DNA of 64,000 nt from Flavobacterium caseinilyticum. GTDB taxonomy: Bacteria; Bacteroidota; Bacteroidia; Flavobacteriales; Flavobacteriaceae. A model generated the notes under the pieces. It saw nothing but the letters and a program-made list of their open reading frames with translations. It ran no database searches and was not told the DNA's origin. Numbering within the stretch: the stretch's first letter is position 1; each line of letters opens with the position of its first letter. Location: assembly GCF_004349085.1 (NCBI RefSeq), contig NZ_SMFM01000005.1, positions 124,001-188,000 of the forward strand, in the 5' to 3' direction. Of the stretch, positions 1 to 64,000 are shown piece by piece. A program made the translations under genes and the position numbers.

Positions 1-669
1 ACGGTTAATATTCGCTGGAATATTACAGGCAATCATCGCTGCTTCGGCTAAGAATGTTCCAGAACCACACATTGGATCCAAGAAATCCGTTTGTCCGTCC
101 CAACCGGAAAGCAATAAAATTCCCGCTGCCAAAACCTCATTTATAGGAGCAATATTCGTAGCAGTCCTGTACCCACGTTGGTTCAATGCATTTCCTGAAG
201 TATCTAATGCAACTGAAACCTGGTCTTTATCGATATGGATGTTGATTCTTAAATCAGGATGTACTTTATCAATACTTGGTCGTTGTCCGGTTCTTTCTCT
301 AAACTGATCGACAATCGCATCTTTACATTTTTGGGAAACAAATTCCGAGTGATTAAAATATTCCGAATGCACCGTTGTATCAATCACAAAAGTCTGATTG
401 GCATTCAGTAATTTAGACCAGTTCATGCTCGAAATTCCTTTGTATAAAGCCTGTTCGTTATTTGCCTTAAAAAAATAAATAGGTTTCAGGATTTTCAATG
501 CTGTACGCAAAGATAGGTTTGCCTTGTACATGAAGCCTTTATCTCCTTTAAAACTTACCATTCTTACCCCTTGCTCCACGTTTTGTGCGCCAAGGTTTTG
601 CAGTTCTTTTGCTAGTATTTCTTCAAAACCAAAAAAGGTTTTGGCAATCATTTTATAATTATTTTCCAT
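1..669 (-). CDS. THUMP-domain class I SAM-dependent RNA methyltransferase (3' end off the window)
   Basis: This is the N-terminal 223 codons of a putative 23S rRNA guanine-N2 methyltransferase of the RlmL/Trm14 type. It starts at the ATG complementary to 667-669 (MENNYKMIAKTFFGFEEIL) and stays open to the window edge. The first ~160 residues look like a THUMP RNA-binding module with the typical NQRGYR stretch just before the methyltransferase domain. The SAM-binding motif DPMCGSGTF is near the edge. The catalytic NPPY motif would lie outside the window. It is divergent from the next gene across about 95 bases. Confidence 0.85.
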   Translation of the reverse strand, partial: MENNYKMIAKTFFGFEEILAKELQNLGAQNVEQGVRMVSFKGDKGFMYKANLSLRTALKILKPIYFFKANNEQALYKGISSMNWSKLLNANQTFVIDTTVHSEYFNHSEFVSQKCKDAIVDQFRERTGQRPSIDKVHPDLRINIHIDKDQVSVALDTSGNALNQRGYRTATNIAPINEVLAAGILLLSGWDGQTDFLDPMCGSGTFLAEAAMIACNIPANINR

Positions 670-727
670 TTGCCCACTCTAACCCCTAAAGGGAGAATTG
701 TTATCGTTATATTCGGCAAAAATACAC

Positions 728-735
728 TAAATTTG
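728..735 (+). promoter_or_regulatory. Candidate -7 box TAAATTTG for the 765 gene
   Basis: This is an exact match to the Bacteroidota -7 consensus TAnnTTTG, 29 bases before the ATG. I found no TTTG at the usual distance upstream, so only half of the promoter is supported. Confidence 0.4.
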
Positions 736-764
736 CATCAATCGAATTAATTGAAAAAGAATAA

Positions 765-1529
765 ATGTCTGCAGCACAAAATCCACCAATTGAAAATCAA
801 CCGGAATCAACTGAAAAGTGGTACACTTCCTGGTTTGACACTCCGTATTATCACATCCTATACAAAGACAGAAACTACAGAGAAGCTCAGGTTTTCATGG
901 ATAATCTTACCCATTATTTAAATCTTCCTGAAAACGCAACAGTACTGGATTTAGCCTGTGGTAAAGGCCGTCATTCTATTTATTTGAACCAATTAGGTTT
1001 TACGGTTCTAGGAGCAGATTTATCCGAAAACAGCATTTCTGAAGCTACTAAAAATACCAATGAAACCCTTCATTTTAAAGTACACGATATGCGTGAACCT
1101 TTTGAAGAAAAATTCGATGCTATTTTCAATTTATTTACCAGCTTTGGTTATTTCGAAAATGACGAAGACAACTTGACAACATTAAAAGCCATCAAAGAAA
1201 GCCTTTCAGAGTATGGTTTTGCCGTGATTGACTTCATGAATGTTCCCCAAGTACTCGAAACGCTGATTCCGGAAGAGACAAAAACGGTCGAAGGAATCAA
1301 TTTTAATATCAAACGCTATCTGAAAGACGGTCATATTTACAAAGAAATTGACTTTGAAGACAAAGGTCAAAAATTTCATTTCACCGAAAAAGTAAAAGCG
1401 CTTACTTTAAAAGATTTTGAGGAATTAATGGAAGAAGCCGGAATTTATCTACTGGATATTTTTGGCGACTACAAATTAAAAAAATTCCATAAAACAGAAA
1501 GTGAACGACTAATCATGATTTTTAAATAA
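765..1529 (+). CDS. Class I SAM-dependent methyltransferase, substrate unknown
   Basis: This is a 254-residue cytoplasmic methyltransferase with a Rossmann fold. Motif I is VLDLACGKGRHSIYL (about residues 60-74), followed by the acidic end of strand 2 (GADLSENSI) and the motif-II-like FDAIFNLFTSFGYF. The family resembles flavobacterial small-molecule or protein methyltransferases of unknown substrate. No THUMP, TRAM or RNA-binding module is visible. The ATG at 765 follows a -7 box, and no better internal start exists. The ZIP transporter follows after about 107 bases of repeat-rich spacer, so co-transcription is uncertain. Confidence 0.8.
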   Translation: MSAAQNPPIENQPESTEKWYTSWFDTPYYHILYKDRNYREAQVFMDNLTHYLNLPENATVLDLACGKGRHSIYLNQLGFTVLGADLSENSISEATKNTNETLHFKVHDMREPFEEKFDAIFNLFTSFGYFENDEDNLTTLKAIKESLSEYGFAVIDFMNVPQVLETLIPEETKTVEGINFNIKRYLKDGHIYKEIDFEDKGQKFHFTEKVKALTLKDFEELMEEAGIYLLDIFGDYKLKKFHKTESERLIMIFK

Positions 1530-1537
1530 TTGTTGGG

Positions 1538-1630
1538 TTAGTCGGTTAATCGTTTAAAGGGTTAATCGAAAAAACAAATAAACCGTCAAGCAGATTAACG
1601 GTTGAACGAATAAAAATAAACGGTTAAGCA
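1538..1630. repeat. Short degenerate repeats of a ggttaatcg motif
   Basis: The spacer between the methyltransferase and ZIP genes has several imperfect direct and inverted copies of a ggttaatcg / cgattaacc-like motif, for example cggttaatcg, gggttaatcg and attaacggttg. It looks like noncoding repeat drift. Confidence 0.4.
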
Positions 1631-1636
1631 AGAAAC

Positions 1637-2305
1637 ATGAATTACCTTTTACCATTACTATCCGTAATCATCGGATATATTGTCGCATTGATTATACGAC
1701 CAAAGAACAAAATCAACCTAAAATTGCTATTGGCTTTCAGTGGTTCTTTTTTACTTTCTTTAACGGTAATGCATTTATTACCTGAAATTTATGAAAATGC
1801 AAACCCAAACATTGGACTATTCATCATGCTGGGGATATTATTCCAAATCATATTGGAATTTTTTTCAAAAGGAGCTGAACACGGGCATGTTCACGGGCAT
1901 CCCACAATGACCCAAATACCGTGGTTGCTATTCATCAGTTTATGTATTCATGCATTCTTGGAAGGATTTCCAGTGAGTCATCACCATGATTTAGCAATCG
2001 GAATTGCTATCCATCATTTACCCATTGCCATAATCCTGACCACCTTTTTTATCAATGCCGGTCTGAACAAAAAAGCCATTTTTATTTTCATGATTACCTT
2101 TGCAGTCATGACACCGCTTGGTACCATTTTATCTGATTATTTGCCAGTATTAAACGTGTATTATACTGAAATCACCGCCATTGTAATAGGAATATTATTT
2201 CATATTTCATCCACCATTATTTTCGAAAGCAGCGAAGGACACAAGTTCAATATTGCCAAAGTTTCGATGATAGTGATAGGAATTGCGTTGGCATATTTTA
2301 TATAA
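1637..2305 (+). CDS. ZIP-family metal (zinc) transporter
   Basis: This is a 222-residue polytopic inner-membrane protein with about eight membrane segments. It has the ZIP hallmarks: a His-rich cytoplasmic loop (EHGHVHGHP, about residues 81-89), a transmembrane helix with IHAFLEGFP, and the next helix with the metal-site motif AIGIAIHHLPIA. ZIP proteins move Zn2+ or related divalent metals into the cytoplasm. It converges with the beta-barrel protein gene at 2363. No metalloregulator or metal riboswitch is visible beside it, so the metal is not determined. Confidence 0.85.
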   Translation: MNYLLPLLSVIIGYIVALIIRPKNKINLKLLLAFSGSFLLSLTVMHLLPEIYENANPNIGLFIMLGILFQIILEFFSKGAEHGHVHGHPTMTQIPWLLFISLCIHAFLEGFPVSHHHDLAIGIAIHHLPIAIILTTFFINAGLNKKAIFIFMITFAVMTPLGTILSDYLPVLNVYYTEITAIVIGILFHISSTIIFESSEGHKFNIAKVSMIVIGIALAYFI

Positions 2306-2317
2306 ATTTATAAAGCT

Positions 2318-2349
2318 AAGAAACAGAAATAAAGAGATTTCTGTTTCTT
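2318..2349. terminator. Hairpin between convergent genes
   Basis: A perfect 13-bp inverted repeat (AAGAAACAGAAAT with ATTTCTGTTTCTT, 6-base loop) lies between the ZIP gene and the convergent receptor gene. The T-tract is weak, but the position fits a bidirectional terminator. Confidence 0.55.
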
Positions 2350-2362
2350 AACTTTCAATTTT

Positions 2363-4753
2363 CTAATTACCTCCTGTTCTTTTATTCTCCTCCTTATTTC
2401 CAAAATCACGCTGCTGTACATTGATCTTTTTGTTTCCAAAATTATAAACCACAGATAAACGTACAAATCGATTACTTTCTTTCTGGTCATATACCTGTTT
2501 TACACCGTTTATAACTGAAGTAAAATCTTTTAAATAAGATGTATTAAAAATATCATTTACCAAAAATGCAATCTGCAAGGTTTTATTAAACAAATCCTGT
2601 GTGAAACCAATGTCAAAACTCGAGGTATATCCTACTTCATATAAACCGGATTTAAAAGGCGTTGTGTACATAAAATCGATTTGCAATTTTGTTGTTTTAC
2701 CTAATAAAAAAGTATTATTTGTCGACAAATCAATTTGTAAACTGTTTGATGGTGTGGCATTGATATCTTTAATAAATTCTGTTTTTGCTCCCAAAAGGTA
2801 CAATGAATTTTCACTAGACCACCAATCTGCAAAACTTGCTGAGTAACTTTCCCCTATTCCATAATTTAAGTTTTTAAAATAATTCTCACGGGTTATAATC
2901 TGTGTATTGGTTTCCGGGTTTGAAGTAAACAAAACGCCATAACCGTTTGTAATTGCATTGACAAAAACACTTGTTCTCAAAATTTCTTTATAAGAATGTG
3001 CCAATTCAAAATTATCACTAAATGAAGGTCTTAAAAACGGATTTCCTTCGGAATAACTATTGCTGTTGATGTAAATTCTGAACGGATTCAATAAGTCAAA
3101 ACGTGGTCTGTTGATTCTTTTTCCATAATTCAAACTAAAAGTATTGTTTTCGTTTTTCTTATAAGAAGCATAAAACGTTGGGAATAATTTCAAATAATTA
3201 TTTTCTGTTTCCTGATTTAAATTTTCAGAAAATCCATTTGTTTGAGTGTTCTCCAATCTTAATCCCATTTGGAAATTCCATTTTTCATTGAGTTTTTTAT
3301 CCGCATTTACATAAACTGCCTGATTGTTTTCAGTGTATATAAATCGGTTGGATTGGTTAGAATCTAATTCCGGAGTTCCTGTAATTGTATTAAAATAAAG
3401 TACATCACTTACACTATTTGTAAAACTCATTTTTGCGCCATAAGACAAATTCATCGCTTGAAGCGGATGTTCCATATCTGCCTTAAAACTCCAATTGTCA
3501 ATATCCTGATTCGAAATGTTTCTTCCCGACTGATTTATATCAACAAATATCATATCTGGCGTAAAATTATTAGCGACAAAATTTCTATCGAATTTTGAAC
3601 TGTAATTAAAATAATCCACATCAACAGATAACTTCCTTTTTAAGGAATCTAGTTTGGTAATCAAATGTGCATTATACGTTTGATTTTTTGATCCTTTATC
3701 AGTGAAGCTATTGTTCAGTGTAACATTATCCAATTCATTTTGAGTATTGTAATCCTCAATTCTAATGTCCGATTTAAAATCAGGGTTATTTCTATCGTTT
3801 AAATATTGAAATCCAATAGTAGTGTGTTCTGAAAGATCATAATCTAAAGCCAATTTACCGGAAAGATTTTCAGTTTTTACCTTTGTCACACTTTTCATAT
3901 GGGAAAGTCCATCAGGAAAATACATTTTTAAATCATCTGTAGCATTCAAATAACCTATTTTCGCATTAATGCTCGCAGAAAATCTAAACTTGTTTTTATT
4001 GTAAAAAAAGTTATCTCTTAAAGTATAAACACTATATTTATTTTGATCATAAGAAACTGTAGTCGTGTTTTTCCAGGAATCACGAACTCCTTTTTTCATA
4101 ATAATATTAATCAATCCACCAGTTCCTTCGGCATCATATTTTGCCGGCGGATTGCTGATAATTTCAATATTTTTAATATCACCAGCCGAAATTGATTTCA
4201 GAAAATTATTCAGTTCCTCACCTACTAATTCAATCATTCGTCCCTCTATCATAACGCGGGAAGTTCCTTTCCCTAATATATTAATTGTATTATTCTGAAC
4301 GACAACTCCGGGAGCCGTATTAATGGCGCTTAAAGCATCTCCGCCAACGGTTGTAACATTGTTTTCAAGATTGTAAACCAAACGATCCGTTCTCTGTTCG
4401 ATTGTTTTCTTTTTAAATTGAACGATAACCTCCTTTAAATTGGTTGCGCTTTCTTTTAAAATGATTGTTCCTAAATCAGTATCATTTTCTATTGTAAACT
4501 CTTTTTCATAATCTGTAAATTTTAATAGGGTGATTCCAATTTTATAAGATCCTTTTTTAAGATTGATTTCAAAACTTCCATTTTGTTTAGAGGTTGAACC
4601 GTCTATAATTTTTCCTTCTGAATTGGATATGGAAACATCTGCCCATTCTAATGGAATTGTTTCGCTTGCTATTTTTCCTTTTAATTTAAATGATGCTTGT
4701 GCTAAACAAAATAAAGGCAATAATAAAAAGATAAGGAGATTTGCTTTTTTCAT
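2363..4753 (-). CDS. TonB-dependent receptor-like outer-membrane beta-barrel protein
   Basis: This 796-residue outer-membrane protein has a signal peptide (MKKANLLIFLLLPLFCLAQA), a carboxypeptidase-regulatory-like beta-sandwich (about 22-110), a plug-like segment with INTAPGVVV and NIEIISNPPAKYDAEGTGG (about 140-220), and a long C-terminal barrel with repeated aromatic strands. It matches the Bacteroidota outer membrane beta-barrel family. Members carry or bind unknown ligands, and some are not true TonB transporters. It is downstream of the AraC-type regulator on the same strand but separated by that gene's terminator, so it is probably transcribed on its own. No SusD partner is present. Confidence 0.82.
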   Translation of the reverse strand: MKKANLLIFLLLPLFCLAQASFKLKGKIASETIPLEWADVSISNSEGKIIDGSTSKQNGSFEINLKKGSYKIGITLLKFTDYEKEFTIENDTDLGTIILKESATNLKEVIVQFKKKTIEQRTDRLVYNLENNVTTVGGDALSAINTAPGVVVQNNTINILGKGTSRVMIEGRMIELVGEELNNFLKSISAGDIKNIEIISNPPAKYDAEGTGGLINIIMKKGVRDSWKNTTTVSYDQNKYSVYTLRDNFFYNKNKFRFSASINAKIGYLNATDDLKMYFPDGLSHMKSVTKVKTENLSGKLALDYDLSEHTTIGFQYLNDRNNPDFKSDIRIEDYNTQNELDNVTLNNSFTDKGSKNQTYNAHLITKLDSLKRKLSVDVDYFNYSSKFDRNFVANNFTPDMIFVDINQSGRNISNQDIDNWSFKADMEHPLQAMNLSYGAKMSFTNSVSDVLYFNTITGTPELDSNQSNRFIYTENNQAVYVNADKKLNEKWNFQMGLRLENTQTNGFSENLNQETENNYLKLFPTFYASYKKNENNTFSLNYGKRINRPRFDLLNPFRIYINSNSYSEGNPFLRPSFSDNFELAHSYKEILRTSVFVNAITNGYGVLFTSNPETNTQIITRENYFKNLNYGIGESYSASFADWWSSENSLYLLGAKTEFIKDINATPSNSLQIDLSTNNTFLLGKTTKLQIDFMYTTPFKSGLYEVGYTSSFDIGFTQDLFNKTLQIAFLVNDIFNTSYLKDFTSVINGVKQVYDQKESNRFVRLSVVYNFGNKKINVQQRDFGNKEENKRTGGN

Positions 4754-4827
4754 GATTTCTAATTTTAAAACTTGTTTAGATTAATTTGAAGCAAAGTTGC
4801 CTTAGAAATTTTCAGAATTCGACCGAC

Positions 4828-4871
4828 AAAAAAAAGTCGAACCAATTTCTATTCAGAAAATCAGTTCGACT
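4828..4871 (-). terminator. Rho-independent terminator of the AraC-type regulator gene
   Basis: Read on the minus strand, a ~16-bp stem (outer arms AGTCGAAC and GTTCGACT, 4-base loop, one bulge) is followed directly by eight T residues. It lies between the regulator stop codon and the receptor start. Confidence 0.8.
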
Positions 4872-4909
4872 ATATCAGGTATGAAGTACGACTTTTTACA
4901 AGCCACTTA

Positions 4910-6052
4910 TTATAAGGCGTTTCTGTAAGCTGTCGGCGTCAAATTAGTGTGTTTTTTAAAAGAGGTATTAAAAGAAGATTTGGAGTTAAAACCAACTTCG
5001 TATAAAATTTCCAGAACGGTAAGCTGACTTCTAGACTGATCTTTCAAAATACCCATCGCTTTTTGAATACGATATTCATTGACAAAATCAAAAAAGTGCT
5101 GATCCATATGATGATTAATCAAAACCGATAAATCCCGAACCGGAATATCAATTTGATTGGCAAGCTCCTGAATGGTAAGCGATGGATCAAGAAAAGGCTC
5201 TTTCTCAGCCATATATTTTTTTAATGTCGAAATTTGACTGGAAATAGCATCATCTTGAACATCTTTAGATTCAGTTTTTTCTTCTACTGCAGGCAAAATA
5301 TCTTTTGCCAATTGTAATTTAGAATTAACGCCTCTAAAAAGTTCCGGATGATTCAATGCTTTCATTACTAACCAACAGGTAATAAATAAAGCTACACTTC
5401 CTACAACTACATTTAACCAAAGAAACATTTGTCTGTATTCGGTATACCGTAAGAGGTTTTTTAATGCAACCAAACAGTGCGCGATTAGAAAAACAGTAGT
5501 CATCTGAAAAAGATACTTGTATGTCGAAGTACTTGGATTGGTATAGTTCTCCAGATAAATTTCTCTGTATTTCTTCAAAATTAAAAATGCGCCAATAATA
5601 TAAAACACATATTGAAATTCAATTAAAATCTGGATTAAGTATATTTCAGGCATATGATCAAGATCTCCGGATAAGAGTTTCATATCTGCATCACTGGCTA
5701 AATAAAGTCTTGGAAGAAAAACTAAATTAACTAGTACAATAGGTAGTAAATGCACTAAATGCTTCCACTTTAATTTAAAATCAGAATAACAAACTGATAA
5801 TACATAAAGATAAAATAAGGGCATTGCCAGCAAACAGATTGTCCATCTAAAAATCAACAAATCAAGATAATCCTGAATATAATCGGTAACAAAAAAACCA
5901 CTAAGATCAATAGCCGAAACAATAAAAAACCAGGCAAATAAACGGTTGGCCAATTTATTTTCAGTTTTAACAGTCAGTAAAAAAAATGCCATCAATAAAG
6001 ACACAAAAACTGAAATCCGTGCAATCCCTTGCAATAAGATTATTCTATCCAT
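4910..6052 (-). CDS. AraC-family regulator with an integral-membrane N-terminus
   Basis: This is a 380-residue protein with about six or seven hydrophobic helices in the first ~240 residues, a linker, and a C-terminal AraC/XylS DNA-binding domain (about 275-380). The domain has the two helix-turn-helix units LTIQELANQIDIPVRDLS and VLEILYEVGFNSKSSFNTSF and ends with the family signature TNLTPTAYR. Such proteins are thought to sense a membrane or extracytoplasmic cue directly. The ligand is unknown. It is upstream of the beta-barrel protein at 2363-4753, which makes that gene a plausible target. A -33/-7 promoter lies just upstream. Confidence 0.85.
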   Translation of the reverse strand: MDRIILLQGIARISVFVSLLMAFFLLTVKTENKLANRLFAWFFIVSAIDLSGFFVTDYIQDYLDLLIFRWTICLLAMPLFYLYVLSVCYSDFKLKWKHLVHLLPIVLVNLVFLPRLYLASDADMKLLSGDLDHMPEIYLIQILIEFQYVFYIIGAFLILKKYREIYLENYTNPSTSTYKYLFQMTTVFLIAHCLVALKNLLRYTEYRQMFLWLNVVVGSVALFITCWLVMKALNHPELFRGVNSKLQLAKDILPAVEEKTESKDVQDDAISSQISTLKKYMAEKEPFLDPSLTIQELANQIDIPVRDLSVLINHHMDQHFFDFVNEYRIQKAMGILKDQSRSQLTVLEILYEVGFNSKSSFNTSFKKHTNLTPTAYRNAL

Positions 6053-6070
6053 TTATTTTTTAATATTTAA

Positions 6071-6100
6071 CAAATATAATATTTTAGTTCATCTAACAAA
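6071..6100 (-). promoter_or_regulatory. Promoter of the AraC-type regulator gene
   Basis: On the minus strand TTTG (6097-6100) is followed after 18 bases by TATATTTG (6071-6078). Both boxes match the Bacteroidota consensus, and the -7 box is 19 bases before the start codon. Confidence 0.7.
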
Positions 6101-6211
6101 GATTCAATACCCTTTCTCCACATGAGAAATTAAAAACTGAAAAAAGTAAATCAATACATGTCAAATTTAAAGAAAATAGACAGTGAAAAACCTGAAACTA
6201 AAAATAGAAAA

Positions 6212-6243
6212 TTTCGAGATTGTGATAAAAAAGGTTAATTTTG
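6212..6243 (+). promoter_or_regulatory. Promoter of murQ
   Basis: TTTC (one mismatch to TTTG) is followed after 20 bases by an exact -7 box TAATTTTG (6236-6243), which is 23 bases before the murQ ATG. Confidence 0.65.
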
Positions 6244-6265
6244 GACTTGTCCAATTATACGAAAA

Positions 6266-7078
6266 ATGACCTTCACAAAAACTACCGAACAATCCTCAAA
6301 ATACGAACATTTAGAAAAAATGTCGGTTCAAGAATTGTTATCTAATATCAATCAAGAAGACAAAACCGTACCGCTTGCCGTAGAAAAAGCGTTGCCGCAA
6401 ATAGAAACTTTAGTGACTGAAATCGTTGCCAAAATGAAACTCGGCGGACGATTATTCTACATTGGCGCAGGAACATCAGGACGTATTGGAATACTTGATG
6501 CTTCGGAATGTCCACCAACATTTGGTGTACCTTTCGATTTAGTAATCGGGATTATTGCAGGTGGCGACACCGCAATTCGTAAAGCAGTAGAAAATGCCGA
6601 AGACAACGCAACACAAGCCTGGATAGACTTGAAAGCTTTTGATGTAAATGAAAATGATGTTGTTATAGGAATAGCAGCTTCAGGAACAACACCTTATGTT
6701 ATTGGAGGATTACAATCTTGTAACGAAAATAATATTAGCACAGGAAGTATTTCTTGTAATGCAGGAAGTCCGCTTTCGCAAACGGCAAAATTCCCTATTG
6801 AAGTAGTTGTAGGACCTGAATTTGTAACGGGAAGTTCCCGCATGAAAGCCGGAACAGCACAGAAACTGGTACTCAACATGATCTCAACCGCAACCATGAT
6901 TCAACTGGGAAAAGTGAAAGGCAACAAAATGGTAGACATGCAACTCAGCAACAGCAAACTCGTGGATCGAGGCGTGAAAATGATTATGAGTGAAATTCCA
7001 GTTACCTATGAACAAGCTTCTGATTTATTAAAAGAACATGGGAGTGTGAGAAAAGCAATTGATAATTACATTTTTTAG
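6266..7078 (+). CDS. murQ: N-acetylmuramic acid 6-phosphate etherase
   Basis: MurQ cleaves the lactyl ether of MurNAc-6-phosphate to give GlcNAc-6-phosphate and D-lactate during cell-wall recycling in the cytoplasm. The 270-residue protein has one SIS domain with YIGAGTSGRIGILDASECPP (residues 65-84) and the C-terminal signature TGSSRMKAGTAQKLVLN. Glu81 and Glu112 line up with the catalytic glutamates of E. coli MurQ. It is about 30 residues shorter than the E. coli protein, which appears usual for flavobacteria. No MurNAc kinase or PTS gene is adjacent. A promoter sits directly upstream. Confidence 0.93.
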   Translation: MTFTKTTEQSSKYEHLEKMSVQELLSNINQEDKTVPLAVEKALPQIETLVTEIVAKMKLGGRLFYIGAGTSGRIGILDASECPPTFGVPFDLVIGIIAGGDTAIRKAVENAEDNATQAWIDLKAFDVNENDVVIGIAASGTTPYVIGGLQSCNENNISTGSISCNAGSPLSQTAKFPIEVVVGPEFVTGSSRMKAGTAQKLVLNMISTATMIQLGKVKGNKMVDMQLSNSKLVDRGVKMIMSEIPVTYEQASDLLKEHGSVRKAIDNYIF

Positions 7079-7127
7079 TAAATCGCTTTATTAATTTTAC
7101 AAAAAAACATTCAGATAAAACAATTAT

Positions 7128-7598
7128 ATGAAATCAAAAACTTTACTCGTTGTATTTTTATTATTTTCTGCAGTATCATTTTCGCAACAATTAACTTTGA
7201 AATCAGGCGGGAAAATATATGATTCCAACAACCAAAAACTTTCAAACGCCGCTGTAAAAGAAATACTGGCTGCACAGCCCGAACTTCTAGCACAATATAA
7301 TCAGGGGAGAACGAAAGCTGCAGCTGGAGGATTCCTTCTGGGATTTGGAGTAGGACTTTTAGGAGCTGATTTGGTAACAGGCATCACACAAGATAAAATA
7401 TACCCTACCGCAATAACTTACATTGGACTGGCCTCTACAATTATAGCTATTCCGGTTCTAATTGGCCATTCAAAAAAAATAAAGAAGGCAATTGACGGAT
7501 ACAATGAATCATTATTGATCAATAAAACCGGTTTTAATGTCGAAAAAATTAATGTTATTACCAATCAAAACGGAATTGGTATGCGAATCTCTTTTTAA
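7128..7598 (+). CDS. Hypothetical exported or membrane protein
   Basis: This is a 156-residue protein of unknown function with an N-terminal signal peptide (MKSKTLLVVFLLFSAVSFSQ). A mature domain of about 40 polar residues is followed by two hydrophobic segments (about 64-85 and 90-110) and a C-terminal tail. It is 49 bases after murQ and 4 bases before the next gene, so it probably belongs to a murQ-led operon. I recognise no domain. Confidence 0.7.
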   Translation: MKSKTLLVVFLLFSAVSFSQQLTLKSGGKIYDSNNQKLSNAAVKEILAAQPELLAQYNQGRTKAAAGGFLLGFGVGLLGADLVTGITQDKIYPTAITYIGLASTIIAIPVLIGHSKKIKKAIDGYNESLLINKTGFNVEKINVITNQNGIGMRISF

Positions 7599-7602
7599 AT
7601 AA

Positions 7603-7821
7603 ATGGCAAATAAAGAACTATTATCAAAAGGTATCAAATACATGGCAGGTGCATTACCGCTGCTTTTTTTAGGTCCGGTCGTGATTCATAACGCGTTTAT
7701 GAATAAGCAAAACATATGGCATTATGCAGTGTTGGCAGTTGGAGTCATTGCTTGTCTTGCTGCAATGTATTTGATGTTTTTGGGGTTAAAAACAATTATG
7801 AAAAGCTTATTTAACGACTGA
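7603..7821 (+). CDS. Small two-helix membrane protein (DUF6095-like)
   Basis: This 72-residue protein has two clear transmembrane helices (about 12-32 and 40-65). It resembles the flavobacterial DUF6095 family, which has no known function. It begins 4 bases after the preceding gene, and its stop overlaps the next start (TGATG), so translational coupling is likely. Confidence 0.75.
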   Translation: MANKELLSKGIKYMAGALPLLFLGPVVIHNAFMNKQNIWHYAVLAVGVIACLAAMYLMFLGLKTIMKSLFND

Positions 7822-8393
7822 TGGAAAATCTAATTCACGTTCAAAAAACATTTGAAAAAATCGTTTATGTCGATAAAAAAGTAAACAATCGAGAATTTGA
7901 GGACTGCGTTTTTAAAAACTGTGATTTATCGAATAGTGATTTCTCTTATAGCAGTTTTATGGATTGCGAGTTTATTGATTGTAATTTGGCCATGACCAAA
8001 TTATCGGGAACAAGCTTGAAAGGGGTACAATTCAAAAACTGTAAATTGCTGGGTATTCAGTTTGAAGAATGCGAAGATTTCTTGTTTAACGTCAGTTTTC
8101 AGGATTGTGTTTTAGATTATTCTTCGTTTGCCAACAAAAAAATGCCGAAGACAAAATTCAATTCCTGTTCTTTAAAAGAAGTAAGTTTTGTTGGGACCAA
8201 TCTTACGAGTTCCGTTTTTGACAACAGTAATTTGGATGGTGCTATTTTTAATAATACGCAGTTAGCTGGAGCCGATTTTTCAAAAGCAACTGATTTTAAA
8301 ATTGATCCCGAATTCAATCCGATGAAAAAAGCAAAATTTTCGACGCAAGGAATTATTGGTCTTCTGGAAAAATATGACATTAAAATACAATAA
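7821..8393 (+). CDS. Pentapeptide-repeat protein
   Basis: This 190-residue soluble protein is built largely from A(D/N)LXX-type pentapeptides, for example CDLSNSDFSYSSFMDCEFID and LDGAIFNNTQLAGADFSKAT, predicting a right-handed quadrilateral beta-helix over about residues 25-160. Relatives include Qnr and McbG, which mimic DNA and protect gyrase. The repeats are irregular and the protein is generic, so gyrase protection is not implied. Its start overlaps the stop of the upstream gene by one base. A dispersed repeat element follows it. Confidence 0.85.
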   Translation: MENLIHVQKTFEKIVYVDKKVNNREFEDCVFKNCDLSNSDFSYSSFMDCEFIDCNLAMTKLSGTSLKGVQFKNCKLLGIQFEECEDFLFNVSFQDCVLDYSSFANKKMPKTKFNSCSLKEVSFVGTNLTSSVFDNSNLDGAIFNNTQLAGADFSKATDFKIDPEFNPMKKAKFSTQGIIGLLEKYDIKIQ

Positions 8394-8398
8394 TCCCT

Positions 8399-8546
8399 TA
8401 CCCCAGATGGAAGTGAAAACCCGCAAGGTTTAAAGCTATTTTTTCTTGACTAAAAAGATCGACCAAAGGAAGCTCCTTTTTTGTCATTAGAAAAAAAGAT
8501 TTTAGACTTGTGAGTTGCAACGTACAGCTGGATTAGGTCCCAAAAA
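8399..8546. repeat. Dispersed intergenic repeat element, copy 1
   Basis: This noncoding element fills the gap between the pentapeptide-repeat gene and the lipoprotein gene. A 44-base core (8439-8482) matches 16526-16569 at 40 of 44 positions. The core holds a small hairpin (aaagga-agc-tccttt) ending in T residues, flanked by imperfect inverted arms. The left end (taccccaga) and right end (agctgga-t-gg) also recur in copy 2, which argues for a defined element rather than chance similarity. Confidence 0.7.
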
Positions 8547-8562
8547 ATAAAATAAATTAAAA

Positions 8563-8937
8563 ATGAAAAAAATAATGTTCCTCCTCCCACTACTGCTGCT
8601 AATGTCTTGCTATGATGCGGACCGCAATTGCAAGGATTTTAAAACCGGTAAATTCAAATTTGAATATGAAGTTGACGGTGTCAAGAAAACAACTGTTTTT
8701 GAACGCAATGACAGTATTGAAATCGAAACTTTTGAGGGAAAAACAGATACCGCTTCGATACGATGGGTAAACGATTGTGAATATGTATTGCAAAAAATTC
8801 ATCCTAAAAATATGGCTGAGGAAAAAGCAATTGGTATGAAGATCATGACAACCTCAAAAAATTCATATACCTTTGAGTTTGGAATGGTAGGTTCTGATGC
8901 TAAACAAAGAGGAACAGTTACTAAGATTGCTGATTAA
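8563..8937 (+). CDS. Small hypothetical lipoprotein
   Basis: This 124-residue protein has a short lipoprotein signal peptide ending LLLLMSC, followed by a compact, probably beta-rich domain with several further cysteines. Its role is unknown. From memory, similar flavobacterial proteins are sometimes labelled DNA topoisomerase IV in databases, but nothing in this sequence supports that. It lies 26 bases before the TerC gene and may be co-transcribed with it. Confidence 0.72.
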   Translation: MKKIMFLLPLLLLMSCYDADRNCKDFKTGKFKFEYEVDGVKKTTVFERNDSIEIETFEGKTDTASIRWVNDCEYVLQKIHPKNMAEEKAIGMKIMTTSKNSYTFEFGMVGSDAKQRGTVTKIAD

Positions 8938-8963
8938 ATATTAAAAACTATAATTAAATAAAC

Positions 8964-9737
8964 ATGGAAGTATTTTTAAATCCCGATGCTTGGGTTGCAC
9001 TGTTAACATTAACTTTTCTTGAAATTATTTTAGGAATTGACAATATTATATTCATATCGATTGTTACTGGTAAATTACCTCCTGAGAAACGCAAAAAAGC
9101 AACTCAAATTGGTTTATTTTTAGCCATGTTCATGAGAATTGCATTATTATTTGGAATCACATTACTGATCAAAATGAAGGAACCTCTTTTTAGTTTTGAC
9201 TGGGGCTGGTTCAGCGGTCATTTTAATGGTCAGGCATTGATACTATTAAGTGGTGGTATTTTTCTGATTTATAAAAGTACCAAAGAGATTCATGAAAAAG
9301 TAGATCTTAAAGGCGAAGAGGAATTAGAGTTAAAAACCTCAGCAGCAAAATCATTTGGAAATGTAATTTTTCAGATTTTATTGATTGATCTTATTTTCTC
9401 TGTAGACAGTATTCTTACCGCTGTAGGAATGACTAACGGACTGGAAGGCGCTTTATATATAATGGTAACCGCGGTTGTTATTTCTGTTGCTGTGATGATG
9501 TTGTTTGCTGTCCCTGTAGGTACATTCGTCAACAATAATCCATCAATTCAGATTTTAGGTTTAGCCTTTTTGATTTTAATCGGATTCATGTTAATTACTG
9601 AAAGTATGCACTTATCGGATGCGGTATTGGCAGGACAAACTGTGGGTGCGGTTCCAAAAGCGTATCTGTATTTTGCAATTGCTTTCTCCCTTGCGGTGGA
9701 ATTCCTCAATATGAAAATGAGAAAGAGGAAGAAATAA
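8964..9737 (+). CDS. TerC-family integral membrane protein
   Basis: This 257-residue inner-membrane protein has about seven transmembrane helices. It carries the paired acidic motifs typical of TerC proteins, LGIDNIIFIS near residue 25 and DLIFSVDSILTAVGM near residue 140. TerC relatives are linked to tellurite resistance and, in other bacteria, to manganese export that metallates secreted enzymes. No other ter gene is nearby, so the metal-ion role is the more likely one. A strong bidirectional terminator follows. Confidence 0.87.
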   Translation: MEVFLNPDAWVALLTLTFLEIILGIDNIIFISIVTGKLPPEKRKKATQIGLFLAMFMRIALLFGITLLIKMKEPLFSFDWGWFSGHFNGQALILLSGGIFLIYKSTKEIHEKVDLKGEEELELKTSAAKSFGNVIFQILLIDLIFSVDSILTAVGMTNGLEGALYIMVTAVVISVAVMMLFAVPVGTFVNNNPSIQILGLAFLILIGFMLITESMHLSDAVLAGQTVGAVPKAYLYFAIAFSLAVEFLNMKMRKRKK

Positions 9738-9744
9738 TATTTCA

Positions 9745-9773
9745 TAAAAAAAGCGCTTTTAGCGCTTTTTTTA
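9745..9773. terminator. Bidirectional terminator between the TerC gene and parC
   Basis: A hairpin of AAAAAAGCGCT and AGCGCTTTTTT arms around a 3-base loop has T-tracts on both strands. It lies between two convergent genes. Confidence 0.9.
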
Positions 9774-9777
9774 TTTT

Positions 9778-12471
9778 TTATTCTAAACTTAAAGTAATCT
9801 GACCGTCATCATCTAATTGAATAGTAGCGTCATCAGCATCAGTTTCTCCTTTTACTTCTAAATCTTCTGGAATAACCTCAACTGGAATTTCATACGGCAA
9901 AGGTTCGAGCAGGTTTACTTGTTTCAACTTATCGGTTGTTAATTGATTTCCTAAAGCTTTAAATCCTTTCAAAGAAATAAAAGATTCAATATCTACAGTG
10001 ATACTTTCTTTTTGAACTCCTTTTACTTTTGTAAAAACTAATTCAGCAACCGGACGATATTCCGTTGAAACAATCTCCAATTGTGAATTAGGATGCTCCG
10101 TGATAAAACTTTCTTCTTTGTTTTCAGTTTCCACCAAAAAACGTTTGATATAATACCGTTCTTTTTCGCCATCATAATAAATAGCTGAAATTGGTTTCTT
10201 GGGAATCCATTTTTCTAAAACTACCATATCTTCATCAAAATGAGTAGATAATTCTGGTGTGATTACTTTTATTTTTCCAGATTGCGTTATGACTAAAATT
10301 TTATCATTTGGCCTGAACTCACCTAATAATTCTCCTCTTGCATCAACGTTTAGGCGTTGAACAGTATCGTCAAACCAAACTTTTCTTGGCAATAAAGTAG
10401 AAATTCCTTTCTCCTTCAATTCTATTTTTTTTATTGGATATTTGGTTACCAAATTCCCTTTCGAAGCGCGTCCTTTTATCGCTAAACTGGCAAAATCAAT
10501 ATCGAATTTCAGCTTTTTGACACTTCCCACCTGACGTAATAATATTGTGATTACCTCTGCTTCACCGTTTGGATTGCAAGAAAAATACAAAACTTGAGAA
10601 CCAGCAGTTTCATTGGTTAAATCGTACGCTTTGTCACGGGTAACTCCTGAAACATTAAAACGTTTTATATAGGAAGGCCCGGATTTTCCATCGCGGTAAA
10701 TCATGTTATAAATGGTACGCTTGTCGCTTTTGTCAAAAATAGCAATGTGAATAATATCTTTACCCACAAATGTTTTAGCATCTACTTTGGTAATCATCAC
10801 TTTTCCATCACGCAGAAAAACAATTACATCATCAATATCAGAACAATCCGTAACGTATTCGTCTTTTTTCAAGCTCGTACCTACAAATCCTTCTTCTTTA
10901 TTAACATATAATTTAGTGTTTCTTAAAACCACTTTCGTAGCTTCAATATCATCAAAAATTCGAAGCTCTGTTTGACGCTCACGTCCTTTTCCATACTTCT
11001 CTTTCAACTTGGTAAAATAGGCAATCGCAAAATCAATCAGATGTTCTAAATTGTGTTTTACTTGCTCGATATCACCTTCCAATGATTCTATTTTATCCTG
11101 CGCTTTATTACTGTCAAATTTGGAAATACGCATGATTCGGATATCCAACAATCGCAGAATATCTTCTTCGGTAACAGCGCGTTTTAAGTGTTTTGTGTGT
11201 GGTTTTAAACCATCATCAACCGCTTTAATCACCGATTCTCGAGTCGTCATTTCTTCAATGTCACGATAGATTTTATTTTCGATGAAAATACGTTCTAAAG
11301 AAAGAAAATGCCATTGTTCTTCTAATTCATTCAATTGAATTTCGAGTTCACTTTTCAGTAATTCAACGGTTCTGTTGGTTGATATTTTCAACATTTCAGA
11401 AACCCCAATGAATAACGGTTTGTTGTCTTCAATTACACAGCCCAAAGGCGCTACCGAAGTTTCACAAGCCGTGAAAGCAAATAATGCGTCAATAGTTTTA
11501 TCAGGAGAGACACCTGGAAAAAGGTGAATTAATATCTCTACCTCAGCGGCAGTATTGTCTTCAATTTTCTTGATTTTGATTTTACCTTTTTCATTCGCTT
11601 TCAAAATACTGTCAATCAAAGTCGTAGTATTGGTTGAAAACGGAATTTGGGTAATGACCAACGTATTTTTATCCAGCTGACCAATTTTGGCACGAACTCG
11701 AACACGTCCGCCACGCAATCCGTCATTATAATTAGACACATCGGCAATTCCTTGCGTCATGAAATCCGGATACAGTGTAAATGGCTTCCCTTTTAATATT
11801 TTTATCGAAGAATCTATTAATTCATTGAAATTATGAGGTAAAACTTTGGTCGAAAGACCTACCGCAATACCTTCGGCTCCTTGTGCCAAAAGCAACGGGA
11901 ACTTCACCGGAAGATTGTTTGGTTCCGCACGTCTTCCATCGTAAGAAACGCCCCAATCGGTAATTTTTGGACTATAAATAACTTCCAAAGCAAATTTAGA
12001 CAAACGTGCTTCAATGTAACGAGAAGCCGCAGCGCCATCACCCGTTAGGATATTTCCCCAGTTTCCCTGACAGTCTATTAATAATTCTTTTTGTCCAATT
12101 TGCACCATCGCATCACCAATACTTTGATCTCCGTGAGGATGATACTGCATGGTGTGACCAACTACATTGGCAACTTTATTGTAACGACCGTCATCTAATT
12201 CTTTTAAAGAGTGCATGATACGGCGTTGCACCGGTTTAAAACCATCTTCAATCGCCGGAACTGCACGCTCCAAAATTACATAAGAAGCATAATCCAGAAA
12301 CCAGTCTTTATACATTCCAGTAACTTTGGTAATGGTATCGTTTCCGTCTTCTTGATTATCGTAAAAATGCTGGCTTCCAGAAGAGATTATGTCTTCAAAG
12401 CCTTCTTCACCACTTGTATTATCTTCTTCTTGACCTTCTGGTACTATGTTTTCGTCTTCTTCGTCTTTCAT
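9778..12471 (-). CDS. parC: DNA topoisomerase IV subunit A (GyrA/ParC family)
   Basis: This is the breakage-rejoining subunit of topoisomerase IV, which decatenates daughter chromosomes. The 897-residue protein has an acidic, low-complexity N-terminal extension (about 1-48). The winged-helix catalytic core follows, with the active tyrosine Tyr152 in AAASRYIEARL, then a coiled coil and a C-terminal beta-propeller with an acidic tail. I assign parC rather than gyrA because it shares an operon with the short ParE at 13846-15708. Its start codon overlaps the stop of the upstream nuclease gene by one base (TAATG). Confidence 0.9.
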   Translation of the reverse strand: MKDEEDENIVPEGQEEDNTSGEEGFEDIISSGSQHFYDNQEDGNDTITKVTGMYKDWFLDYASYVILERAVPAIEDGFKPVQRRIMHSLKELDDGRYNKVANVVGHTMQYHPHGDQSIGDAMVQIGQKELLIDCQGNWGNILTGDGAAASRYIEARLSKFALEVIYSPKITDWGVSYDGRRAEPNNLPVKFPLLLAQGAEGIAVGLSTKVLPHNFNELIDSSIKILKGKPFTLYPDFMTQGIADVSNYNDGLRGGRVRVRAKIGQLDKNTLVITQIPFSTNTTTLIDSILKANEKGKIKIKKIEDNTAAEVEILIHLFPGVSPDKTIDALFAFTACETSVAPLGCVIEDNKPLFIGVSEMLKISTNRTVELLKSELEIQLNELEEQWHFLSLERIFIENKIYRDIEEMTTRESVIKAVDDGLKPHTKHLKRAVTEEDILRLLDIRIMRISKFDSNKAQDKIESLEGDIEQVKHNLEHLIDFAIAYFTKLKEKYGKGRERQTELRIFDDIEATKVVLRNTKLYVNKEEGFVGTSLKKDEYVTDCSDIDDVIVFLRDGKVMITKVDAKTFVGKDIIHIAIFDKSDKRTIYNMIYRDGKSGPSYIKRFNVSGVTRDKAYDLTNETAGSQVLYFSCNPNGEAEVITILLRQVGSVKKLKFDIDFASLAIKGRASKGNLVTKYPIKKIELKEKGISTLLPRKVWFDDTVQRLNVDARGELLGEFRPNDKILVITQSGKIKVITPELSTHFDEDMVVLEKWIPKKPISAIYYDGEKERYYIKRFLVETENKEESFITEHPNSQLEIVSTEYRPVAELVFTKVKGVQKESITVDIESFISLKGFKALGNQLTTDKLKQVNLLEPLPYEIPVEVIPEDLEVKGETDADDATIQLDDDGQITLSLE

Positions 12472-12473
12472 TA
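12457..12473 (-). repeat. 17-base direct repeat at the parC start (copy A)
   Basis: The minus-strand sequence taatgaaagacgaagaa spans the parC start codon. The identical 17 bases occur at the start of the upstream nuclease gene (13584-13600), so the inserted gene is bracketed by a direct repeat. Confidence 0.8.
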
Positions 12474-13598
12474 TATTGATTCCGAAATTAATTGTATTAA
12501 ATCTTCTCTGCTTGGCAGAATTGTTTTGTATTTACTAGCAAAAATTTGCTCGTTATTTTCAGGTAAAGTATATTCTACAACCAAATCACTTTTGTTTTGG
12601 CACAATACAATTCCTATGGTTTTATTTTCATCTTCCAAACGCATTTCTCTATCGTAATAATTGACATACATTTGCATTTGTCCTAAATCTTGGTGTTTTA
12701 ATTCACCTATTTTCAAGTCAATTAGCACAAAACATTTAAGAATTCGGTTATAAAAAACCAAATCGATTCGAAAATGTTTATCGTCAAAAGTAATTCTGTT
12801 TTGTCTTGCTACAAAAGTAAAACCATGACCTAATTCTAATAAGAAATGTTCTAATTTATTGATGATTTCTTCCTCTAATTCCGATTCCGAATACTGATGT
12901 AATTCCGGTAAACCTAAAAATTCCAAAATATAAGGATCTTTAATAAGGTCTTTAGGTTTTTCTATAATCTGACCCTGTTCCGAAAGTTTCAAAACTCCTG
13001 CTGCATCTCGGCTTAAAGCCAATCGTGTATAAAGAGCTGAATCATATTGTCTCTTTAATTCGCGAACACTCCAGTTGTATTTGTCAGATTCTATTTCGTA
13101 GAAACGTCTTTCTTTCTCATCGTCAATTCGCATTAAGAATGAATAATGAGACCATGTCAATTTAAAAAATGAAATCAGCGATTGCGCTTTTTGATTTTCA
13201 GAAACCCCAATCAGTGGTTGAGGGATCTTAATATTCAATTCCCCAGTCAGTGACTGGGATTTTTGAATTTGCAAAATCCTAGACACTGTCTCGGAAATTG
13301 AGTAAGCTAAATAAAACTTTCTTATATTCTCCAAATTAGCTACAGAAAACCCTTTTCCAAACTCAATTGTCAACTGTTCAGAAAGTCCTTTTAGTAATTG
13401 CTTTCCGTATTCAGCTCGTTCTTTTCCGCTTTGCTCCTCTTCCACAATCATTCTTCCTATTTCAAAATAGGTATACACCATTGTAGAATTTACGGTACGT
13501 AAAACCTGCTGCCGGGCATTTTGCAAAAGCGCGACTACTTGAGAAAATAAAATTTTATTTTGAGAATTATTTGGAATTGTATTTTCTTCGTCTTTCAT
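12471..13598 (-). CDS. PDDEXK nuclease-domain protein (DUF1016/YhcG family)
   Basis: This 375-residue protein has an N-terminal DUF1016 helical domain (about 15-190) and a C-terminal PDDEXK nuclease domain (about 220-375). The catalytic-like residues Asp279, Asp294 and Lys296 sit in FRIDLVFYNR and VLIDLKIGEL, followed by QMQMYVNYYD. Family members are accessory-genome proteins of unknown biological role, often tied to mobile or defence-type loci. Residues 102-145 contain short degenerate repeats (KSQSLTGE, PQPLIGVSE, KAQSLIS). It is inserted between the two topoisomerase IV genes, and its first five codons duplicate those of parC. Confidence 0.9.
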   Translation of the reverse strand: MKDEENTIPNNSQNKILFSQVVALLQNARQQVLRTVNSTMVYTYFEIGRMIVEEEQSGKERAEYGKQLLKGLSEQLTIEFGKGFSVANLENIRKFYLAYSISETVSRILQIQKSQSLTGELNIKIPQPLIGVSENQKAQSLISFFKLTWSHYSFLMRIDDEKERRFYEIESDKYNWSVRELKRQYDSALYTRLALSRDAAGVLKLSEQGQIIEKPKDLIKDPYILEFLGLPELHQYSESELEEEIINKLEHFLLELGHGFTFVARQNRITFDDKHFRIDLVFYNRILKCFVLIDLKIGELKHQDLGQMQMYVNYYDREMRLEDENKTIGIVLCQNKSDLVVEYTLPENNEQIFASKYKTILPSREDLIQLISESI

Positions 13599-13600
13599 TA
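13584..13600 (-). repeat. 17-base direct repeat at the nuclease gene start (copy B)
   Basis: This is identical to the bases over the parC start at 12457-12473. It includes the start codon and the codons for MKDEE. Confidence 0.8.
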
Positions 13601-13648
13601 AACATATTCTATTGAATAGTAGTTAATTATATTTTTTGTCTTAAAATG

Positions 13649-13834
13649 CTAAAAAGAATAATTTTCTTTACAAACATGCTTTTGCGTTGTAACCTCAATT
13701 CCATTTTTATCCAATTCTCTTTTCGGAATTGTGTCGCATTCTATGTGATCATTACTACTTTTAATAAAAAAGATAGTTGAAAAACTAATCACAAATAGGA
13801 CAGCGATAAGAATTGGTGTTCTTGTTGTAGGCAT
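13649..13834 (-). CDS. Small single-pass membrane protein, unknown
   Basis: This 61-residue protein has one transmembrane helix near the N-terminus (about 7-25) and a polar tail with two cysteines. It begins 11 bases after parE on the same strand, so it is probably part of the topoisomerase IV operon. I recognise no family. It could be a non-conserved open frame, though position and strand favour a real gene. Confidence 0.55.
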   Translation of the reverse strand: MPTTRTPILIAVLFVISFSTIFFIKSSNDHIECDTIPKRELDKNGIEVTTQKHVCKENYSF

Positions 13835-13845
13835 TTCATAATTAT

Positions 13846-15708
13846 TTAAACTTTCTCGATTACATCTAATTCCACCTTCAAATTTTTGATGATAAATTCC
13901 TGTCTGTCCGGCGTATTTTTCCCCATATAAAAAGACAACAATTGTTCAATCGAAGTGTTTTTGTCCATCATAATCGGATCCAAACGAATGGTTTCTCCAA
14001 TAAAATTCTTGAACTCATCCGGCGAAATTTCTCCTAATCCCTTAAATCGGGTGATTTCCGGTTTTGGTTTTAATTTTTCGATTGCCGCTTTTCGCTCGTC
14101 GTCAGAATAGCAATAGATTGTTTCTTTCTTGTTTCGAACTCTGAAAAGTGGTGTTTGCAAAATATACAAATGTCCTTCTTTTATCAATTCAGGGAAAAAT
14201 TGCAGAAAGAAAGTAATCAATAACAATCGAATATGCATTCCATCGACATCGGCATCAGTAGCAATTACAATGTTGTTGTAACGCAATTTTTCTAATCCGT
14301 CTTCGATATCCAAAGCCGCTTGCAATAAATTGAATTCTTCATTTTCATAAACAATTTTCTTGCTCATTCCATACGAATTCAAAGGCTTTCCACGTAAACT
14401 AAAAACGGCCTGAGTATTTACATCACGTGATTTGGTAATGGATCCGGAAGCCGAATCTCCCTCTGTAATGAAAAGCGTGCTTTCTAAATTTTTAGGATTT
14501 TTAGTATCTGGAAGATGTGCGCGACAATCCCTTAATTTCTTATTGTGCAGATTCGCTTTTTTGGCGCGGTCTGTGGCTAGCTTTCTAATACCTGATAATT
14601 CTTTTCGCTCTCTTTCGGCTTGAAGAATTTTGCGTAATAATGCGTCTGCAGTTACAGGATTCTTGTGCAAATAATTATCTAATTTCGTTTTTACAAAATC
14701 ATTTACGAAAGTACGCACCGAAGGCATTCCCGGTTCTGAACCCATATCAGTCGAACCTAGTTTAGTTTTCGTCTGCGACTCAAAAACCGGTTCCATTACT
14801 TTGATGCTAACCGCCGTAACAATCGATTTTCGAACATCTGAAGCTTCGAAACTTTTATTATAAAACTCCCGAATCGTTTTGACAATTGCTTCTCGATATG
14901 CCGCTAAGTGTGTTCCTCCTTGCGTCGTGTTTTGTCCATTTACAAACGAATGGTATTCCTCGCTGTACTGTGTTTTACTGTGTGTTAAAGCAATCTCGAT
15001 ATCCTCGCCTTTCAAGTGAATGATCGGATATTCCAAATCGTCTGCATGAATAGTTTCTTCTAACAAATCCTTCAGACCATTCTCAGAAAAATATTTTTCT
15101 CCGTTAAAAATGATTGTCAAACCATTGTTTAAGTAACAATAATTTTTGAGCATTTTGATGATATACTCAAATCTAAATTTATAGTTTTTGAAAATCGCTT
15201 CATCAGGAATAAAAGTTACTTTAGTTCCTTTTCGTTTCGTCGTATCAATAATGTCTTCTTCGAGAACTAAATTTCCTGCCGAAAATTCAGCTGCTTTTTG
15301 TTTTTCGTCACGAACAGATTCTACACGAAAATAATTAGACAACGCATTTACGGCTTTTGTCCCTACTCCATTCAAACCTACGGATTTCTTAAATGCTAAT
15401 GAATCATATTTCCCACCGGTATTCATTTTTGAAACTACATCAATGACTTTTCCTAACGGAATTCCACGACCATAATCCCGCACTGTAACTGTTTTATCTT
15501 TAATCGTTACCTCGATTGTTTTTCCTGCACCCATAACAAACTCATCGATGCAATTATCGAGAACTTCTTTTAAAAGAATATAAATACCATCATCCGGAGA
15601 AGAACCATCACCCAATTTCCCGATGTACATTCCGGGACGCATGCGAATATGTTCTTTCCAGTCGAGTGACCGAATATTATCTTCGGTATATTGATTTTGT
15701 TCGGACAT
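13846..15708 (-). CDS. parE: DNA topoisomerase IV subunit B
   Basis: This is the ATPase subunit of topoisomerase IV. The 620-residue protein has the GHKL ATP-binding motifs ([11 protein letters not shown] near residue 50 and GRGIPLGKV near 80), a transducer domain, and a TOPRIM domain with [10 protein letters not shown] and [10 protein letters not shown] that holds Mg2+ for cleavage. The start [20 protein letters not shown] fits the family N-terminus. It heads an operon running parE, small membrane protein, PDDEXK nuclease, parC. Confidence 0.92.
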
Positions 15709-15838
15709 TGTAAAATTTGTGGATTTTGTGCTAATGTAGTGTAATTCGATACATTTTAAAATAGGAAGTCATCAAAGTTATCAAGAATAATATTGACATT
15801 TTCTATTGAAAAATTTAAATATTGAAAAAATTAAAAGA

Positions 15839-16360
15839 TTAAAAATTTTTAATAATTTCTTTCAACTGATTATCCAACTCGGCATTAGAAATTTTACTGT
15901 TTTCAACATCGAAATTAGCTTCGAAACTTGGCAATGAAAATGTTGCTTTTATGTTTCCACCGTAAAATGGAAAAGCATTTTTAGCAATTCCCAAAACGAT
16001 TGCGCCACCCTTGGCTCCTGGAGAAGTTGCCATCAACAACATTGGTTTTTCCTGAAAAACTTTAGCGTTTATTCTGGTACACCAGTCAAAAATATTCTTG
16101 AAAGCAGCGGAATAATTTCCGTTATTTTCTGCCATTGAAACTACCAAAATATCCGCAGTAGCAATTTTAGCCAAAAATGTTTTTGCTAACTCGTGCTGAC
16201 CGATTGCTGGCTCGATATCAACGGTAAAAATTGGCATTTGGAAATCATTTAAATCCAGAACCTCCACTTCGGCATTTTCAAATAAATTGGCTGCGTAAGT
16301 TGCTAATTTTTTATTGATTGAGTTTTTGCTGGGGCTTGCGCCAAAAGCGATTATTTTCAT
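15839..16360 (-). CDS. NAD(P)H-dependent FMN reductase family protein
   Basis: This 173-residue flavodoxin-like protein has the N-terminal phosphate-binding loop GASPSKNSINKKLA and the later motif VVSMAENNGNYSAAFKNIFDW typical of NADPH-dependent FMN or azo/quinone reductases. It probably reduces flavins or quinones in the cytoplasm. It is about 130 bases upstream of the parE start on the same strand, most likely as a separate unit. A 380-base gap with a repeat element lies on its other side. Confidence 0.85.
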   Translation of the reverse strand: MKIIAFGASPSKNSINKKLATYAANLFENAEVEVLDLNDFQMPIFTVDIEPAIGQHELAKTFLAKIATADILVVSMAENNGNYSAAFKNIFDWCTRINAKVFQEKPMLLMATSPGAKGGAIVLGIAKNAFPFYGGNIKATFSLPSFEANFDVENSKISNAELDNQLKEIIKNF

Positions 16361-16481
16361 GAGAGTTAGTTTTTTTTAAAAGTACTAAAAATTGGCTCTG
16401 ATACAAAATAATTACTAACAGATTCAACTATTTTGAAATTAATAGTACACAACGAAACTTCGTTTGTATCCAAATCGATGA

Positions 16482-16678
16482 TACCCCAGAGTGAAACAGA
16501 AAGCTTTTTTTTTTGATCAATCTTCTTTTTTCTTGATGAAAAAGAGCGACCGAAGGAAGCTCCTTTTTTCTCTTAAAAAAAAGAGATTGATGGAAAAATA
16601 TTACTTCACTAAAGTTGTATTTTTATTGGAGTTCCGTGAACTTCGTTTGAAATAAAAAGCTGGAATGGGAACAAAAAA
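16482..16678. repeat. Dispersed intergenic repeat element, copy 2
   Basis: This occupies most of the 380-base gene-free gap between the FMN reductase gene and ychF (16361-16740). It shares with copy 1 the left end (taccccaga), the 44-base hairpin core at 16526-16569, and a right end close to agctggaatggg. Long inverted arms (around 16517-16536 and 16570-16591) make the centre foldable. I see no coding sequence in this gap. Confidence 0.7.
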
Positions 16679-16704
16679 AACTGTCCAATTTCTTGAACAG
16701 TTTT
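16673..16704 (-). terminator. Terminator of ychF
   Basis: On the minus strand a 12-bp stem (AAAACTGTTCAA with TTGGACAGTTTT, GAAA loop) runs into a T-tract, 36 bases after the ychF stop codon. Confidence 0.8.
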
Positions 16705-16705
16705 G

Positions 16706-16734
16706 TCTATTTTCTTTATTCTATTTTCTTTATT
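16706..16734. repeat. Two tandem copies of a 14-base unit
   Basis: The unit tctattttctttat is repeated back to back between the ychF stop codon and its terminator. It is low-complexity DNA with no evident function. Confidence 0.5.
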
Positions 16735-16740
16735 CTAAGA

Positions 16741-17835
16741 CTACACGTTGAATCTAAAATGCATCACATCACCATCTTTTACGATATATTCTTTTCCTTC
16801 TACTTTGAATTTTCCGGCTTCTTTACATTTAGCTTCTGAACCGTATTGAACGAAATCCTCGTATGCAATAACTTCGGCACGGATAAATCCTTTTTCGAAA
16901 TCAGTGTGAATCACTCCCGCAGCTTGTGGCGCGGTTGATCCAACATCAATAGTCCAAGCTCGAACTTCTTTTACACCTGCGGTAAAATAGGTTTGTTGTT
17001 TCAACAACTTGTATGCGGCACGAATAAGAACTGAAGCTCCTGGCTCAGTCAATCCCATATCTTCTAAGAAAACCTGACGCTCTTCGTAGCTTTCTAATTC
17101 GGTAATATCAGCCTCAGCACCAACCGAAAGTATAATCACTTCCGCATCTTCATCTTTTACCAACTCCCGAATTTGGTCCACATATTTATTTCCGCTCACT
17201 GCTGAATTTTCATCTACATTACAAACATACAAAACTGGTTTTGCTGTAATCAATTGAAATCCCTCCATCAAAATTTCCTCATCATTATTTTGAGGAGTTA
17301 TTGTTCTGGCCGATTTTGCCTGAAGTAACGTTTCTCTGATTCGGTCTAAAAGCGCTTTCTCGGTTTGCGCTTCTTTATTCCCTGTTTTAGCGGCACGATT
17401 TACTTTTTCCAGACGTTTTTCAACGTTTTCTAAATCTTTTAACTGCAATTCGATATCAATTGTTTCTTTGTCACGAATTGGATTTACATTTCCGTCAACG
17501 TGTACAATATTATCGTTGTCAAAACAACGCAAAACATGAATAATCGCATTACATTCTCTGATATTTCCAAGAAATTGATTCCCCAATCCTTCTCCTTTAC
17601 TGGCGCCTTTTACCAATCCTGCAATATCAACGATATCAACTGTTGCCATTTGCACGCGTTCTGGTTTCACCAATTCTTCCAATTTTTCAATTCTTGGATC
17701 TGGTACATTTACAACACCTATATTCGGCTCAATAGTACAAAAAGGAAAGTTGGCACTTTGCGCTTTTGCGTTGGATAAACAATTAAACAATGTTGATTTT
17801 CCAACATTTGGTAATCCTACAATTCCTGCTTTCAT
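16741..17835 (-). CDS. ychF: Redox-regulated ATPase YchF (Obg-family, OLA1-like)
   Basis: This 364-residue cytoplasmic P-loop protein belongs to the TRAFAC class. It has Walker A GLPNVGKSTLFN at the extreme N-terminus, the DxxG-like motif DIAGLVKGASKGEGLGNQFL, a central coiled-coil insertion (about 130-200) and a C-terminal TGS domain with HTDFEKGFIRAEV. YchF prefers ATP over GTP, binds ribosomes and is linked to stress responses. A TATATTTG box on the minus strand at 17967-17974 may be its -7 element, giving a leader of about 125 bases. Confidence 0.94.
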   Translation of the reverse strand: MKAGIVGLPNVGKSTLFNCLSNAKAQSANFPFCTIEPNIGVVNVPDPRIEKLEELVKPERVQMATVDIVDIAGLVKGASKGEGLGNQFLGNIRECNAIIHVLRCFDNDNIVHVDGNVNPIRDKETIDIELQLKDLENVEKRLEKVNRAAKTGNKEAQTEKALLDRIRETLLQAKSARTITPQNNDEEILMEGFQLITAKPVLYVCNVDENSAVSGNKYVDQIRELVKDEDAEVIILSVGAEADITELESYEERQVFLEDMGLTEPGASVLIRAAYKLLKQQTYFTAGVKEVRAWTIDVGSTAPQAAGVIHTDFEKGFIRAEVIAYEDFVQYGSEAKCKEAGKFKVEGKEYIVKDGDVMHFRFNV

Positions 17836-17966
17836 ATGTGGATAATATTTTATTTTTAATGGAATATGGTGTCGTTATCCTGTCGATTTTTTTGAGAAGA
17901 TTATACGATTCTTTTTTTTACGTATTAGGCGCTGCATCTGAATTTAGCGACCGCTGTAAAAGTTTG

Positions 17967-17974
17967 CAAATATA
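17967..17974 (-). promoter_or_regulatory. Candidate -7 box TATATTTG for ychF
   Basis: This is an exact TAnnTTTG match on the minus strand in the 292-base gap between divergent ychF and the TonB receptor gene. No clean TTTG is found at the right distance upstream. Confidence 0.4.
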
Positions 17975-18127
17975 AGATTTTAATACTATTTAAATAAGTA
18001 AAAATTGCAGTTTAAACAGGTCTGATAATTTTTTTATAAAAATTTAAATTATGTTGTAATATTTTGTTAAAAAAAAATTATATTGTGAACGATTTCAAAC
18101 CAAACAAACAACTAAATACAACTTATT

Positions 18128-20845
18128 ATGAAAAAATTAGCATTATTACTAATCCTTTTAAACGTCTCGTTTATTTTTGCTCAAAAGCAAGTCTCGGGCG
18201 TGGTAAAAGACAACACTGGCAATGCTTTACCAGGCGTAAACATTGTTGAGAAAGGAACTCAGAACGGGGTTTCCACTGACATGGACGGAATGTATACCAT
18301 TAAAGTAAAAGAAGGGGCTATCTTAGTTTTTAGCTATGTTGGTTTTTCTAAATTAGAAAGAGCAGCTACTGATGCGGTAATAAATGTAGTTTTATCCGAA
18401 GAAGAAGGACAAAATCTTGACGAAGTTGTAGTTACAGGAACCAGAACGGCACCAAGAAGCAACACAACTTCAGCATTACCAATCGATGTATTGTCAGCAA
18501 AAGATCTAAATTCAACCGGACAAGCTACCTTTGACAAGGCATTACAGTATAAAATCCCATCATTCAACACGGTTCAAACTCCTGTAAATGATGCAACTTC
18601 ATTATTGGATCCTTATGAAATTCGTAATATGGGACCAAGTAGAACTTTAATTCTTATCAACGGGAAACGTAAAAATATGAGTTCTTTGCTTTACACACAA
18701 ACTTCTCCGGGACGTGGTGAAACGGGATCAGACATTTCTGCAATTCCTACTGACGCTATCGAAAGAGTAGAAATACTTCGCGATGGAGCATCGGCTCAAT
18801 ATGGTTCTGATGCGATTGCTGGAGTAATGAATATTATTTTGAAAAAAAACACCAATTACGGATCTGTAACACTTCGAAGCGGAGTTACATCTGAGGGAGA
18901 CGGAGAAATGTTAGGTGTGAGTTTAAACAATGGATCAACTGTTGGAGACAAAGGATTTGTAAATTATACAATAGATTTTTCTAAAGTAAATCTAGCCAAT
19001 AGACCCGGAAAAGTTGATGCAGCAGCTGAAGCTGATGGAAATACAGGTTTTGGTGCTCCTCTAGCGGATGTTCAGGCCTTTCTTTCTAAATATCCTGATG
19101 CTGGGAATGTTAATGGTTCACCAGAAACTGCTGCTGCAAAATTCTTAGTGAATGGCGGAGTTAATTACACAGAAAACACTCAATTATACTACAATGCTGC
19201 TTATGTTTACAAGAAAGTAAACTCATTTGCAAACTACAGAACGCCGTACTGGAGAACATTAGATGAATTTCCATATCTATTAGATTTATTTGGAGACGGT
19301 ACAAATCCAAGTTCTTATGTAGGTTATGTTCCAACTTTTACTGGAGATTTGAATGATTATAATGCTACGGTTGGTTACAAATCTACCAAAAATGAATGGA
19401 ATACGGATGTCAGTATTACAACAGGCGGCAACAAACAAAGTTATACTGTTGATAATTCTCATAATAGATCTGTGGATTCTAATGGAGATTTCGTTTATGG
19501 GGGTTTAAGCCCAATTTCATTCAGACCAGGGGGAACCTCGTTCAGTCATATCGTTGGTAACTTGGACATTTCTAAAGCAGTTTCTGACAAAATTAGCATT
19601 GGTTTTGGATCTGAATTTAGAACAGAAAATTTTGAAATTATTGCTGGAGATGAAGCATCATATTTTGGTGTTGGTGCAGATTCATTCCAAGGAAATACTC
19701 CTGAGAATTCCGGAAAATTTAATCGTTACAATTTAGGTGGTTATTTTGATGTTGCTTATGATGTAACCGAAGATTTCTTGATAAACGGTACAGTACGTTA
19801 TGAAGATTATAGTGATTTTGGAGGAGCAACAGTGTGGAAAGTAAGTTCCAGATATAAATTTTTAGATGACAAAATCACTTTAAGAGGTTCGCTTTCTACT
19901 GGTTTCAGAGCGCCGTCATTACACCAAATTTACACGCAAAAATCACAGTCCTCTTTCGAGGCCGGTGGAGCTATTGTAGTCACAGGTTTGATAAACAATG
20001 TTTCATCTGCAGCTAGACAAAACGGTATACCAAAATTGGATTCTGAAAAATCAAACAACTTGACTTTAGGTTTTGGATTAAAACCAACTAAAGATTTCAC
20101 CTTTACTTTAGACTACTACAATATAAAAGTAAAAGACAGAGTATTGTTAAGTAACGAAATAGCTTTTGAACTAAATGATGATGGTGAACCCACTAACAAA
20201 CAAAGTTTTTTTGTGAATGGTATGGATACAAAAACTTCTGGAATTGATGTAGTTGCCAATTACAGAAACATTTTGTTAGGTTCCGGGAAATTAGGCCTTA
20301 ATTTTTCTGGAAATTACACGTTCGAAAATGAAAGAGATGGAGCAGTAAAAGATCCTCAAAGTGTTAAAAACCTATCTGGCGCTTTAGCTGGACAAACCAT
20401 TATTGATGCAACGCAAGAAGCATTACTTTTTACATCAAGACCAAAATTCAAATACATTTTGGGTGGAGATTACGAAATTGGTAAATTTGGTTTTTCTTTG
20501 AACAATACTGTTTTTGGACCTACAAAATTTAAAAATGCAGGTATGAGCGATGATTTAAGAATCGAATTTTTAACAAAAGTTGTTTCAGACTTAGGCGTTA
20601 CGTTTTCGGCAACAGAGAAATTAACAGTAGCGTTAAATGTAAATAATTTGTTAAATGTTTTACCTGAGTGGGAATTTAAAGCTGAAAATGCAGCTGGAAC
20701 CGCGCTTATTAATGATGCTGTTGGCATCAAAGAACAGTCTGACTTAATTACCTTCAACCAACGTTATTCTCAAATGACATATGATGGTTATCATTTTAGC
20801 CAATTGGGAACAATGTTTAATTTATCTTTAAATTATAAATTCTAA
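18128..20845 (+). CDS. TonB-dependent receptor, ligand unknown
   Basis: This 905-residue outer-membrane transporter has a signal peptide (MKKLALLLILLNVSFIFAQ) and a carboxypeptidase-regulatory-like domain (about 20-95, GVVKDNTGNALPGVNIVEKG). A linker with LDEVVVTGTR follows, then a plug domain (about 115-240, with RTLILINGKR and GSDAIAGVMNII) and a 22-strand barrel ending in a typical terminal aromatic strand (LNLSLNYKF). It lacks the SusC-type plug signature and has no SusD neighbour, so a siderophore-, vitamin- or metal-type ligand is more likely than a glycan. It stands alone between ychF and a methyltransferase gene. Confidence 0.88.
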   Translation: MKKLALLLILLNVSFIFAQKQVSGVVKDNTGNALPGVNIVEKGTQNGVSTDMDGMYTIKVKEGAILVFSYVGFSKLERAATDAVINVVLSEEEGQNLDEVVVTGTRTAPRSNTTSALPIDVLSAKDLNSTGQATFDKALQYKIPSFNTVQTPVNDATSLLDPYEIRNMGPSRTLILINGKRKNMSSLLYTQTSPGRGETGSDISAIPTDAIERVEILRDGASAQYGSDAIAGVMNIILKKNTNYGSVTLRSGVTSEGDGEMLGVSLNNGSTVGDKGFVNYTIDFSKVNLANRPGKVDAAAEADGNTGFGAPLADVQAFLSKYPDAGNVNGSPETAAAKFLVNGGVNYTENTQLYYNAAYVYKKVNSFANYRTPYWRTLDEFPYLLDLFGDGTNPSSYVGYVPTFTGDLNDYNATVGYKSTKNEWNTDVSITTGGNKQSYTVDNSHNRSVDSNGDFVYGGLSPISFRPGGTSFSHIVGNLDISKAVSDKISIGFGSEFRTENFEIIAGDEASYFGVGADSFQGNTPENSGKFNRYNLGGYFDVAYDVTEDFLINGTVRYEDYSDFGGATVWKVSSRYKFLDDKITLRGSLSTGFRAPSLHQIYTQKSQSSFEAGGAIVVTGLINNVSSAARQNGIPKLDSEKSNNLTLGFGLKPTKDFTFTLDYYNIKVKDRVLLSNEIAFELNDDGEPTNKQSFFVNGMDTKTSGIDVVANYRNILLGSGKLGLNFSGNYTFENERDGAVKDPQSVKNLSGALAGQTIIDATQEALLFTSRPKFKYILGGDYEIGKFGFSLNNTVFGPTKFKNAGMSDDLRIEFLTKVVSDLGVTFSATEKLTVALNVNNLLNVLPEWEFKAENAAGTALINDAVGIKEQSDLITFNQRYSQMTYDGYHFSQLGTMFNLSLNYKF

Positions 20846-20867
20846 TTCGGTTATAGAATAATTTTAC

Positions 20868-20897
20868 AAGGGCTGTCAAAAAGACGGCCCTTTTTTT
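20868..20897 (+). terminator. Terminator of the TonB receptor gene
   Basis: A 9-bp stem, AGGGCTGTC with GACGGCCCT (one G-U pair) around a 5-base loop, is followed by a run of T residues. Confidence 0.88.
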
Positions 20898-20941
20898 ATT
20901 TCAATAAATCTTCCTAAATTTAATCTCTAATAATAACTATT

Positions 20942-21682
20942 ATGGCAAATCTCTATGAAGGAAAAATGGCAGCCATTTTTGACGCTATGTACCAAACCTT
21001 TATTGATTATGATGAAGAATATCAGCTCTATAACAATTTACTGATAGAACATCATTGTCAAACAGTTTTAGAAATTGGCAGTGGAACTGGCAATCTTGCT
21101 CAACGATTTTTACAAAATCATGCTGATTATATCGGTTTGGATTACAGCGAAAGTATGATTGCGATTGCCAAAGAAAGAAATAAAAGCGGCATTTTCATTT
21201 CGGGCGACATGAGAGATTTTGAACTTGAAAAACCAGTAGATTCCATACTAATTACTGGACGCTCCACCAGTTATTTGATTACAAACCAAGACATAAATAA
21301 TACGTTGGATTCCATTTATAAAAATTTAAATAAAGGCGGCATTCTTATTTTCGACATTATAGATGCTAATAGATTTATTCCTTTTACTAAAGAAAATCCC
21401 GTAATAATACATGAGGCTTACTACCAAGGCATAAACTATTATCGCAACAGCAACTGGAAAACGACTCTATCAGAAAATTTCATGCTGGAATGGACCGCGA
21501 ACTATTATACGATTAATGGAGAATGGAAAGAAATAATAGCCGATGATTTTTCTACCGTTCGTGTTTTTACCTTGAATGAAATGCAATTATTTTTATATTT
21601 AAATGGCTTTGAAATCATTCAGACAATCGACAGAAAAACCTATGCATACGATACCTACGTGATTGTGGCAATAAAAAAATAA
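20942..21682 (+). CDS. Class I SAM-dependent methyltransferase, substrate unknown
   Basis: This 246-residue cytoplasmic methyltransferase has motif I TVLEIGSGTGNLAQRF (about 39-54), the acidic residue after strand 2 in YIGLDYSESMI, and a later ILIFDIIDANRF strand. It resembles the small methyltransferases broadly grouped with ubiquinone/menaquinone-type enzymes, but no substrate-specific element can be recognised. It is convergent with the ferredoxin gene and downstream of a terminator. Confidence 0.8.
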   Translation: MANLYEGKMAAIFDAMYQTFIDYDEEYQLYNNLLIEHHCQTVLEIGSGTGNLAQRFLQNHADYIGLDYSESMIAIAKERNKSGIFISGDMRDFELEKPVDSILITGRSTSYLITNQDINNTLDSIYKNLNKGGILIFDIIDANRFIPFTKENPVIIHEAYYQGINYYRNSNWKTTLSENFMLEWTANYYTINGEWKEIIADDFSTVRVFTLNEMQLFLYLNGFEIIQTIDRKTYAYDTYVIVAIKK

Positions 21683-21740
21683 AATAAAAAATCCCGAGCG
21701 CTAAACTCAGGATTCATGTTTGTCAATATTGTAACGTTTG

Positions 21741-22091
21741 TTATTCGTTGTGTAAAAACGCTTGTCTGTTCAGCAATGTTTCTTCGCTTTCCACATGATT
21801 ATCGTCTGGAATACAACAGTCAACAGGACATACGGCTGCACATTGTGGCTCATCATGAAAACCTTTACATTCGGTACATTTTCCGGGAACAATATAATAC
21901 ACTTCGTCAGAAATTGGAGTTTGAGCTTCATCAGAATCAATTTCAGAACCATCAGGCAAAATCACTTTTCCTTTCAGTTTTGTTCCGTCTTTATATCTCC
22001 AATCGTCTGCTCCTTCATATATTGCTGTATTTGGGCACTCGGGTTCACAAGCACCACAATTAATACATTCATCAGTTATTATAATTGCCAT
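21741..22091 (-). CDS. 4Fe-4S dicluster ferredoxin
   Basis: This 116-residue electron carrier has two cysteine clusters. The first is C9-x2-C12-x2-C15-x3-C19-P. The second is C72-x2-C75-x8-C84-x3-C88-P, with Cys92 close after. The spacing matches ferredoxins of the Chromatium/Azotobacter Fdx type with a long loop between clusters. It is divergent from the acyl-CoA reductase gene across 136 bases. Open frames on the opposite strand here are shadows. Confidence 0.9.
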
Positions 22092-22157
22092 CTAGTTATA
22101 GTTTTAAAGTCATAATTTCGAATGTCCACTATCAAATATTCTTTTGACATTAGGACT

Positions 22158-22189
22158 TTTGACTTTCGACATAATTATGCTTATTTTTG
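22158..22189 (+). promoter_or_regulatory. Promoter of the acyl-CoA reductase gene
   Basis: TTTG (22158-22161) and TATTTTTG (22182-22189) are separated by 20 bases. Both boxes match the Bacteroidota housekeeping promoter consensus exactly. The ATG is 39 bases downstream. Confidence 0.8.
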
Positions 22190-22227
22190 TGCAAAATTAC
22201 AATCAAAACTATTCATAAGCAAACATT

Positions 22228-23286
22228 ATGACATTAGAAACAAAAAAAAGTGTTTTTGTTGAATTAGGGAAATTTTTAAGTCAGTTTTCCGAAAATAACA
22301 CTTTAAGAAATCCGGCTGTTTTGCACAACGAAACGTTTTTTGATGCTTTTGTTGATTTAATCAAATTGTCGCAGTCGCACAATGGTTGGTATACTCCTGA
22401 AAACGTCTATTTTTCGATACAATCTTGGGCAGAAGCTTTAACCGCCGAAAACCTGAATCAATGGCTTTCAAGCTATACAATTCCAATTCAAGAACCTAAA
22501 AAAGTCGCTTTAATTCTTGCCGGTAATATTCCGTTGGTGGGTTTTCACGATTTCCTTTCGGTTTTGATTACAGGAAATACTGTTTTGGTAAAAACATCCT
22601 CAAATGATCAGCATTTGTTGCCTTTTTTAGCGAAATATATTATTGCTGTTCAGCCAGAATTAGCTAAGAATATTGCTTTTGTAGATGGAAAATTAGAAAA
22701 TTTTGATGCCGTTATAGCCACAGGAAGCAACAATACAGCCCGTTATTTTGAATATTATTTTAAAGATAAACCGTCCATTATTCGAAAAAGCAGAAATTCA
22801 GTGGCAGTTTTAACCGGAAATGAAACCAAAGAACAACTTACCGCTTTGGGTGAAGATATTTTTCGCTATTTTGGATTGGGTTGCCGCAACGTTTCTAAAC
22901 TTTTTGTTCCAAAAGGTTATTCTTTTGTTCCGTTTTTTGAAGCGATCTTTGCTTACCAAGACGTCATTCATTACGAAAAATACGCCAACAATTACGATTA
23001 CAACAAAGCTGTTTTTCTGATGAGTAATTTCAAATTATTGGATAACGGATTTCTGACTTTAAAAGAAGATCAAAGTCATGCCTCGCCTATTTCGAGTGTT
23101 TTTTATGAGTTTTACGAAGATATAAATGAATTAAAAACAAGATTAGAGTCGGAAAGTGAGCTGTTACAATGCATTGTTGCTGATGAGACCATAGAAAACA
23201 GCGTGGCATTTGGACAAACTCAAAATCCCCGTTTATGGAATTACGCAGATAATACCGATACTATTTCGTTTTTGTTAACAACATAG
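22228..23286 (+). CDS. Acyl-CoA reductase (LuxC family)
   Basis: This 352-residue protein is related to LuxC, the fatty acid reductase subunit that forms fatty aldehyde with NADPH. It has an aldehyde-dehydrogenase-like fold with KKVALILAGNIPLVGFHDFLS as the nucleotide-binding strand-turn-helix (about 91-111), VIATGSNNTARYFEYYF (about 162-178) and a probable catalytic Cys219 in FRYFGLGCRNVSK. No luxAB or luxDE genes are present. Its physiological substrate in flavobacteria is unknown. It is followed on the same strand by serC and serA. Confidence 0.85.
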   Translation: MTLETKKSVFVELGKFLSQFSENNTLRNPAVLHNETFFDAFVDLIKLSQSHNGWYTPENVYFSIQSWAEALTAENLNQWLSSYTIPIQEPKKVALILAGNIPLVGFHDFLSVLITGNTVLVKTSSNDQHLLPFLAKYIIAVQPELAKNIAFVDGKLENFDAVIATGSNNTARYFEYYFKDKPSIIRKSRNSVAVLTGNETKEQLTALGEDIFRYFGLGCRNVSKLFVPKGYSFVPFFEAIFAYQDVIHYEKYANNYDYNKAVFLMSNFKLLDNGFLTLKEDQSHASPISSVFYEFYEDINELKTRLESESELLQCIVADETIENSVAFGQTQNPRLWNYADNTDTISFLLTT

Positions 23287-23379
23287 TTAAAAAAACTTCA
23301 ATAATTCCGAATTAATTAACGCTTTTTAAACTGTGATTGTCGAAATTTACACCTTAATTTTTTGGACATAAACTACACC

Positions 23380-24450
23380 ATGAAAAAACACAACTACAGC
23401 GCAGGACCTTGTATTTTACCGCAAGAAGTTTTTGAAAAATCAGCACAAGCAATTTTAAATTTTAACGATTCCGGGTTATCGCTTTTAGAAATTTCGCACA
23501 GAAGCAAAGACTTCGTTGCCGTTATGGAAGAAGCAAGAGCCATCGTTCTGGAACTTTTAGGACTTGAAGGCAAAGGATATCAAGCTTTATTTCTTGCTGG
23601 CGGAGCGAGTTTAGAATTTATTATGGCTCCTTATAACTTGATGAAAGAAGGCGGAAAAGCGGCTTATCTGGATACAGGAACTTGGGCAGCAGCAGCTATA
23701 AAAGAAGCCAAACTTTTTGGAGACACAGTTGTTGTCGCTACCTCAAAAGAGCAAAATTACAATCATATCCCAAAAGGATATACTGTTCCTTCAGATGCTG
23801 ATTATTTCCATTGCACAAGTAACAACACTATTTTTGGTACACAGATGAAGGAATTCCCGTCAGTTGATATGCCACTTGTATGTGATATGAGTTCTGATAT
23901 ATTTTCAAGAGAATTGGATTTTTCTAAATTTGATTTGATTTATGCCGGAGCACAAAAAAATATGGGACCCGCAGGAACTACACTGATTGTTGTAAAAGAA
24001 GAAATTTTAGGTAAAAATGGCAGAATAATCCCGAGCATGTTGGATTACGCCAAACATATCAAAGCAGAAAGTATGTACAATACGCCACCTGTTTTCCCTA
24101 TTTACGCGTCTTTATTGACTTTACAATGGTTGAAAAACCTTGGTGGAATTGCTGCTATTGAAAAAATAAACAATGCCAAAGCGGCATTGCTTTATGGGGA
24201 AATAGACAGAAACCCGTTATTCAAAGGAGCTGCAGCTGTTGAAGACCGTTCAAATATGAATGCTACGTTCTTATTAAATGATGAAGCACATGCTGCAACA
24301 TTTGATGCGATGTGGAAAGCAGTAGGAATTTCAGGTTTGCCTGGACACCGTTCAGTAGGTGGTTACAGAGCCTCTATGTACAATGCGCTTCCGCTGGAAA
24401 GCGTTCAGGTATTAGTAGATGTTATGCAGGCTTTGGAAAAAGCAATTTAA
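23380..24450 (+). CDS. serC: Phosphoserine transaminase
   Basis: SerC converts 3-phosphohydroxypyruvate and glutamate to phosphoserine, and acts on a related intermediate in pyridoxal phosphate synthesis in some bacteria. The 356-residue PLP enzyme starts MKKHNYSAGPCILP, the canonical family N-terminus. An upstream in-frame ATG at 23362 is therefore not used. The PLP lysine lies in YAGAQKNMGPAG (about residue 193), and the C-terminus has GLPGHRSVGGYRASMYNA. It pairs with serA 114 bases downstream for serine synthesis. Confidence 0.95.
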   Translation: MKKHNYSAGPCILPQEVFEKSAQAILNFNDSGLSLLEISHRSKDFVAVMEEARAIVLELLGLEGKGYQALFLAGGASLEFIMAPYNLMKEGGKAAYLDTGTWAAAAIKEAKLFGDTVVVATSKEQNYNHIPKGYTVPSDADYFHCTSNNTIFGTQMKEFPSVDMPLVCDMSSDIFSRELDFSKFDLIYAGAQKNMGPAGTTLIVVKEEILGKNGRIIPSMLDYAKHIKAESMYNTPPVFPIYASLLTLQWLKNLGGIAAIEKINNAKAALLYGEIDRNPLFKGAAAVEDRSNMNATFLLNDEAHAATFDAMWKAVGISGLPGHRSVGGYRASMYNALPLESVQVLVDVMQALEKAI

Positions 24451-24564
24451 AAATTAAAATATTGAATGATTTAAAGATTTGAAAAATCAATTTTTAATCA
24501 ATCACTACATTAAACAACATAGATTGAATCTTTAAATTTTTCAATCATTAAATATAAAATACAA

Positions 24565-25515
24565 ATGAAAGTATTAGCCAATGACGGAATTTCTAAAAGT
24601 GGAATTCTAGCTTTAGAAAAAGGTGGATTTGAAGTTATAACTACAAAAGTAGCGCAGGAACAAGTGGCTAATTTTGTCAATGAAAATAATGTAAGCGTGG
24701 TATTGGTAAGAAGTGCGACTAAAGTTCGTAAAGATATCATTGACGCTTGCCCAGGATTGAAGATTATAGGTCGTGGTGGTGTAGGGATGGATAATATTGA
24801 TGTGGATTATGCTAAAAGCAAAGGAATTCATGTAATCAACACTCCGGCTTCGTCCTCAGAATCGGTGGCAGAATTAGTTTTTGCACACTTATTTTCTGGT
24901 GTTCGTTTCTTGCATGATTCGAACAGAAATATGCCGCTTGAAGGCGATACTAACTTTGATGGCTTGAAGAAAGCCTACGCAAACGGAATCGAATTAAGAG
25001 GAAAAACACTGGGAATCGTTGGAATAGGCCGTATTGGTCAGGCTACTGCTAAAATGGCGTTAGGATTGGGAATGAAAGTAATTGCTGCCGATAGTTTTAT
25101 CCCTCAAGTTGATGTTAAAGTGGAATTTTTTGACGGACAATCGATCACAACTACAATAGTTTCACAATCTTTGGAATCTTTATTTAAGGAAGCTGATTTC
25201 ATTACGTTACACGTTCCTGCTCAAAATGGTTACATCATTGGCGAGAAAGAACTTGCTATCATGAAAGATGGTGTGGGAATTGTAAACTGTGCTCGCGGCG
25301 GAGTTATTGATGAAGTAGCATTAGTAAAAGCATTAGACAGCGGAAAAGTTTCATTTGCAGGATTAGACGTTTTTGAAAACGAACCAACGCCTGAAATGGC
25401 TATTTTGATGAATCATAAAATCTCGTTGACTCCACACATTGGTGCTGCAACTGGAGAAGCACAAGATAGAATTGGTACTGAATTAGCTTCACAAATTATT
25501 AGTATATTAGGCTAG
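24565..25515 (+). CDS. serA: D-3-phosphoglycerate dehydrogenase (short form)
   Basis: This enzyme catalyses the first step of serine synthesis, oxidation of 3-phosphoglycerate with NAD+. The 316-residue D-2-hydroxyacid dehydrogenase has the NAD-binding motif GIVGIGRIGQATAKMALG (about 152-169), the catalytic Arg in NCARGGVIDE, a Glu in FENEP and the catalytic His in LTPHIGAATGEAQ. It ends after the catalytic domain and lacks the ACT regulatory domain of long SerA forms, so allosteric serine inhibition by that route is unlikely. It sits behind serC, and a terminator follows. Confidence 0.9.
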   Translation: MKVLANDGISKSGILALEKGGFEVITTKVAQEQVANFVNENNVSVVLVRSATKVRKDIIDACPGLKIIGRGGVGMDNIDVDYAKSKGIHVINTPASSSESVAELVFAHLFSGVRFLHDSNRNMPLEGDTNFDGLKKAYANGIELRGKTLGIVGIGRIGQATAKMALGLGMKVIAADSFIPQVDVKVEFFDGQSITTTIVSQSLESLFKEADFITLHVPAQNGYIIGEKELAIMKDGVGIVNCARGGVIDEVALVKALDSGKVSFAGLDVFENEPTPEMAILMNHKISLTPHIGAATGEAQDRIGTELASQIISILG

Positions 25516-25540
25516 GTTCTAAATGTTAAAAAATACAAGG

Positions 25541-25575
25541 GGATTTATTAAAAAATTTAATAAATCCTTCTTTTT
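25541..25575 (+). terminator. Terminator of serA
   Basis: A perfect 12-bp stem GGATTTATTAAA / TTTAATAAATCC around a 3-base loop is followed by a T-rich stretch. Its right arm overlaps the -33 region of the next gene. Confidence 0.75.
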
Positions 25576-25587
25576 GTATTAAATTTG
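25556..25587 (+). promoter_or_regulatory. Promoter of the DUF937-like gene
   Basis: TTTA (one mismatch to TTTG) and an exact TAAATTTG (25580-25587) are 20 bases apart. The -7 box ends only 2 bases before an ATG at 25590, which argues that translation begins at the next ATG, 25611. Confidence 0.6.
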
Positions 25588-25610
25588 ATATGCAACCAAA
25601 ATCAAGTAAA

Positions 25611-26174
25611 ATGTTTGAACAATTAATTCAATTAACAAAGCAGTTTGGATATCAATCTGTTGTTACAAACAGCAATATACCGAATGAGCAAAACGAGGCT
25701 GTAATCAACGAAACGACCAGCTCTATTTTTTCAGGACTGCAAAAAATCGCTTCAGAAGGTGCATTTGACCAGTTAGCCAGTTTATTTCAGGGAAATAATG
25801 CTCAGGATACTTCCAATCCTGTTGTTCAAAAATTAATACAACAGCTTTCTGGAAATTTGGGCGAAAAATTCGGATTAGCTGAAGGAACTGCTACTGGTGT
25901 GGCAGGAAATATAATTCCTAAAATATTAGGTTCTCTAATTGGAAAAGCAAAAGATCCTAATGATTCCAGTTTTCAAATTTCAGATGTCATTGCCGCTATT
26001 GCTGGTAATTCAGGACAAAATTCTAGTATCATGGATGCAATATCTAAATATGGAGTCCAATTTGGATTAGATAAAGATTCAGATGGAAAAGTAGATGCCT
26101 GTGAGGTTATTGACATGGTTACAAAAAATAGTGGAGGTCTGGGTGGTTTGTTAGGTAAACTTTTTGGTAAATAA
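25611..26174 (+). CDS. DUF937-like protein with a C-terminal EF-hand-like loop
   Basis: This is a 187-residue protein from the start MFEQLIQLTKQFG, chosen because a -7 box sits immediately before the alternative ATG at 25590. It has amphipathic helical N- and central regions rich in Gly, Ser and Asn. A calcium-binding-like loop DKDSDGKVDACEV lies near the C-terminus, followed by a Gly-rich tail (GGLGGLLGKLFGK). It resembles flavobacterial DUF937/YidB-type proteins of unknown function. No signal peptide is evident. Confidence 0.72.
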   Translation: MFEQLIQLTKQFGYQSVVTNSNIPNEQNEAVINETTSSIFSGLQKIASEGAFDQLASLFQGNNAQDTSNPVVQKLIQQLSGNLGEKFGLAEGTATGVAGNIIPKILGSLIGKAKDPNDSSFQISDVIAAIAGNSGQNSSIMDAISKYGVQFGLDKDSDGKVDACEVIDMVTKNSGGLGGLLGKLFGK

Positions 26175-26283
26175 CAATCGAGTTACCTAAACGAAATATT
26201 CTACTTTTAGAAGGAACATTTTTTACACGAGACAACTATCGATAATTTTTTGTTTTTGAAACTTTATAATTCATTTTATTATC

Positions 26284-26715
26284 ATGAAAAATAGTTATTA
26301 TATCATCATCCTTTTTTGCGCTTTATTTGGCTGCAACACTTCTAAATCTTATCTGCCACCTGTTGAAAAATCAATTACTTCTACAAGTGATACAATTAGA
26401 ATTGCCAATGATGCGCTCGAATATGAAGTGATTATTATTGATCCGGGTTTTAATTCTTGGTTGGCTTCGAGAGCCTATCCTCGAGGATACCATTCTCAGT
26501 CTTTTTTGGAAAATAAAAACCAGATGTACGTTCGTGAGTGGAATAATCGAGTGCTGCAACCGCAACGTTATGACCCTAATCTTTATGAAATGACAATCAA
26601 TTATGACCGCGGCACGGATTACGGTTATGAAGTAAATTATTTAATATACAATTACATGATTTATTTTCAGAATACCTATAATCAAAAACTTTTTGGTTTT
26701 GTCCCCATACGATAA
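26284..26715 (+). CDS. DUF6146-like lipoprotein
   Basis: This is a 143-residue predicted lipoprotein: the signal peptide ends LFCALFGC and is followed by a short linker. The conserved domain is rich in Tyr, Trp and Arg (GFNSWLASRAYPRGYHSQSF and YGYEVNYLIYNYMIYFQNTY). It appears to match the flavobacterial DUF6146 family. The function is unknown. It is 32 bases before the next small membrane gene and probably shares its transcript. Confidence 0.75.
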   Translation: MKNSYYIIILFCALFGCNTSKSYLPPVEKSITSTSDTIRIANDALEYEVIIIDPGFNSWLASRAYPRGYHSQSFLENKNQMYVREWNNRVLQPQRYDPNLYEMTINYDRGTDYGYEVNYLIYNYMIYFQNTYNQKLFGFVPIR

Positions 26716-26747
26716 TGCCACTGTATGTGTAATAATTATGAATAAAA

Positions 26748-27050
26748 ATGAATAAACTAAAAGAACGTTGGGGAATTGATTCTAATTTCCAACTTGCCCT
26801 AATATTTATTGTTTTTGCAATTACCGGTTCGGCATCCGCATGGTTGTCGAAACCATTTAGTATCTGGCTTGGAATTACAAAAGAAGATTTAGGCTATTGG
26901 TTTACTCCTGTCCGATTAATTCTGATTTTTCCAATTTATCAGGTACTTTTGGTGTTGATCGGTTTTATTTTTGGACAGTTCACATTTTTTTGGGCTTTCG
27001 AAAAAAAAATGCTGAAACGCATGGGACTCGGATTTTTTTTTAAAGAATAA
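26748..27050 (+). CDS. Small membrane protein (DUF6787-like)
   Basis: This 100-residue protein has two predicted transmembrane helices (about 15-37 and 58-85). It resembles the DUF6787 family found next to DUF6146 proteins. From memory, older annotations call it a prolipoprotein diacylglyceryl transferase, which its size rules out. The function is unknown. A strong bidirectional terminator follows. Confidence 0.7.
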   Translation: MNKLKERWGIDSNFQLALIFIVFAITGSASAWLSKPFSIWLGITKEDLGYWFTPVRLILIFPIYQVLLVLIGFIFGQFTFFWAFEKKMLKRMGLGFFFKE

Positions 27051-27078
27051 AAAATGCCTCGATTACGAGGCATTTTTG
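27051..27078. terminator. Bidirectional terminator
   Basis: An 11-bp stem AAAATGCCTCG / CGAGGCATTTT around ATTA has T-rich tails on both strands. It separates convergent genes and overlaps the last codons of the minus-strand gene. Confidence 0.9.
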
Positions 27079-27362
27079 TTTTTTATTACATAATTATAAA
27101 TCCAGGTTAGCGTAAAAGTTGGAATAAAATCTGAAAAAGGTAAAATTTCTTCCACAAAACTAATTACTCCCGCTACTCGACCAAGGGTGCCTTTATACAT
27201 CCAAGTCATTAAAAAACCGGCTAAAGGAGCCCAAATCACATCTGAAAATTCACCGATAAAAGGAACAGCAAACGAAAGCATTCCAATGGCATCAAATAGA
27301 ATTCCTAACACCAGATTTCTGGTTTTGTTATTTACTTCACTAACGGACAATTGTTCTGTCAT
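27063..27362 (-). CDS. Small hypothetical membrane protein
   Basis: This protein of 99 residues from the internal start MTEQLSVSEVNNKTRN has two hydrophobic segments (about 18-40 and 44-60 of the longer form) and no recognised domain. An upstream in-frame ATG at 27386 would add eight residues. A -7 box (TAAnnTTTG-like, TAGATTTG on the minus strand at 27395-27402) lies only 9 bases before it, so I prefer the internal start. Its stop codon is embedded in the shared terminator. Confidence 0.6.
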   Translation of the reverse strand: MTEQLSVSEVNNKTRNLVLGILFDAIGMLSFAVPFIGEFSDVIWAPLAGFLMTWMYKGTLGRVAGVISFVEEILPFSDFIPTFTLTWIYNYVIKNKNAS

Positions 27363-27409
27363 AGTATTTAGATTATTATTTTCCATAATACTTACAAATC
27401 TAATGCCAA

Positions 27410-28057
27410 CTATTTTTTGAGTTTATCCTGATATAATTTTTTTAATTTATCTATTTTAGGAGTAATCACATAACTGCAATATCCCTGCGTTTTATTCTGG
27501 TTGTAGTAGTTTTGATGATACTCCTCTGCTACATAAAACTTCACTGCTGGAGAAACTTTAGTAACAATTGGTTTTCCAAACGTATTTTCAGTCGCCATCA
27601 AAGCCATGTAGTCTTCGGATAATTGTTTCTGAAAAGGATTGTGATAAAAAATTTCGCTTCTATATTGTGTCCCAATATCATTCCCCTGACGGTTTAATGT
27701 TGTAGGATCGTGCGTAGCAAAAAATATTTCCAGCAGCTCCCCAAAACTAATTTTATTGGGATCAAATGTAATTTCAATTGCTTCAGCGTGACCAGTTTCA
27801 CCAGTACCGATTTCCTGGTACGTAGGATTCACCGTGCTTCCCCCTATATATCCTGAAACCACTTTACTGACACCGTCCAGTTGTAAAAAAACTGCTTCCG
27901 TACACCAAAAACAACCTCCTGCAAAGGTTGCTACTTCCATTCCGTTTTGTATTTCCATATTTTTTGTTTCTATACTTTTGGGCAAAGTAATATTCTTTTC
28001 TTTTGCACATGATGAAAAAGGCAACAGCGCCAAAAAAACCCCAATTATTTTTTTCAT
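27410..28057 (-). CDS. msrA: Peptide-methionine (S)-S-oxide reductase, predicted lipoprotein
   Basis: MsrA reduces the S-epimer of methionine sulfoxide in damaged proteins. The 215-residue protein has the active-site motif GGCFWCTEAVF (about 47-57) with the nucleophilic Cys, followed by GYIGGSTVNPTYQEIGTGETGHAEA. The N-terminus MKKIIGVFLALLPFSSC is a lipoprotein signal peptide, so the enzyme is probably tethered in the periplasm rather than cytosolic. No msrB is adjacent. A candidate -7 box (TAAATTTG) lies on the minus strand at 28077-28084. Confidence 0.93.
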   Translation of the reverse strand: MKKIIGVFLALLPFSSCAKEKNITLPKSIETKNMEIQNGMEVATFAGGCFWCTEAVFLQLDGVSKVVSGYIGGSTVNPTYQEIGTGETGHAEAIEITFDPNKISFGELLEIFFATHDPTTLNRQGNDIGTQYRSEIFYHNPFQKQLSEDYMALMATENTFGKPIVTKVSPAVKFYVAEEYHQNYYNQNKTQGYCSYVITPKIDKLKKLYQDKLKK

Positions 28058-28204
28058 TATTTACGATTTAAATTCAAATTTATTCATTAAATCGGAGCGC
28101 GTATTCCCTATTAACTAAAGTTTATAGTTTGTCAAAGCAAAATAACCGGTGATGCATTTAAAAATCATTAAAATCTTTGTTTCTTTGCCAAAAACAGTTC
28201 CACG

Positions 28205-28879
28205 ATGATACAAGCCAAAAATTTACATAAATATTACGATCAACTACATGTGTTGAAAGGCGTTGATTTACATATACAAAAAGGCGAAATTGTCTCTATT
28301 GTTGGTGCTTCAGGTGCCGGGAAAACAACCCTTTTACAAATTCTTGGTACTTTAGACAAGCCTAATCAATCCATAAATTCAGAGAATCTGTTAGAACTTA
28401 AAATAAATGGTCAAGACATTCTATCCATGAACGACAAAATATTGTCTAAATTCAGGAACTTAAATTTAGGCTTTATTTTTCAGTTCCATCAATTATTACC
28501 GGAATTTACAGCACTTGAAAATGTTTGCATCCCTGCTTTTATTGCCAATAAATCCAGACAGGAAACTGAAATTGAAGCGAAAAAACTCCTTACTTATCTT
28601 GGTCTTTCCCATCGTTTAAATCATAAACCTAATGAGCTTTCGGGCGGAGAACAGCAGCGCGTGGCCGTTGCAAGAGCATTAATCAATAAACCCGCTATTA
28701 TTTTTGCCGATGAACCATCGGGAAATCTAGATACAGCGTCTGCTGAAAACCTGCATCAATTGTTTTTTAAACTGCGAGATGAAATGGGACAAACTTTTGT
28801 GATTGTGACACATAATGAAGAATTGGCTAATATGGCCGATCGGAAATTAGTAATGGTTGATGGTTTAATTAGTAATTAG
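28205..28879 (+). CDS. ABC transporter ATP-binding protein (LolD/FtsE-like)
   Basis: This 224-residue ATPase has Walker [13 protein letters not shown] (about 38-49), the Q-loop [10 protein letters not shown], signature [15 protein letters not shown], Walker [13 protein letters not shown] and the switch His in VTHNEE. It is closest to LolD/MacB-type ATPases that power lipoprotein release or efflux of envelope substrates. No permease gene is adjacent, so its membrane partner is encoded elsewhere. An A/T-only inverted repeat (28904-28935) follows and may terminate it. Confidence 0.87.
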
Positions 28880-29016
28880 GAGCTATTTCAAGATATCCAA
28901 TCTATCTTTTTATTTTAAACAAAAAATAAAAAGGATGTCGCTTCTATCTAGGCAATAAGTTGCAAGAACAGGCTGTACTTCCTGAAATAAATTAGTATTC
29001 TTATTCATCATCAAAA

Positions 29017-29781
29017 ATGAATCTATTAGAGCTTCAAGATTTCCTCGACGAAAAGGTCGAATTTTACAACACTCCTGACTTCATAGAGAGTGATCCGGTC
29101 CAGATTCCTCATCTATTTTCACTGAAGGAAGATATTGAAATTGCCGGATTTCTCAGCGCGATTATTGCTTGGGGAAATAGAAAAATGATCCTTAAAAACT
29201 CTCATAAAATGATCCATTTAATGGGTAATGCACCATATGATTTCGTAATGTCACATACTGAAACTGATTTGGAACGCCTGGAGTTTTTTGTTCATAGAAC
29301 TTTCAACGGGCAGGATTTTATCAGTTTTATCAGATGTCTAAAAAACATCTATCAAAACCATAATGGGTTAGAAAGCGTATATGCAAAGAACCAGGAAATA
29401 GGAACTATGCAAAAAAGCATTCACGAATTTAAGAAAATATTCTTTGAAATTCCGCATCAGTACAGGACACAAAAACATATATCGGATCCTTTGAATAATT
29501 CAGCTGCCAAACGAATAAATATGTTTCTGCGCTGGATGGTACGACAAGACAACAAAGGCGTGGATTTAGGAATTTGGAAAAGTATTTCTCCATCATCTTT
29601 ATCCTGTCCTTTGGATGTGCATTCCGGAAATGTAGCACGAAAATTAGGATTGCTGACACGAAATCAAAATGATGCAAAAGCCGTAGCCGAACTCGATTCG
29701 AAACTTCGTGAATTTGACCCAATTGATCCTGTAAAATATGATTTTGCATTGTTTGGATTAGGAGTTTTTGAAAGATTTTAA
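29017..29781 (+). CDS. TIGR02757-family conserved protein
   Basis: This 254-residue soluble protein matches the TIGR02757 family of unknown function, common in Bacteroidota. Recognisable parts are IPHLFSLKEDIEIAGFLSAI near the start, the AIIAWGNRKMILKNS helix, and the conserved block SPSSLSCPLDVHSGNVARKL (about 195-214). The last is reminiscent of helix-hairpin-helix DNA glycosylase folds but has no confirmed activity. It ends FDPVKYDFALFGLGVFE-like, typical for the family. Confidence 0.8.
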   Translation: MNLLELQDFLDEKVEFYNTPDFIESDPVQIPHLFSLKEDIEIAGFLSAIIAWGNRKMILKNSHKMIHLMGNAPYDFVMSHTETDLERLEFFVHRTFNGQDFISFIRCLKNIYQNHNGLESVYAKNQEIGTMQKSIHEFKKIFFEIPHQYRTQKHISDPLNNSAAKRINMFLRWMVRQDNKGVDLGIWKSISPSSLSCPLDVHSGNVARKLGLLTRNQNDAKAVAELDSKLREFDPIDPVKYDFALFGLGVFERF

Positions 29782-29918
29782 AGCTATTGTTGTTGATCAT
29801 AAACGACTAAAAAAGAGTGTTTAATTACCTGATTTTATAGTGAAATCAATTAAATTTAATTAGTTTTACCGCTATATTTAAAAAAAAAAAATGCCAATGT
29901 TATAACTTTACATATAGA

Positions 29919-30164
29919 ATGAATTTAACCTTGCCCCATTTTATTCATTTTATTCTACTTTTTTTATTCGTTTCCCATTTGATTTTAATTATATCTATAA
30001 TTATACATCGTTTGGAATACGAATCATGCAAGTCAAGAATAAAATCATCAAAAACTGAAACAATTGTTTTTTTAACAGCTGTTTTGTTCTCCTCTTTAGA
30101 TGAGCTTGGTATTAAACGTGATACCGATACATTCAAGAAAGAAATCCCTTTTGAAAAAAAATGA
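29919..30164 (+). CDS. Possible small single-pass membrane protein
   Basis: This open frame of 81 codons has one strong transmembrane helix (about 8-30) and a charged tail. I know of no related family. It precedes the response-regulator operon by 125 bases on the same strand and could be unrelated or non-coding. Confidence 0.35.
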   Translation: MNLTLPHFIHFILLFLFVSHLILIISIIIHRLEYESCKSRIKSSKTETIVFLTAVLFSSLDELGIKRDTDTFKKEIPFEKK

Positions 30165-30289
30165 AGGATGTTAAATCGCAATGATAAAGCAATTTAGTGC
30201 CGAAAAGTAACTGAATCGTTGTGAAGAGCTTCACCGCTTTTGGAAAAAAGATTATTAAACGTGGTAGAAGTAACAAAAACAAAATTATA

Positions 30290-30658
30290 ATGAGCGATGC
30301 TAAAAAAATTGTTTTGGCTGAAGATAATTCTATTCTATTATTATTGCTGAAATTCCAATTGGAAAAAGAAGGGTATAAACTCTTAATTGCAGTGAACGGA
30401 AAGGAAGCGGTCGACTTGATAGAAGCACATAATCCAGATCTGATTTTAACTGATATTATGATGCCTTTTATTAGTGGATTAGAAGTCATTAGCCATGTAA
30501 GGAATAAGTTAAATCTAAAAACTCCGATCATCGTTTTTTCGTCAGCCGGACAAGAGGAAATGGTCCTTAAAGCGTTTGATTTGGGAGCTACCGATTTTAT
30601 GAGTAAACCTTTAAGCCCTAATGAACTCGTTATTCGAATAAAAAAATTATTTCGTTAG
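30290..30658 (+). CDS. Single-domain response regulator (CheY-like receiver)
   Basis: This 122-residue receiver domain has no output domain: acidic pocket Glu11/Asp12, phospho-acceptor Asp55 in LILTDIMMPF, and Lys106 in FMSKPLSP. The start at 30290 (MSDAKKIVLAEDN) begins the domain directly. An in-frame ATG at 30221 would add an unrelated basic extension. It heads the operon with a HEAT-repeat protein, a GT2 glycosyltransferase, an LTA-synthase-like enzyme and a YaiO-type protein. I infer that it controls polymer synthesis by protein contact. No histidine kinase is nearby. Confidence 0.88.
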   Translation: MSDAKKIVLAEDNSILLLLLKFQLEKEGYKLLIAVNGKEAVDLIEAHNPDLILTDIMMPFISGLEVISHVRNKLNLKTPIIVFSSAGQEEMVLKAFDLGATDFMSKPLSPNELVIRIKKLFR

Positions 30659-30687
30659 TATTTAACCTACTGCCCCAGGGAAACAAT

Positions 30688-31791
30688 ATGAATGAAACCT
30701 ACTATTTTATTGAATACTTTAAACAATCTCCACCTATAATTCAGGTGGCATGGATTTTTAGTGCCGTTTTTAGTGTATTTATAATTCCTTTAATCATTTA
30801 CCTAAATTATTTACGATGGCATTTGAGAAAAAATGAAATAGTGGTGGCTAAATATCAAGCAGAATACGAACAAGCTCTTGTACATTATTTGTATTCTGGA
30901 AATGAAGAGGAAGAAATCAGCTCAGAACAACAATTAATCATTGATAAATTAAAAAAATGCATTCTTACTCCTTTTAAAAGAAAGATTGTCATCTCAACTT
31001 TACTGAAGTTAAAAAATGAAATATCCGGAGAAGTGGCTCAATCTATAGAAAAACTATATTGCCAAAGCGGACTCATTGATTACACATTACCCAAACTGAC
31101 AAGTAAAAAATGGTATACTCTTGCTAAAGGAATTAGAGAACTCAGACAATTTCAGGTAAAAGAAGCGCATGATCAGGTTGCAAAACATATCAACCATCCG
31201 AGAAGACAAGTGCGTAAAGAAATGCAATTGTACATGGTTAATCTTTTTTATTTCGAGGGTTTAGATTTTCTGAATGTTTTAAAAACTCCTTTATCAGAGT
31301 GGGATCAGATTCAGTTATTGGAAGTACTGCAACGATTCGATAATCAAAAAATTCCTAATATTACCTCTTGGCTGAATTCCTCCAATGATTCCGTTGTGGT
31401 ATTCGTATTAAAACTGGCGAAAATCTACAATCAATTTGAGCAAAAAGAAGTCCTGATTGATATGCTCAATCATAAAAACAAAGATATAGTCGTAGAAGTG
31501 ATTTCAGTACTGTGCCATCTGGAAGTTTTTGAAGCCAAAGAAGTGTTGAAAAATACTTTTGAGCAACGAACTCAGGAAGAACAAATTGCCATTTTTAAAT
31601 TGATGGAAAATTTATATGAAATTAATGACGAACCTTTTTTACTGGATTATATATATCATGAAAACTTCGAAATTAAGGTATCGGCCCTAAAGATTTTGAA
31701 ATCAATAAATAGCTACAAGTTCAACTTTCTGAAGTCAAGCTCCTCCGAATCTGAATTTTTACAAATTGCTCATTTTATAGAAAATAATTAG
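30688..31791 (+). CDS. Membrane-anchored HEAT-repeat protein
   Basis: This 367-residue protein has an N-terminal transmembrane helix (about 18-42, ending in a YLRWHLRKNE basic patch). Helical pairs follow over about 95-360 that look like HEAT-type repeats, for example HPRRQVRKEMQLYMVNLFY and NKDIVVEVISVLCHLEVFEA. It is probably a cytoplasmic protein-binding scaffold. It lies 29 bases after the receiver gene and 2 bases before the glycosyltransferase gene, so I infer that it links the receiver to the synthase. Confidence 0.75.
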   Translation: MNETYYFIEYFKQSPPIIQVAWIFSAVFSVFIIPLIIYLNYLRWHLRKNEIVVAKYQAEYEQALVHYLYSGNEEEEISSEQQLIIDKLKKCILTPFKRKIVISTLLKLKNEISGEVAQSIEKLYCQSGLIDYTLPKLTSKKWYTLAKGIRELRQFQVKEAHDQVAKHINHPRRQVRKEMQLYMVNLFYFEGLDFLNVLKTPLSEWDQIQLLEVLQRFDNQKIPNITSWLNSSNDSVVVFVLKLAKIYNQFEQKEVLIDMLNHKNKDIVVEVISVLCHLEVFEAKEVLKNTFEQRTQEEQIAIFKLMENLYEINDEPFLLDYIYHENFEIKVSALKILKSINSYKFNFLKSSSSESEFLQIAHFIENN

Positions 31792-31793
31792 TT

Positions 31794-33224
31794 ATGGACA
31801 AAAGCACGGAGATCATTTTAATATCGATCATTCATTATTTATTTTTTGTTTACACCATAGCAGCAATAGGATCTTATATCATATTAGCCTTCATTTCTGC
31901 AATTGAGACCAAAGAATATATGAGGAAAAATAGCTTTGTGAACTACAAAGAAATACTAGCTTCGACTATTTCCCCTTCGATCTCGATCATTGCTCCGGCA
32001 TATAATGAGAGCTTAAATATTGTCGAAAATGTGCGCTCGTTACTCTCTAGCTATTATGTGAATTATGATGTCATTATAGTTAACGACGGAAGTACCGATA
32101 ATAGTTTGGAACAATTAATTGAAGCCTATGATCTAATCCCGGTAGAGTACCTTATCAATGAACAAATTCTGACAAAACCATTAAGAAATGGCGTTTTTAA
32201 ATCAACGAATCCTGCGTTTGAAAAACTGATAGTGGTTGATAAAGAAAACGGAGGAAAAGCAGATGCACTGAATCTTGGCCTCAATATCAGTACTCACAAA
32301 TATGTTGCCTGCATAGATGTCGATTGTTTGTTACTGGAAGAATCCCTTCAAAAAATGATAAAACCATTTCTTGAAGCGACTGATGCCAAAGTAATCGCGG
32401 CAGGAGGAGTAATTCGGATTTCGAATTCTTGCCTGGTTAAAGGAGGTAAATTACATGATGTAAATTTTCCTTCTAAATGGCTCGAAAAGGGACAAATTTT
32501 GGAATATTTAAGAGCCTTTTTACTGGGACGAATGGCGTGGAGCAGGCTTAATGGTTTGTTGGTAATTTCTGGTGCGTTTGGATTGTTCGATAAAAAAATA
32601 GCCATTAAAGTGGGCGGTTATGACACCAAAACCGTAGGAGAAGATATGGAAATTGTGGTGCGAATGCGCGGCTACATGGAAGAACAAAACATTAAATATA
32701 AAGTCGCTTATATCCCTGACCCTCTTTGCTGGACGGAGGCTCCGGACAATTACAAGACTTTTATTTCACAAAGAAACAGATGGACTCGCGGCACCATTGA
32801 AACCTTGCGAAGACATCGCAAAATAGGATTTAATCCAAAATACAATTCGCTGGGACTGTTAAGTTATCCCTACTGGTTTTTTTTCGAAAGAATGGCACCA
32901 ATTATCGAAGTTGCCGGTATCATTTATTTTGGAATCCTAATTGCACTGAACCACATCCGATGGGATTATTCTTTGGCCTTTATTCTTTTGGCCTATCTGT
33001 TTACGGTTCTATTTTCTATCGTGGCAATCATTACTGAAGAGCTTACATATCACCAATACAAAAAGAAAGGAACAGGGAAACATCTGGTAATGATTGCTTT
33101 CTTAGAACCTTTTGTAAATCACCCTTTTATTTTATATGCGGCTATTAGAGGAAACATAGATTATTATTTCAATAAAAATAAAAAATGGGGAGCTATGACA
33201 CGTAAAGGAATGAATAAAGCATAA
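31794..33224 (+). CDS. Processive family 2 glycosyltransferase (PgaC/YaiP-like)
   Basis: This 476-residue inner-membrane enzyme has an N-terminal helix (about 10-35), a cytoplasmic GT2 catalytic domain and several C-terminal helices (about 360-455). All processive-GT motifs are visible: Asp98 in VNDGSTDNS, D175-V-D177, the acceptor-site ED at 283-284 in TVGEDMEI, and the Q326-x-x-R-W330 motif. It should polymerise and extrude a beta-linked polysaccharide from a UDP-sugar. The sugar cannot be read from sequence. A YaiO-type outer-membrane protein in the same operon mirrors E. coli, where yaiP and yaiO lie close together. Confidence 0.88.
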   Translation: MDKSTEIILISIIHYLFFVYTIAAIGSYIILAFISAIETKEYMRKNSFVNYKEILASTISPSISIIAPAYNESLNIVENVRSLLSSYYVNYDVIIVNDGSTDNSLEQLIEAYDLIPVEYLINEQILTKPLRNGVFKSTNPAFEKLIVVDKENGGKADALNLGLNISTHKYVACIDVDCLLLEESLQKMIKPFLEATDAKVIAAGGVIRISNSCLVKGGKLHDVNFPSKWLEKGQILEYLRAFLLGRMAWSRLNGLLVISGAFGLFDKKIAIKVGGYDTKTVGEDMEIVVRMRGYMEEQNIKYKVAYIPDPLCWTEAPDNYKTFISQRNRWTRGTIETLRRHRKIGFNPKYNSLGLLSYPYWFFFERMAPIIEVAGIIYFGILIALNHIRWDYSLAFILLAYLFTVLFSIVAIITEELTYHQYKKKGTGKHLVMIAFLEPFVNHPFILYAAIRGNIDYYFNKNKKWGAMTRKGMNKA

Positions 33225-33244
33225 AACTATAAAATTACCGCTAG

Positions 33245-35635
33245 ATGAAAATGAAATTTACTTATAAAAACTATTTAGAATACATTTACGCAACTGTTTC
33301 ATTGACAATTGTTTTTTGCCTTTTAAGCTTGATTGAAGTATTCAAAAATTTTGAGATACTACTGTTTACTTATAAATTATTAAATGATATTTTTACTGGA
33401 TTATTAATAGGATTGCTCTTTTTTCCCTTGTATTTAGCATTGAAATATTTAAAGAACTCTTTGGGAATAATCGTCATCAGAGTCCTATTTTCTGTTATTG
33501 CACTCATCCAACTTGGTTTAATAGGATACAGCCTAACCACACATACCAATCTTGGAGCTGATCTTTTGGGATATTCGTTGAGTGATATGTATATCACGGT
33601 AACGGCCTCTTTATCATTATCAATCTTGCTATTTTTGCCTTTTATAATTCTACCGCTTGTATATCTTGGATTGATTTGGTTATTCCAATCTTTTGGACAT
33701 AAGATCAACACTATAATTATTGTTGTAGTTATAATTTTTTTTGGAGGTATCAATTTAATTATGGCTAGTAGCATTAAACCAGTTTCTCAAAATAAATTAA
33801 ATTTTTTAATTAGCGACATTATACGCAGCGAAAATGATAAGACATCGTCTAGCAAGGGCATCACTACTTTTAAGAAAGAATTCCCTTTAGAACAATCCGC
33901 TGAAAACACAAAAGATGTTCTTTCCCCATTTTTCAACATTCAAAAAGAAAAGCCAAATGTGGTTTTTATTATAATTGAAGGGTTGGGAAGTGATTTTACT
34001 GATGATGGTGAATACAAAGGGTTTACTCCCTACCTCGACGCATTGACTACGAAATCGCTGTATTGGGAAAATTTCGTTAGTAATGCTGGAAGAACATTTG
34101 GCGCACTGCCCTCGCTATTGGGTTCGTTACCTTTTGGAGAAGATGGCTTTATGGAATTGAACCCATTACCCAAACATAATTCGCTAATCAGTATTCTAAA
34201 AGAAAACGGATATACAACCAGTTACTACTCTGGCGATGAATCATCATTTGACAAAAAAAGTAATTTCTTAGAATATAATGGAATCGATAAAATCATAGAC
34301 ATTAATAAATTTGGACCTGGATATGAAAAAACAAAGGAGAATTCAGGCGGATTCTCTTGGGGTTTTCCCGATGCTGAGATATACCGAAAGACACTTTCTG
34401 AATTAAACAATAAAAAGGAGCCACGATTGGATATCATAATGACACTTACCAATCATGAACCTTTTGATTTTCCTTCCAAAAAAGTTTACCTAGAAAAAGT
34501 AGAACGAATTTTAAATACCAAATCGTCTTTTGAGCAAAATAAAATGAAGGAATATAAAGATATTTTGGCCTGCGTTTTATATACTGATAATTCTCTTCAA
34601 AGTTTTATGGAAGCGTACTCCAAAAGAGCAGATTATGCCAATACCATATTTATAATTACGGGAGATCATAGGTTAATTCCAGTTCCTCAAAAAGACAATT
34701 TATCCCGTTTTCATGTCCCGTTATATATTTACAGCCCAATGTTAAAGAAAACGGCAAAATTCAAATCCATTTCTTCACATACTGATGTAGCGCCAAGTTT
34801 AGTTTCTTTTTTAACGAATAACTACCAATTCAATAAAATAGAAAAAACCACTTGGCTAGGTCAAGGATTGGATACAGTAAGACATTTTAGAAATATCCAC
34901 AACATTCCATTGATGCGATATAAGGGAAGTATTAATGATTACATCTACAAAGATTTTTATTATTCGGATGGAAATCTTTTCAAAATTGATGAAGACTTCA
35001 ATATTAGTGAAGCCGATGATGACATGAGGGAAACCATAACCGGCTCCTTTAATGACTTCAAAAAATTAAACTCCTACTTAACCACCAAAAATAAAATAAC
35101 CAAAGTTGCTTCCAGCTTTATAAAACCTGTTTATGCATTTACACCTGCGCAACTTTCGACCATAAAAAAATTAACAAAAGGACTCGATCGCGATCAAATT
35201 TTCTTTCTTGCCAGAGATTTGGCCTTTAAAAAAGAGCGTGAAAATGCAAGATTATTATGCAATTATGTTTTGAATGATCTTCCTAATTATGGCGATGTCA
35301 GAACTTTGAAAGGAAGAACATTGGCATGGGATGGCGACTATAAAAATGCAGAAAAGGAGTTGCTTGAAGTCATAAGCAGAACACCCTTTTATGGGGACTC
35401 ATACTTAGCATTAATGGATGTGTATTGGTGGTCAGGGAAGAACAAAAAAGCAGTCGAAATAGGTAAAAAGGCACTACAAAATCAGATAGTTGATTCGGAA
35501 TTGGGATATAAATTGGCTCAAGCCTACAACAGAATGAGCAATTTTAAAGCTTCGAATACTACGATTGACAGTCTTTTACTTGTACATCCTGAAAATAAAG
35601 AATACTCAAATTTTAAAAAATCCTTAAAAAAATGA
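33245..35635 (+). CDS. LTA-synthase-like alkaline-phosphatase-superfamily enzyme with C-terminal TPRs
   Basis: This 796-residue protein has five transmembrane helices (about 10-175), an extracytoplasmic sulfatase/phosphotransferase domain (about 235-520), and a C-terminal tetratricopeptide region (about 645-796). Metal and catalytic residues align with LtaS: Glu245 (VFIIIEG), nucleophile Thr284 (AGRTFGALPS), and Asp474/His475 (ITGDHRLIP). Such enzymes move phosphoglycerol or phosphoethanolamine onto glycans. Gram-negative bacteria lack lipoteichoic acid, so decoration of the polymer made by the upstream GT2 is inferred. The TPR tail resembles the N-terminal TPRs of the next gene, with which it overlaps by 4 bases. 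Confidence 0.82.
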   Translation: MKMKFTYKNYLEYIYATVSLTIVFCLLSLIEVFKNFEILLFTYKLLNDIFTGLLIGLLFFPLYLALKYLKNSLGIIVIRVLFSVIALIQLGLIGYSLTTHTNLGADLLGYSLSDMYITVTASLSLSILLFLPFIILPLVYLGLIWLFQSFGHKINTIIIVVVIIFFGGINLIMASSIKPVSQNKLNFLISDIIRSENDKTSSSKGITTFKKEFPLEQSAENTKDVLSPFFNIQKEKPNVVFIIIEGLGSDFTDDGEYKGFTPYLDALTTKSLYWENFVSNAGRTFGALPSLLGSLPFGEDGFMELNPLPKHNSLISILKENGYTTSYYSGDESSFDKKSNFLEYNGIDKIIDINKFGPGYEKTKENSGGFSWGFPDAEIYRKTLSELNNKKEPRLDIIMTLTNHEPFDFPSKKVYLEKVERILNTKSSFEQNKMKEYKDILACVLYTDNSLQSFMEAYSKRADYANTIFIITGDHRLIPVPQKDNLSRFHVPLYIYSPMLKKTAKFKSISSHTDVAPSLVSFLTNNYQFNKIEKTTWLGQGLDTVRHFRNIHNIPLMRYKGSINDYIYKDFYYSDGNLFKIDEDFNISEADDDMRETITGSFNDFKKLNSYLTTKNKITKVASSFIKPVYAFTPAQLSTIKKLTKGLDRDQIFFLARDLAFKKERENARLLCNYVLNDLPNYGDVRTLKGRTLAWDGDYKNAEKELLEVISRTPFYGDSYLALMDVYWWSGKNKKAVEIGKKALQNQIVDSELGYKLAQAYNRMSNFKASNTTIDSLLLVHPENKEYSNFKKSLKK

Positions 35636-36897
35636 TTTCAAAAATAGTTATTAAAATCACCTATATAATTGCATTCTTAAGTGTATTTCAAATGTCTGGA
35701 CAAGAAATTAAATACAACGGAGATCCAGACGCTTCTTTCGAGAAAGCCCGATACTTAGCCTTTAATCAGCAACGTAAACAAGCCCAGGATACCTTATTAT
35801 TTATTTTAACTAAATATCCTGATTATCATGATATTCGCTCCTTTTTGGCCAGCACTTACTCGTGGGATGGCGATTATAAAAAAGCAAGAAAAGAATTTGA
35901 TTATATTTTAAAAAAAGAAAAAGAGGACAGAAACATTTGGATGGCCGCCATCAAAAATGAAATTTGGGCTGACATGCCTTATGTTGCTCTTGAAATGACT
36001 GACACCGCTTTAAAAACAATTCCTAATGATCCAGAGCTTTTGTACTTGAAGGCCAGCGCACAAGAAAAGACAAATAATCCATTAGAAGCATTGAGCACAC
36101 TTGACGCCGTACTGAAAGAAAACCCGAATGATCAGAACGCCAAAGAATACAAAGCGAGCTTAAAAAATAGTTTGAGCCAAAATACAATTGGTCTTACCTC
36201 TTCCTTGGATATTTATTCTGATGTTTTTGATCCGATGCAATATTACGGCCTCAGCTACAGACGGTTAACTAAATACGGAAGTGTCATCGGCAAGGTAAAT
36301 TTCAACAGACGATTCAATGAAAATGGGTTGCAGTACGAAATCGATTTATACCCTAAGATTGCAAATGGACTTTATGGTTACGTAAATGTTGGCTTGTCAA
36401 AATCGTTTCTATTCCCGGATATCAGGTTTGGTGCAGAATTGTATAAATCTTTACCAAAAAGCTTTGAAGTTTCGTTAGGACTGCGAACTCTAAAATACAG
36501 TACGACAACCAATATATATACTGGATCGTTGGGTTGGTACACCGGAAACAGTTATTTAGCTTTCCGTCCCTATTTCACTCCGGGAGAAACAGGTACCAGC
36601 AAATCGGGTACGGTTACCTACCGAAAATACCGCAGTGATGCCGAGAATTTTTTAGGGGTATCGCTTAGTGTGGGTTACTCACCGGAAATTAATCAATTCA
36701 ACATCAACCAAGATGCGTCAGAATTCGTTGATTTAAAGGCACAACGAATTAATTTTTCTTATTTTTTTACTTCTTCCAATAAACAAAACGCATGGGGAAC
36801 GCAATTCGGTGTTGCACACCAGGAAATAATCTTTGATCAAGGGAATTACTTTTGGATTTACTCCGTTGGGTTATCATGGGACTTGAAATTCAAGTAA
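35632..36897 (+). CDS. YaiO-family outer-membrane beta-barrel protein with N-terminal TPRs
   Basis: This 421-residue exported protein has a hydrophobic signal region (about 1-24, ending FQMSGQ), a TPR domain (about 30-180) and a C-terminal beta-barrel of alternating aromatic strands (about 185-421, final strand WIYSVGLSWDLKFK). It fits the YaiO family of outer-membrane proteins. TPR plus barrel is also the plan of polysaccharide export porins such as PgaA. I infer that it exports the operon's polysaccharide. Its ATG overlaps the upstream stop (ATGA), suggesting translational coupling. Confidence 0.82.
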   Translation: MISKIVIKITYIIAFLSVFQMSGQEIKYNGDPDASFEKARYLAFNQQRKQAQDTLLFILTKYPDYHDIRSFLASTYSWDGDYKKARKEFDYILKKEKEDRNIWMAAIKNEIWADMPYVALEMTDTALKTIPNDPELLYLKASAQEKTNNPLEALSTLDAVLKENPNDQNAKEYKASLKNSLSQNTIGLTSSLDIYSDVFDPMQYYGLSYRRLTKYGSVIGKVNFNRRFNENGLQYEIDLYPKIANGLYGYVNVGLSKSFLFPDIRFGAELYKSLPKSFEVSLGLRTLKYSTTTNIYTGSLGWYTGNSYLAFRPYFTPGETGTSKSGTVTYRKYRSDAENFLGVSLSVGYSPEINQFNINQDASEFVDLKAQRINFSYFFTSSNKQNAWGTQFGVAHQEIIFDQGNYFWIYSVGLSWDLKFK

Positions 36898-36930
36898 AAA
36901 CAAAATAAAGAGATTCTCCAATTCTTTGAT

Positions 36931-36963
36931 TTTGGAGCATTACTTTCAAAAAGACTATCTTTG
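36931..36963 (+). promoter_or_regulatory. Promoter of the DEAD-box helicase gene
   Basis: TTTG (36931-36934) and TATCTTTG (36956-36963) are 21 bases apart, both exact consensus matches, with the ATG 17 bases downstream. This placement supports the start at 36980 rather than an in-frame ATG at 36926 upstream of the promoter. Confidence 0.75.
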
Positions 36964-36979
36964 CAAAAAATTTAAGCAA

Positions 36980-38332
36980 ATGACTACTTTTGAGCAATTC
37001 AACCTTCCTAAATCCGTACAAAAAGCGATAGACGATTTAGGATTTACTACGCCTACTCCGATTCAGGAAAAAACTTTTTCTGTGATAATGTCAGGCAGAG
37101 ATATGATGGGAATCGCTCAGACGGGTACCGGTAAAACATTTGCTTACCTATTGCCTTTGTTGAAATTATATAAATTCACACCTGGACATACCCCAAAAAT
37201 AGTAATTCTGGTTCCTACTCGCGAACTTGTAGTGCAAGTTGTGGAAGAAGTTGAAAAATTGACGAAATACATGTCGGTTCGAACTATTGGAATTTTTGGT
37301 GGTGTCAATATCAACACACAAAAGAAAGCAGTTTACGCAGGTTGCGACATATTAGTGGGAACTCCAGGAAGAATCATGGATTTAACGCTGGATAACGTCA
37401 TTCGTTTTGAGGAAATGCAGAAATTGGTGATTGATGAATTTGATGAAATGCTGAATTTAGGTTTCCGTACTCAATTGACATCTATTTTGGCCATGATGCC
37501 AAAAAAACGTCAAAACATCCTGTTTTCGGCAACGATGACAGAGGAAGTAGATGCTATTTTGAATGACTATTTTGATTATCCGGAAGAAGTTACGCTTTCG
37601 GCATCAGGTACTCCGTTAGAAAATATCAAACAAATTAGCTATAAAGTTCCCAATTTCAATACTAAAATAAACCTTCTAAAGTATCTATTGGAAAACAACG
37701 AAGACATGAGTCGTGTTCTGGTATTTGTAAATAACAAAAAAATCTCCGACATGGTTCACGAACGAATCGAAGAAGATTTTGAAGGAGAATTTGGAGTAAT
37801 TCACTCTAATAAATCACAAAATTATCGTTTGAGTACGATGGCTTCGTTTCAAGAAGGGAATTTACGCGGTTTGATTACTACTGACATTATGGCTAGAGGT
37901 CTGGATATTTCAAATATTACTCATGTTGTCAATTTCGAAATGCCTGAAATGCCTGAATTGTACATGCACAGAATTGGTAGAACAGGTCGTGCAGATGCTA
38001 CAGGAACCGCAATAAGTCTTATCGCACCTCGTGAAGAAGAATCGAAAGTGGAAGTTGAAGTACTGATGAATATGGAATTGGCAATTGAGCCTTTCCCGGA
38101 AACCGTTGAAGTTTCATTGAAATTAATCGAACCTGAAAAAGACAGACAACCGATTAAGTTTATGATGAAAAAACAGAAACTTGACGGAGATGGCGCTTTT
38201 CAAGAAAAAAGTAAAAAGAATAAGAAAGTCAACTTAGGTGGTCCTGGTGTCACCAAGAAAAAAACGCACGGCTCTGTAAATAGAAACATGCTGAAAACCC
38301 GAGATAAAAAGAGAAAAGATAAGAACAAATAG
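36980..38332 (+). CDS. DEAD-box RNA helicase
   Basis: This 450-residue ATP-dependent RNA helicase starts MTTFEQFNLPKSVQKAI. It has the Q-motif (TTPTPIQEK), motif I AQTGTGKTFAY, motif Ia PTRELVVQ, motif III SAT, motif V TDIMARGLDI and motif VI HRIGRTGRA. Motif II reads DEFD instead of DEAD, a variant that keeps the two acidic residues and is seen in several flavobacterial paralogues. The C-terminus is a short Lys-rich tail suited to RNA binding. It is likely involved in ribosome assembly or cold adaptation. Confidence 0.92.
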   Translation: MTTFEQFNLPKSVQKAIDDLGFTTPTPIQEKTFSVIMSGRDMMGIAQTGTGKTFAYLLPLLKLYKFTPGHTPKIVILVPTRELVVQVVEEVEKLTKYMSVRTIGIFGGVNINTQKKAVYAGCDILVGTPGRIMDLTLDNVIRFEEMQKLVIDEFDEMLNLGFRTQLTSILAMMPKKRQNILFSATMTEEVDAILNDYFDYPEEVTLSASGTPLENIKQISYKVPNFNTKINLLKYLLENNEDMSRVLVFVNNKKISDMVHERIEEDFEGEFGVIHSNKSQNYRLSTMASFQEGNLRGLITTDIMARGLDISNITHVVNFEMPEMPELYMHRIGRTGRADATGTAISLIAPREEESKVEVEVLMNMELAIEPFPETVEVSLKLIEPEKDRQPIKFMMKKQKLDGDGAFQEKSKKNKKVNLGGPGVTKKKTHGSVNRNMLKTRDKKRKDKNK

Positions 38333-38416
38333 TGTTCAGTATTCCGTTTTTAGTGTACCGTTTCTAAATCTTCATTTTTTTTCTGAACACCGGAACAAAA
38401 GATAAAAACCAATAGT

Positions 38417-38459
38417 AAAAAAGGGTTGAAAAATGGAAATCATTTTTCAACCCTTTTTT
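38417..38459. terminator. Strong bidirectional terminator
   Basis: A perfect 19-bp stem with arms beginning AAAAAAGGGTTG (38417-38435 and 38441-38459) around a 5-base loop separates the convergent helicase and lactonase genes. The A and T ends serve as T-tracts on either strand. Confidence 0.93.
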
Positions 38460-38483
38460 GGGAATTTTATTAAATTTTCAAGT

Positions 38484-39596
38484 TTAATTCTTTGTAAAAA
38501 CCAAACAAACCGGAGAACACAAAGTAATTTTCTTACCAGTATCTGTAAGAGCTCCCGTAGTTTTATTCCTTTTAAAAATTACAATATCATTTGTATATTG
38601 ATGTGCTGCCAAAAGAAAATTACCCGTCGGATCAATCGCAAAATTTCGAGGTCCTTTTCCTAGAGTGCTGCTTTGTCCTTTCAACAGTAATTTTCCGTTT
38701 TTTAGAATTTTATAAATTGTGATAGTATTTGCTTGACCACGATTAGAAGCATATAAAAACCTCCCATCCGGCGAAATATGGATATCCGCAGAACTAAATG
38801 TTCCTTTGAAATCTTTAGCTAAAATAGTGGTTTCATCGATCTTTTTTAATTTCCCGTTTGAATAACTAAATACGGTTAAAGCTCCATCGAGTTCCTGTAA
38901 CAGATAAACAAACTTTCCGTTTTTGCTGAACGTTAAATGTCTAGGACCGCTTCCTGATTTCACTGAAATGCTATCTTTTAATACTAATACCGTATTTGCA
39001 GCAGCAGGATTATAGGCATATGAGTATACTTTGTCATTCCCTAAATCATTGGCCAAAACGAACTTTTGATCGGGAGAAAAATGAACCATGTGCACATGAG
39101 GACCTTCTTGTCTTTGCATGTTAGTTCCTTTTCCATAATGCTGAATCACCTGCTTTGCTTCAGTAAGACCTCCGTCGTTATTTTTTCCAAAAACGGAGAT
39201 ATTTCCACCGGAATAATTGGCAACAATTACATTTTTTTCATCGTTTATAATGTAACAAGGATCTGCGCCTTTGGAACTTTGTTTATTAATTAAGTCAAGC
39301 TTTCCGCTTGATGAATTGTAACTAAAAGAACTTACTGTACTTTCAGCACCAGACTCATTTACAGAATACACAAAATTATTGTCTTTTGAAACGGTCAAAT
39401 AACTTGGATTGACAACCTTTTCCGTTGCGTTTTTAAAACTGAAATTACCTGTTTTTGAATCAAAATCATATACATAAATTCCTTTACTTTCACAGGTTTG
39501 GGTGTAGGTTCCAATTAGCAAATTGAATTTGTTTTTTTGTGCCTGCACGTTTGTAAAAATGAAAATGAAAAGAAAAACAACTATCGAATTTTTCAT
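38484..39596 (-). CDS. Lactonase-family seven-bladed beta-propeller protein, exported
   Basis: This 370-residue protein has a signal peptide (MKNSIVVFLFIFIFTNVQAQ) and a beta-propeller related to 6-phosphogluconolactonase (Pgl) and muconate cycloisomerases. It has the repeated GDP-like blade motifs (KGADPCYIINDEKN, GPRHLTFSKNGKFVYLL, ISPDGRFLYASNRGQANTI, GKGPRNFAIDPTGNFLLAA) and the conserved GPHVHMVHFSPD. The signal peptide places it in the periplasm, so a role in the cytoplasmic pentose phosphate pathway is doubtful. An extracytoplasmic sugar lactone is more likely. Confidence 0.85.
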   Translation of the reverse strand: MKNSIVVFLFIFIFTNVQAQKNKFNLLIGTYTQTCESKGIYVYDFDSKTGNFSFKNATEKVVNPSYLTVSKDNNFVYSVNESGAESTVSSFSYNSSSGKLDLINKQSSKGADPCYIINDEKNVIVANYSGGNISVFGKNNDGGLTEAKQVIQHYGKGTNMQRQEGPHVHMVHFSPDQKFVLANDLGNDKVYSYAYNPAAANTVLVLKDSISVKSGSGPRHLTFSKNGKFVYLLQELDGALTVFSYSNGKLKKIDETTILAKDFKGTFSSADIHISPDGRFLYASNRGQANTITIYKILKNGKLLLKGQSSTLGKGPRNFAIDPTGNFLLAAHQYTNDIVIFKRNKTTGALTDTGKKITLCSPVCLVFTKN

Positions 39597-39778
39597 GTTT
39601 AAGAATTTTATTAAAAAGCTAAAATACAGAATATAGTGAGATGGAATTTTAAATATTTTTTCATTTGAAAAATAATAACAACTTCAATCAAAACTCAACA
39701 CAAATTTGTATTTTTGAGTATTCAAATTCAGTGAAATCCATTGAAAATTAAATCCAGTGAAGTAAAATCAACCTCAGA

Positions 39779-41707
39779 ATGCATTTTAAACATCCCGAAA
39801 TTTTATACTTCCTGTTCTTTTTGATTGTTCCAATTTTGGTTCATTTGTTTCAATTGCGCCGTTTCAAAAAACAATATTTCACCAATGTTCGTTTCTTAAA
39901 AGCACTTTCTATACAAACCAGAAAAAGCTCTAAAATCAAGAAATGGCTGCTTCTCGCCTGTCGTTTATTACTATTAACGAGTATTATCATAGCATTTACA
40001 CAACCTTATTTTGAGTCGAAAGACAGTAAAAATGCCAACAATGAATTATATATCATTTTAGATAATTCTTTTAGTATGCAAGCCAAAGGCAAAAAAGGAG
40101 AATTGCTAAAAAGAGCTGTTCAGGAACTACTAGAAGAAACTCCGGAGAACGTGAATTTTTCTTTGCTTACCAATTCCGAGAATTATTGGAACACAGATAT
40201 TAAATCCGTTCGAAGTGCTTTGCAGAATCTAAAATACAGCGCCACTCCTTTTCAATTAGACAATATAATGGCTAAAATAAAAGCGCATAAATCAGCTTTT
40301 AAAAAGGATATTATTATCATTACTGATGCTGTTGGTCTTGATGAAAAACAACTAAAAAATAGTAATACAACTGATTCTCCTTTATTTATAATTCCAAAAG
40401 CAGAACAAAAAAACAATGTTTCTATTGATAGCGTTTTCATCAATAAAACATCAGATAATTTTTATGAAATTAATGTCCAAATTTCCGGTTATGGAGATGG
40501 TTTTAAGCCGATTCCAATTTCCTTATTTAATGAAAATAAGCTTATTGCGAAGACAATAGTAACTTTAGACACCAATAAAAAAAATCTGAGTTTTACGATT
40601 CCGAAACAAGCTTTTCATGGCTATTTTTCTATTGTTGATGCTGGTTTGTCTTATGATAACACCTTGTATTTTAGCATTTCAGAGTCTACGAAAACCAAAG
40701 TTATCAGCATTGGAGAACCGGCAAAAAGCAACTTTCTTTCCCGAATTTACACCAGTGAAGAATTCAGTTTTAACAATTATACTTTAAGCGCGTTAGATTA
40801 CAATAAACTGGAAGAACAGGATGCGATTGTTTTAAATGAATTGGATGAAATTCCGCAAGCTTTGGTGACCACTTTGAAATCTTTTGTGGCAAAAGGCGGC
40901 AGTTTAATTGTGATTCCTTCGGCAGGGAGTTCAATTATAAATATGAATTCTTTTTTGTCAAATTTCGGGAATTTGAAATTCAATTCTCTAGAAAACAGAG
41001 AAAAGCTAATTACTAAAATCAACTTCAATCATCCTATATTCAGTAGCGTATTTGAAAACAAAGTGACTAATTTTCAGTATCCAAAAACAAAAAGCTCTTT
41101 TATATTATCAAGTTCCAGTCCTGCGGCTTTGTCCTATGAGGATCAAAGTGTTTTCTTGACTTCTATAGCAAATTCGACTTCAGCGGTTGCTGTTTTTGCA
41201 GCTCCTATCAACATTGAAAATTCAAATTTCCAGCAATCTCCACTAATTGTACCTACGTTTTACAAGATGGCAATGAACAATCAAAACAACAGTGTAAATG
41301 CTTTGATAATTGGAAAAAATAATCCGCACTTGACTGAAGTATCGTTAAACAAAGATGCTATTTTGACCGTAAAAGGCTTGGATGAACAATTTATTCCTAT
41401 TCAACAAATACTGAATAACAAAGTCAAAATAACTTTCAATGATTATCCTGAACACGCAGGAAATTTCAGCATTTTCAATAAAAAAGAATGGATTGAAAAC
41501 ATCAGTTTCAATTACAACAGAACCGAAAGTGATCTGGCTTCAGCCAATGACAATATTCTTTCTGATTATAAAACAATCGAATCAATCCCATCGCTATTTG
41601 ACACTTTACAAACTGACAGAACTGATAATCAAATTTGGAAATGGTTTGTTATCTTTGCGCTATTATTTGTAATAACCGAAATGGCAATTATACGATTCGT
41701 AAAGTAA
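39779..41707 (+). CDS. BatA-domain / VWA-like membrane protein
   Basis: This 642-residue protein begins with the BatA aerotolerance N-terminal domain (HFKHPEILYFLFFLIVPILV helix, then HLFQLRRFKKQYFTNVRFL, and a second helix about 55-77). It continues with a von Willebrand A-like domain (LYIILDNSFSMQAKGKKG, about 90-200), a large extracytoplasmic region and a C-terminal transmembrane helix (about 619-640). It belongs to the family often located beside a dihydroorotase homologue in flavobacteria, as here. Its role in envelope stress or complex assembly is inferred from BatA relatives. Confidence 0.8.
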   Translation: MHFKHPEILYFLFFLIVPILVHLFQLRRFKKQYFTNVRFLKALSIQTRKSSKIKKWLLLACRLLLLTSIIIAFTQPYFESKDSKNANNELYIILDNSFSMQAKGKKGELLKRAVQELLEETPENVNFSLLTNSENYWNTDIKSVRSALQNLKYSATPFQLDNIMAKIKAHKSAFKKDIIIITDAVGLDEKQLKNSNTTDSPLFIIPKAEQKNNVSIDSVFINKTSDNFYEINVQISGYGDGFKPIPISLFNENKLIAKTIVTLDTNKKNLSFTIPKQAFHGYFSIVDAGLSYDNTLYFSISESTKTKVISIGEPAKSNFLSRIYTSEEFSFNNYTLSALDYNKLEEQDAIVLNELDEIPQALVTTLKSFVAKGGSLIVIPSAGSSIINMNSFLSNFGNLKFNSLENREKLITKINFNHPIFSSVFENKVTNFQYPKTKSSFILSSSSPAALSYEDQSVFLTSIANSTSAVAVFAAPINIENSNFQQSPLIVPTFYKMAMNNQNNSVNALIIGKNNPHLTEVSLNKDAILTVKGLDEQFIPIQQILNNKVKITFNDYPEHAGNFSIFNKKEWIENISFNYNRTESDLASANDNILSDYKTIESIPSLFDTLQTDRTDNQIWKWFVIFALLFVITEMAIIRFVK

Positions 41708-41814
41708 ATAAGGAAGGTCAAAAACTTTAAAAATCAATATAACATGATTACGGTTTAAAGTGTTAATACACCTCGCGAATTACCTATTCCATTAAAAAAA
41801 AACATTATCTACAT

Positions 41815-43068
41815 ATGAAATTAATCATCAGAGACGCCAAAATTATCGATTCGAAAAGTCCCTTTCATAATAAGACTGCAGATATTTTAATTGTTGATGG
41901 TTTTATAAAAAAAATTGGAACATCACTTCCTAATCCCGATAAAGCAGATGAAGTACAACTTGATAATTTGCATGTTTCGCAAGGCTGGTTTGACAGTAGC
42001 GTTTCGTTTGGAGAACCAGGTTTTGAAGACCGAGAAACCATATCAAACGGACTCAATGTTGCAGCCAAAAGCGGTTTTACGGCAATAGCTTTACAACCCA
42101 ACTCCTTCCCTATTATTGACAATCAGTCCCAAGTAAATTTTGTTTTAAACAAAGCACAAGGTTTTGCAACTCAACTGTATCCTATTGGCGCTTTGAGCAA
42201 AGAAAGTGCAGGGAAAGATATGGCTGAATTGTATGACATGAAAAAAGCGGGAGCAGTTGCTTTTGGCGATTATAATAAAAGTTTGGATAATGCTAATTTG
42301 CTGAAAATAGCATTACAATACGTTCAGGATTTTGATGGATTGGTTCTTGCTTTTTCACAAGACGAAAATATAAAAGGAAACGGAGTAGCGAATGAAGGCA
42401 TTGTTTCTACCCGATTAGGCTTGAAAGGAATTCCAAATCTTGCTGAAGAATTGCAAATTGCAAGAAATTTATTTCTCTTAGAATATACCGGAGGAAAACT
42501 TCACATTCCAACAATTTCTACTAAAAAATCAGTGCAATTAATCAAAGAGGCTAAAGCGAATGGACTGAATGTAACCTGTAGTGTTGCTGTTCATCATTTG
42601 GTTTTAACCGATGAAAAACTGGAAGGTTTTGACACTCGTTATAAAGTTTCGCCGCCACTTAGAACTGAAACCGACAGAAAAGCATTGTTAAAAGGAATAA
42701 AAGACGGAACTATTGATATGATTACATCCGACCATAACCCGATGGACATCGAGCACAAGAAAATGGAATTTGACGGCGCTAAAAATGGAACAATTGGATT
42801 GGAAAGTGCTTTTGGTGCTTTGATGACCGTATTACCATTAGAAACCGTGATAGATAAATTGACCTCCGGAAAAACAACTTTTAGTATCGAAATTGAAACA
42901 ATTAATGAAGGTTCCAAAGCAAATATTACCTTATTTAATCCAGAACCAAAAGGCATTTTTACAAAATCATCTATTCTTTCAAAATCAAAAAACTCCGCGT
43001 TACTGGGGACCGAAATAAATGGAAAAGTATACGGGATTGTAAATCAAGGAAAATTAATTTTAGCATAA
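41815..43068 (+). CDS. Dihydroorotase homologue lacking the HxH metal motif
   Basis: This 417-residue amidohydrolase-superfamily protein is clearly related to class I dihydroorotases along its length, with EPGFEDRETI (canonical EPG-x-E-xKE-type block), VAVHHLVLTDE, KVSPPLRTETDRKAL and TSDHNPMDIEHK. The strand-1 motif that normally reads D-x-H-x-H is D60-S-S-V-S64, so both metal-binding histidines are serines. Catalysis by the normal binuclear mechanism is therefore unlikely. It may be a structural PyrC' type partner or have a new function. A true pyrC must exist elsewhere if the organism makes pyrimidines. Confidence 0.85.
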   Translation: MKLIIRDAKIIDSKSPFHNKTADILIVDGFIKKIGTSLPNPDKADEVQLDNLHVSQGWFDSSVSFGEPGFEDRETISNGLNVAAKSGFTAIALQPNSFPIIDNQSQVNFVLNKAQGFATQLYPIGALSKESAGKDMAELYDMKKAGAVAFGDYNKSLDNANLLKIALQYVQDFDGLVLAFSQDENIKGNGVANEGIVSTRLGLKGIPNLAEELQIARNLFLLEYTGGKLHIPTISTKKSVQLIKEAKANGLNVTCSVAVHHLVLTDEKLEGFDTRYKVSPPLRTETDRKALLKGIKDGTIDMITSDHNPMDIEHKKMEFDGAKNGTIGLESAFGALMTVLPLETVIDKLTSGKTTFSIEIETINEGSKANITLFNPEPKGIFTKSSILSKSKNSALLGTEINGKVYGIVNQGKLILA

Positions 43069-43072
43069 AAAA

Positions 43073-43405
43073 ATGATCAATAATAATAATTCTGAGTCCG
43101 GAAAAACTGCTGCAATAACCAGTTACATATTAGGAATTGGCGTCTTTATAGCGATGTCGATGAACTCCGAAGACAAAAATGCATTTGCGTCCTTTCACAT
43201 TCGCCAAGGCCTGGGACTAACTTTAACTTTTATATCACTAGGATTAATCATCAGCAATTTTGACAGCTTAATGATTTCAGCTCCCATGTGGATTTTCGTA
43301 TTTATTTTGTGGTCTTATGGCATTACCAGCGCCATAAAAGGCGAAACAAAACCGGTTCCTTTATTGGGAACTTATTTTCAAAAATGGCTATCAAACATAT
43401 CATAA
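43073..43405 (+). CDS. Small membrane protein (DUF4870/Tic20-like)
   Basis: This 110-residue protein has three hydrophobic helices (about 15-33, 47-67 and 70-92) and the family-like motif AFASFHIRQGLGLTL. Similar flavobacterial proteins are labelled import component protein. The function is unknown. It starts 4 bases after the dihydroorotase homologue and ends 5 bases before the esterase start, so the three genes probably form one transcript. Confidence 0.75.
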   Translation: MINNNNSESGKTAAITSYILGIGVFIAMSMNSEDKNAFASFHIRQGLGLTLTFISLGLIISNFDSLMISAPMWIFVFILWSYGITSAIKGETKPVPLLGTYFQKWLSNIS

Positions 43406-43410
43406 TTACA

Positions 43411-44058
43411 ATGAACTTATCCTTAGAATATAAAATACGAGAACCTAAAATAAAATTAGACAAAAATCCACTTATCCTTTTATTACACGGATACGGCAGC
43501 AATGAAGAAGATTTATTTTCGTTTGCCGCTGAGCTTCCTGATGAATATTACATCATTTCTGCCAGAGCTCCGTATAACATGCAATATGGCGCTTATGCTT
43601 GGTACGCGATAAACTTTGATGCGGATGAAAATAAATTTTCAGATCATCAGCAGGCAATAATTTCAAGAGATTTAATCGCACGCTTTATTGACGAATTAAT
43701 ACAAAAATATCCAATAGATGCTAAGGATGTGACTTTGGTTGGCTTCAGCCAAGGCTCCATTTTGAGTTATGCAATAGCTTTATCACATCCTGATAAAGTG
43801 CAACGTGTAGTGGCCTTGAGCGGTTACGTCAGTGAACCTATATTGGAAGAAAATTACTTACGAAACGATTTTACACAACTAAAAGTATTCCATTCACACG
43901 GAACTGTAGATCAAGTAATTCCTGTAGAATGGGCCCGAAAAACAAAACCGTTTTTGGATAAATTGGGTATACAATCAGTCTACAAAGAATATCCAATAGG
44001 TCATGGAGTGGCTCCGCAAAATTTTTATGACTTTAAAAATTGGCTTCAGGAAAAATAG
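43411..44058 (+). CDS. Carboxylesterase/phospholipase-type alpha/beta hydrolase
   Basis: This 215-residue serine hydrolase starts MNLSLEYKIREP. Longer in-frame starts would overlap the preceding gene by over 100 bases. It has the oxyanion motif LLLHGYGSNEEDL, the nucleophile elbow GFSQGS, a catalytic Asp in HGTVDQVIPVEWA and a catalytic His in PIGHGVAPQNF. It lacks a signal peptide and is probably a cytoplasmic esterase or lysophospholipase-like enzyme. Confidence 0.88.
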   Translation: MNLSLEYKIREPKIKLDKNPLILLLHGYGSNEEDLFSFAAELPDEYYIISARAPYNMQYGAYAWYAINFDADENKFSDHQQAIISRDLIARFIDELIQKYPIDAKDVTLVGFSQGSILSYAIALSHPDKVQRVVALSGYVSEPILEENYLRNDFTQLKVFHSHGTVDQVIPVEWARKTKPFLDKLGIQSVYKEYPIGHGVAPQNFYDFKNWLQEK

Positions 44059-44118
44059 TTCTAAGTAGTAAGTTGCAGTTTTCAGAACTCAAATTTCCTG
44101 AAAACTGCGACTAAATAT

Positions 44119-44619
44119 TTATTTCTGATATAACAAAGATTGATTCACTTCAAATGAAATACTGTCATCAGGATTCACAAAGTATTTTAACAAAACTTCT
44201 CCCCAAATTTCACCATCACTATAATCGGCAATAATCCATCTGTGGTTTAGGATTTTCACCTTATTGATAATGAATTTATTCGCTCCTATCTGGTCTTGTC
44301 CCGTATAAGGATTTCCTTTCGCGTTGGCATTAAAATCTAGTAATTTTTCGGTAACGAAAGGAATTAATTTTTCGTACTGAATTATTTTTTCTGAATTTCC
44401 AGAATCAAAATAATTTTGGGCATTTTCATTTTTATCCAATGAAAAGTATTTTGCATCAACTAACTGATTCGTAACCAGACTTAAACTGTCTCTTAATTTC
44501 TTTGTGGTTTTATCGTATCTTTTTTGTTGAAATGTCACTTCTTTACTCAAGAACATATAAGTAAAAATCGTAGAGAGAACCGCCAAAATAGTAAGATAAA
44601 GCAATAATGATTGTTTCAT
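44119..44619 (-). CDS. Hypothetical membrane-anchored protein
   Basis: This 166-residue protein has an N-terminal membrane anchor (about 4-24), a short coiled-coil-like segment and a mixed C-terminal domain with KILNHRWIIADYSDGEIWGE. It is 11 bases after the MBL-fold gene on the same strand, so the two are probably co-transcribed. I recognise no family with known function. Confidence 0.72.
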   Translation of the reverse strand: MKQSLLLYLTILAVLSTIFTYMFLSKEVTFQQKRYDKTTKKLRDSLSLVTNQLVDAKYFSLDKNENAQNYFDSGNSEKIIQYEKLIPFVTEKLLDFNANAKGNPYTGQDQIGANKFIINKVKILNHRWIIADYSDGEIWGEVLLKYFVNPDDSISFEVNQSLLYQK

Positions 44620-44630
44620 TTTAAATAAAA

Positions 44631-45395
44631 TTAAATTGTAATTTCTAAATTATCATAGGCCAGAAACACATTTTCCGGAAGATTTTTTTGAACCTCTTCA
44701 TGGTACCCCATAATGTGACTGATGTGGGTGAGATACGCTTTTTCTGGCTGCAACAAAGTTATAAAATCTAATGCTTCTTTCAAATTGAAATGTGTATCAT
44801 GAGGCTCTTCACGTAAAGCATTTATAACCAGTACTTTTAATTTTTTTAGCTTTGCAATTTCGCTGTTTTCAATTGTCTTGACATCAGTTAAATAGGCGAA
44901 ATTATCAATTCTATAACCAAAAACCTGAAGATTGCCATGCATTACATTTACAGGTATAACTGTTTTGTTACCAATAGAAAATGGCTCATTGTTAATCACC
45001 TCAATTGTTTCTACAGAAGGCGCACCAGGATACTTATTTATAGTTTCAAAAACGTAGTCAAAACGTCTTTTTAAATTACTTATAACTCGGTGATGAGCAT
45101 AAAAAGGCATTTCACCTTGTTTAAAATTAAAGGGTCGAATATCATCAATGCCTGCGGTATGATCTGCATGTTCGTGGGTAAACAAAATTGCATCCACTTT
45201 CTTGCAATTTGAAGAAAGCATTTGCTGCCTGAAATCAGGTCCGCAATCGATTACGAAAGAATGATGTCCCCAAGAAATCCAGACAGAAACTCGCAGTCTT
45301 TTATCTTTAAAATCAGTACTTTTGCATACGGGATGATTACTGCCAATAACAGGAATCCCTTGTGAGGTGCCAGTTCCTAAAAAATATACTTTCAA
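44631..45395 (-). CDS. MBL-fold metallohydrolase (PhnP-like)
   Basis: This 254-residue metallo-beta-lactamase-fold hydrolase starts MKVYFLGTGTSQGIPVIGS, typical of the PhnP / phosphoribosyl cyclic phosphodiesterase subgroup. The metal motif is FTHEHADHTAGIDDIRPFN, with later ligands in VMHGNLQVFGYR and YLTHISHIMGYH. PhnP hydrolyses cyclic phosphate esters, but no phn operon is present. A generic phosphodiesterase role, perhaps in nucleotide or tRNA-related metabolism, is as much as can be said. Confidence 0.87.
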   Translation of the reverse strand: MKVYFLGTGTSQGIPVIGSNHPVCKSTDFKDKRLRVSVWISWGHHSFVIDCGPDFRQQMLSSNCKKVDAILFTHEHADHTAGIDDIRPFNFKQGEMPFYAHHRVISNLKRRFDYVFETINKYPGAPSVETIEVINNEPFSIGNKTVIPVNVMHGNLQVFGYRIDNFAYLTDVKTIENSEIAKLKKLKVLVINALREEPHDTHFNLKEALDFITLLQPEKAYLTHISHIMGYHEEVQKNLPENVFLAYDNLEITI

Positions 45396-45455
45396 ATTTC
45401 TTGTTTTTATTTACAAAAATAGGGTTAATTCTCTTTCTTTAGAAACCTATTTCAC

Positions 45456-45463
45456 TAACTTTG
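45456..45463 (+). promoter_or_regulatory. Candidate -7 box TAACTTTG for the 45490 gene
   Basis: An exact TAnnTTTG lies 27 bases before the ATG. The -33 region has only a partial match. Confidence 0.45.
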
Positions 45464-45489
45464 CGACATATTAGCCATATTAAAAGAAA

Positions 45490-46950
45490 ATGGATACAGA
45501 AATAAAATTAAAAGGTGACAAAATCATCGAACAAATCCCTTCGATCAAAGACAAAGCACTTCGTATCAATTTAAATGAAAATATTTACGGAACTTTTGCA
45601 GAAATTGGAGCTGGTCAAGAAACTGTAAGACATTTTTTCAGATCAGGCGGTTCATCCGGTACAATCGCAAAAGCAATGTCTGCTTATGACAAAGATTTTA
45701 GTGATGCCGTTTATGGTATCGAAGAAGACGGCCGTTATGTAACTGAAAGCCGACTTAAAAAGATGCTCTCTCACGAAGTTAATCTGATTGAGCAACGATT
45801 GAGCAGAGAAAAACATCCCAATAAAATGTTTTTTAGTTATGCCAATACTGTGGCTACGATCGATTTTGCTAAGCAATTTAAAGGACATGGGTGGGTTGGA
45901 ATCAGTTATCAAATTGAGCCAGATGAGGATTATAACGAAATTATAATTCACATTCGATTTAAAGAAACTGATGTGCGATTACAGCAAGAAACACTTGGTA
46001 TTCTTGGCGTAAACTTAATTTATGGAGCTTACTATAAATACAATGATCCTAAACGATTGTTGCGCTATTTATATGATCATTTAGACAAAGACCAATTAGA
46101 AATAGACACGATAAATTTTTCAGGTCCCCGTTTTGCCGATGTTGACAATCGATTGATGAGTTTACAGTTGGTAAAAAATGGAATGACTGATGCGGTAATG
46201 TTTAATCCAGAAGGAAAAAACATTCTTCCTGCAGCTATTTTATACAAGAAAAATATTCTTGCTTTCAGAGGTAGTTTTCGTCCTGTTACAAAAGTAAACA
46301 TGGACATGTATGAGAAATCATTGAAGATGTTCCTGAATGAAAATAAAGTAAATGCCGAAAATACATTGGTGATTTTTGAAATTACATTATCAAACTTGCG
46401 TTCAGACGGTGAAATTGATGAAAGAGATTTCATGGATCGAGCTGAATTACTGTGTTCTCTTGGACAAACAGTAATGATTTCAAATTTCCAGGAATATTAT
46501 AAAGTGGTAGAGTATTTTGCTAATTATACCAAAGCTCGAATGGGATTGGCGATGGGTGTAAATAATTTAGTGGATATTTTTGATGAGAAGTATTACCGCC
46601 ATTTAAGTGGTGGAATTCTTGAAGCCTTTGGGAAGTTATTTTATCGCGATATGAAAGTTTTCTTGTATCCAATGATGGGAGAAAATGGCGAAATCATCAC
46701 ATCGGAAAACTTAAAAGTACATCCAAGAATGAAGGAATTATACAAATTCTTTAAATTCAACGGAAAAGTAGTTGATATCGATGATTATGACCCTGCGATT
46801 CTTGAGGTTTTCTCTCGTGAAGTTCTTAATATGATTAATCATGGAAAACCAGGGTGGGAAACCATGCTTCCGGCAGGTATTGCAGAAATTATCAAGGAGC
46901 ACCGCCTTTTCGGGTTTGACCCCAATAAAGTCTTGAAAGAAAGCAATTAA
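45490..46950 (+). CDS. Conserved cytoplasmic protein of unknown function
   Basis: This 486-residue protein has no signal peptide or membrane segment. Its conserved-looking N-terminus contains INLNENIYGTFAEIGAGQE and FFRSGGSSGTIAKAMSAYDK, and later blocks include MDAVMFNPEGKN-like and LRSDGEIDERDFMDRAELL. From memory, proteins like this are annotated variously as TonB-dependent receptor or nicotinate-nucleotide adenylyltransferase. Neither label is supported by what can be seen here. It stands alone between divergent and convergent neighbours and has a terminator after it. Confidence 0.8.
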   Translation: MDTEIKLKGDKIIEQIPSIKDKALRINLNENIYGTFAEIGAGQETVRHFFRSGGSSGTIAKAMSAYDKDFSDAVYGIEEDGRYVTESRLKKMLSHEVNLIEQRLSREKHPNKMFFSYANTVATIDFAKQFKGHGWVGISYQIEPDEDYNEIIIHIRFKETDVRLQQETLGILGVNLIYGAYYKYNDPKRLLRYLYDHLDKDQLEIDTINFSGPRFADVDNRLMSLQLVKNGMTDAVMFNPEGKNILPAAILYKKNILAFRGSFRPVTKVNMDMYEKSLKMFLNENKVNAENTLVIFEITLSNLRSDGEIDERDFMDRAELLCSLGQTVMISNFQEYYKVVEYFANYTKARMGLAMGVNNLVDIFDEKYYRHLSGGILEAFGKLFYRDMKVFLYPMMGENGEIITSENLKVHPRMKELYKFFKFNGKVVDIDDYDPAILEVFSREVLNMINHGKPGWETMLPAGIAEIIKEHRLFGFDPNKVLKESN

Positions 46951-47032
46951 GAGGTTGTAGCCAGTATTTAGTTTTTAATGTTCAATTGCTACACCTACTT
47001 ACCTTTTATATCCATAATGAAATTTAAATTAC

Positions 47033-47085
47033 AAAAAAAAGTCCAAAGCTGCGGTCAATTAAAACCTCAACTTTGGACTTTTTTA
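47033..47085. terminator. Terminator between convergent genes
   Basis: A stem AAAAAAGTCCAAAG / CTTTGGACTTTTTT with a 22-base loop has A/T tracts suited to both directions. It lies between the 45490 gene and bcp. Confidence 0.85.
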
Positions 47086-47167
47086 ATTATTCATAATATG
47101 TTTTTCAGTTTTTGTATACTTATTTGCAATTGCTGTAAGTAATCGCTAAAAAGTGAATACTGAACAC

Positions 47168-47620
47168 TTATTTTAATATCTGCGCGGCATGAGCCTTCGT
47201 TTTTACATCTGAAATCACATCCTCTATAATTCCTTTTTCATCAATTACAAATGTGGTTCTGTGAATTCCGTCATATTCTTTTCCCATGAATTTCTTGGGT
47301 CCCCAAACTCCAAATGCATTGATTACTGATTTATCTTCATCAGCAAGTAATGGAAAAGGAAATTCATACTTGTCTTTAAACTTGGCTTGCGCTTTTTGCG
47401 CATCTGCGCTTACGCCTAAAATTTCGTAATTATTAGCTTGAAATCGTTCGAAATTGTCTCTTAAATCACAAGCTTCAGCAGTACATCCTGGCGTATTTGC
47501 TTTCGGATAAAAGAAAAGAACTAATTTTTTTCCAGCATAATTAGCTAACTGATGCGTTTTTCCATCTTGATCAAAACTTGAAAAATCGGGCGCTTTGTCT
47601 CCTTTTTTTAATGTTGTCAT
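47168..47620 (-). CDS. bcp: Thioredoxin-dependent thiol peroxidase (peroxiredoxin Q/BCP)
   Basis: This 150-residue atypical 2-Cys peroxiredoxin reduces hydroperoxides using thioredoxin. The peroxidatic Cys46 and resolving Cys51 are in NTPGCTAEAC, and the catalytic-site Thr precedes them. The start MTTLKKGDKAPDFSSFDQDG matches BCP proteins. It is divergent from nth across 89 bases. A TAAATTTG box on the minus strand (47695-47702) may be its -7 element. Confidence 0.93.
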   Translation of the reverse strand: MTTLKKGDKAPDFSSFDQDGKTHQLANYAGKKLVLFFYPKANTPGCTAEACDLRDNFERFQANNYEILGVSADAQKAQAKFKDKYEFPFPLLADEDKSVINAFGVWGPKKFMGKEYDGIHRTTFVIDEKGIIEDVISDVKTKAHAAQILK

Positions 47621-47709
47621 TGGTTATATTTTTTATTTATTTGAATTGAAATTGAATTTTGCTATTGCCGTTGAAATAGTTTTTCTTTACCAATCAAATT
47701 TAGACAATA

Positions 47710-48387
47710 ATGAATAAACAGGAACGTGTAACTTTTGTTATTAATACGTTAAAAAAATTGTATCCAACGATTCCAGTTCCGCTCGACCATAAAGACCCTT
47801 ACACTTTATTGATTGCCGTTCTACTATCAGCGCAATGTACAGATGTGCGCGTGAATCAGATTACCCCTCTACTTTTTGCAAAAGCGGACAATCCATATGA
47901 TATGGTTAAATTGTCAGTGGAGGAGATCAAGGAAATCATTCGTCCCTGCGGCTTATCGCCAATGAAGTCCAAAGGCATTCACGGCTTATCACATATCCTA
48001 ATTGATAAGCATGGCGGAAAAGTGCCTCAAAGCTTTGAATTTTTAGAGGAATTACCTGCAGTAGGCCACAAAACGGCAAGTGTGGTAATGTCACAAGCAT
48101 TTGGTATCCCAGCTTTTCCTGTTGATACACATATTCATCGTTTAATGCACAGATGGAACCTGACCAACGGAAAAAATGTAGTTCAAACCGAAAAAGATGC
48201 CAAACGCATTTTTCCTGAAGAAATCTGGAATGACTTGCATCTTCAAATTATTTGGTATGGAAGAGAATATTCGCCGGCTCGCGGCTGGGATTTAGAAAAA
48301 GATATAATCACAAAAACAGTTGGAAGAAAAACAATCATCGATTTATACTACAAAAGTAAACTTCCAATAAAGAAAAAATCCCACTGA
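47710..48387 (+). CDS. nth: Endonuclease III without the iron-sulphur cluster
   Basis: This 225-residue base-excision-repair DNA glycosylase/AP lyase acts on oxidised pyrimidines. Lys121 and Asp139 (ELPAVGHKTASVV, PVDTHIHRL) match catalytic Lys120 and Asp138 of E. coli Nth, and the helix-hairpin-helix is intact. The only cysteines are Cys43 and Cys80. The four C-terminal cysteines that hold the [4Fe-4S] cluster are missing, and that region reads IIWYGREYSPARGWDLEKD. The rest looks complete, so it should still be an active glycosylase. Its stop overlaps a terminator hairpin. Confidence 0.92.
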   Translation: MNKQERVTFVINTLKKLYPTIPVPLDHKDPYTLLIAVLLSAQCTDVRVNQITPLLFAKADNPYDMVKLSVEEIKEIIRPCGLSPMKSKGIHGLSHILIDKHGGKVPQSFEFLEELPAVGHKTASVVMSQAFGIPAFPVDTHIHRLMHRWNLTNGKNVVQTEKDAKRIFPEEIWNDLHLQIIWYGREYSPARGWDLEKDIITKTVGRKTIIDLYYKSKLPIKKKSH

Positions 48388-48415
48388 TTTTCTAGGAAAA
48401 CAGTGGGTCTTTTTT
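48380..48415 (+). terminator. Terminator of nth
   Basis: The stem CCCACTG / CAGTGGG, extended by an inner TTTTC/GAAAA pairing, is followed by a T-tract. The left arm overlaps the last codons of nth. Confidence 0.85.
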
Positions 48416-48475
48416 AAAATGTAACAATTTCATAAGCAACCTTACAACTGTGTTCGTGCAGGAATCGAAGTAGAT

Positions 48476-48619
48476 TTAATTCGATATAAATTCGAAAACT
48501 CTGTTGTCAATCTTTATTATGCTTAATGCCTGAGAATAGCTTAATAGGAAAGAAACTGTTTCTTTTCTAGGTTTCATACTCTTTGAAACTACTGATTTTT
48601 TTGAGTAAATTTTTGCCAT
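48476..48619 (-). CDS. Small conserved-looking protein downstream of the sigma factor
   Basis: This 47-residue basic protein is read from the start MAKIYSKKSVVSKSMKPRKE. An in-frame upstream ATG would add 13 residues with poor character. It begins 53 bases after the ECF sigma-factor gene on the same strand and is probably co-transcribed. The composition (Lys/Ser-rich start, then SFLLSYSQALSIIKI) looks like a real peptide. The function is unknown, and an anti-sigma role would be speculation. Confidence 0.6.
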   Translation of the reverse strand: MAKIYSKKSVVSKSMKPRKETVSFLLSYSQALSIIKIDNRVFEFISN

Positions 48620-48672
48620 AAAGTAATAAATTTTTATCTTTTTATTACAACGCAGCAAGTTTAAACATATTG

Positions 48673-49257
48673 TTAATTGGTTAAAACAATTTGATGCTTA
48701 TCGATCACTTTTCTCAAATTCATAAGAGCATAACGCATTCTTCCTAAAGCAGTATTGATGCTGACTCCCGTTGATTCCGAAATTTCCTTAAAACTCATGT
48801 CGTGATACATTCGCATAACTAATACTTCTTTTTGATCACATGGTAATTCTTCGATAAGTTTTTTTAAATCCATTTCGACTTGTTCGGATATAATTTTATT
48901 TTCGATCGACAGGGAATCATCAGACATTATTGAGAAGATAGAAAATTCTTCTGTTTCTCTGAACATCGGCATTTTTTTTGTTTTTCGATAATGGTCAACT
49001 ACAAGATTGTGGGAGATACGCATAACCCAAGGTAAAAATTTACCTTCTTCGTTATAGGAGTTTGATTTTAAAGTTTTTATAACTTTAATAAAAGTGTCTT
49101 GAAAAATATCGTTGGTGATATCTCTATCAGGGATTTTAGAATAAATAAAACCATAAATTTTTGATTCATGCCTTTTTATTAGTTTAGCTAAGGCATCCTC
49201 ATTACCTGCGACATAATCCTTTACTAACGACGCATCAGGGAGTTGTATATTAACCAT
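48673..49257 (-). CDS. ECF-type RNA polymerase sigma factor
   Basis: This 194-residue sigma-70-family factor has only regions 2 and 4. Region 2 includes FIYSKIPDRDITNDIFQDTF and WVMRISHNLVVDHYRK (about 40-95). Region 4 has LPCDQKEVLVMRMYHDMSFK and the recognition helix EISESTGVSINTALGRMRYA (about 140-180). No transmembrane anti-sigma gene follows, which separates it from FecI/FecR-type pairs. It probably controls a general stress or growth-related regulon. Confidence 0.9.
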   Translation of the reverse strand: MVNIQLPDASLVKDYVAGNEDALAKLIKRHESKIYGFIYSKIPDRDITNDIFQDTFIKVIKTLKSNSYNEEGKFLPWVMRISHNLVVDHYRKTKKMPMFRETEEFSIFSIMSDDSLSIENKIISEQVEMDLKKLIEELPCDQKEVLVMRMYHDMSFKEISESTGVSINTALGRMRYALMNLRKVIDKHQIVLTN

Positions 49258-49350
49258 AATAATACTTTTTAGTTTAATTAAAATTGAGAGGGGTCTCTAA
49301 AAAGTAGTTTTTTATTATAGGCTGATTTTATTTAGGTTTTTTTAAGTGGT

Positions 49351-49383
49351 CAAATTTAACTAATTATTATTTTAACATCCAAG
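49351..49383 (-). promoter_or_regulatory. Promoter of the ECF sigma-factor gene
   Basis: On the minus strand CTTG (one mismatch to TTTG, 49380-49383) and an exact TAAATTTG (49351-49358) are 21 bases apart. The leader would be about 90 bases. Confidence 0.6.
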
Positions 49384-49509
49384 TAAAATTAATAAAAATT
49401 AACATAAGAAGATTGAAATTTGTTAATTTATTTCTCCTTTTTTTCACATTTACCTTTCAAATAGCATGCCGTTGCAGTGAAAATAAAAGTTTATGTCAAG
49501 AAATTCTTA

Positions 49510-49574
49510 AAAATAAAAAAAAAACTAAAATAAAGACTGATTGTCAATGGATTACAATAACCTTTATTTTAGTT
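49510..49574 (-). terminator. Terminator of the beta-glucan locus
   Basis: A perfect 13-bp inverted repeat (AACTAAAATAAAG at 49523-49535, complement at 49562-49574) is followed on the minus strand by a T-rich run. It sits just after the last gene of the locus. Confidence 0.7.
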
Positions 49575-49604
49575 ACATTCTGATATATTTATAAAATCAG
49601 ATTA

Positions 49605-50360
49605 TCATTGGTAAACTCTGATGTAATCAACGATGAAATCCTGAGGAAGTATGGTGTCGTCCACTTCGGGACCTCCAAAGTTTCCTCCTATCGCCATATT
49701 CACAATAAAGTAAAACGGCTGATTGTAAGGCCAGATTGCTTCTGTTTTATTTTCAGGCTGAAAAGTGTACACTAAAATGTCATCCACAAAAAAATCGATT
49801 TTGTCTTTCGTCCATTCCATCGCATAGATATGAAAGCCTTTCTCAATATTGTCAAATCTTGTTTTCTTTGTATTTATTGTATTTCCGTGGCTGTCTTGCG
49901 TATGCAGAGAAGTGAAAACCATATTGGGTTCTTTACCAACATATTCCAAAATATCGATTTCTCCGCATTTTGGCCATCCAACTTCACTGATATTCGAACC
50001 TAACATCCATAAAGCAGGCCACACTCCTTGACCAACAGGCAGTTTTGCTCTTGCCTCGAAACGACCATACTGAAACTCTTTTTTACCTTTTGTTGTAATC
50101 CTTGTCGACGAATATTTATTCCCTTCTTTCTTAGCGGTGATGACCAACTTATTTTTAGAAATCTTGTGATTTTGTTTTGTGTACAATTGTCTCTCATTGT
50201 TGCCCCAACCACAGTTAGGACAACCGTCACCAAGCTCAAAATTCCAATTCTTTTCGTTTAAAGTTTTACCTTTAAAATTTTCTTCCCACACCAGTTTTCG
50301 TTTATTCTGTTGTGCGAAAGAAAAATTGGCCACAAGAAGAAATATTATTATTTTTTTCAT
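49605..50360 (-). CDS. GH16 endo-beta-glucanase (laminarinase type), signal peptide
   Basis: This 251-residue secreted single-domain glycoside hydrolase 16 should cut beta-1,3 or mixed beta-1,3/1,4 glucans. It has a signal peptide (MKKIIIFLLVANFSFAQ). The catalytic motif is E134-x-D136-x-x-E139 in CGEIDILEY, with Glu134 as nucleophile and Glu139 as acid/base. Conserved flanks are VWPALWMLG and the end motif FIVDYIRVYQ. No lipobox Cys is present, so it is probably periplasmic or released. It is the last gene of the minus-strand locus, 8 bases after the GH3 gene. Confidence 0.92.
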   Translation of the reverse strand: MKKIIIFLLVANFSFAQQNKRKLVWEENFKGKTLNEKNWNFELGDGCPNCGWGNNERQLYTKQNHKISKNKLVITAKKEGNKYSSTRITTKGKKEFQYGRFEARAKLPVGQGVWPALWMLGSNISEVGWPKCGEIDILEYVGKEPNMVFTSLHTQDSHGNTINTKKTRFDNIEKGFHIYAMEWTKDKIDFFVDDILVYTFQPENKTEAIWPYNQPFYFIVNMAIGGNFGGPEVDDTILPQDFIVDYIRVYQ

Positions 50361-50368
50361 TTGAATTT

Positions 50369-52669
50369 TTAATTAGAATATTGAAAATCGCCTTCCAATT
50401 TTGTTACTGAACTACCTCCGAGGAATACTTTAAAGTCTCCAGTTTCTGCTTCCCACTTTCTATTGGCCGTAAAATATTCAATTGTTTTTTCGTCTATTGT
50501 AAATACTACTTTTTTGGTTTCATTAGGCTGTAATTCGATCATTTCAAATCCTTTCAGCTCTTTTACTGGACGTGTGACGCTGCCAATTAAATCTCTGATG
50601 TACAACTGAACAACCTCTTTTCCTGCAACTTTTCCAATATTTTTGATGTTTACAGAAACTTCAATTTTACCATTTTTAGCGAATGCATTGGAGGACAACT
50701 GTAAATTTGAGTATTCAAATTTAGAATAACTCAGACCGTGACCAAAAGGATATAAAGGCGTGTTCTCTTCGTCGATATAATGAGACCAAAATACACTTTC
50801 AGGCTCATTCATCACAGGTCTACCAGTGTTTTTATAATTGTAATAAATAGGAACCTGACCTACATTTCTGGGAAAAGTCATTGGTAATTTCCCACTTGGA
50901 TTATAATCACCATACAAAACCTGCGCAATAGCGTTTCCACTTTGCGTTCCTAAATGCCAACCTTCAACAATTGCAGGAATGTTTTCATCTGCCCAAGGAA
51001 TTGCTAATGGACGACCATTATTTAAAACCAAAACCACATTCGGATTGACTTTGTAAATTGCTTCCAATAATTCCTGTTGCACGCCCGGCAAACCAATATC
51101 AGTTCTACTTCTTCCCTCACCCGATTGCAAACCGTGTTCTCCCAAAACCATAACTACCACGTCAGCTTGTTTTGCAACGGCAATTGCTTCTGCAAATCCA
51201 CTCTTGTCCGTCGTATTGATTTTAGTTTCCCAAATGAATTGGGTTCTTCCCTCGGTTACTTCAGCTCCTTTTGTATAAGTGAGCTGATTCCCAGAATACT
51301 TCTGCAAACCTTCTAAGACTGAAACAGCCGAATTATCGTCAGCAGCGATTCTCCAACTTCCCAACGGACTTGTTTTATCATTTGCCAATGCACCAATTAA
51401 GGCAATTTTCTGTCCTGATTTTTTAAGAGGCAATAATTCCTTTTCATTTTTCAAAAGCACAATCGATTTCTTTGCCATATCCAAAACTTCTTCTTGAAAT
51501 TCCAGTTTTCCAACGGTTGCCAGTTCTCTATTTTCATCACAATATTTGTATGGATCGTCAAACAAACCCAATTCAAACTTTACTTTCAAAATCCTTCTTG
51601 CCGCATTGTCGATAATACTTTCTTTGACTTTGCCTTCCTTTACTAATGCCACCAAATGTTCCACATACGCACTAGATTCCATATCCATGTCTGAACCTGC
51701 ATTGATGGCAATTTCAGCAGCATGTTTGCTGTCTTTAGCATAGCCATGCGGAATCATTTCATTGATCGAACCCCAATCCGAAACTACGAAGCCATCAAAG
51801 TTCCAGTCTCTTTTTAATACTTCTCTTTGCAAATATGCATTTCCTGTTGCTGGAATGCCATTCAATTCATTGAAAGAGTTCATAAATGTTCTTACACCTG
51901 CATCAACGACTGCTTTGAAAGGAGGAAAAATGGTATTTTGCAATACATTTTCGCTTACATCAACGGTATTGTAATCCCTTCCAGCTTCCGCAAAACCATA
52001 ACCTGCAAAGTGTTTGGCACACGCCAAAATAGTATTTGTAGCGGCTAAATCTTCGCCTTGAAAACCTTGTACACGAGCTACGGCAATTTTACTTCCTAAA
52101 AATGAATCTTCGCCGGCTCCTTCCATAACACGTCCCCAACGGGCATCTCTGGAAATATCAATCATAGGAGCAAAAGTCCAGTTCAATCCTACGGCAGCTG
52201 CTTCTTCTGCCGCCATTGCAGCCGATTTTTTTATTGCTTCCAAATCCCAACTTGCTGCTTCTGCGAGTGGAATTGGACTGATTGTTTTATAACCGTGTAT
52301 AACATCAAATCCAAAAAGCAACGGAATACCTAATCTTGTTTGTTCCACTGCTATTTTTTGCAATGCTTTTACGTCTTTTACCCCTTTTACATTTAACATT
52401 GAACCTACCAAGCCTTTCTTAAGATCTTCATATTTTTTGGCGGCCTGACCTTCCTTGGGAGTTGGACCGGTAATATCCCAAAAACCGTTATACTGATTCA
52501 GCTGCCCCACTTTTTCATCCAAAGTCATCAATTGCAGAACTGAATCAACTTTCGTATCAAAAATATTTTCTTTGGAGGAAGCAACAGGCAGTTTTAAAAT
52601 TTTATTGCTGCAACTTGCAATTATTAGCGTTGCTATAGCAAATGATGCCAACAGGAATTTATTTTTCAT
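50369..52669 (-). CDS. GH3 beta-glucosidase, lipoprotein
   Basis: This 766-residue family 3 glycoside hydrolase should release glucose from beta-gluco-oligosaccharides. The signal peptide ends with a lipobox at Cys20 (LIIASC). The TIM-barrel domain (about 35-370) has nucleophile Asp298 in FVVSDWGSI. The alpha/beta sandwich follows (about 400-620) with the KHFAGYG and EHGLQSGEGRSRTDIGLPG blocks, then a C-terminal fibronectin-III-like domain (about 670-760). The domain order is that of BglX. It is between two GH16 genes and finishes glucan breakdown. A decayed relative lies at 61441-61748. Confidence 0.93.
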   Translation of the reverse strand: MKNKFLLASFAIATLIIASCSNKILKLPVASSKENIFDTKVDSVLQLMTLDEKVGQLNQYNGFWDITGPTPKEGQAAKKYEDLKKGLVGSMLNVKGVKDVKALQKIAVEQTRLGIPLLFGFDVIHGYKTISPIPLAEAASWDLEAIKKSAAMAAEEAAAVGLNWTFAPMIDISRDARWGRVMEGAGEDSFLGSKIAVARVQGFQGEDLAATNTILACAKHFAGYGFAEAGRDYNTVDVSENVLQNTIFPPFKAVVDAGVRTFMNSFNELNGIPATGNAYLQREVLKRDWNFDGFVVSDWGSINEMIPHGYAKDSKHAAEIAINAGSDMDMESSAYVEHLVALVKEGKVKESIIDNAARRILKVKFELGLFDDPYKYCDENRELATVGKLEFQEEVLDMAKKSIVLLKNEKELLPLKKSGQKIALIGALANDKTSPLGSWRIAADDNSAVSVLEGLQKYSGNQLTYTKGAEVTEGRTQFIWETKINTTDKSGFAEAIAVAKQADVVVMVLGEHGLQSGEGRSRTDIGLPGVQQELLEAIYKVNPNVVLVLNNGRPLAIPWADENIPAIVEGWHLGTQSGNAIAQVLYGDYNPSGKLPMTFPRNVGQVPIYYNYKNTGRPVMNEPESVFWSHYIDEENTPLYPFGHGLSYSKFEYSNLQLSSNAFAKNGKIEVSVNIKNIGKVAGKEVVQLYIRDLIGSVTRPVKELKGFEMIELQPNETKKVVFTIDEKTIEYFTANRKWEAETGDFKVFLGGSSVTKLEGDFQYSN

Positions 52670-52742
52670 TTTTGTCCTTTTTTTAACAATTAAAAGGCCG
52701 GAAAATAACCGACCTTTACATATTCATTACATGTTTTATGTT

Positions 52743-54386
52743 TTATTGGTAAATTCGAACGTAATCAATTTCCATGGATGATTGTGCAAAATTAGGATCA
52801 ATTGTTCCTCCAAAAGTTCCTCCCATTGCCACATTCAATATCAAGAAAAAATCACTATTGAAAGGTACCGAAGAGCTATTAGCAAACGAATGAAATAATT
52901 TATCATCTACGTAAAACTGAATCAAAGTCGGACTCCAAATTGTTTTGTAAATATGAAACTCAGTAGAAGCATTTGCTATTGTAGTTGTTGCAGTGTTTGG
53001 GTTGCCACCAAAATTACCCGGATAATGTAAGGAACCGTGTATAACATTTTGATCATTTCCTCTGTGCTCCATAAAATCAATTTCACCACATTTAGGCCAC
53101 TCGTTTGTTTTGTAATCTTGTCCTAAAGACCAAATTGCAGGCCAAGTTCCTCCACCAATTGGCAGTTTCGCTCTTACCTCAATTTTACCATAGGTAAATT
53201 CATACTTATCTTCTGTTTTTAATCTTGCAGAAGTGTAGCCTGTACCTGATTTTTTTGCAGTGATTTTAAGATTTCCACCTTGTACAATCACGTTATCAGC
53301 AGCACTAGTGTAGGTTTGGGCTTCTCCATTTCCCCAACCGCCAGCGCCTAGGTCATATCCCCATTTTGCAGCATCTGGAGCACCGTCGACATTAAATTCG
53401 TCAGCAAATTTCAAAACAGTATAATCAACCGTTGGTGTAGGAGTTACAGCTGATCCAGGAGCAGCTGTTGTAAAAGTATGATACCATGCCAAGAATGGAT
53501 TTCCGGACTGAATCACTCGTACCACCATACGATTGTCGGTGATTGAAAGAATCTCATAGGAACTGGTTCCGACAAAATACCCCATAAAACCACCATCTGC
53601 AATATTTATCATAGTTCCCCTTGTTTGAGTAGCACTATCTGGATTCATGGTCACAAAAGATTCTGACTTGCTCAAAGTCACTGTTTTTGGGCCACTGGTA
53701 TTTAAGTCATAACAAGCATCATCGCCGCCGCCTTTAAAGGCGCCATTGTAGTAGGTCTGTCCTTTGTTATCCAATTCAAATTTCATTTGATCTCCTACTA
53801 AAGAAAAAGTCATTACGCTATTGTACAAACAAGTAGCTGATTTTTCATTTGCTTTAGCAGCGTAGAAATCAGGGTAATAATTTTTTGTCCCAAAAGTAGG
53901 ATCAGACCACGCTACGTTTGGACCAACGCCCAAATGCCCTTCTTCAGTTTGTGCCCAATACCATTTTCTGGCAGCACCACCGGTTAATAATTGTACGGCC
54001 TGCTCATCTTTAAAATTACTAAAAACAGTTACTTCAATCGTAACGTTAGTGGCAACTCCTCCCGCTCCAGAAGCGATAACAGTCACTGTATAAGTATTTA
54101 CTCCTGGTTTTGCAAATGTATTTTCGAATACTCCGCTTGGGGAATTCTTTGAAGTCCCATCACTAAAAATGTACTTATACGAAATTGCATTTTCTGCCGT
54201 ACTGGTAAATAAAACTTTTCCAGAACCATCCCCGTTTGGAAACGCTGCTGATTTACCTACTATTTCTGCCGTCACCTGAAGATTTGTTGGCGTGTCTAAT
54301 GCTCCAAAACCCAAATTATCCTCCTGACAATTAACCATCAAAAGAAGGACAAAAACGGATACTATGTTTATTATTATTTTTTTCAT
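52743..54386 (-). CDS. Multidomain GH16 lipoprotein with PKD domain
   Basis: This 547-residue predicted surface lipoprotein (lipobox Cys20 in LLLMVNC) has a PKD-like domain (about 30-122, KYIFSDGTSKNSPSG), a ~180-residue beta-rich domain beginning ARKWYWAQTEEGHLGVGP (about 130-305), and a GH16 domain (about 318-547). The catalytic motif is E435-x-D437-x-x-E440 in CGEIDFMEHRG. The middle domain is common in Bacteroidota glucanases and is probably carbohydrate-binding, but this is inferred. It likely performs the first cut of glucan at the cell surface. It lies downstream of the glycan-binding protein. Confidence 0.9.
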   Translation of the reverse strand: MKKIIINIVSVFVLLLMVNCQEDNLGFGALDTPTNLQVTAEIVGKSAAFPNGDGSGKVLFTSTAENAISYKYIFSDGTSKNSPSGVFENTFAKPGVNTYTVTVIASGAGGVATNVTIEVTVFSNFKDEQAVQLLTGGAARKWYWAQTEEGHLGVGPNVAWSDPTFGTKNYYPDFYAAKANEKSATCLYNSVMTFSLVGDQMKFELDNKGQTYYNGAFKGGGDDACYDLNTSGPKTVTLSKSESFVTMNPDSATQTRGTMINIADGGFMGYFVGTSSYEILSITDNRMVVRVIQSGNPFLAWYHTFTTAAPGSAVTPTPTVDYTVLKFADEFNVDGAPDAAKWGYDLGAGGWGNGEAQTYTSAADNVIVQGGNLKITAKKSGTGYTSARLKTEDKYEFTYGKIEVRAKLPIGGGTWPAIWSLGQDYKTNEWPKCGEIDFMEHRGNDQNVIHGSLHYPGNFGGNPNTATTTIANASTEFHIYKTIWSPTLIQFYVDDKLFHSFANSSSVPFNSDFFLILNVAMGGTFGGTIDPNFAQSSMEIDYVRIYQ

Positions 54387-54476
54387 TTTTACTCTTTTTT
54401 AAAAAATCTAGTTGTGATACTCGTTTTATACAAACTCATTTTAAATTCGTAATGTATTGATTTTATCTATTTTTTA

Positions 54477-56072
54477 TTAATTATGAAAATAAACATTATC
54501 AACATAAACGGTGTTATTTCCAGCAGGTGCACCCACATAAATTAGCTGTGCAATGTGTGCTCGCGTTGTTAATCCTGTAAAAGAACTCAAAGGAATATCC
54601 AGACTTACCCAAGATCCTTTAGCCGGCGACGGAATAGTGATTTCATGCTCAACATCATCTCCTCCTCCAAAAGTTCCATTAGCTCCAAAATCGACTAATT
54701 TTATTTTGAATTCTGTAAAATCTGATGACCAAACATCAGTGTGAAAATGGGTCATTGCGGTAGCATTTATAGGAGTGGTAGTCGCTTCGATACCCACAAA
54801 ATTCAATGCACTGTATTTTTTTGTCGCATTTCCATTAATACTTAAATCTGTAAGCGTAGCATCTGACCATGAAGTTCTCCAAGTGTCTACAGCTACATTG
54901 GTATAAGCATCACTGAACATAGAAATCACTTTGGAAGGTGCTACATTTGGTGTTGGTGCCGCTGTAATTGAACCTGCTTGATTGTAAAAGAAAACGTTAT
55001 CCACATAAACCGTCGTATTTCCAGAAGGTGCACCAACAAAGATTATTTGAGCAATATGAGAACGAGTGGTCAGTCCGGTGAAGTCACTCAAAGGAAGATC
55101 TAAACTTACCCATTTTTCCTTATCAGGATTTGAAATCGTGATTTCATGTTCTTTATCATCTCCACCGCCAAAAGCTCCATTAGCTCCAAAATCGACTAAT
55201 TTCACTTTAAATTCTGTCAAATCTGCTGACCAAATATCCACATGAAAAAAGGTCATTGCAGAGGCATTAATCGGTGTGGTAGTCGCTTCGATACCAACAA
55301 AATTTAAAGCACTGTATTTTTTAGTTTTGTTACCACTAATATCAATATCTTCCAAATTTGCCTGTGACCAAGAAGTTCTCCAAGTATCAACAGCTACATT
55401 TGTATAACTATCACTAAACATAGAAATCACGTTCGCAGCCGGGATTGTAGGAACTGGTGCGGCAAATAAATTAGTTACAGTAATAGCTTGCGTTTTCTCT
55501 GTTTTTGCAACTCCGCCGCTTAATGCAACCACTCTGACCTGATAGGTTCCCGGATTTGCATACGTATGTATGATCTCTTCACCTTCCATGAAATCCACAG
55601 GAACTTCATTAGCGACATCGCCGAAATACACTTGAAAGAACGTCTCTAATTCCGCTTTAGCAGTTACTTTAATCGACAGATTACTACCAATAGTAATCGT
55701 AGGTTCAAAACTTGTTGGTGCTAAAAAAGAAACGGTAACTTCTTGAATAGTTTCAGTTCTTTTACCATTGATGGTTGTTGCTACAATTTTTGCCTGAAAT
55801 TTACCTTCTGAATATTTATGGGTAACTGTTCCGCCCGGATTTACAAAAGCAGGCGTTGTAGTTGCGTCACCAAAATAAATTTCAAATTGGGTGACCCCTT
55901 CCCCACGTGGCAGAAAAGTAACATTTCCTGAATTATCCTGCGTAATTGTAGTCAGTGCAGATACATTGGAAGGAGCGTTAACTCCATCCAGATCCACATC
56001 ATTATTTTCGTCTGAACATCCCAAAAAGATAGTTAGAGCAAAAAGACTTAGTATTAATTTTAAGTTTTTCAT
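54477..56072 (-). CDS. Surface glycan-binding lipoprotein with two tandem duplicated modules
   Basis: This 531-residue protein occupies the SusE/SGBP position right after susD. It has a lipobox (IFLGCSDEN), two PKD-like immunoglobulin domains (about 35-120 and 122-205), then two ~150-residue modules at 215-364 and 382-531 joined by a 17-residue linker. The modules share about three quarters of residues by eye, and both start VISMFSD-YTNVAVDTW and contain KLVDFGANG-FGGGDD. Conserved Trp residues suit glycan stacking. No catalytic motif is seen. I infer beta-glucan capture at the cell surface. Confidence 0.85.
   Translation of the reverse strand: MKNLKLILSLFALTIFLGCSDENNDVDLDGVNAPSNVSALTTITQDNSGNVTFLPRGEGVTQFEIYFGDATTTPAFVNPGGTVTHKYSEGKFQAKIVATTINGKRTETIQEVTVSFLAPTSFEPTITIGSNLSIKVTAKAELETFFQVYFGDVANEVPVDFMEGEEIIHTYANPGTYQVRVVALSGGVAKTEKTQAITVTNLFAAPVPTIPAANVISMFSDSYTNVAVDTWRTSWSQANLEDIDISGNKTKKYSALNFVGIEATTTPINASAMTFFHVDIWSADLTEFKVKLVDFGANGAFGGGDDKEHEITISNPDKEKWVSLDLPLSDFTGLTTRSHIAQIIFVGAPSGNTTVYVDNVFFYNQAGSITAAPTPNVAPSKVISMFSDAYTNVAVDTWRTSWSDATLTDLSINGNATKKYSALNFVGIEATTTPINATAMTHFHTDVWSSDFTEFKIKLVDFGANGTFGGGDDVEHEITIPSPAKGSWVSLDIPLSSFTGLTTRAHIAQLIYVGAPAGNNTVYVDNVYFHN
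54480..54929 (-). repeat. Intragenic duplicated module, C-terminal copy
   Basis: This encodes residues 382-531 of the glycan-binding protein. It is a 450-base copy of 54981-55430 at a period of 501 bases, and the two copies have drifted at many codons. Confidence 0.85.
54981..55430 (-). repeat. Intragenic duplicated module, N-terminal copy
   Basis: This encodes residues 215-364 of the glycan-binding protein and pairs with 54480-54929. The best-kept DNA is around the codons for KKYSALNFVGIEATTTPIN. Confidence 0.85.
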
Positions 56073-56091
56073 ATTTAAATAATATTAGTTT

Positions 56092-57570
56092 TTAGTATCC
56101 AGGATTTTGTTGCCAATTTCCATTTGCGAATTGAATTTCCTCGATAGGGATTGGAAACAATTCATTTTTGTTGATAGTAAACCCAGTAATTTCCTGCGCT
56201 GCTTTACCTGTTCTTACTAAATCGAAAAAACGGTGTCCTTCGCCTACTAATTCCACTCTTCTTTCTGCCAAAATAAAGTCAGTCAAAGCTGGTCCAGAAG
56301 AAGAAATATCATGATTCAAATCACCAAAAGCGCGTCTTCTAACCTGGTTTAGATAACCTCTTGCTTTAGCATCGTCTATTCCGCCGCGATTGTAAGCCTC
56401 CGCGGCCATTAATAGCACATCTGCATAACGAATGGCTCTGTAATTATTTGGATTTGTAAGATTTAAATCTCCTTGTGCATCGGCTCTTCTTTTTCTTGGA
56501 ATATATTTTCTGTTGAAAAAACCGGTGTGTTCGTATCCTTTTCCAAAAGTGGCACCTGTAGCTGCTGCCCAAGCTTCGATATCCAATATCGCCACTGCTT
56601 CTCTGCTGTCTCCTGCTTCAAATGCGTTTACAACTTTCTGAGTTGGAACATTAAAACTAAAACCTGACGTAAATAAATCGCCTGAATAATTTCTTGGTCC
56701 ACTAAAACCAACCGCTACATTTCCTTCACTACATTGGAGACAACCAAAACCTGCACCTTCCACATCCGTGTACTGCACTTCGAAAACTGATTCTGGGCCA
56801 TTTTCTCCAGCATTTTCAAAAATACTATTGTAATCCGAAACCAATGAATAGGAAGAAGTCGTAATTAGACTTTCAAGGGTTGATGCTGCTTGCGGGTATT
56901 TATTTTGGTACAAATATGCTTTTCCCAATAATGCCAAAGCAGCGCCTTTAGTTGCTCTTCCTTTTTGTGCTGCTGTTGCAGACAAATTTTCAGAAGCAAA
57001 AATTAAATCAGCTTCAATCGAAGCATATACTTCTGAAACGGATGAACGCGGAATTATTTTATCGTCACCAGAGCTGAATCTTGCATCCCCTTTCAATGGG
57101 ATTCCACCAAACCATTTTACTAATTCAAAGTGATAATAGGCTCTAAGAAAACGAGCTTCACCAATCACTTGATTTTTACCTTCAAAATCTGTTTTGTCTT
57201 TGAATTCTAAAATGTAATTGGTTCTTTGAACTCCTGCGAACATCCAGTCCCACAAGTTTTTTAGATTACTGTTCACAGGCGTGTGAATCATATCATCAAT
57301 TTGCTGAAAACCTGGAGTATCCGACTGGCTTTCGCCTCCGGCCAAAGTATTATCTGAGGCAATTTCGCCCAATAATGCATTTAGATACGTGGTTTGTAGC
57401 AAATCATATGCTGCAATTAGCGCATTGTCATAATCTGATTTTGAATTAAAATAATTCTCAGAATCAATCGAATATTCGATAGGTCGGTCAACAAAATCAT
57501 CAGTACAAGAAATAGTTACAGTTGAAAATATTGTTATCGTTATAAGGGTAATAAATAGATACTTTTTCAT
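56092..57570 (-). CDS. susD: SusD/RagB-family glycan-binding outer-membrane lipoprotein
   Basis: This 492-residue lid protein of the SusCD importer has a lipobox (TVTISCTDDFVDRP). The helical TPR-like scaffold includes GEARFLRAYYHFELVKWFGG (about 135-155) and RAIRYADVLLMAAEAYNRGG (about 370-390). The C-terminal SusD signature ERRVELVGEGHRFFDLVRTG is present, as is the usual ending with FPIPIEEIQ and NGNWQQNPGY. It lies 11 bases downstream of susC. SusD proteins bind glycan on the outer surface and close over the SusC pore. Beta-glucan specificity is inferred from the neighbouring hydrolases. Confidence 0.93.
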   Translation of the reverse strand: MKKYLFITLITITIFSTVTISCTDDFVDRPIEYSIDSENYFNSKSDYDNALIAAYDLLQTTYLNALLGEIASDNTLAGGESQSDTPGFQQIDDMIHTPVNSNLKNLWDWMFAGVQRTNYILEFKDKTDFEGKNQVIGEARFLRAYYHFELVKWFGGIPLKGDARFSSGDDKIIPRSSVSEVYASIEADLIFASENLSATAAQKGRATKGAALALLGKAYLYQNKYPQAASTLESLITTSSYSLVSDYNSIFENAGENGPESVFEVQYTDVEGAGFGCLQCSEGNVAVGFSGPRNYSGDLFTSGFSFNVPTQKVVNAFEAGDSREAVAILDIEAWAAATGATFGKGYEHTGFFNRKYIPRKRRADAQGDLNLTNPNNYRAIRYADVLLMAAEAYNRGGIDDAKARGYLNQVRRRAFGDLNHDISSSGPALTDFILAERRVELVGEGHRFFDLVRTGKAAQEITGFTINKNELFPIPIEEIQFANGNWQQNPGY

Positions 57571-57581
57571 TTTAATATGAA

Positions 57582-60500
57582 TTAAAAATTAATGTTTAAA
57601 CCTAACAAATAGGTTCTTGGGATTGGATAAAAACCATAGTCAATTCCGCCGCCAATTGGAGCTCCATTAGAAGCGCCCGGATCAAAACCTTTGTATTTTG
57701 TAAATGTGTACAGATTATTTACACCCGCATACAATCGTAGTTTTGTGATGCCTGCCTTTTCAGAATATTTAGAATTTACTGAATATCCCAATTGCATATT
57801 TTGTATTCTTAAATAAGAAGCATCTTCAACAAAATAGCTCGAAAAAGTAGAATTTCCCGTAGCACTTGTGGTCACTCTTGGAGTAGAATTAGTACTTCCT
57901 TCGCCAGTCCATCTGTCCAAAACATAATTTAGACGATTGACATCCGTAAGGTTTCTTTCGTAATTTCTAACCATGTCATTCCCTACAGAAGCAAAAGTAT
58001 AAACTGCAAAATCAAAGTCTTTATAATTCATTTGTAAATTGAAACCCATTGTTGCAGCTGGAATAGGATCTCCAATATTCGTTCTGTCATTAGCATCCAA
58101 TATTCCATCTCCATTTACATCAACAAAACGAAGATCTCCGGGATTGGCTTCAGCACCTAAAGCTAATTGAGAAGGATGCGCATCAACTTCTGTTTGATTT
58201 TGAAAAATTCCGTCTGTTTGATATCCATAAAAATAACCAATTGGCTTACCCACTTCCATTCTTGAAGGTGCTTGTTGGCCTACGCCAAATGAACCACCTT
58301 CAATATATCCTATACCATTGTCAACGGCTAAAACTTTGTTTTTAAGAAACGTCACATTGTATCCCGCACTCATCGAAAAATTTTCTGAGAATTGGTTTTT
58401 GTAATCTATCGCAAACTCTAACCCTGAATTCCTAATCGTTCCTGCATTTATCGTTGGAGAACCTGCGCCTGGGGCTGCAGTTCCGTTGATCCCGGAAACT
58501 GGAATAAATGGGATTAACAAGTCGGCTCTCGTATCAATAAAATAATCCGCAACAATCGAAACTTTATTTTCAAATAACTTAAGGTCTAATCCAACATCAA
58601 ATTTTCTGGCTTCCTCCCATTTTAAATTTGGATTTGGAACTTGTCCCGTTGCTAAACCATTCACCAAAGCATCATCAAAAACATAAGTAGCTTCTCCGTT
58701 TAACTGGGAAACATAACCATTATTTGGAATTTGGTCATTACCTAAAGTACCATAACTCCCTCTCAATTTCATGAAATTTACAAATTTGTCTTCTCCAAAA
58801 AAACCTTCGTCAGAAATTATCCAACCTGCTGTAAAGGATGGAAAATAACCTACTTTGTTTCCAGGTCCGAATTTTGTCGAAGCATCACGGCGAATCATCG
58901 CAGAAAAAAGATATTTCCCTTTGTAATCGTATTGTCCTCTTGCAAAATAAGAAAGCCTTCTTTCGTCATAATTGTAGGAACCGTTAGGTACGAATTCAGA
59001 AACTCCTCTGGTCAATGAAATGTCTGCAAATTCCCATGAATTGTACGGAACATCAAATCCAGTTGCAAACAATCCATTTCCGTATTGTTTGAAAATAGTA
59101 TTTCCCACTGTAGCTACTACATTATGATCATCTGCAATTTTCTTCGTGTAAGTTCCAAATAAATCAAATGAATAATCATTATCATTAATGGCACTTTGGG
59201 AAACTGAACTTCTCAAAACATCAAATACTTTATCTGAAGGATTTATCCAATACAAAATTTGCTTTGCAAACGATTTGGACTCGCTATTTGACGTATTGAA
59301 ACCAATAGAACTAGAAATCGTAAAATCTTTGAAAACCTTGTAATCCAATCCAAAATTACCGTTTACTTTTTTGAAGTTATAGTCATTATAGGTATTGGCC
59401 ATTTGAGCTAATGGATTTATAATTTCTATTCCCAATCCTGTATTTGTTGGCACTTTTGTAAAATCACCGTTTGCATCGTAAGGTGCAAGCGTTGACGGCG
59501 TATTCAAAGCATTGAACAAAACAGAACCCAAACCACTTTCGTTCAATGATTTTCTATTAAAATAAGTATAGATTACGTTTGTTTTCAGTTTCAATTTATC
59601 GGTAACATCCGCCCCTACAGAAACTCTTGCTGTATTTCTTAAAAATCCAGATTTACTTTCTCCAATAATTCCTTCTTGATCCAAATGAGAACCACTCACC
59701 GCGTAGGTAATTTTATCAGATCCACCAGAAAATGAGATGTCATGATTGATAATAGGAACACTAGTACTGAAAACTTCATTTTGCCAGTTTGTACCTTTAC
59801 CTAAACCTGAAACATTAGGAAAAGGAATTGGATTCCCGCCATTTGCATAGCTTTCATTCAATAATAAAGCATATTCCGTAGCATTCAACATTGGTAATGT
59901 TCTCGATGTTTCCTGAAAACCAGTATACGTATTGTAACTAATTTGTGATTTGGAATTCTTTTTACCCGATTTTGTCGTGATAAGAATAATTCCATTAGCA
60001 CCGATAGTTCCGTAAATAGCCGCCTGAGCATCTTTCAAAACGGTGATAGACTCAACATCATTTGGATTCAATAATCCAAGTTCTCCTATATATCCATCGA
60101 TAATTGTTGTAGGTCTATTTTCACCATTAGTTGCAATACCCCTGATACGAATATCCAAAGCAGCACCCGGAGCACCTGAAGTAGTCGTAACATTAACCCC
60201 AGAAACAGTTCCTTGTAGGGCTTGTTCAATTTTTACTGGTTTTAAAGCTTCCAAAGTTTTGCTGTCCACAACAGAAACTGCTCCTGTTACTTCTCGCTTT
60301 CTCTGAGTACCATATCCAATAACTACAACTTCGTCTAATACTTTAGAATCTTCCTGTAATGAAATAGAAAGAGTATTACTACTGGAAACTACTTGATATT
60401 CTAAACTTTTAAAGCCTAGATATGAAAAAACTAAAGTCGAACCGGATGAAACTCCTTTTAGAGAAAAACGACCATCCATATCCGACGCGGTTCCAATAGT

Positions 60501-60641
60501 TGAATTTTTGACTTGAACATTTACTCCTGGTATCGGTAACCCAGAACCTGCTTCTTTAACGACTCCTCCAACATCATATCCTTGGGCATAGCCAATAGAG
60601 GATAGAAAGAGAAAAAGGATTAGTAGATAGTTTGACTTCAT
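57582..60641 (-). CDS. susC: SusC/RagA-family TonB-linked outer-membrane transporter
   Basis: This 1019-residue TonB-dependent oligosaccharide importer has a signal peptide (about 1-19) and a carboxypeptidase-regulatory-like domain (about 20-100). The SusC signature LDEVVVIGYGTQRKREVTGA precedes the plug (about 115-235, with IRGIATNGENRPTTIIDG and VLKDAQAAIYG), and a long barrel follows. It is the first gene of the locus. An exact promoter at 60873-60904 would give a leader of about 225 bases containing a 24-bp dyad. It should import oligosaccharides released by the surface GH16 enzymes. Confidence 0.94.
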   Translation of the reverse strand: MKSNYLLILFLFLSSIGYAQGYDVGGVVKEAGSGLPIPGVNVQVKNSTIGTASDMDGRFSLKGVSSGSTLVFSYLGFKSLEYQVVSSSNTLSISLQEDSKVLDEVVVIGYGTQRKREVTGAVSVVDSKTLEALKPVKIEQALQGTVSGVNVTTTSGAPGAALDIRIRGIATNGENRPTTIIDGYIGELGLLNPNDVESITVLKDAQAAIYGTIGANGIILITTKSGKKNSKSQISYNTYTGFQETSRTLPMLNATEYALLLNESYANGGNPIPFPNVSGLGKGTNWQNEVFSTSVPIINHDISFSGGSDKITYAVSGSHLDQEGIIGESKSGFLRNTARVSVGADVTDKLKLKTNVIYTYFNRKSLNESGLGSVLFNALNTPSTLAPYDANGDFTKVPTNTGLGIEIINPLAQMANTYNDYNFKKVNGNFGLDYKVFKDFTISSSIGFNTSNSESKSFAKQILYWINPSDKVFDVLRSSVSQSAINDNDYSFDLFGTYTKKIADDHNVVATVGNTIFKQYGNGLFATGFDVPYNSWEFADISLTRGVSEFVPNGSYNYDERRLSYFARGQYDYKGKYLFSAMIRRDASTKFGPGNKVGYFPSFTAGWIISDEGFFGEDKFVNFMKLRGSYGTLGNDQIPNNGYVSQLNGEATYVFDDALVNGLATGQVPNPNLKWEEARKFDVGLDLKLFENKVSIVADYFIDTRADLLIPFIPVSGINGTAAPGAGSPTINAGTIRNSGLEFAIDYKNQFSENFSMSAGYNVTFLKNKVLAVDNGIGYIEGGSFGVGQQAPSRMEVGKPIGYFYGYQTDGIFQNQTEVDAHPSQLALGAEANPGDLRFVDVNGDGILDANDRTNIGDPIPAATMGFNLQMNYKDFDFAVYTFASVGNDMVRNYERNLTDVNRLNYVLDRWTGEGSTNSTPRVTTSATGNSTFSSYFVEDASYLRIQNMQLGYSVNSKYSEKAGITKLRLYAGVNNLYTFTKYKGFDPGASNGAPIGGGIDYGFYPIPRTYLLGLNINF

Positions 60642-60817
60642 AATTTGTGTTTTTTGTGAAGGATAAAATTAGTAGGAAGAAGTAATAATAAATCAAAAAG
60701 AACCTCAACAAAAAACATACACTGCAAAAATTTACATATAAAATCTACAATTCTGAAAAAAGGATTGAAAATTAAGAAGAAATTAAGAAAATCTGCTTCT
60801 CTAAAAAATTAAAAAAT

Positions 60818-60841
60818 CACAACAATAACGTTAATGTTGTG
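60818..60841. promoter_or_regulatory. 24-bp dyad in the susC leader
   Basis: Arms CACAACA and TGTTGTG flank a near-symmetric AACGTT centre. Only one base pair breaks the symmetry. It sits about 30 to 55 bases inside the predicted susC transcript, so it could be an operator for a dimeric regulator or an RNA hairpin. Confidence 0.55.
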
Positions 60842-60872
60842 GTAATGTATGGTTCAAAGTGTCTAATTCATA

Positions 60873-60904
60873 CAAAACTATACAGCTAAAAGGTACTCAA
60901 CAAA
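60873..60904 (-). promoter_or_regulatory. Promoter of the susC operon
   Basis: On the minus strand TTTG (60901-60904) and TAGTTTTG (60873-60880) are exactly 20 bases apart. Both boxes match the Bacteroidota consensus without mismatch. Confidence 0.75.
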
Positions 60905-60910
60905 TCCCTG

Positions 60911-61095
60911 TTAGCGCAGTAATTCCATTTTTCTACGCAAACGATATCGTTTTATCTCAACGCTTCGGACAGAGTTATTGAGTAAAGGTGCGACCTCTTT
61001 CGAAGAAAGGTTTAATCTAAATTTGCACATATTCTCTGATTTTTGGCGTCAGCGCTGGATGAGTTGATCTTATTTAATTCCACCTTCCACAAAAC
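60911..61095 (-). pseudogene. Decayed C-terminus of a LuxR-type (triple-tyrosine-like) regulator
   Basis: Across three minus-strand frames the DNA reads ELNKINS, then HPALTPK, then NQRICAN, then LNLSSKEVAPLLNNSVRS and RYRLRRKMEL. Together these look like the helix-turn-helix end of Bacteroidota sensor-regulators that sit beside SusCD genes. Several frameshifts separate the pieces, and it stops before the normal C-terminus. The longest intact part is a 39-codon frame at 60911-61030. It lies directly upstream of the susC promoter, where a locus regulator would be expected. Confidence 0.7.
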
Positions 61096-61334
61096 GCATA
61101 CTTTTCAAAAAACTTAAAAATGGGACTTAGAAAGCATGAATTTTATTGATTTATAAAGATTTAAATCTTGCTATACATTCAAGTTTAAAAATCGAAGCTA
61201 ATCAGTTTATTCTTTACAATCTGTGTACCGATTATCTGGATTTAAAAATTAAAGTTGATGAAATTAGTGGATATCCATACAAAAAATGACATTATTATGT
61301 AGTGCCTATAGTTCTATAAAACTTTGCAATAATG

Positions 61335-61371
61335 AAAAAATCGGACTAAATCTGAAAGGATTCAGCCCGAT
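61335..61371 (-). terminator. Terminator downstream of the GH3 remnant
   Basis: On the minus strand ATCGGGCTGAATC pairs imperfectly with GATTTAGTCCGAT around a 6-base loop and runs into TTTTTT. Confidence 0.65.
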
Positions 61372-61440
61372 ACAATATAGTGATATTATTATCGAAAATA
61401 ATTATAACATTATCTAACCTTTTGGGTGTAGTTTATTCGC

Positions 61441-61748
61441 CCATCAACAGCATTTTTTCGCAATGCTTTTCCATCTGTAATGCCTTTTCCGTTGACTATA
61501 AAACCCACCAATCCCTTTTAAAATCATTGTGTCTTTTAGCTGCCTGACCATCTTTTGGAGTTGATCAGTTTATTACGAATCCCACTGTACTGATTGAGCT
61601 GTCCCCCTTTTTTCAAGTCGATACTTGCACCTTCGACTTCTTTGTTCTAATGGTTAATTTTTGTCCATTCGTAAGTTGTTTTTATTTAGTCATAATTGCT
61701 GCAAATTGCCGAAATAAAACAGAATCATCCAAATTTTTTTAATGACAT
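61441..61748 (-). pseudogene. Decayed 5' end of a GH3 beta-glucosidase gene
   Basis: The minus strand gives pieces that align, in order, with the start of the intact GH3 protein at 50369-52669. KKGGQLNQYSG aligns with EKVGQLNQYNG, TPKDGQAAKRHNDFK with TPKEGQAAKKYEDLK, and NGKGITDGKALRKNAV with NVKGVKDVKALQKIAV. An ATG at 61748 followed by a leader ending AICSN matches the lipobox region ASCSN. Stops and frameshifts interrupt it, and nothing after about residue 110 is left. The divergence suggests an old paralogue, not a recent copy. Confidence 0.8.
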
Positions 61749-61937
61749 TGAATATTGATAAATTACTATTAATCAGCATAATAGCTGATATTCACTATTT
61801 TTAGTTTGCGCGATTTTCAGTAAATTTTTAGAATTTCAGAAGACGAAAAGTCTTTAAGGCATTAGTTTTATTGACACTTTACTATTTCTGAATCATTCCC
61901 TTGAGGATTTAAAATGTAACTGATTTTAGTCAAATAA

Positions 61938-63644
61938 TTATTTCTTTAAAATTTTAAAATTTTGTATCCCATGTGAGTTCTCTACTTTTAAAAAGTAGAT
62001 TCCCGATTTAAAAGGACTTAAATCTAATGAATGGGATGATTTTACGGTATCTTCAACTAGTTTCTGTCCTAAAATATTTGTCAAAACGATATGGTTTGTA
62101 TCATCTAATAGCTGTAAGTTCAATTTATTTTCTACCGGATTCGGATAGAAAAATTGCGTTAATTCAAGTGGAACTTGTGTTCCTAATGTACAATTGCTTC
62201 CTACTACATAAGAAAAGTATTTAGTAACCGACAATCCGCCTGCATAAGCAAATTTCACAGCATAATTAATGGTTGATCCAATAGTTTGCCCAGTAATAGT
62301 TTTAGTAAAAATATTTCCTGAGACATTTGACATTTGCGATTCTGAAAAAGGAGTTTGTTTCCATAAATAAGCAACAACTCCCACTTTGTCTTTATCTAAT
62401 AATTCAAAAGTGATTTTAACATCTGTACCAGTAGTTTGAAAAGCATACTTGTAACCAACAGAGAATGCATTTTGCGATGCCTCCGAAGAAGTTCCAGCAC
62501 ATTCCGTGGTAGTATTTTCCGTAGTTGTAGCTTTTATAGTAATTGGATTATTTAGATAAGCATTGCCTGAAGCATCTTTGGCTAAAACATCAAAGCTATA
62601 GTTTGTATTAGGCGATAATCCCTGAATAATTATTGATTTTTGTACCCCAGAAGGGAATGAAGTTGAAGTTGTACCAGACCCATAATCAACAATATAAGTC
62701 ACCGTACCTGAGTTATCATTAGCATTTAACAATAATTCAACAGAAGTTCCCGTAATTGCTCCAACTGTGGCAGTGAAATTTGTTGGGGCTTGAGTATCTA
62801 CGGTCGTGTTTTGATAGACTCTGACATAATCAATTACCATTGAAGTTTTTGTAAAATTAGATGCTATTGGCCCAGCTACACCTCCCATGGCAATATTCAA
62901 CAAGAGATATTGTTCTTTGTCAAATGGCCAGGTGCTTGCATTTTTGACCGCTGGGTTGTAGGTATAGTAAATTTCATCATCTAGTAGAAATGAAATTTCA
63001 TTTGGTGACCAATTCATTGAGTAAACATGATAATTACTGTCTATGTTAGAGCGAGCCTCAATACCACCTATATCCTTTGTATTTCCATAAGAAGAAGGCG
63101 TGTGCATGGCACTTTGAATATAATTGATAGGATGTGATCGCGTTATTCCATGTTCCATAATATCAATTTCTCCGCATGCCGGCCAATTACTTGTACCATA
63201 TGCCGCATCAAAATAACCGCCATCTTCATTTATGTTTTTGCCCAACATCCATAATGCCGGCCAAGTCCCTAATTCAACAGGTACTTTTGCCCGAATATCT
63301 ATGCGACCATATTTAAAAGCAAATTTAGAGTTTAACCTTGCCGAAGTATATCCTTTTGTTACTCCTTGATCCGTGAAATTTTCTTTTATTGCCACTATGT
63401 TTAACGAGCCCGCATCAACAAAAGAGTTTTTTTCTAAATTGGTATAATGTTGTAGTTCATTATTATACCAATTACCTCCAGCAGGCAACTGAGTTTGATG
63501 AAACCAATTAGTGCTATTTAAAGCTCCATTAGAATCAAATTCATCTGACCAAACCAAATCTTTATAAACGACATCAACTTGTCCAAAACAACATTGAGCT
63601 GCCAGAAAAAATGCAAATAAAATTTGAAGAATATTTTTATTCAT
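61938..63644 (-). CDS. GH16 beta-glucanase with type IX secretion sorting domain
   Basis: This 568-residue secreted enzyme has a signal peptide (about 1-22) and a GH16 domain (about 25-275) with E159-x-D161-x-x-E164 in CGEIDIMEHG. A fibronectin-III-like domain (about 285-372), a further beta-sandwich (about 385-480) and a C-terminal type IX secretion type A sorting domain (about 495-568: FYPNPVENKLNLQL ... GIYFLKVENSHG) follow. It should be exported across the outer membrane and released or surface-attached for the first attack on beta-1,3-glucan. It has its own position upstream of the decayed region and may not be in the susC transcript. Confidence 0.92.
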   Translation of the reverse strand: MNKNILQILFAFFLAAQCCFGQVDVVYKDLVWSDEFDSNGALNSTNWFHQTQLPAGGNWYNNELQHYTNLEKNSFVDAGSLNIVAIKENFTDQGVTKGYTSARLNSKFAFKYGRIDIRAKVPVELGTWPALWMLGKNINEDGGYFDAAYGTSNWPACGEIDIMEHGITRSHPINYIQSAMHTPSSYGNTKDIGGIEARSNIDSNYHVYSMNWSPNEISFLLDDEIYYTYNPAVKNASTWPFDKEQYLLLNIAMGGVAGPIASNFTKTSMVIDYVRVYQNTTVDTQAPTNFTATVGAITGTSVELLLNANDNSGTVTYIVDYGSGTTSTSFPSGVQKSIIIQGLSPNTNYSFDVLAKDASGNAYLNNPITIKATTTENTTTECAGTSSEASQNAFSVGYKYAFQTTGTDVKITFELLDKDKVGVVAYLWKQTPFSESQMSNVSGNIFTKTITGQTIGSTINYAVKFAYAGGLSVTKYFSYVVGSNCTLGTQVPLELTQFFYPNPVENKLNLQLLDDTNHIVLTNILGQKLVEDTVKSSHSLDLSPFKSGIYFLKVENSHGIQNFKILKK

Positions 63645-63753
63645 TATATTATTTTTATTACGACTACTTTTAATTTTGAATTACTGATTTTGATTTTTTT
63701 TTCAAAAGTTAACCAAAGTTCCTCTTCTACCAATTGACAGCCCTCCTATTGAT

Positions 63754-63802
63754 AAAAAAAAGGTTAACTAATATAAAATATTATTATGTTAACCTTTTTT
63801 TT
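63754..63802. terminator. Strong terminator between the edge gene and the GH16 gene
   Basis: A perfect 15-bp stem with arms AAAAAAAAGGTTAAC and its complement around a 19-base loop, with A/T tails on both sides. It ends the minus-strand gene at 63863. Confidence 0.88.
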
Positions 63803-63862
63803 TATCATCAATAAAATAACTGGCTAAAAGCCTATTCCAATGGCGTTAGCCAGTTTATAAAA

Positions 63863-64000
63863 CTATGGATTTATTATTACCGAAACATTATCTATGTAAA
63901 GAGTTGAACTACAGCCTTGTACACCACCACAGATAGCTACAAATTCTAATGTAATACCTCCACTTACATCGCCAGCAGCTACCGTGTAAGTTGTAGTAAA
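63863..64000 (-). CDS. C-terminal end of a beta-sandwich, probably carbohydrate-related protein (partial)
   Basis: The last 45 codons and stop of a minus-strand gene lie at the window edge. The sequence (YTVAAGDVSGGITLEFVAI, then STLYIDNVSVII) has the alternating pattern and the final Y-I-D-N-V-S strand typical of carbohydrate-binding or jelly-roll modules in secreted Bacteroidota proteins. Two cysteines (CGGVQGC) may form a disulfide. It has no sorting tail. Its position next to a GH16 gene suggests a role in the same glucan system, but the rest is outside the window. Confidence 0.6.
   Translation of the reverse strand, partial: FTTTYTVAAGDVSGGITLEFVAICGGVQGCSSTLYIDNVSVIINP

Follow-up and report, generated by a model that had tools for sequence, protein, structure and literature searches.

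A frequent switch of synthase-dependent polysaccharides is c-di-GMP (PMC12802240). In E. coli type II Bcs (BcsA-BcsG-BcsC), which yields phosphoethanolamine cellulose, the pEtN transferase BcsG is held beside BcsA, and the TPRs of BcsC bind a putative cello-oligosaccharide (PMC11379886). A different form of control is described in PMC12802240 for Myxococcus, where EpsW, a lone receiver, activates polysaccharide synthesis post-translationally via an enzyme. Here, we describe an operon of Flavobacterium caseinilyticum that probably encodes a synthase-dependent surface-polysaccharide system of Bacteroidota, one that consists of two modules, resembles BcsA-BcsG-BcsC, and is under two-component instead of c-di-GMP control.

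The operon occupies positions 30290-36897 of the window (the whole 64,000-nucleotide stretch of DNA that was analyzed) and consists of five intact + strand ORFs with gaps of 29, 2, 20, and -4 bases, a packing that the preliminary description had given exactly to the base. The first gene (30290..30658, +) encodes a lone receiver (REC) of 122 aa (PF00072, 95.8 bits, above cut-off); the earliest start called by the ORF tool for this ORF is an in-frame GTG at 30221. The remaining four encode a HEAT-repeat protein whose predicted solenoid follows an N-terminal membrane helix (30688..31791, +, 367 aa), a family 2 glycosyltransferase of the processive type (GT2; 31794..33224, +, 476 aa; PF00535, 79.5 bits), an LTA-synthase-like phospho-group transferase with a C-terminal TPR domain (33245..35635, +, 796 aa; PF00884, 111.7 bits), and a YaiO-family protein that combines TPRs with an outer-membrane beta-barrel (35632..36897, +, 421 aa; PF19413, 215.6 bits). 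Four of the five proteins (receiver, GT2, transferase, and YaiO) pass a Pfam cut-off. Because a TATCTTTG box (36956..36963, +) and a TTG 21 bases upstream of it precede a DEAD-box helicase gene (helicase by Pfam), the data suggest that the operon ends at YaiO; we take TTG/TAnnTTTG to be the Bacteroidetes promoter.

Like E. coli type II Bcs, the operon pairs a GT2 synthase with a TPR + barrel exporter and includes a transferase of the inner membrane that has about five membrane helices and places its catalytic domain in the periplasm. It differs from Bcs in that the GT2 is not CelA, BcsB and PilZ domains are absent from the five proteins, genes for a receiver and a HEAT protein stand instead, TPRs occur on both the transferase and YaiO, and relatives carry GT2-transferase fusions. 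The c-di-GMP control of Bcs is not recognizable here, because the genome has no GGDEF match; among HEAT-positive genomes only 3 of 29 have one, although common descent confounds the association of HEAT presence with a lack of GGDEF. With EpsW-EpsZ the operon shares a lone receiver, which here too would activate exopolysaccharide synthesis post-translationally, but EpsW acts on the phosphoglycosyl transferase that initiates a Wzx/Wzy pathway (PMC12802240), whereas the target here would be a processive GT2 partnered by a HEAT protein.

Among 80 named loci picked by their transferase, 64 have all five genes in the window order, and five more have them rearranged: L082, L107, and L108 read HEAT-[GT2-transferase]-YaiO-DUF4838-receiver, and L111 and L120 read transferase-YaiO-kinase-receiver-HEAT-GT2. 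A contig end cuts 8 of the 16 loci that depart from the window order. No receiver is labeled in the L094 locus, L105 has no GT2 in the 5.6 kb that reach to the start of its contig and has typA/bipA directly upstream of its transferase-YaiO pair, and L128 has all five genes with a broken transferase ORF. There are 70 five-gene sets in all (median gaps 15.5, 2, 10.5, and -1), and the arrangement is far from chance. Across 198 genomes, all 32 HEAT matches adjoin a GT2, and, with at most 5 or at most 8 candidates scored per genome, 23 of the 25 transferase matches have a GT2 match no more than 6 kb away. Related genomes thus keep the five genes together, as the preliminary description had asked of a single system. 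In ten loci, GT2 and transferase form one ORF, and these fusions fall in at least two separate GT2 lineages, while a third depends on a single MAG ORF. Indirectly, the fusions bear on the other condition set by the preliminary description, that the two enzymes do not act on unrelated substrates. Because only the longest of overlapping ORFs was kept in the sets used for order, fusion, active-site, five-gene, and kinase counts, some receivers are hidden in those sets; they were found when that step was omitted. A protein family of ~390 aa that accompanies the operon in other classes had no match in this genome in a search run without a positive control.

The transferase has a membrane region of about five helices by hydropathy (residues 14-174; 33284..33766, +) and a sulfatase-fold catalytic domain (residues 237-521; 33953..34807, +), in which E245, T284, H404, D474, and H475 make up the intact Glu/Thr/Asp-His site noted earlier. 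The E-T/S-H-D-H residues are kept in 95 of 97 sequences, a set that includes the window and counts two genomes twice (L031/L067 and L047/L108). Since the active-site residues are missing in L033 and L035, decoration would not be universal; the transferase gene is also absent from several operons. The PDB relatives are 3lxq, to which the residues were aligned, 2w8d (LTA synthase 2), and 4uoo. The PF00884 domain and E/T/DH metal site place the protein among LTA-synthase-like members of the sulfatase superfamily, and it shares with LTA synthase and OpgB the sulfatase fold, the E-T-H-DH site, and about five membrane helices. It differs from them in its C-terminal TPR, its operon context, and PE as the probable donor, and it scores 50.8 bits against a cut-off of 970 for strict lipoteichoic acid synthase (NF053595). 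The C-terminal TPR domain (residues about 648-796; 35186..35632, +; TPR_19, 23.9 bits, just under the cut-off of 25) is a new feature, overlooked in the preliminary description. Its alignment with the TPR of the neighboring YaiO (31% identity over 148 ungapped residues) shows the two to be related, and at E<0.005 nothing else in the genome matches it.

The genome has psd, a pssA-like gene, and a PI-synthase-like CDP-alcohol transferase, and no pgsA is recognized in it (99.99% complete). Because psd and a pssA-like gene are present and no recognized pgsA is, we favor phosphoethanolamine over phosphoglycerol, which narrows the earlier assignment of a "phosphoglycerol or phosphoethanolamine-type" transferase to its second half. 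That the substituent is phosphoglycerol is unlikely, though well short of negligible: the nearest solved and curated relatives of the transferase are of the LtaS and OpgB types, which are known as phosphoglycerol transferases, and one CDP-alcohol transferase (L142) may leave room for PG synthesis, but the CDP-alcohol transferases of this genome are only pssA-like and PI-synthase-like.

The receiver of the window carries the phosphorylation-site residues E11-D12, D55, and K106, and in 21 aligned operon receivers E11 and K106 are invariant and D55 is kept in at least 90%, with E in its place in L055. With REC as its only domain (PF00072 over residues 7-117) and both D55 and K106, the protein is a single-domain response regulator. 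In its HEAT neighbor, HEAT_2 scores 23.2 bits, under the Pfam cut-off of 27.7; the AlphaFold2 model is an all-helical solenoid after one long N-terminal helix (pLDDT 89.8), and on this model a chance call of HEAT repeats was rejected. A membrane segment (residues 20-38; 30745..30801, +; hydropathy 2.39 over 19 residues) lies inside predicted helix 16-69, and the solenoid would sit on the cytoplasmic side. Foldseek matches of the model are ARM, HEAT, and alphaRep solenoids, which are generic and indicate no function. Of the 31 HEAT genes listed, 30 have a lone receiver within 7.5 kb, a direct neighbor in 19 cases (counted with overlapping ORFs kept; the L059 HEAT is under the score limit). HEAT protein set A4 took in 80 of 102 HEAT proteins.

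A kinase-related ORF of at least 200 aa lies immediately 5′ of the receiver in 34 of the 70 five-gene sets, and those scanned in L006, L010, L014, L040, and L048 contain REC plus Hpt by Pfam. In 31 of the 70 sets no kinase- or Hpt-like ORF is labeled at that position (at least four of these give a weaker match), and in the window no kinase adjoins the operon; given both, the receiver could have a target other than the operon enzymes. We consider it improbable that the receiver is a phosphate sink, or a relay step controlling expression of the operon or other genes, and makes no enzyme contact. Lone receivers can act in phosphorelays as well as through protein contact (PMC12802240), Hpt domains adjoin the receiver in several loci, and a kept transcription factor may stand among the unlabeled neighbors. 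However, in all families the receiver remains close to HEAT-GT2 and is swapped along with both, and the receiver-GT2 partial distance correlation (0.72 over all sets, 0.58 in each clade) is the strongest over 69 sets (all but one of the 70, left out for an identical transferase; 43 short-HEAT and 26 long-HEAT). The receiver-HEAT value is 0.40 over all sets and 0.25 and 0.27 in the clades, so the receiver-HEAT contact proposed earlier as the switch gains no specific support. Because receiver-GT2 covariation exceeds receiver-HEAT covariation, a single complex of receiver, HEAT protein, and GT2 would fit better; on EpsW-type binding of the phosphorylated receiver to a synthesis enzyme, this covariation bears only indirectly.

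The operon is composed of two exchangeable modules, receiver-HEAT-GT2 and transferase-YaiO. Distances in the short-HEAT clade correlate at 0.91-0.96 among receiver, HEAT, and GT2 and at 0.86 between transferase and YaiO, compared to 0.41-0.65 across blocks. Only the 43 short-HEAT sets show this two-block pattern clearly; among the 26 long-HEAT sets, HEAT-YaiO (r 0.81) and GT2-YaiO (0.84) reach the level of the within-block values. Foreign front modules are carried by L042/L087 and by the fused group, the receiver having been exchanged along with HEAT-GT2. In topology tests on 29 chosen rows, using "quick" trees with long branches and groups named after the trees had been seen, the transferase data reject a separation of the window-type rows from L042/L087 and the fused group (log-likelihood 440 lower, p-AU 1e-50), and they also reject a fused-group clade that leaves out L080 (p 0.025). 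The GT2 data in the same tests reject F+L080 (p 1e-4; F is L047, L082, L094, and L107) and L042+L087+L093 (p 2.3e-7); they leave both "window-type + L042/L087" (p 0.145) and "window-type + fused group" (p 0.31) standing. The idea of one indivisible five-gene block is rejected on this conflict between transferase and GT2 trees. The single-system reading of the preliminary description is supported as a synthesis-decoration-export system headed by the receiver, whose genes are kept together, but not as one fixed block.

A rival reading, two independent functions under one promoter, would have a receiver-regulated GT2 next to a transferase-YaiO pair acting on LPS, a lipid, or another envelope molecule. 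The differing histories of the blocks, the foreign front modules, and the transferase-YaiO pair that precedes the front module in L111/L120 and lacks a GT2 in the L105 stretch all agree with it. We nonetheless judge it quite improbable, given the repeated fusion of GT2 and transferase and the continued adjacency of the modules after exchange or reversal (L042, L087, L082, L107, L108, L111, and L120).

The GT2 also scores above cut-off for PF13632 and PF13641, and its motifs D98, D175/D177, G282-E-D284, and Q326-R-x-R-W330 are invariant in 15 aligned sequences, in agreement with the complete catalytic motifs reported earlier. Hydrophobic segments lie near residues 7-25, 367-385, and 395-413, with 431-449 called only at a lower hydropathy threshold. 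The best NCBIfam match is PgaC (TIGR03937, 125.8 bits versus a cut-off of 422.3), a score that does not fix the sugar of the polymer, and the CelA/BcsA equivalog TIGR03030 gives 40.3 bits versus 699.1. YaiO belongs to its family (TIGR04390, 184.6 bits versus 32), as does the E. coli barrel encoded near yaiP, which we take to be a GT2 gene; the receiver, HEAT, and transferase context seen here sets the operon apart from yaiP-yaiO. The model of YaiO has a nine-helix TPR solenoid (residues 32-181; 35725..36174, +; AF2 pLDDT 89.8), which would be periplasmic, and a predicted 14-stranded beta-barrel (residues 184-420; 36181..36891, +; AF2 secondary structure), fewer strands than the 16 of the BcsC and PgaA barrels. 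Its top Foldseek matches are BcsC (9b8a and 9b8h; E 7e-11 and 1.4e-9, TMq 0.46-0.47) and then PelBC (9h80), so the predicted fold is BcsC-like, a likeness that does not by itself make YaiO a BcsC. The best 50 rows of VIA-align include no polysaccharide exporter and no BcsC and are led by TPR proteins (MamA) and by barrels of the FadL/TodX type, OmpG, and CymA, with barrel or TPR matched separately. YaiO protein set A5 took in 64 of 104 YaiO proteins, and in the best 20 of 41 YaiO papers no polysaccharide role is apparent from title and abstract start.

The operon resembles Pga/Hms PNAG in its best curated GT2 match and TPR-barrel exporter and has receiver and HEAT genes in place of PgaD, the c-di-GMP-binding partner in Pga. 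Despite the PgaC match and the BcsC-like fold of YaiO, a divergent form of the PNAG (Pga) or the cellulose (Bcs) system is highly improbable, and membership in either was rejected on curated cut-offs, because the PgaC, CelA, and PgaA scores (the last 21 bits versus 366.65 for TIGR03939) are all far under them, the Pfam scan found neither a PgaB-type nor any other deacetylase domain in the five proteins, as described earlier, and BcsB, PilZ, and GGDEF are missing as noted above.

Computation shows the gene set and its order, the fusions, the exchange of modules, the intact active sites, the kinship of the TPRs, and the lack of a GGDEF match in the genome, whereas we infer the polymer, its donor, the contact surface of the receiver, the direction of control, and export. 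A phosphorelay would phosphorylate the lone receiver, which would then dock, at the cytoplasmic face, on the assembly of HEAT protein and GT2 and so alter how fast the glycan is made, receiver control of the GT2 polymerase replacing c-di-GMP control. A membrane lipid, most likely PE, would supply the transferase with a phospho head group, in that case phosphoethanolamine, for transfer to the emerging glycan chain, which the transferase TPR and the related YaiO TPR may lead to the YaiO barrel for export. In the open literature, subscription papers and preprints aside, titles and abstract starts among the papers listed gave nothing on the five-gene set or a studied member; a match for HEAT repeat, glycosyltransferase, and Flavobacter concerns, by the same parts, the Lipocone superfamily, and YaiO, HEAT repeat, and glycosyltransferase were not found together.

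In a broader reading, which we hold to be nearly as likely as not, Bacteroidota without c-di-GMP would have their own class of regulated polysaccharide synthase: a processive GT2 that is switched directly and allosterically by a phosphorylated lone receiver seated on a HEAT scaffold in the membrane. Coupled to this synthase would be an exchangeable cassette for decoration and export, with a periplasmic TPR solenoid divided between the transferase of the inner membrane and the barrel of the outer membrane. The natural exchange series of foreign front modules, fusions, reversed order, and a receiver at the 3′ end shows which parts belong together. In a genome without a GGDEF match, the operon offers a compact, testable answer, with its partners named, to how such Bacteroidota control their polymers.

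The five open reading frames of the operon (30290-36897, forward strand), their coordinates, and their gaps agree exactly with the preliminary description, which overlooked a C-terminal TPR domain in the transferase. The REC, GT2, sulfatase-fold, and YaiO domains scored over the Pfam cut-offs and HEAT_2 under its own, and alignments revealed intact catalytic residues in both the GT2 and the transferase. For the HEAT protein, AF2 (pLDDT 89.8, with an 80-sequence alignment) predicts a long helix (16-69), inside which the membrane segment falls by hydropathy, and then an all-helical solenoid. The source genome (3.84 Mb, 99.99% complete) contains only one HEAT protein match, and the transferase's closest relatives in named organisms come from Flavobacterium (F. 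psychrolimnae, 83%). By Pfam, the operon is flanked upstream by a methionine sulfoxide reductase, an ABC ATPase, and a DUF2400 protein and downstream by a DEAD-box helicase and a lactonase-type propeller, with no kinase among the flanking genes. TTG-N21-TATCTTTG precedes the helicase gene and, read against the Bacteroidetes promoter consensus, suggests that this gene is a separate transcription unit.

Of 198 genomes drawn evenly across the phylum, 29 encode the HEAT protein (E<=1e-5), and a GT2 of the window GT2's family adjoined 32 of 32 HEAT matches. A lone receiver lay within 7.5 kb of 30 of the 31 HEAT genes listed and was immediately adjacent to 19; the sole exception, locus L051, stops at a contig end. 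We estimate the chance of a lone receiver so near a HEAT gene at about 4% per gene; the window's genome has 46 receiver matches, 10 of them in open frames of at most 160 aa. A transferase search independent of HEAT (E<=1e-40) returned 25 matches, spread over 23 genomes. Of these matches, 23 had a GT2 match no more than 6 kb away; the two that did not are G093:C41 and G081:C20, and G081:C20 sits close to the start of a contig. The expectation that relatives keep the genes together was borne out: 64 of 80 named loci, selected by transferase similarity, hold all five in order, and eight of the remaining 16 are cut by contig ends. Two loci read transferase-YaiO-kinase-receiver-HEAT-GT2 (L111, L120) and three read HEAT-[GT2-transferase]-YaiO-DUF4838-receiver (L082, L107, L108); the receiver is not labelled in L094, and the GT2 is absent from the 5.6 kb reaching to the contig start in L105. 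Median gaps in 70 five-gene sets are 15.5, 2, 10.5, and -1. Genomic support for a widespread five-gene set is strong. In the last of the 16 loci, L128 of Polaribacter sp. MSW5, all five genes are present but the transferase ORF (8959-11389) is in three pieces, real or through sequencing error.

The preliminary description had synthesis switched by contact between the phosphorylated receiver and the HEAT protein. Mirror-tree values, an indirect measure, do not mark HEAT out as the particular partner of the receiver: across 69 sets the partial correlation is 0.72 for receiver-GT2 and 0.40 for receiver-HEAT; inside each of the short-HEAT and long-HEAT clades receiver-GT2 falls to 0.58 and receiver-HEAT to 0.25-0.27, and HEAT-GT2 is 0.60 in the short-HEAT and 0.16 in the long-HEAT clade. 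The simplest reading would be a receiver-HEAT-GT2 complex. As described in PMC12802240, EpsW is a lone receiver with post-translational control of polysaccharide synthesis; it shares this mode of control with the one proposed here and differs in pathway. GGDEF gave zero matches in the window's genome (the identical search was positive in 8 of 14 control genomes) and occurs in 3 of 29 HEAT-positive genomes (G004, G093, and G097) versus 105 of 169 others, a contrast confounded by descent that says only that c-di-GMP is dispensable.

In 34 of 70 sets, the ORF immediately 5' of the receiver is kinase-related and at least 200 aa long, as called by BLAST against a few kinases from these loci; five other sets carry a short one that matches the kinase set (two of these look like lone Hpt proteins), and 31, the window included, have neither directly 5'. 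Pfam identified full kinase-REC-Hpt proteins at related loci L048 and L040 and REC-Hpt on kinase pieces at L006, L010, and L014. Because such ORFs stand 5' of the receiver in related loci, the receiver is probably a phosphorelay end point. By eye, the short ORFs at L088:5686-6054 and L126:3395-3811, 5' of the receiver, look like lone Hpt proteins replacing a hybrid kinase.

The transferase has about five membrane helices followed by a sulfatase-fold domain (Pfam, hydropathy), a layout that is LtaS-like and also BcsG-like, BcsG being described with five TM helices (PMC11379886). Of 97 sequences, 80 have Thr and 15 have Ser at the nucleophile position. Two transferases in otherwise complete operons (L033:11334-13757 and L035:4733-7114) read D-S-K-S-H and D-S-S-S-H, with E->D, GDH->GSH, and loss of the HxPF His; they look inactive and are possible pseudoenzymes with a structural role. 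The window's genome has phosphatidylethanolamine synthesis genes, psd among them, and only two CDP-alcohol transferases, one pssA-like (102.6 bits, just under the cut-off of 107) and one nearest to inositol-phosphate synthases; no pgsA was recognised in this genome. Therefore, phosphoethanolamine appears the likelier substituent.

For YaiO, AF2 (pLDDT 89.8) predicts 14 strands preceded by a signal helix and nine TPR helices. Foldseek ranked BcsC entries first and second and PelBC third; a second look with VIA-align preferred other barrels and TPR proteins, each matching one domain. The transferase and YaiO TPRs align gap-free over 148 residues (31% identical), and the YaiO TPR is the transferase TPR's only other genome match at E<0.005 (2.5e-16; next 0.007). 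BcsC carries one 19-TPR solenoid, whose TPRs bind a putative cello-oligosaccharide (PMC11379886), whereas the window operon places TPR solenoids on both the transferase and YaiO; these two short related solenoids would jointly do the job of BcsC's single one. The gene set is in parts like Bcs type II; judged by the features tested, it is neither a Bcs nor a Pga system.

Variant operons include receiver-YaiO-HEAT-GT2 without a transferase (L048, L050, L052, and L054) and those with a DUF4838 protein (L043, L056, and L060), which in L056 and L060 has weak N-terminal GH20- or NAGLU-type similarity under Pfam cut-offs. This similarity and a PgaC-like GT2 score at most hint at an amino-sugar polymer. 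In a DUF4838-bearing variant the lone receiver comes last, immediately 3' of DUF4838, at L047:2443-2805, L056:3902-4273, L060:4462-4824, L082:15013-15375, L107:14995-15378, and L108:15006-15368. The YaiO protein of L043:6404-9445 is 1013 aa long and has a greatly extended TPR region; its gene adjoins the DUF4838 gene in an operon with no labelled transferase. Close Flavobacterium relatives (L061, L062, L067, and L097) carry a second operon, HEAT-GT2-YaiO-DUF4838, directly 3' of YaiO. HEAT genes L033:7348-9927, L034:9560-12355, and L035:8548-10629 and those of L112-L140 belong to Maribacter/Zobellia-type operons with a long-tailed HEAT protein, whose tail is acidic in all six measured and whose C-terminal end is frequently K-L-N-G or K-K-N-G. 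A DFLPIV-like motif, present in 1-3 copies in 24 of 26 long-tailed proteins (45 copies in real tails versus a mean of 2.3 and a maximum of 7 in shuffled tails), looks like a repeated docking motif. In other classes, the HEAT-GT2 operon is accompanied by a conserved family of about 390 aa that, by eye, carries a hydrophobic segment at the N-terminus; the four members scanned lack a Pfam match (members of the family: L036:13865-15049, L038:7224-8375, L039:5843-7030, L045:12655-13827, L046:6311-7498, L049:12613-13788, and L058:10770-11960).

Distances in the 43 short-HEAT sets form two blocks, with correlations of 0.91-0.96 among receiver, HEAT, and GT2, 0.86 for transferase-YaiO, and 0.41-0.65 across blocks. 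This split is not seen likewise in the 26 long-HEAT sets (receiver-HEAT-GT2 0.75-0.81 and transferase-YaiO 0.83, yet HEAT-YaiO 0.81 and GT2-YaiO 0.84). L042 and L087 are 39-40% (receiver), 23-26% (HEAT), 50% (GT2), 49% (transferase), and 56-58% (YaiO) identical to the window, and Flavivirga L093 is 74, 51, 76, 50, and 60% identical, respectively. In trees built from 29 chosen rows, transferase data place L042/L087 as sister to L093 and group four fused Flavobacterium loci (GT2 and transferase in one ORF) with unfused L080; the GT2 data reject both (p 2.3e-7 and 1e-4, respectively). Lacihabitans has both modules in reversed order. Therefore, on these comparative data, we place the module joint between GT2 and transferase. 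Fusions spanning it occur at L036, L039, L040, L041, L044, L075 (a single MAG contig, possibly an assembly artefact), L082, L094, L107, and L108 (L047 is judged to be the same genome as L108), and the GT2 tree puts those that it includes in separate lineages. We conclude that module exchange shows separable histories, and that fusion and persistent adjacency suggest that the modules work jointly.
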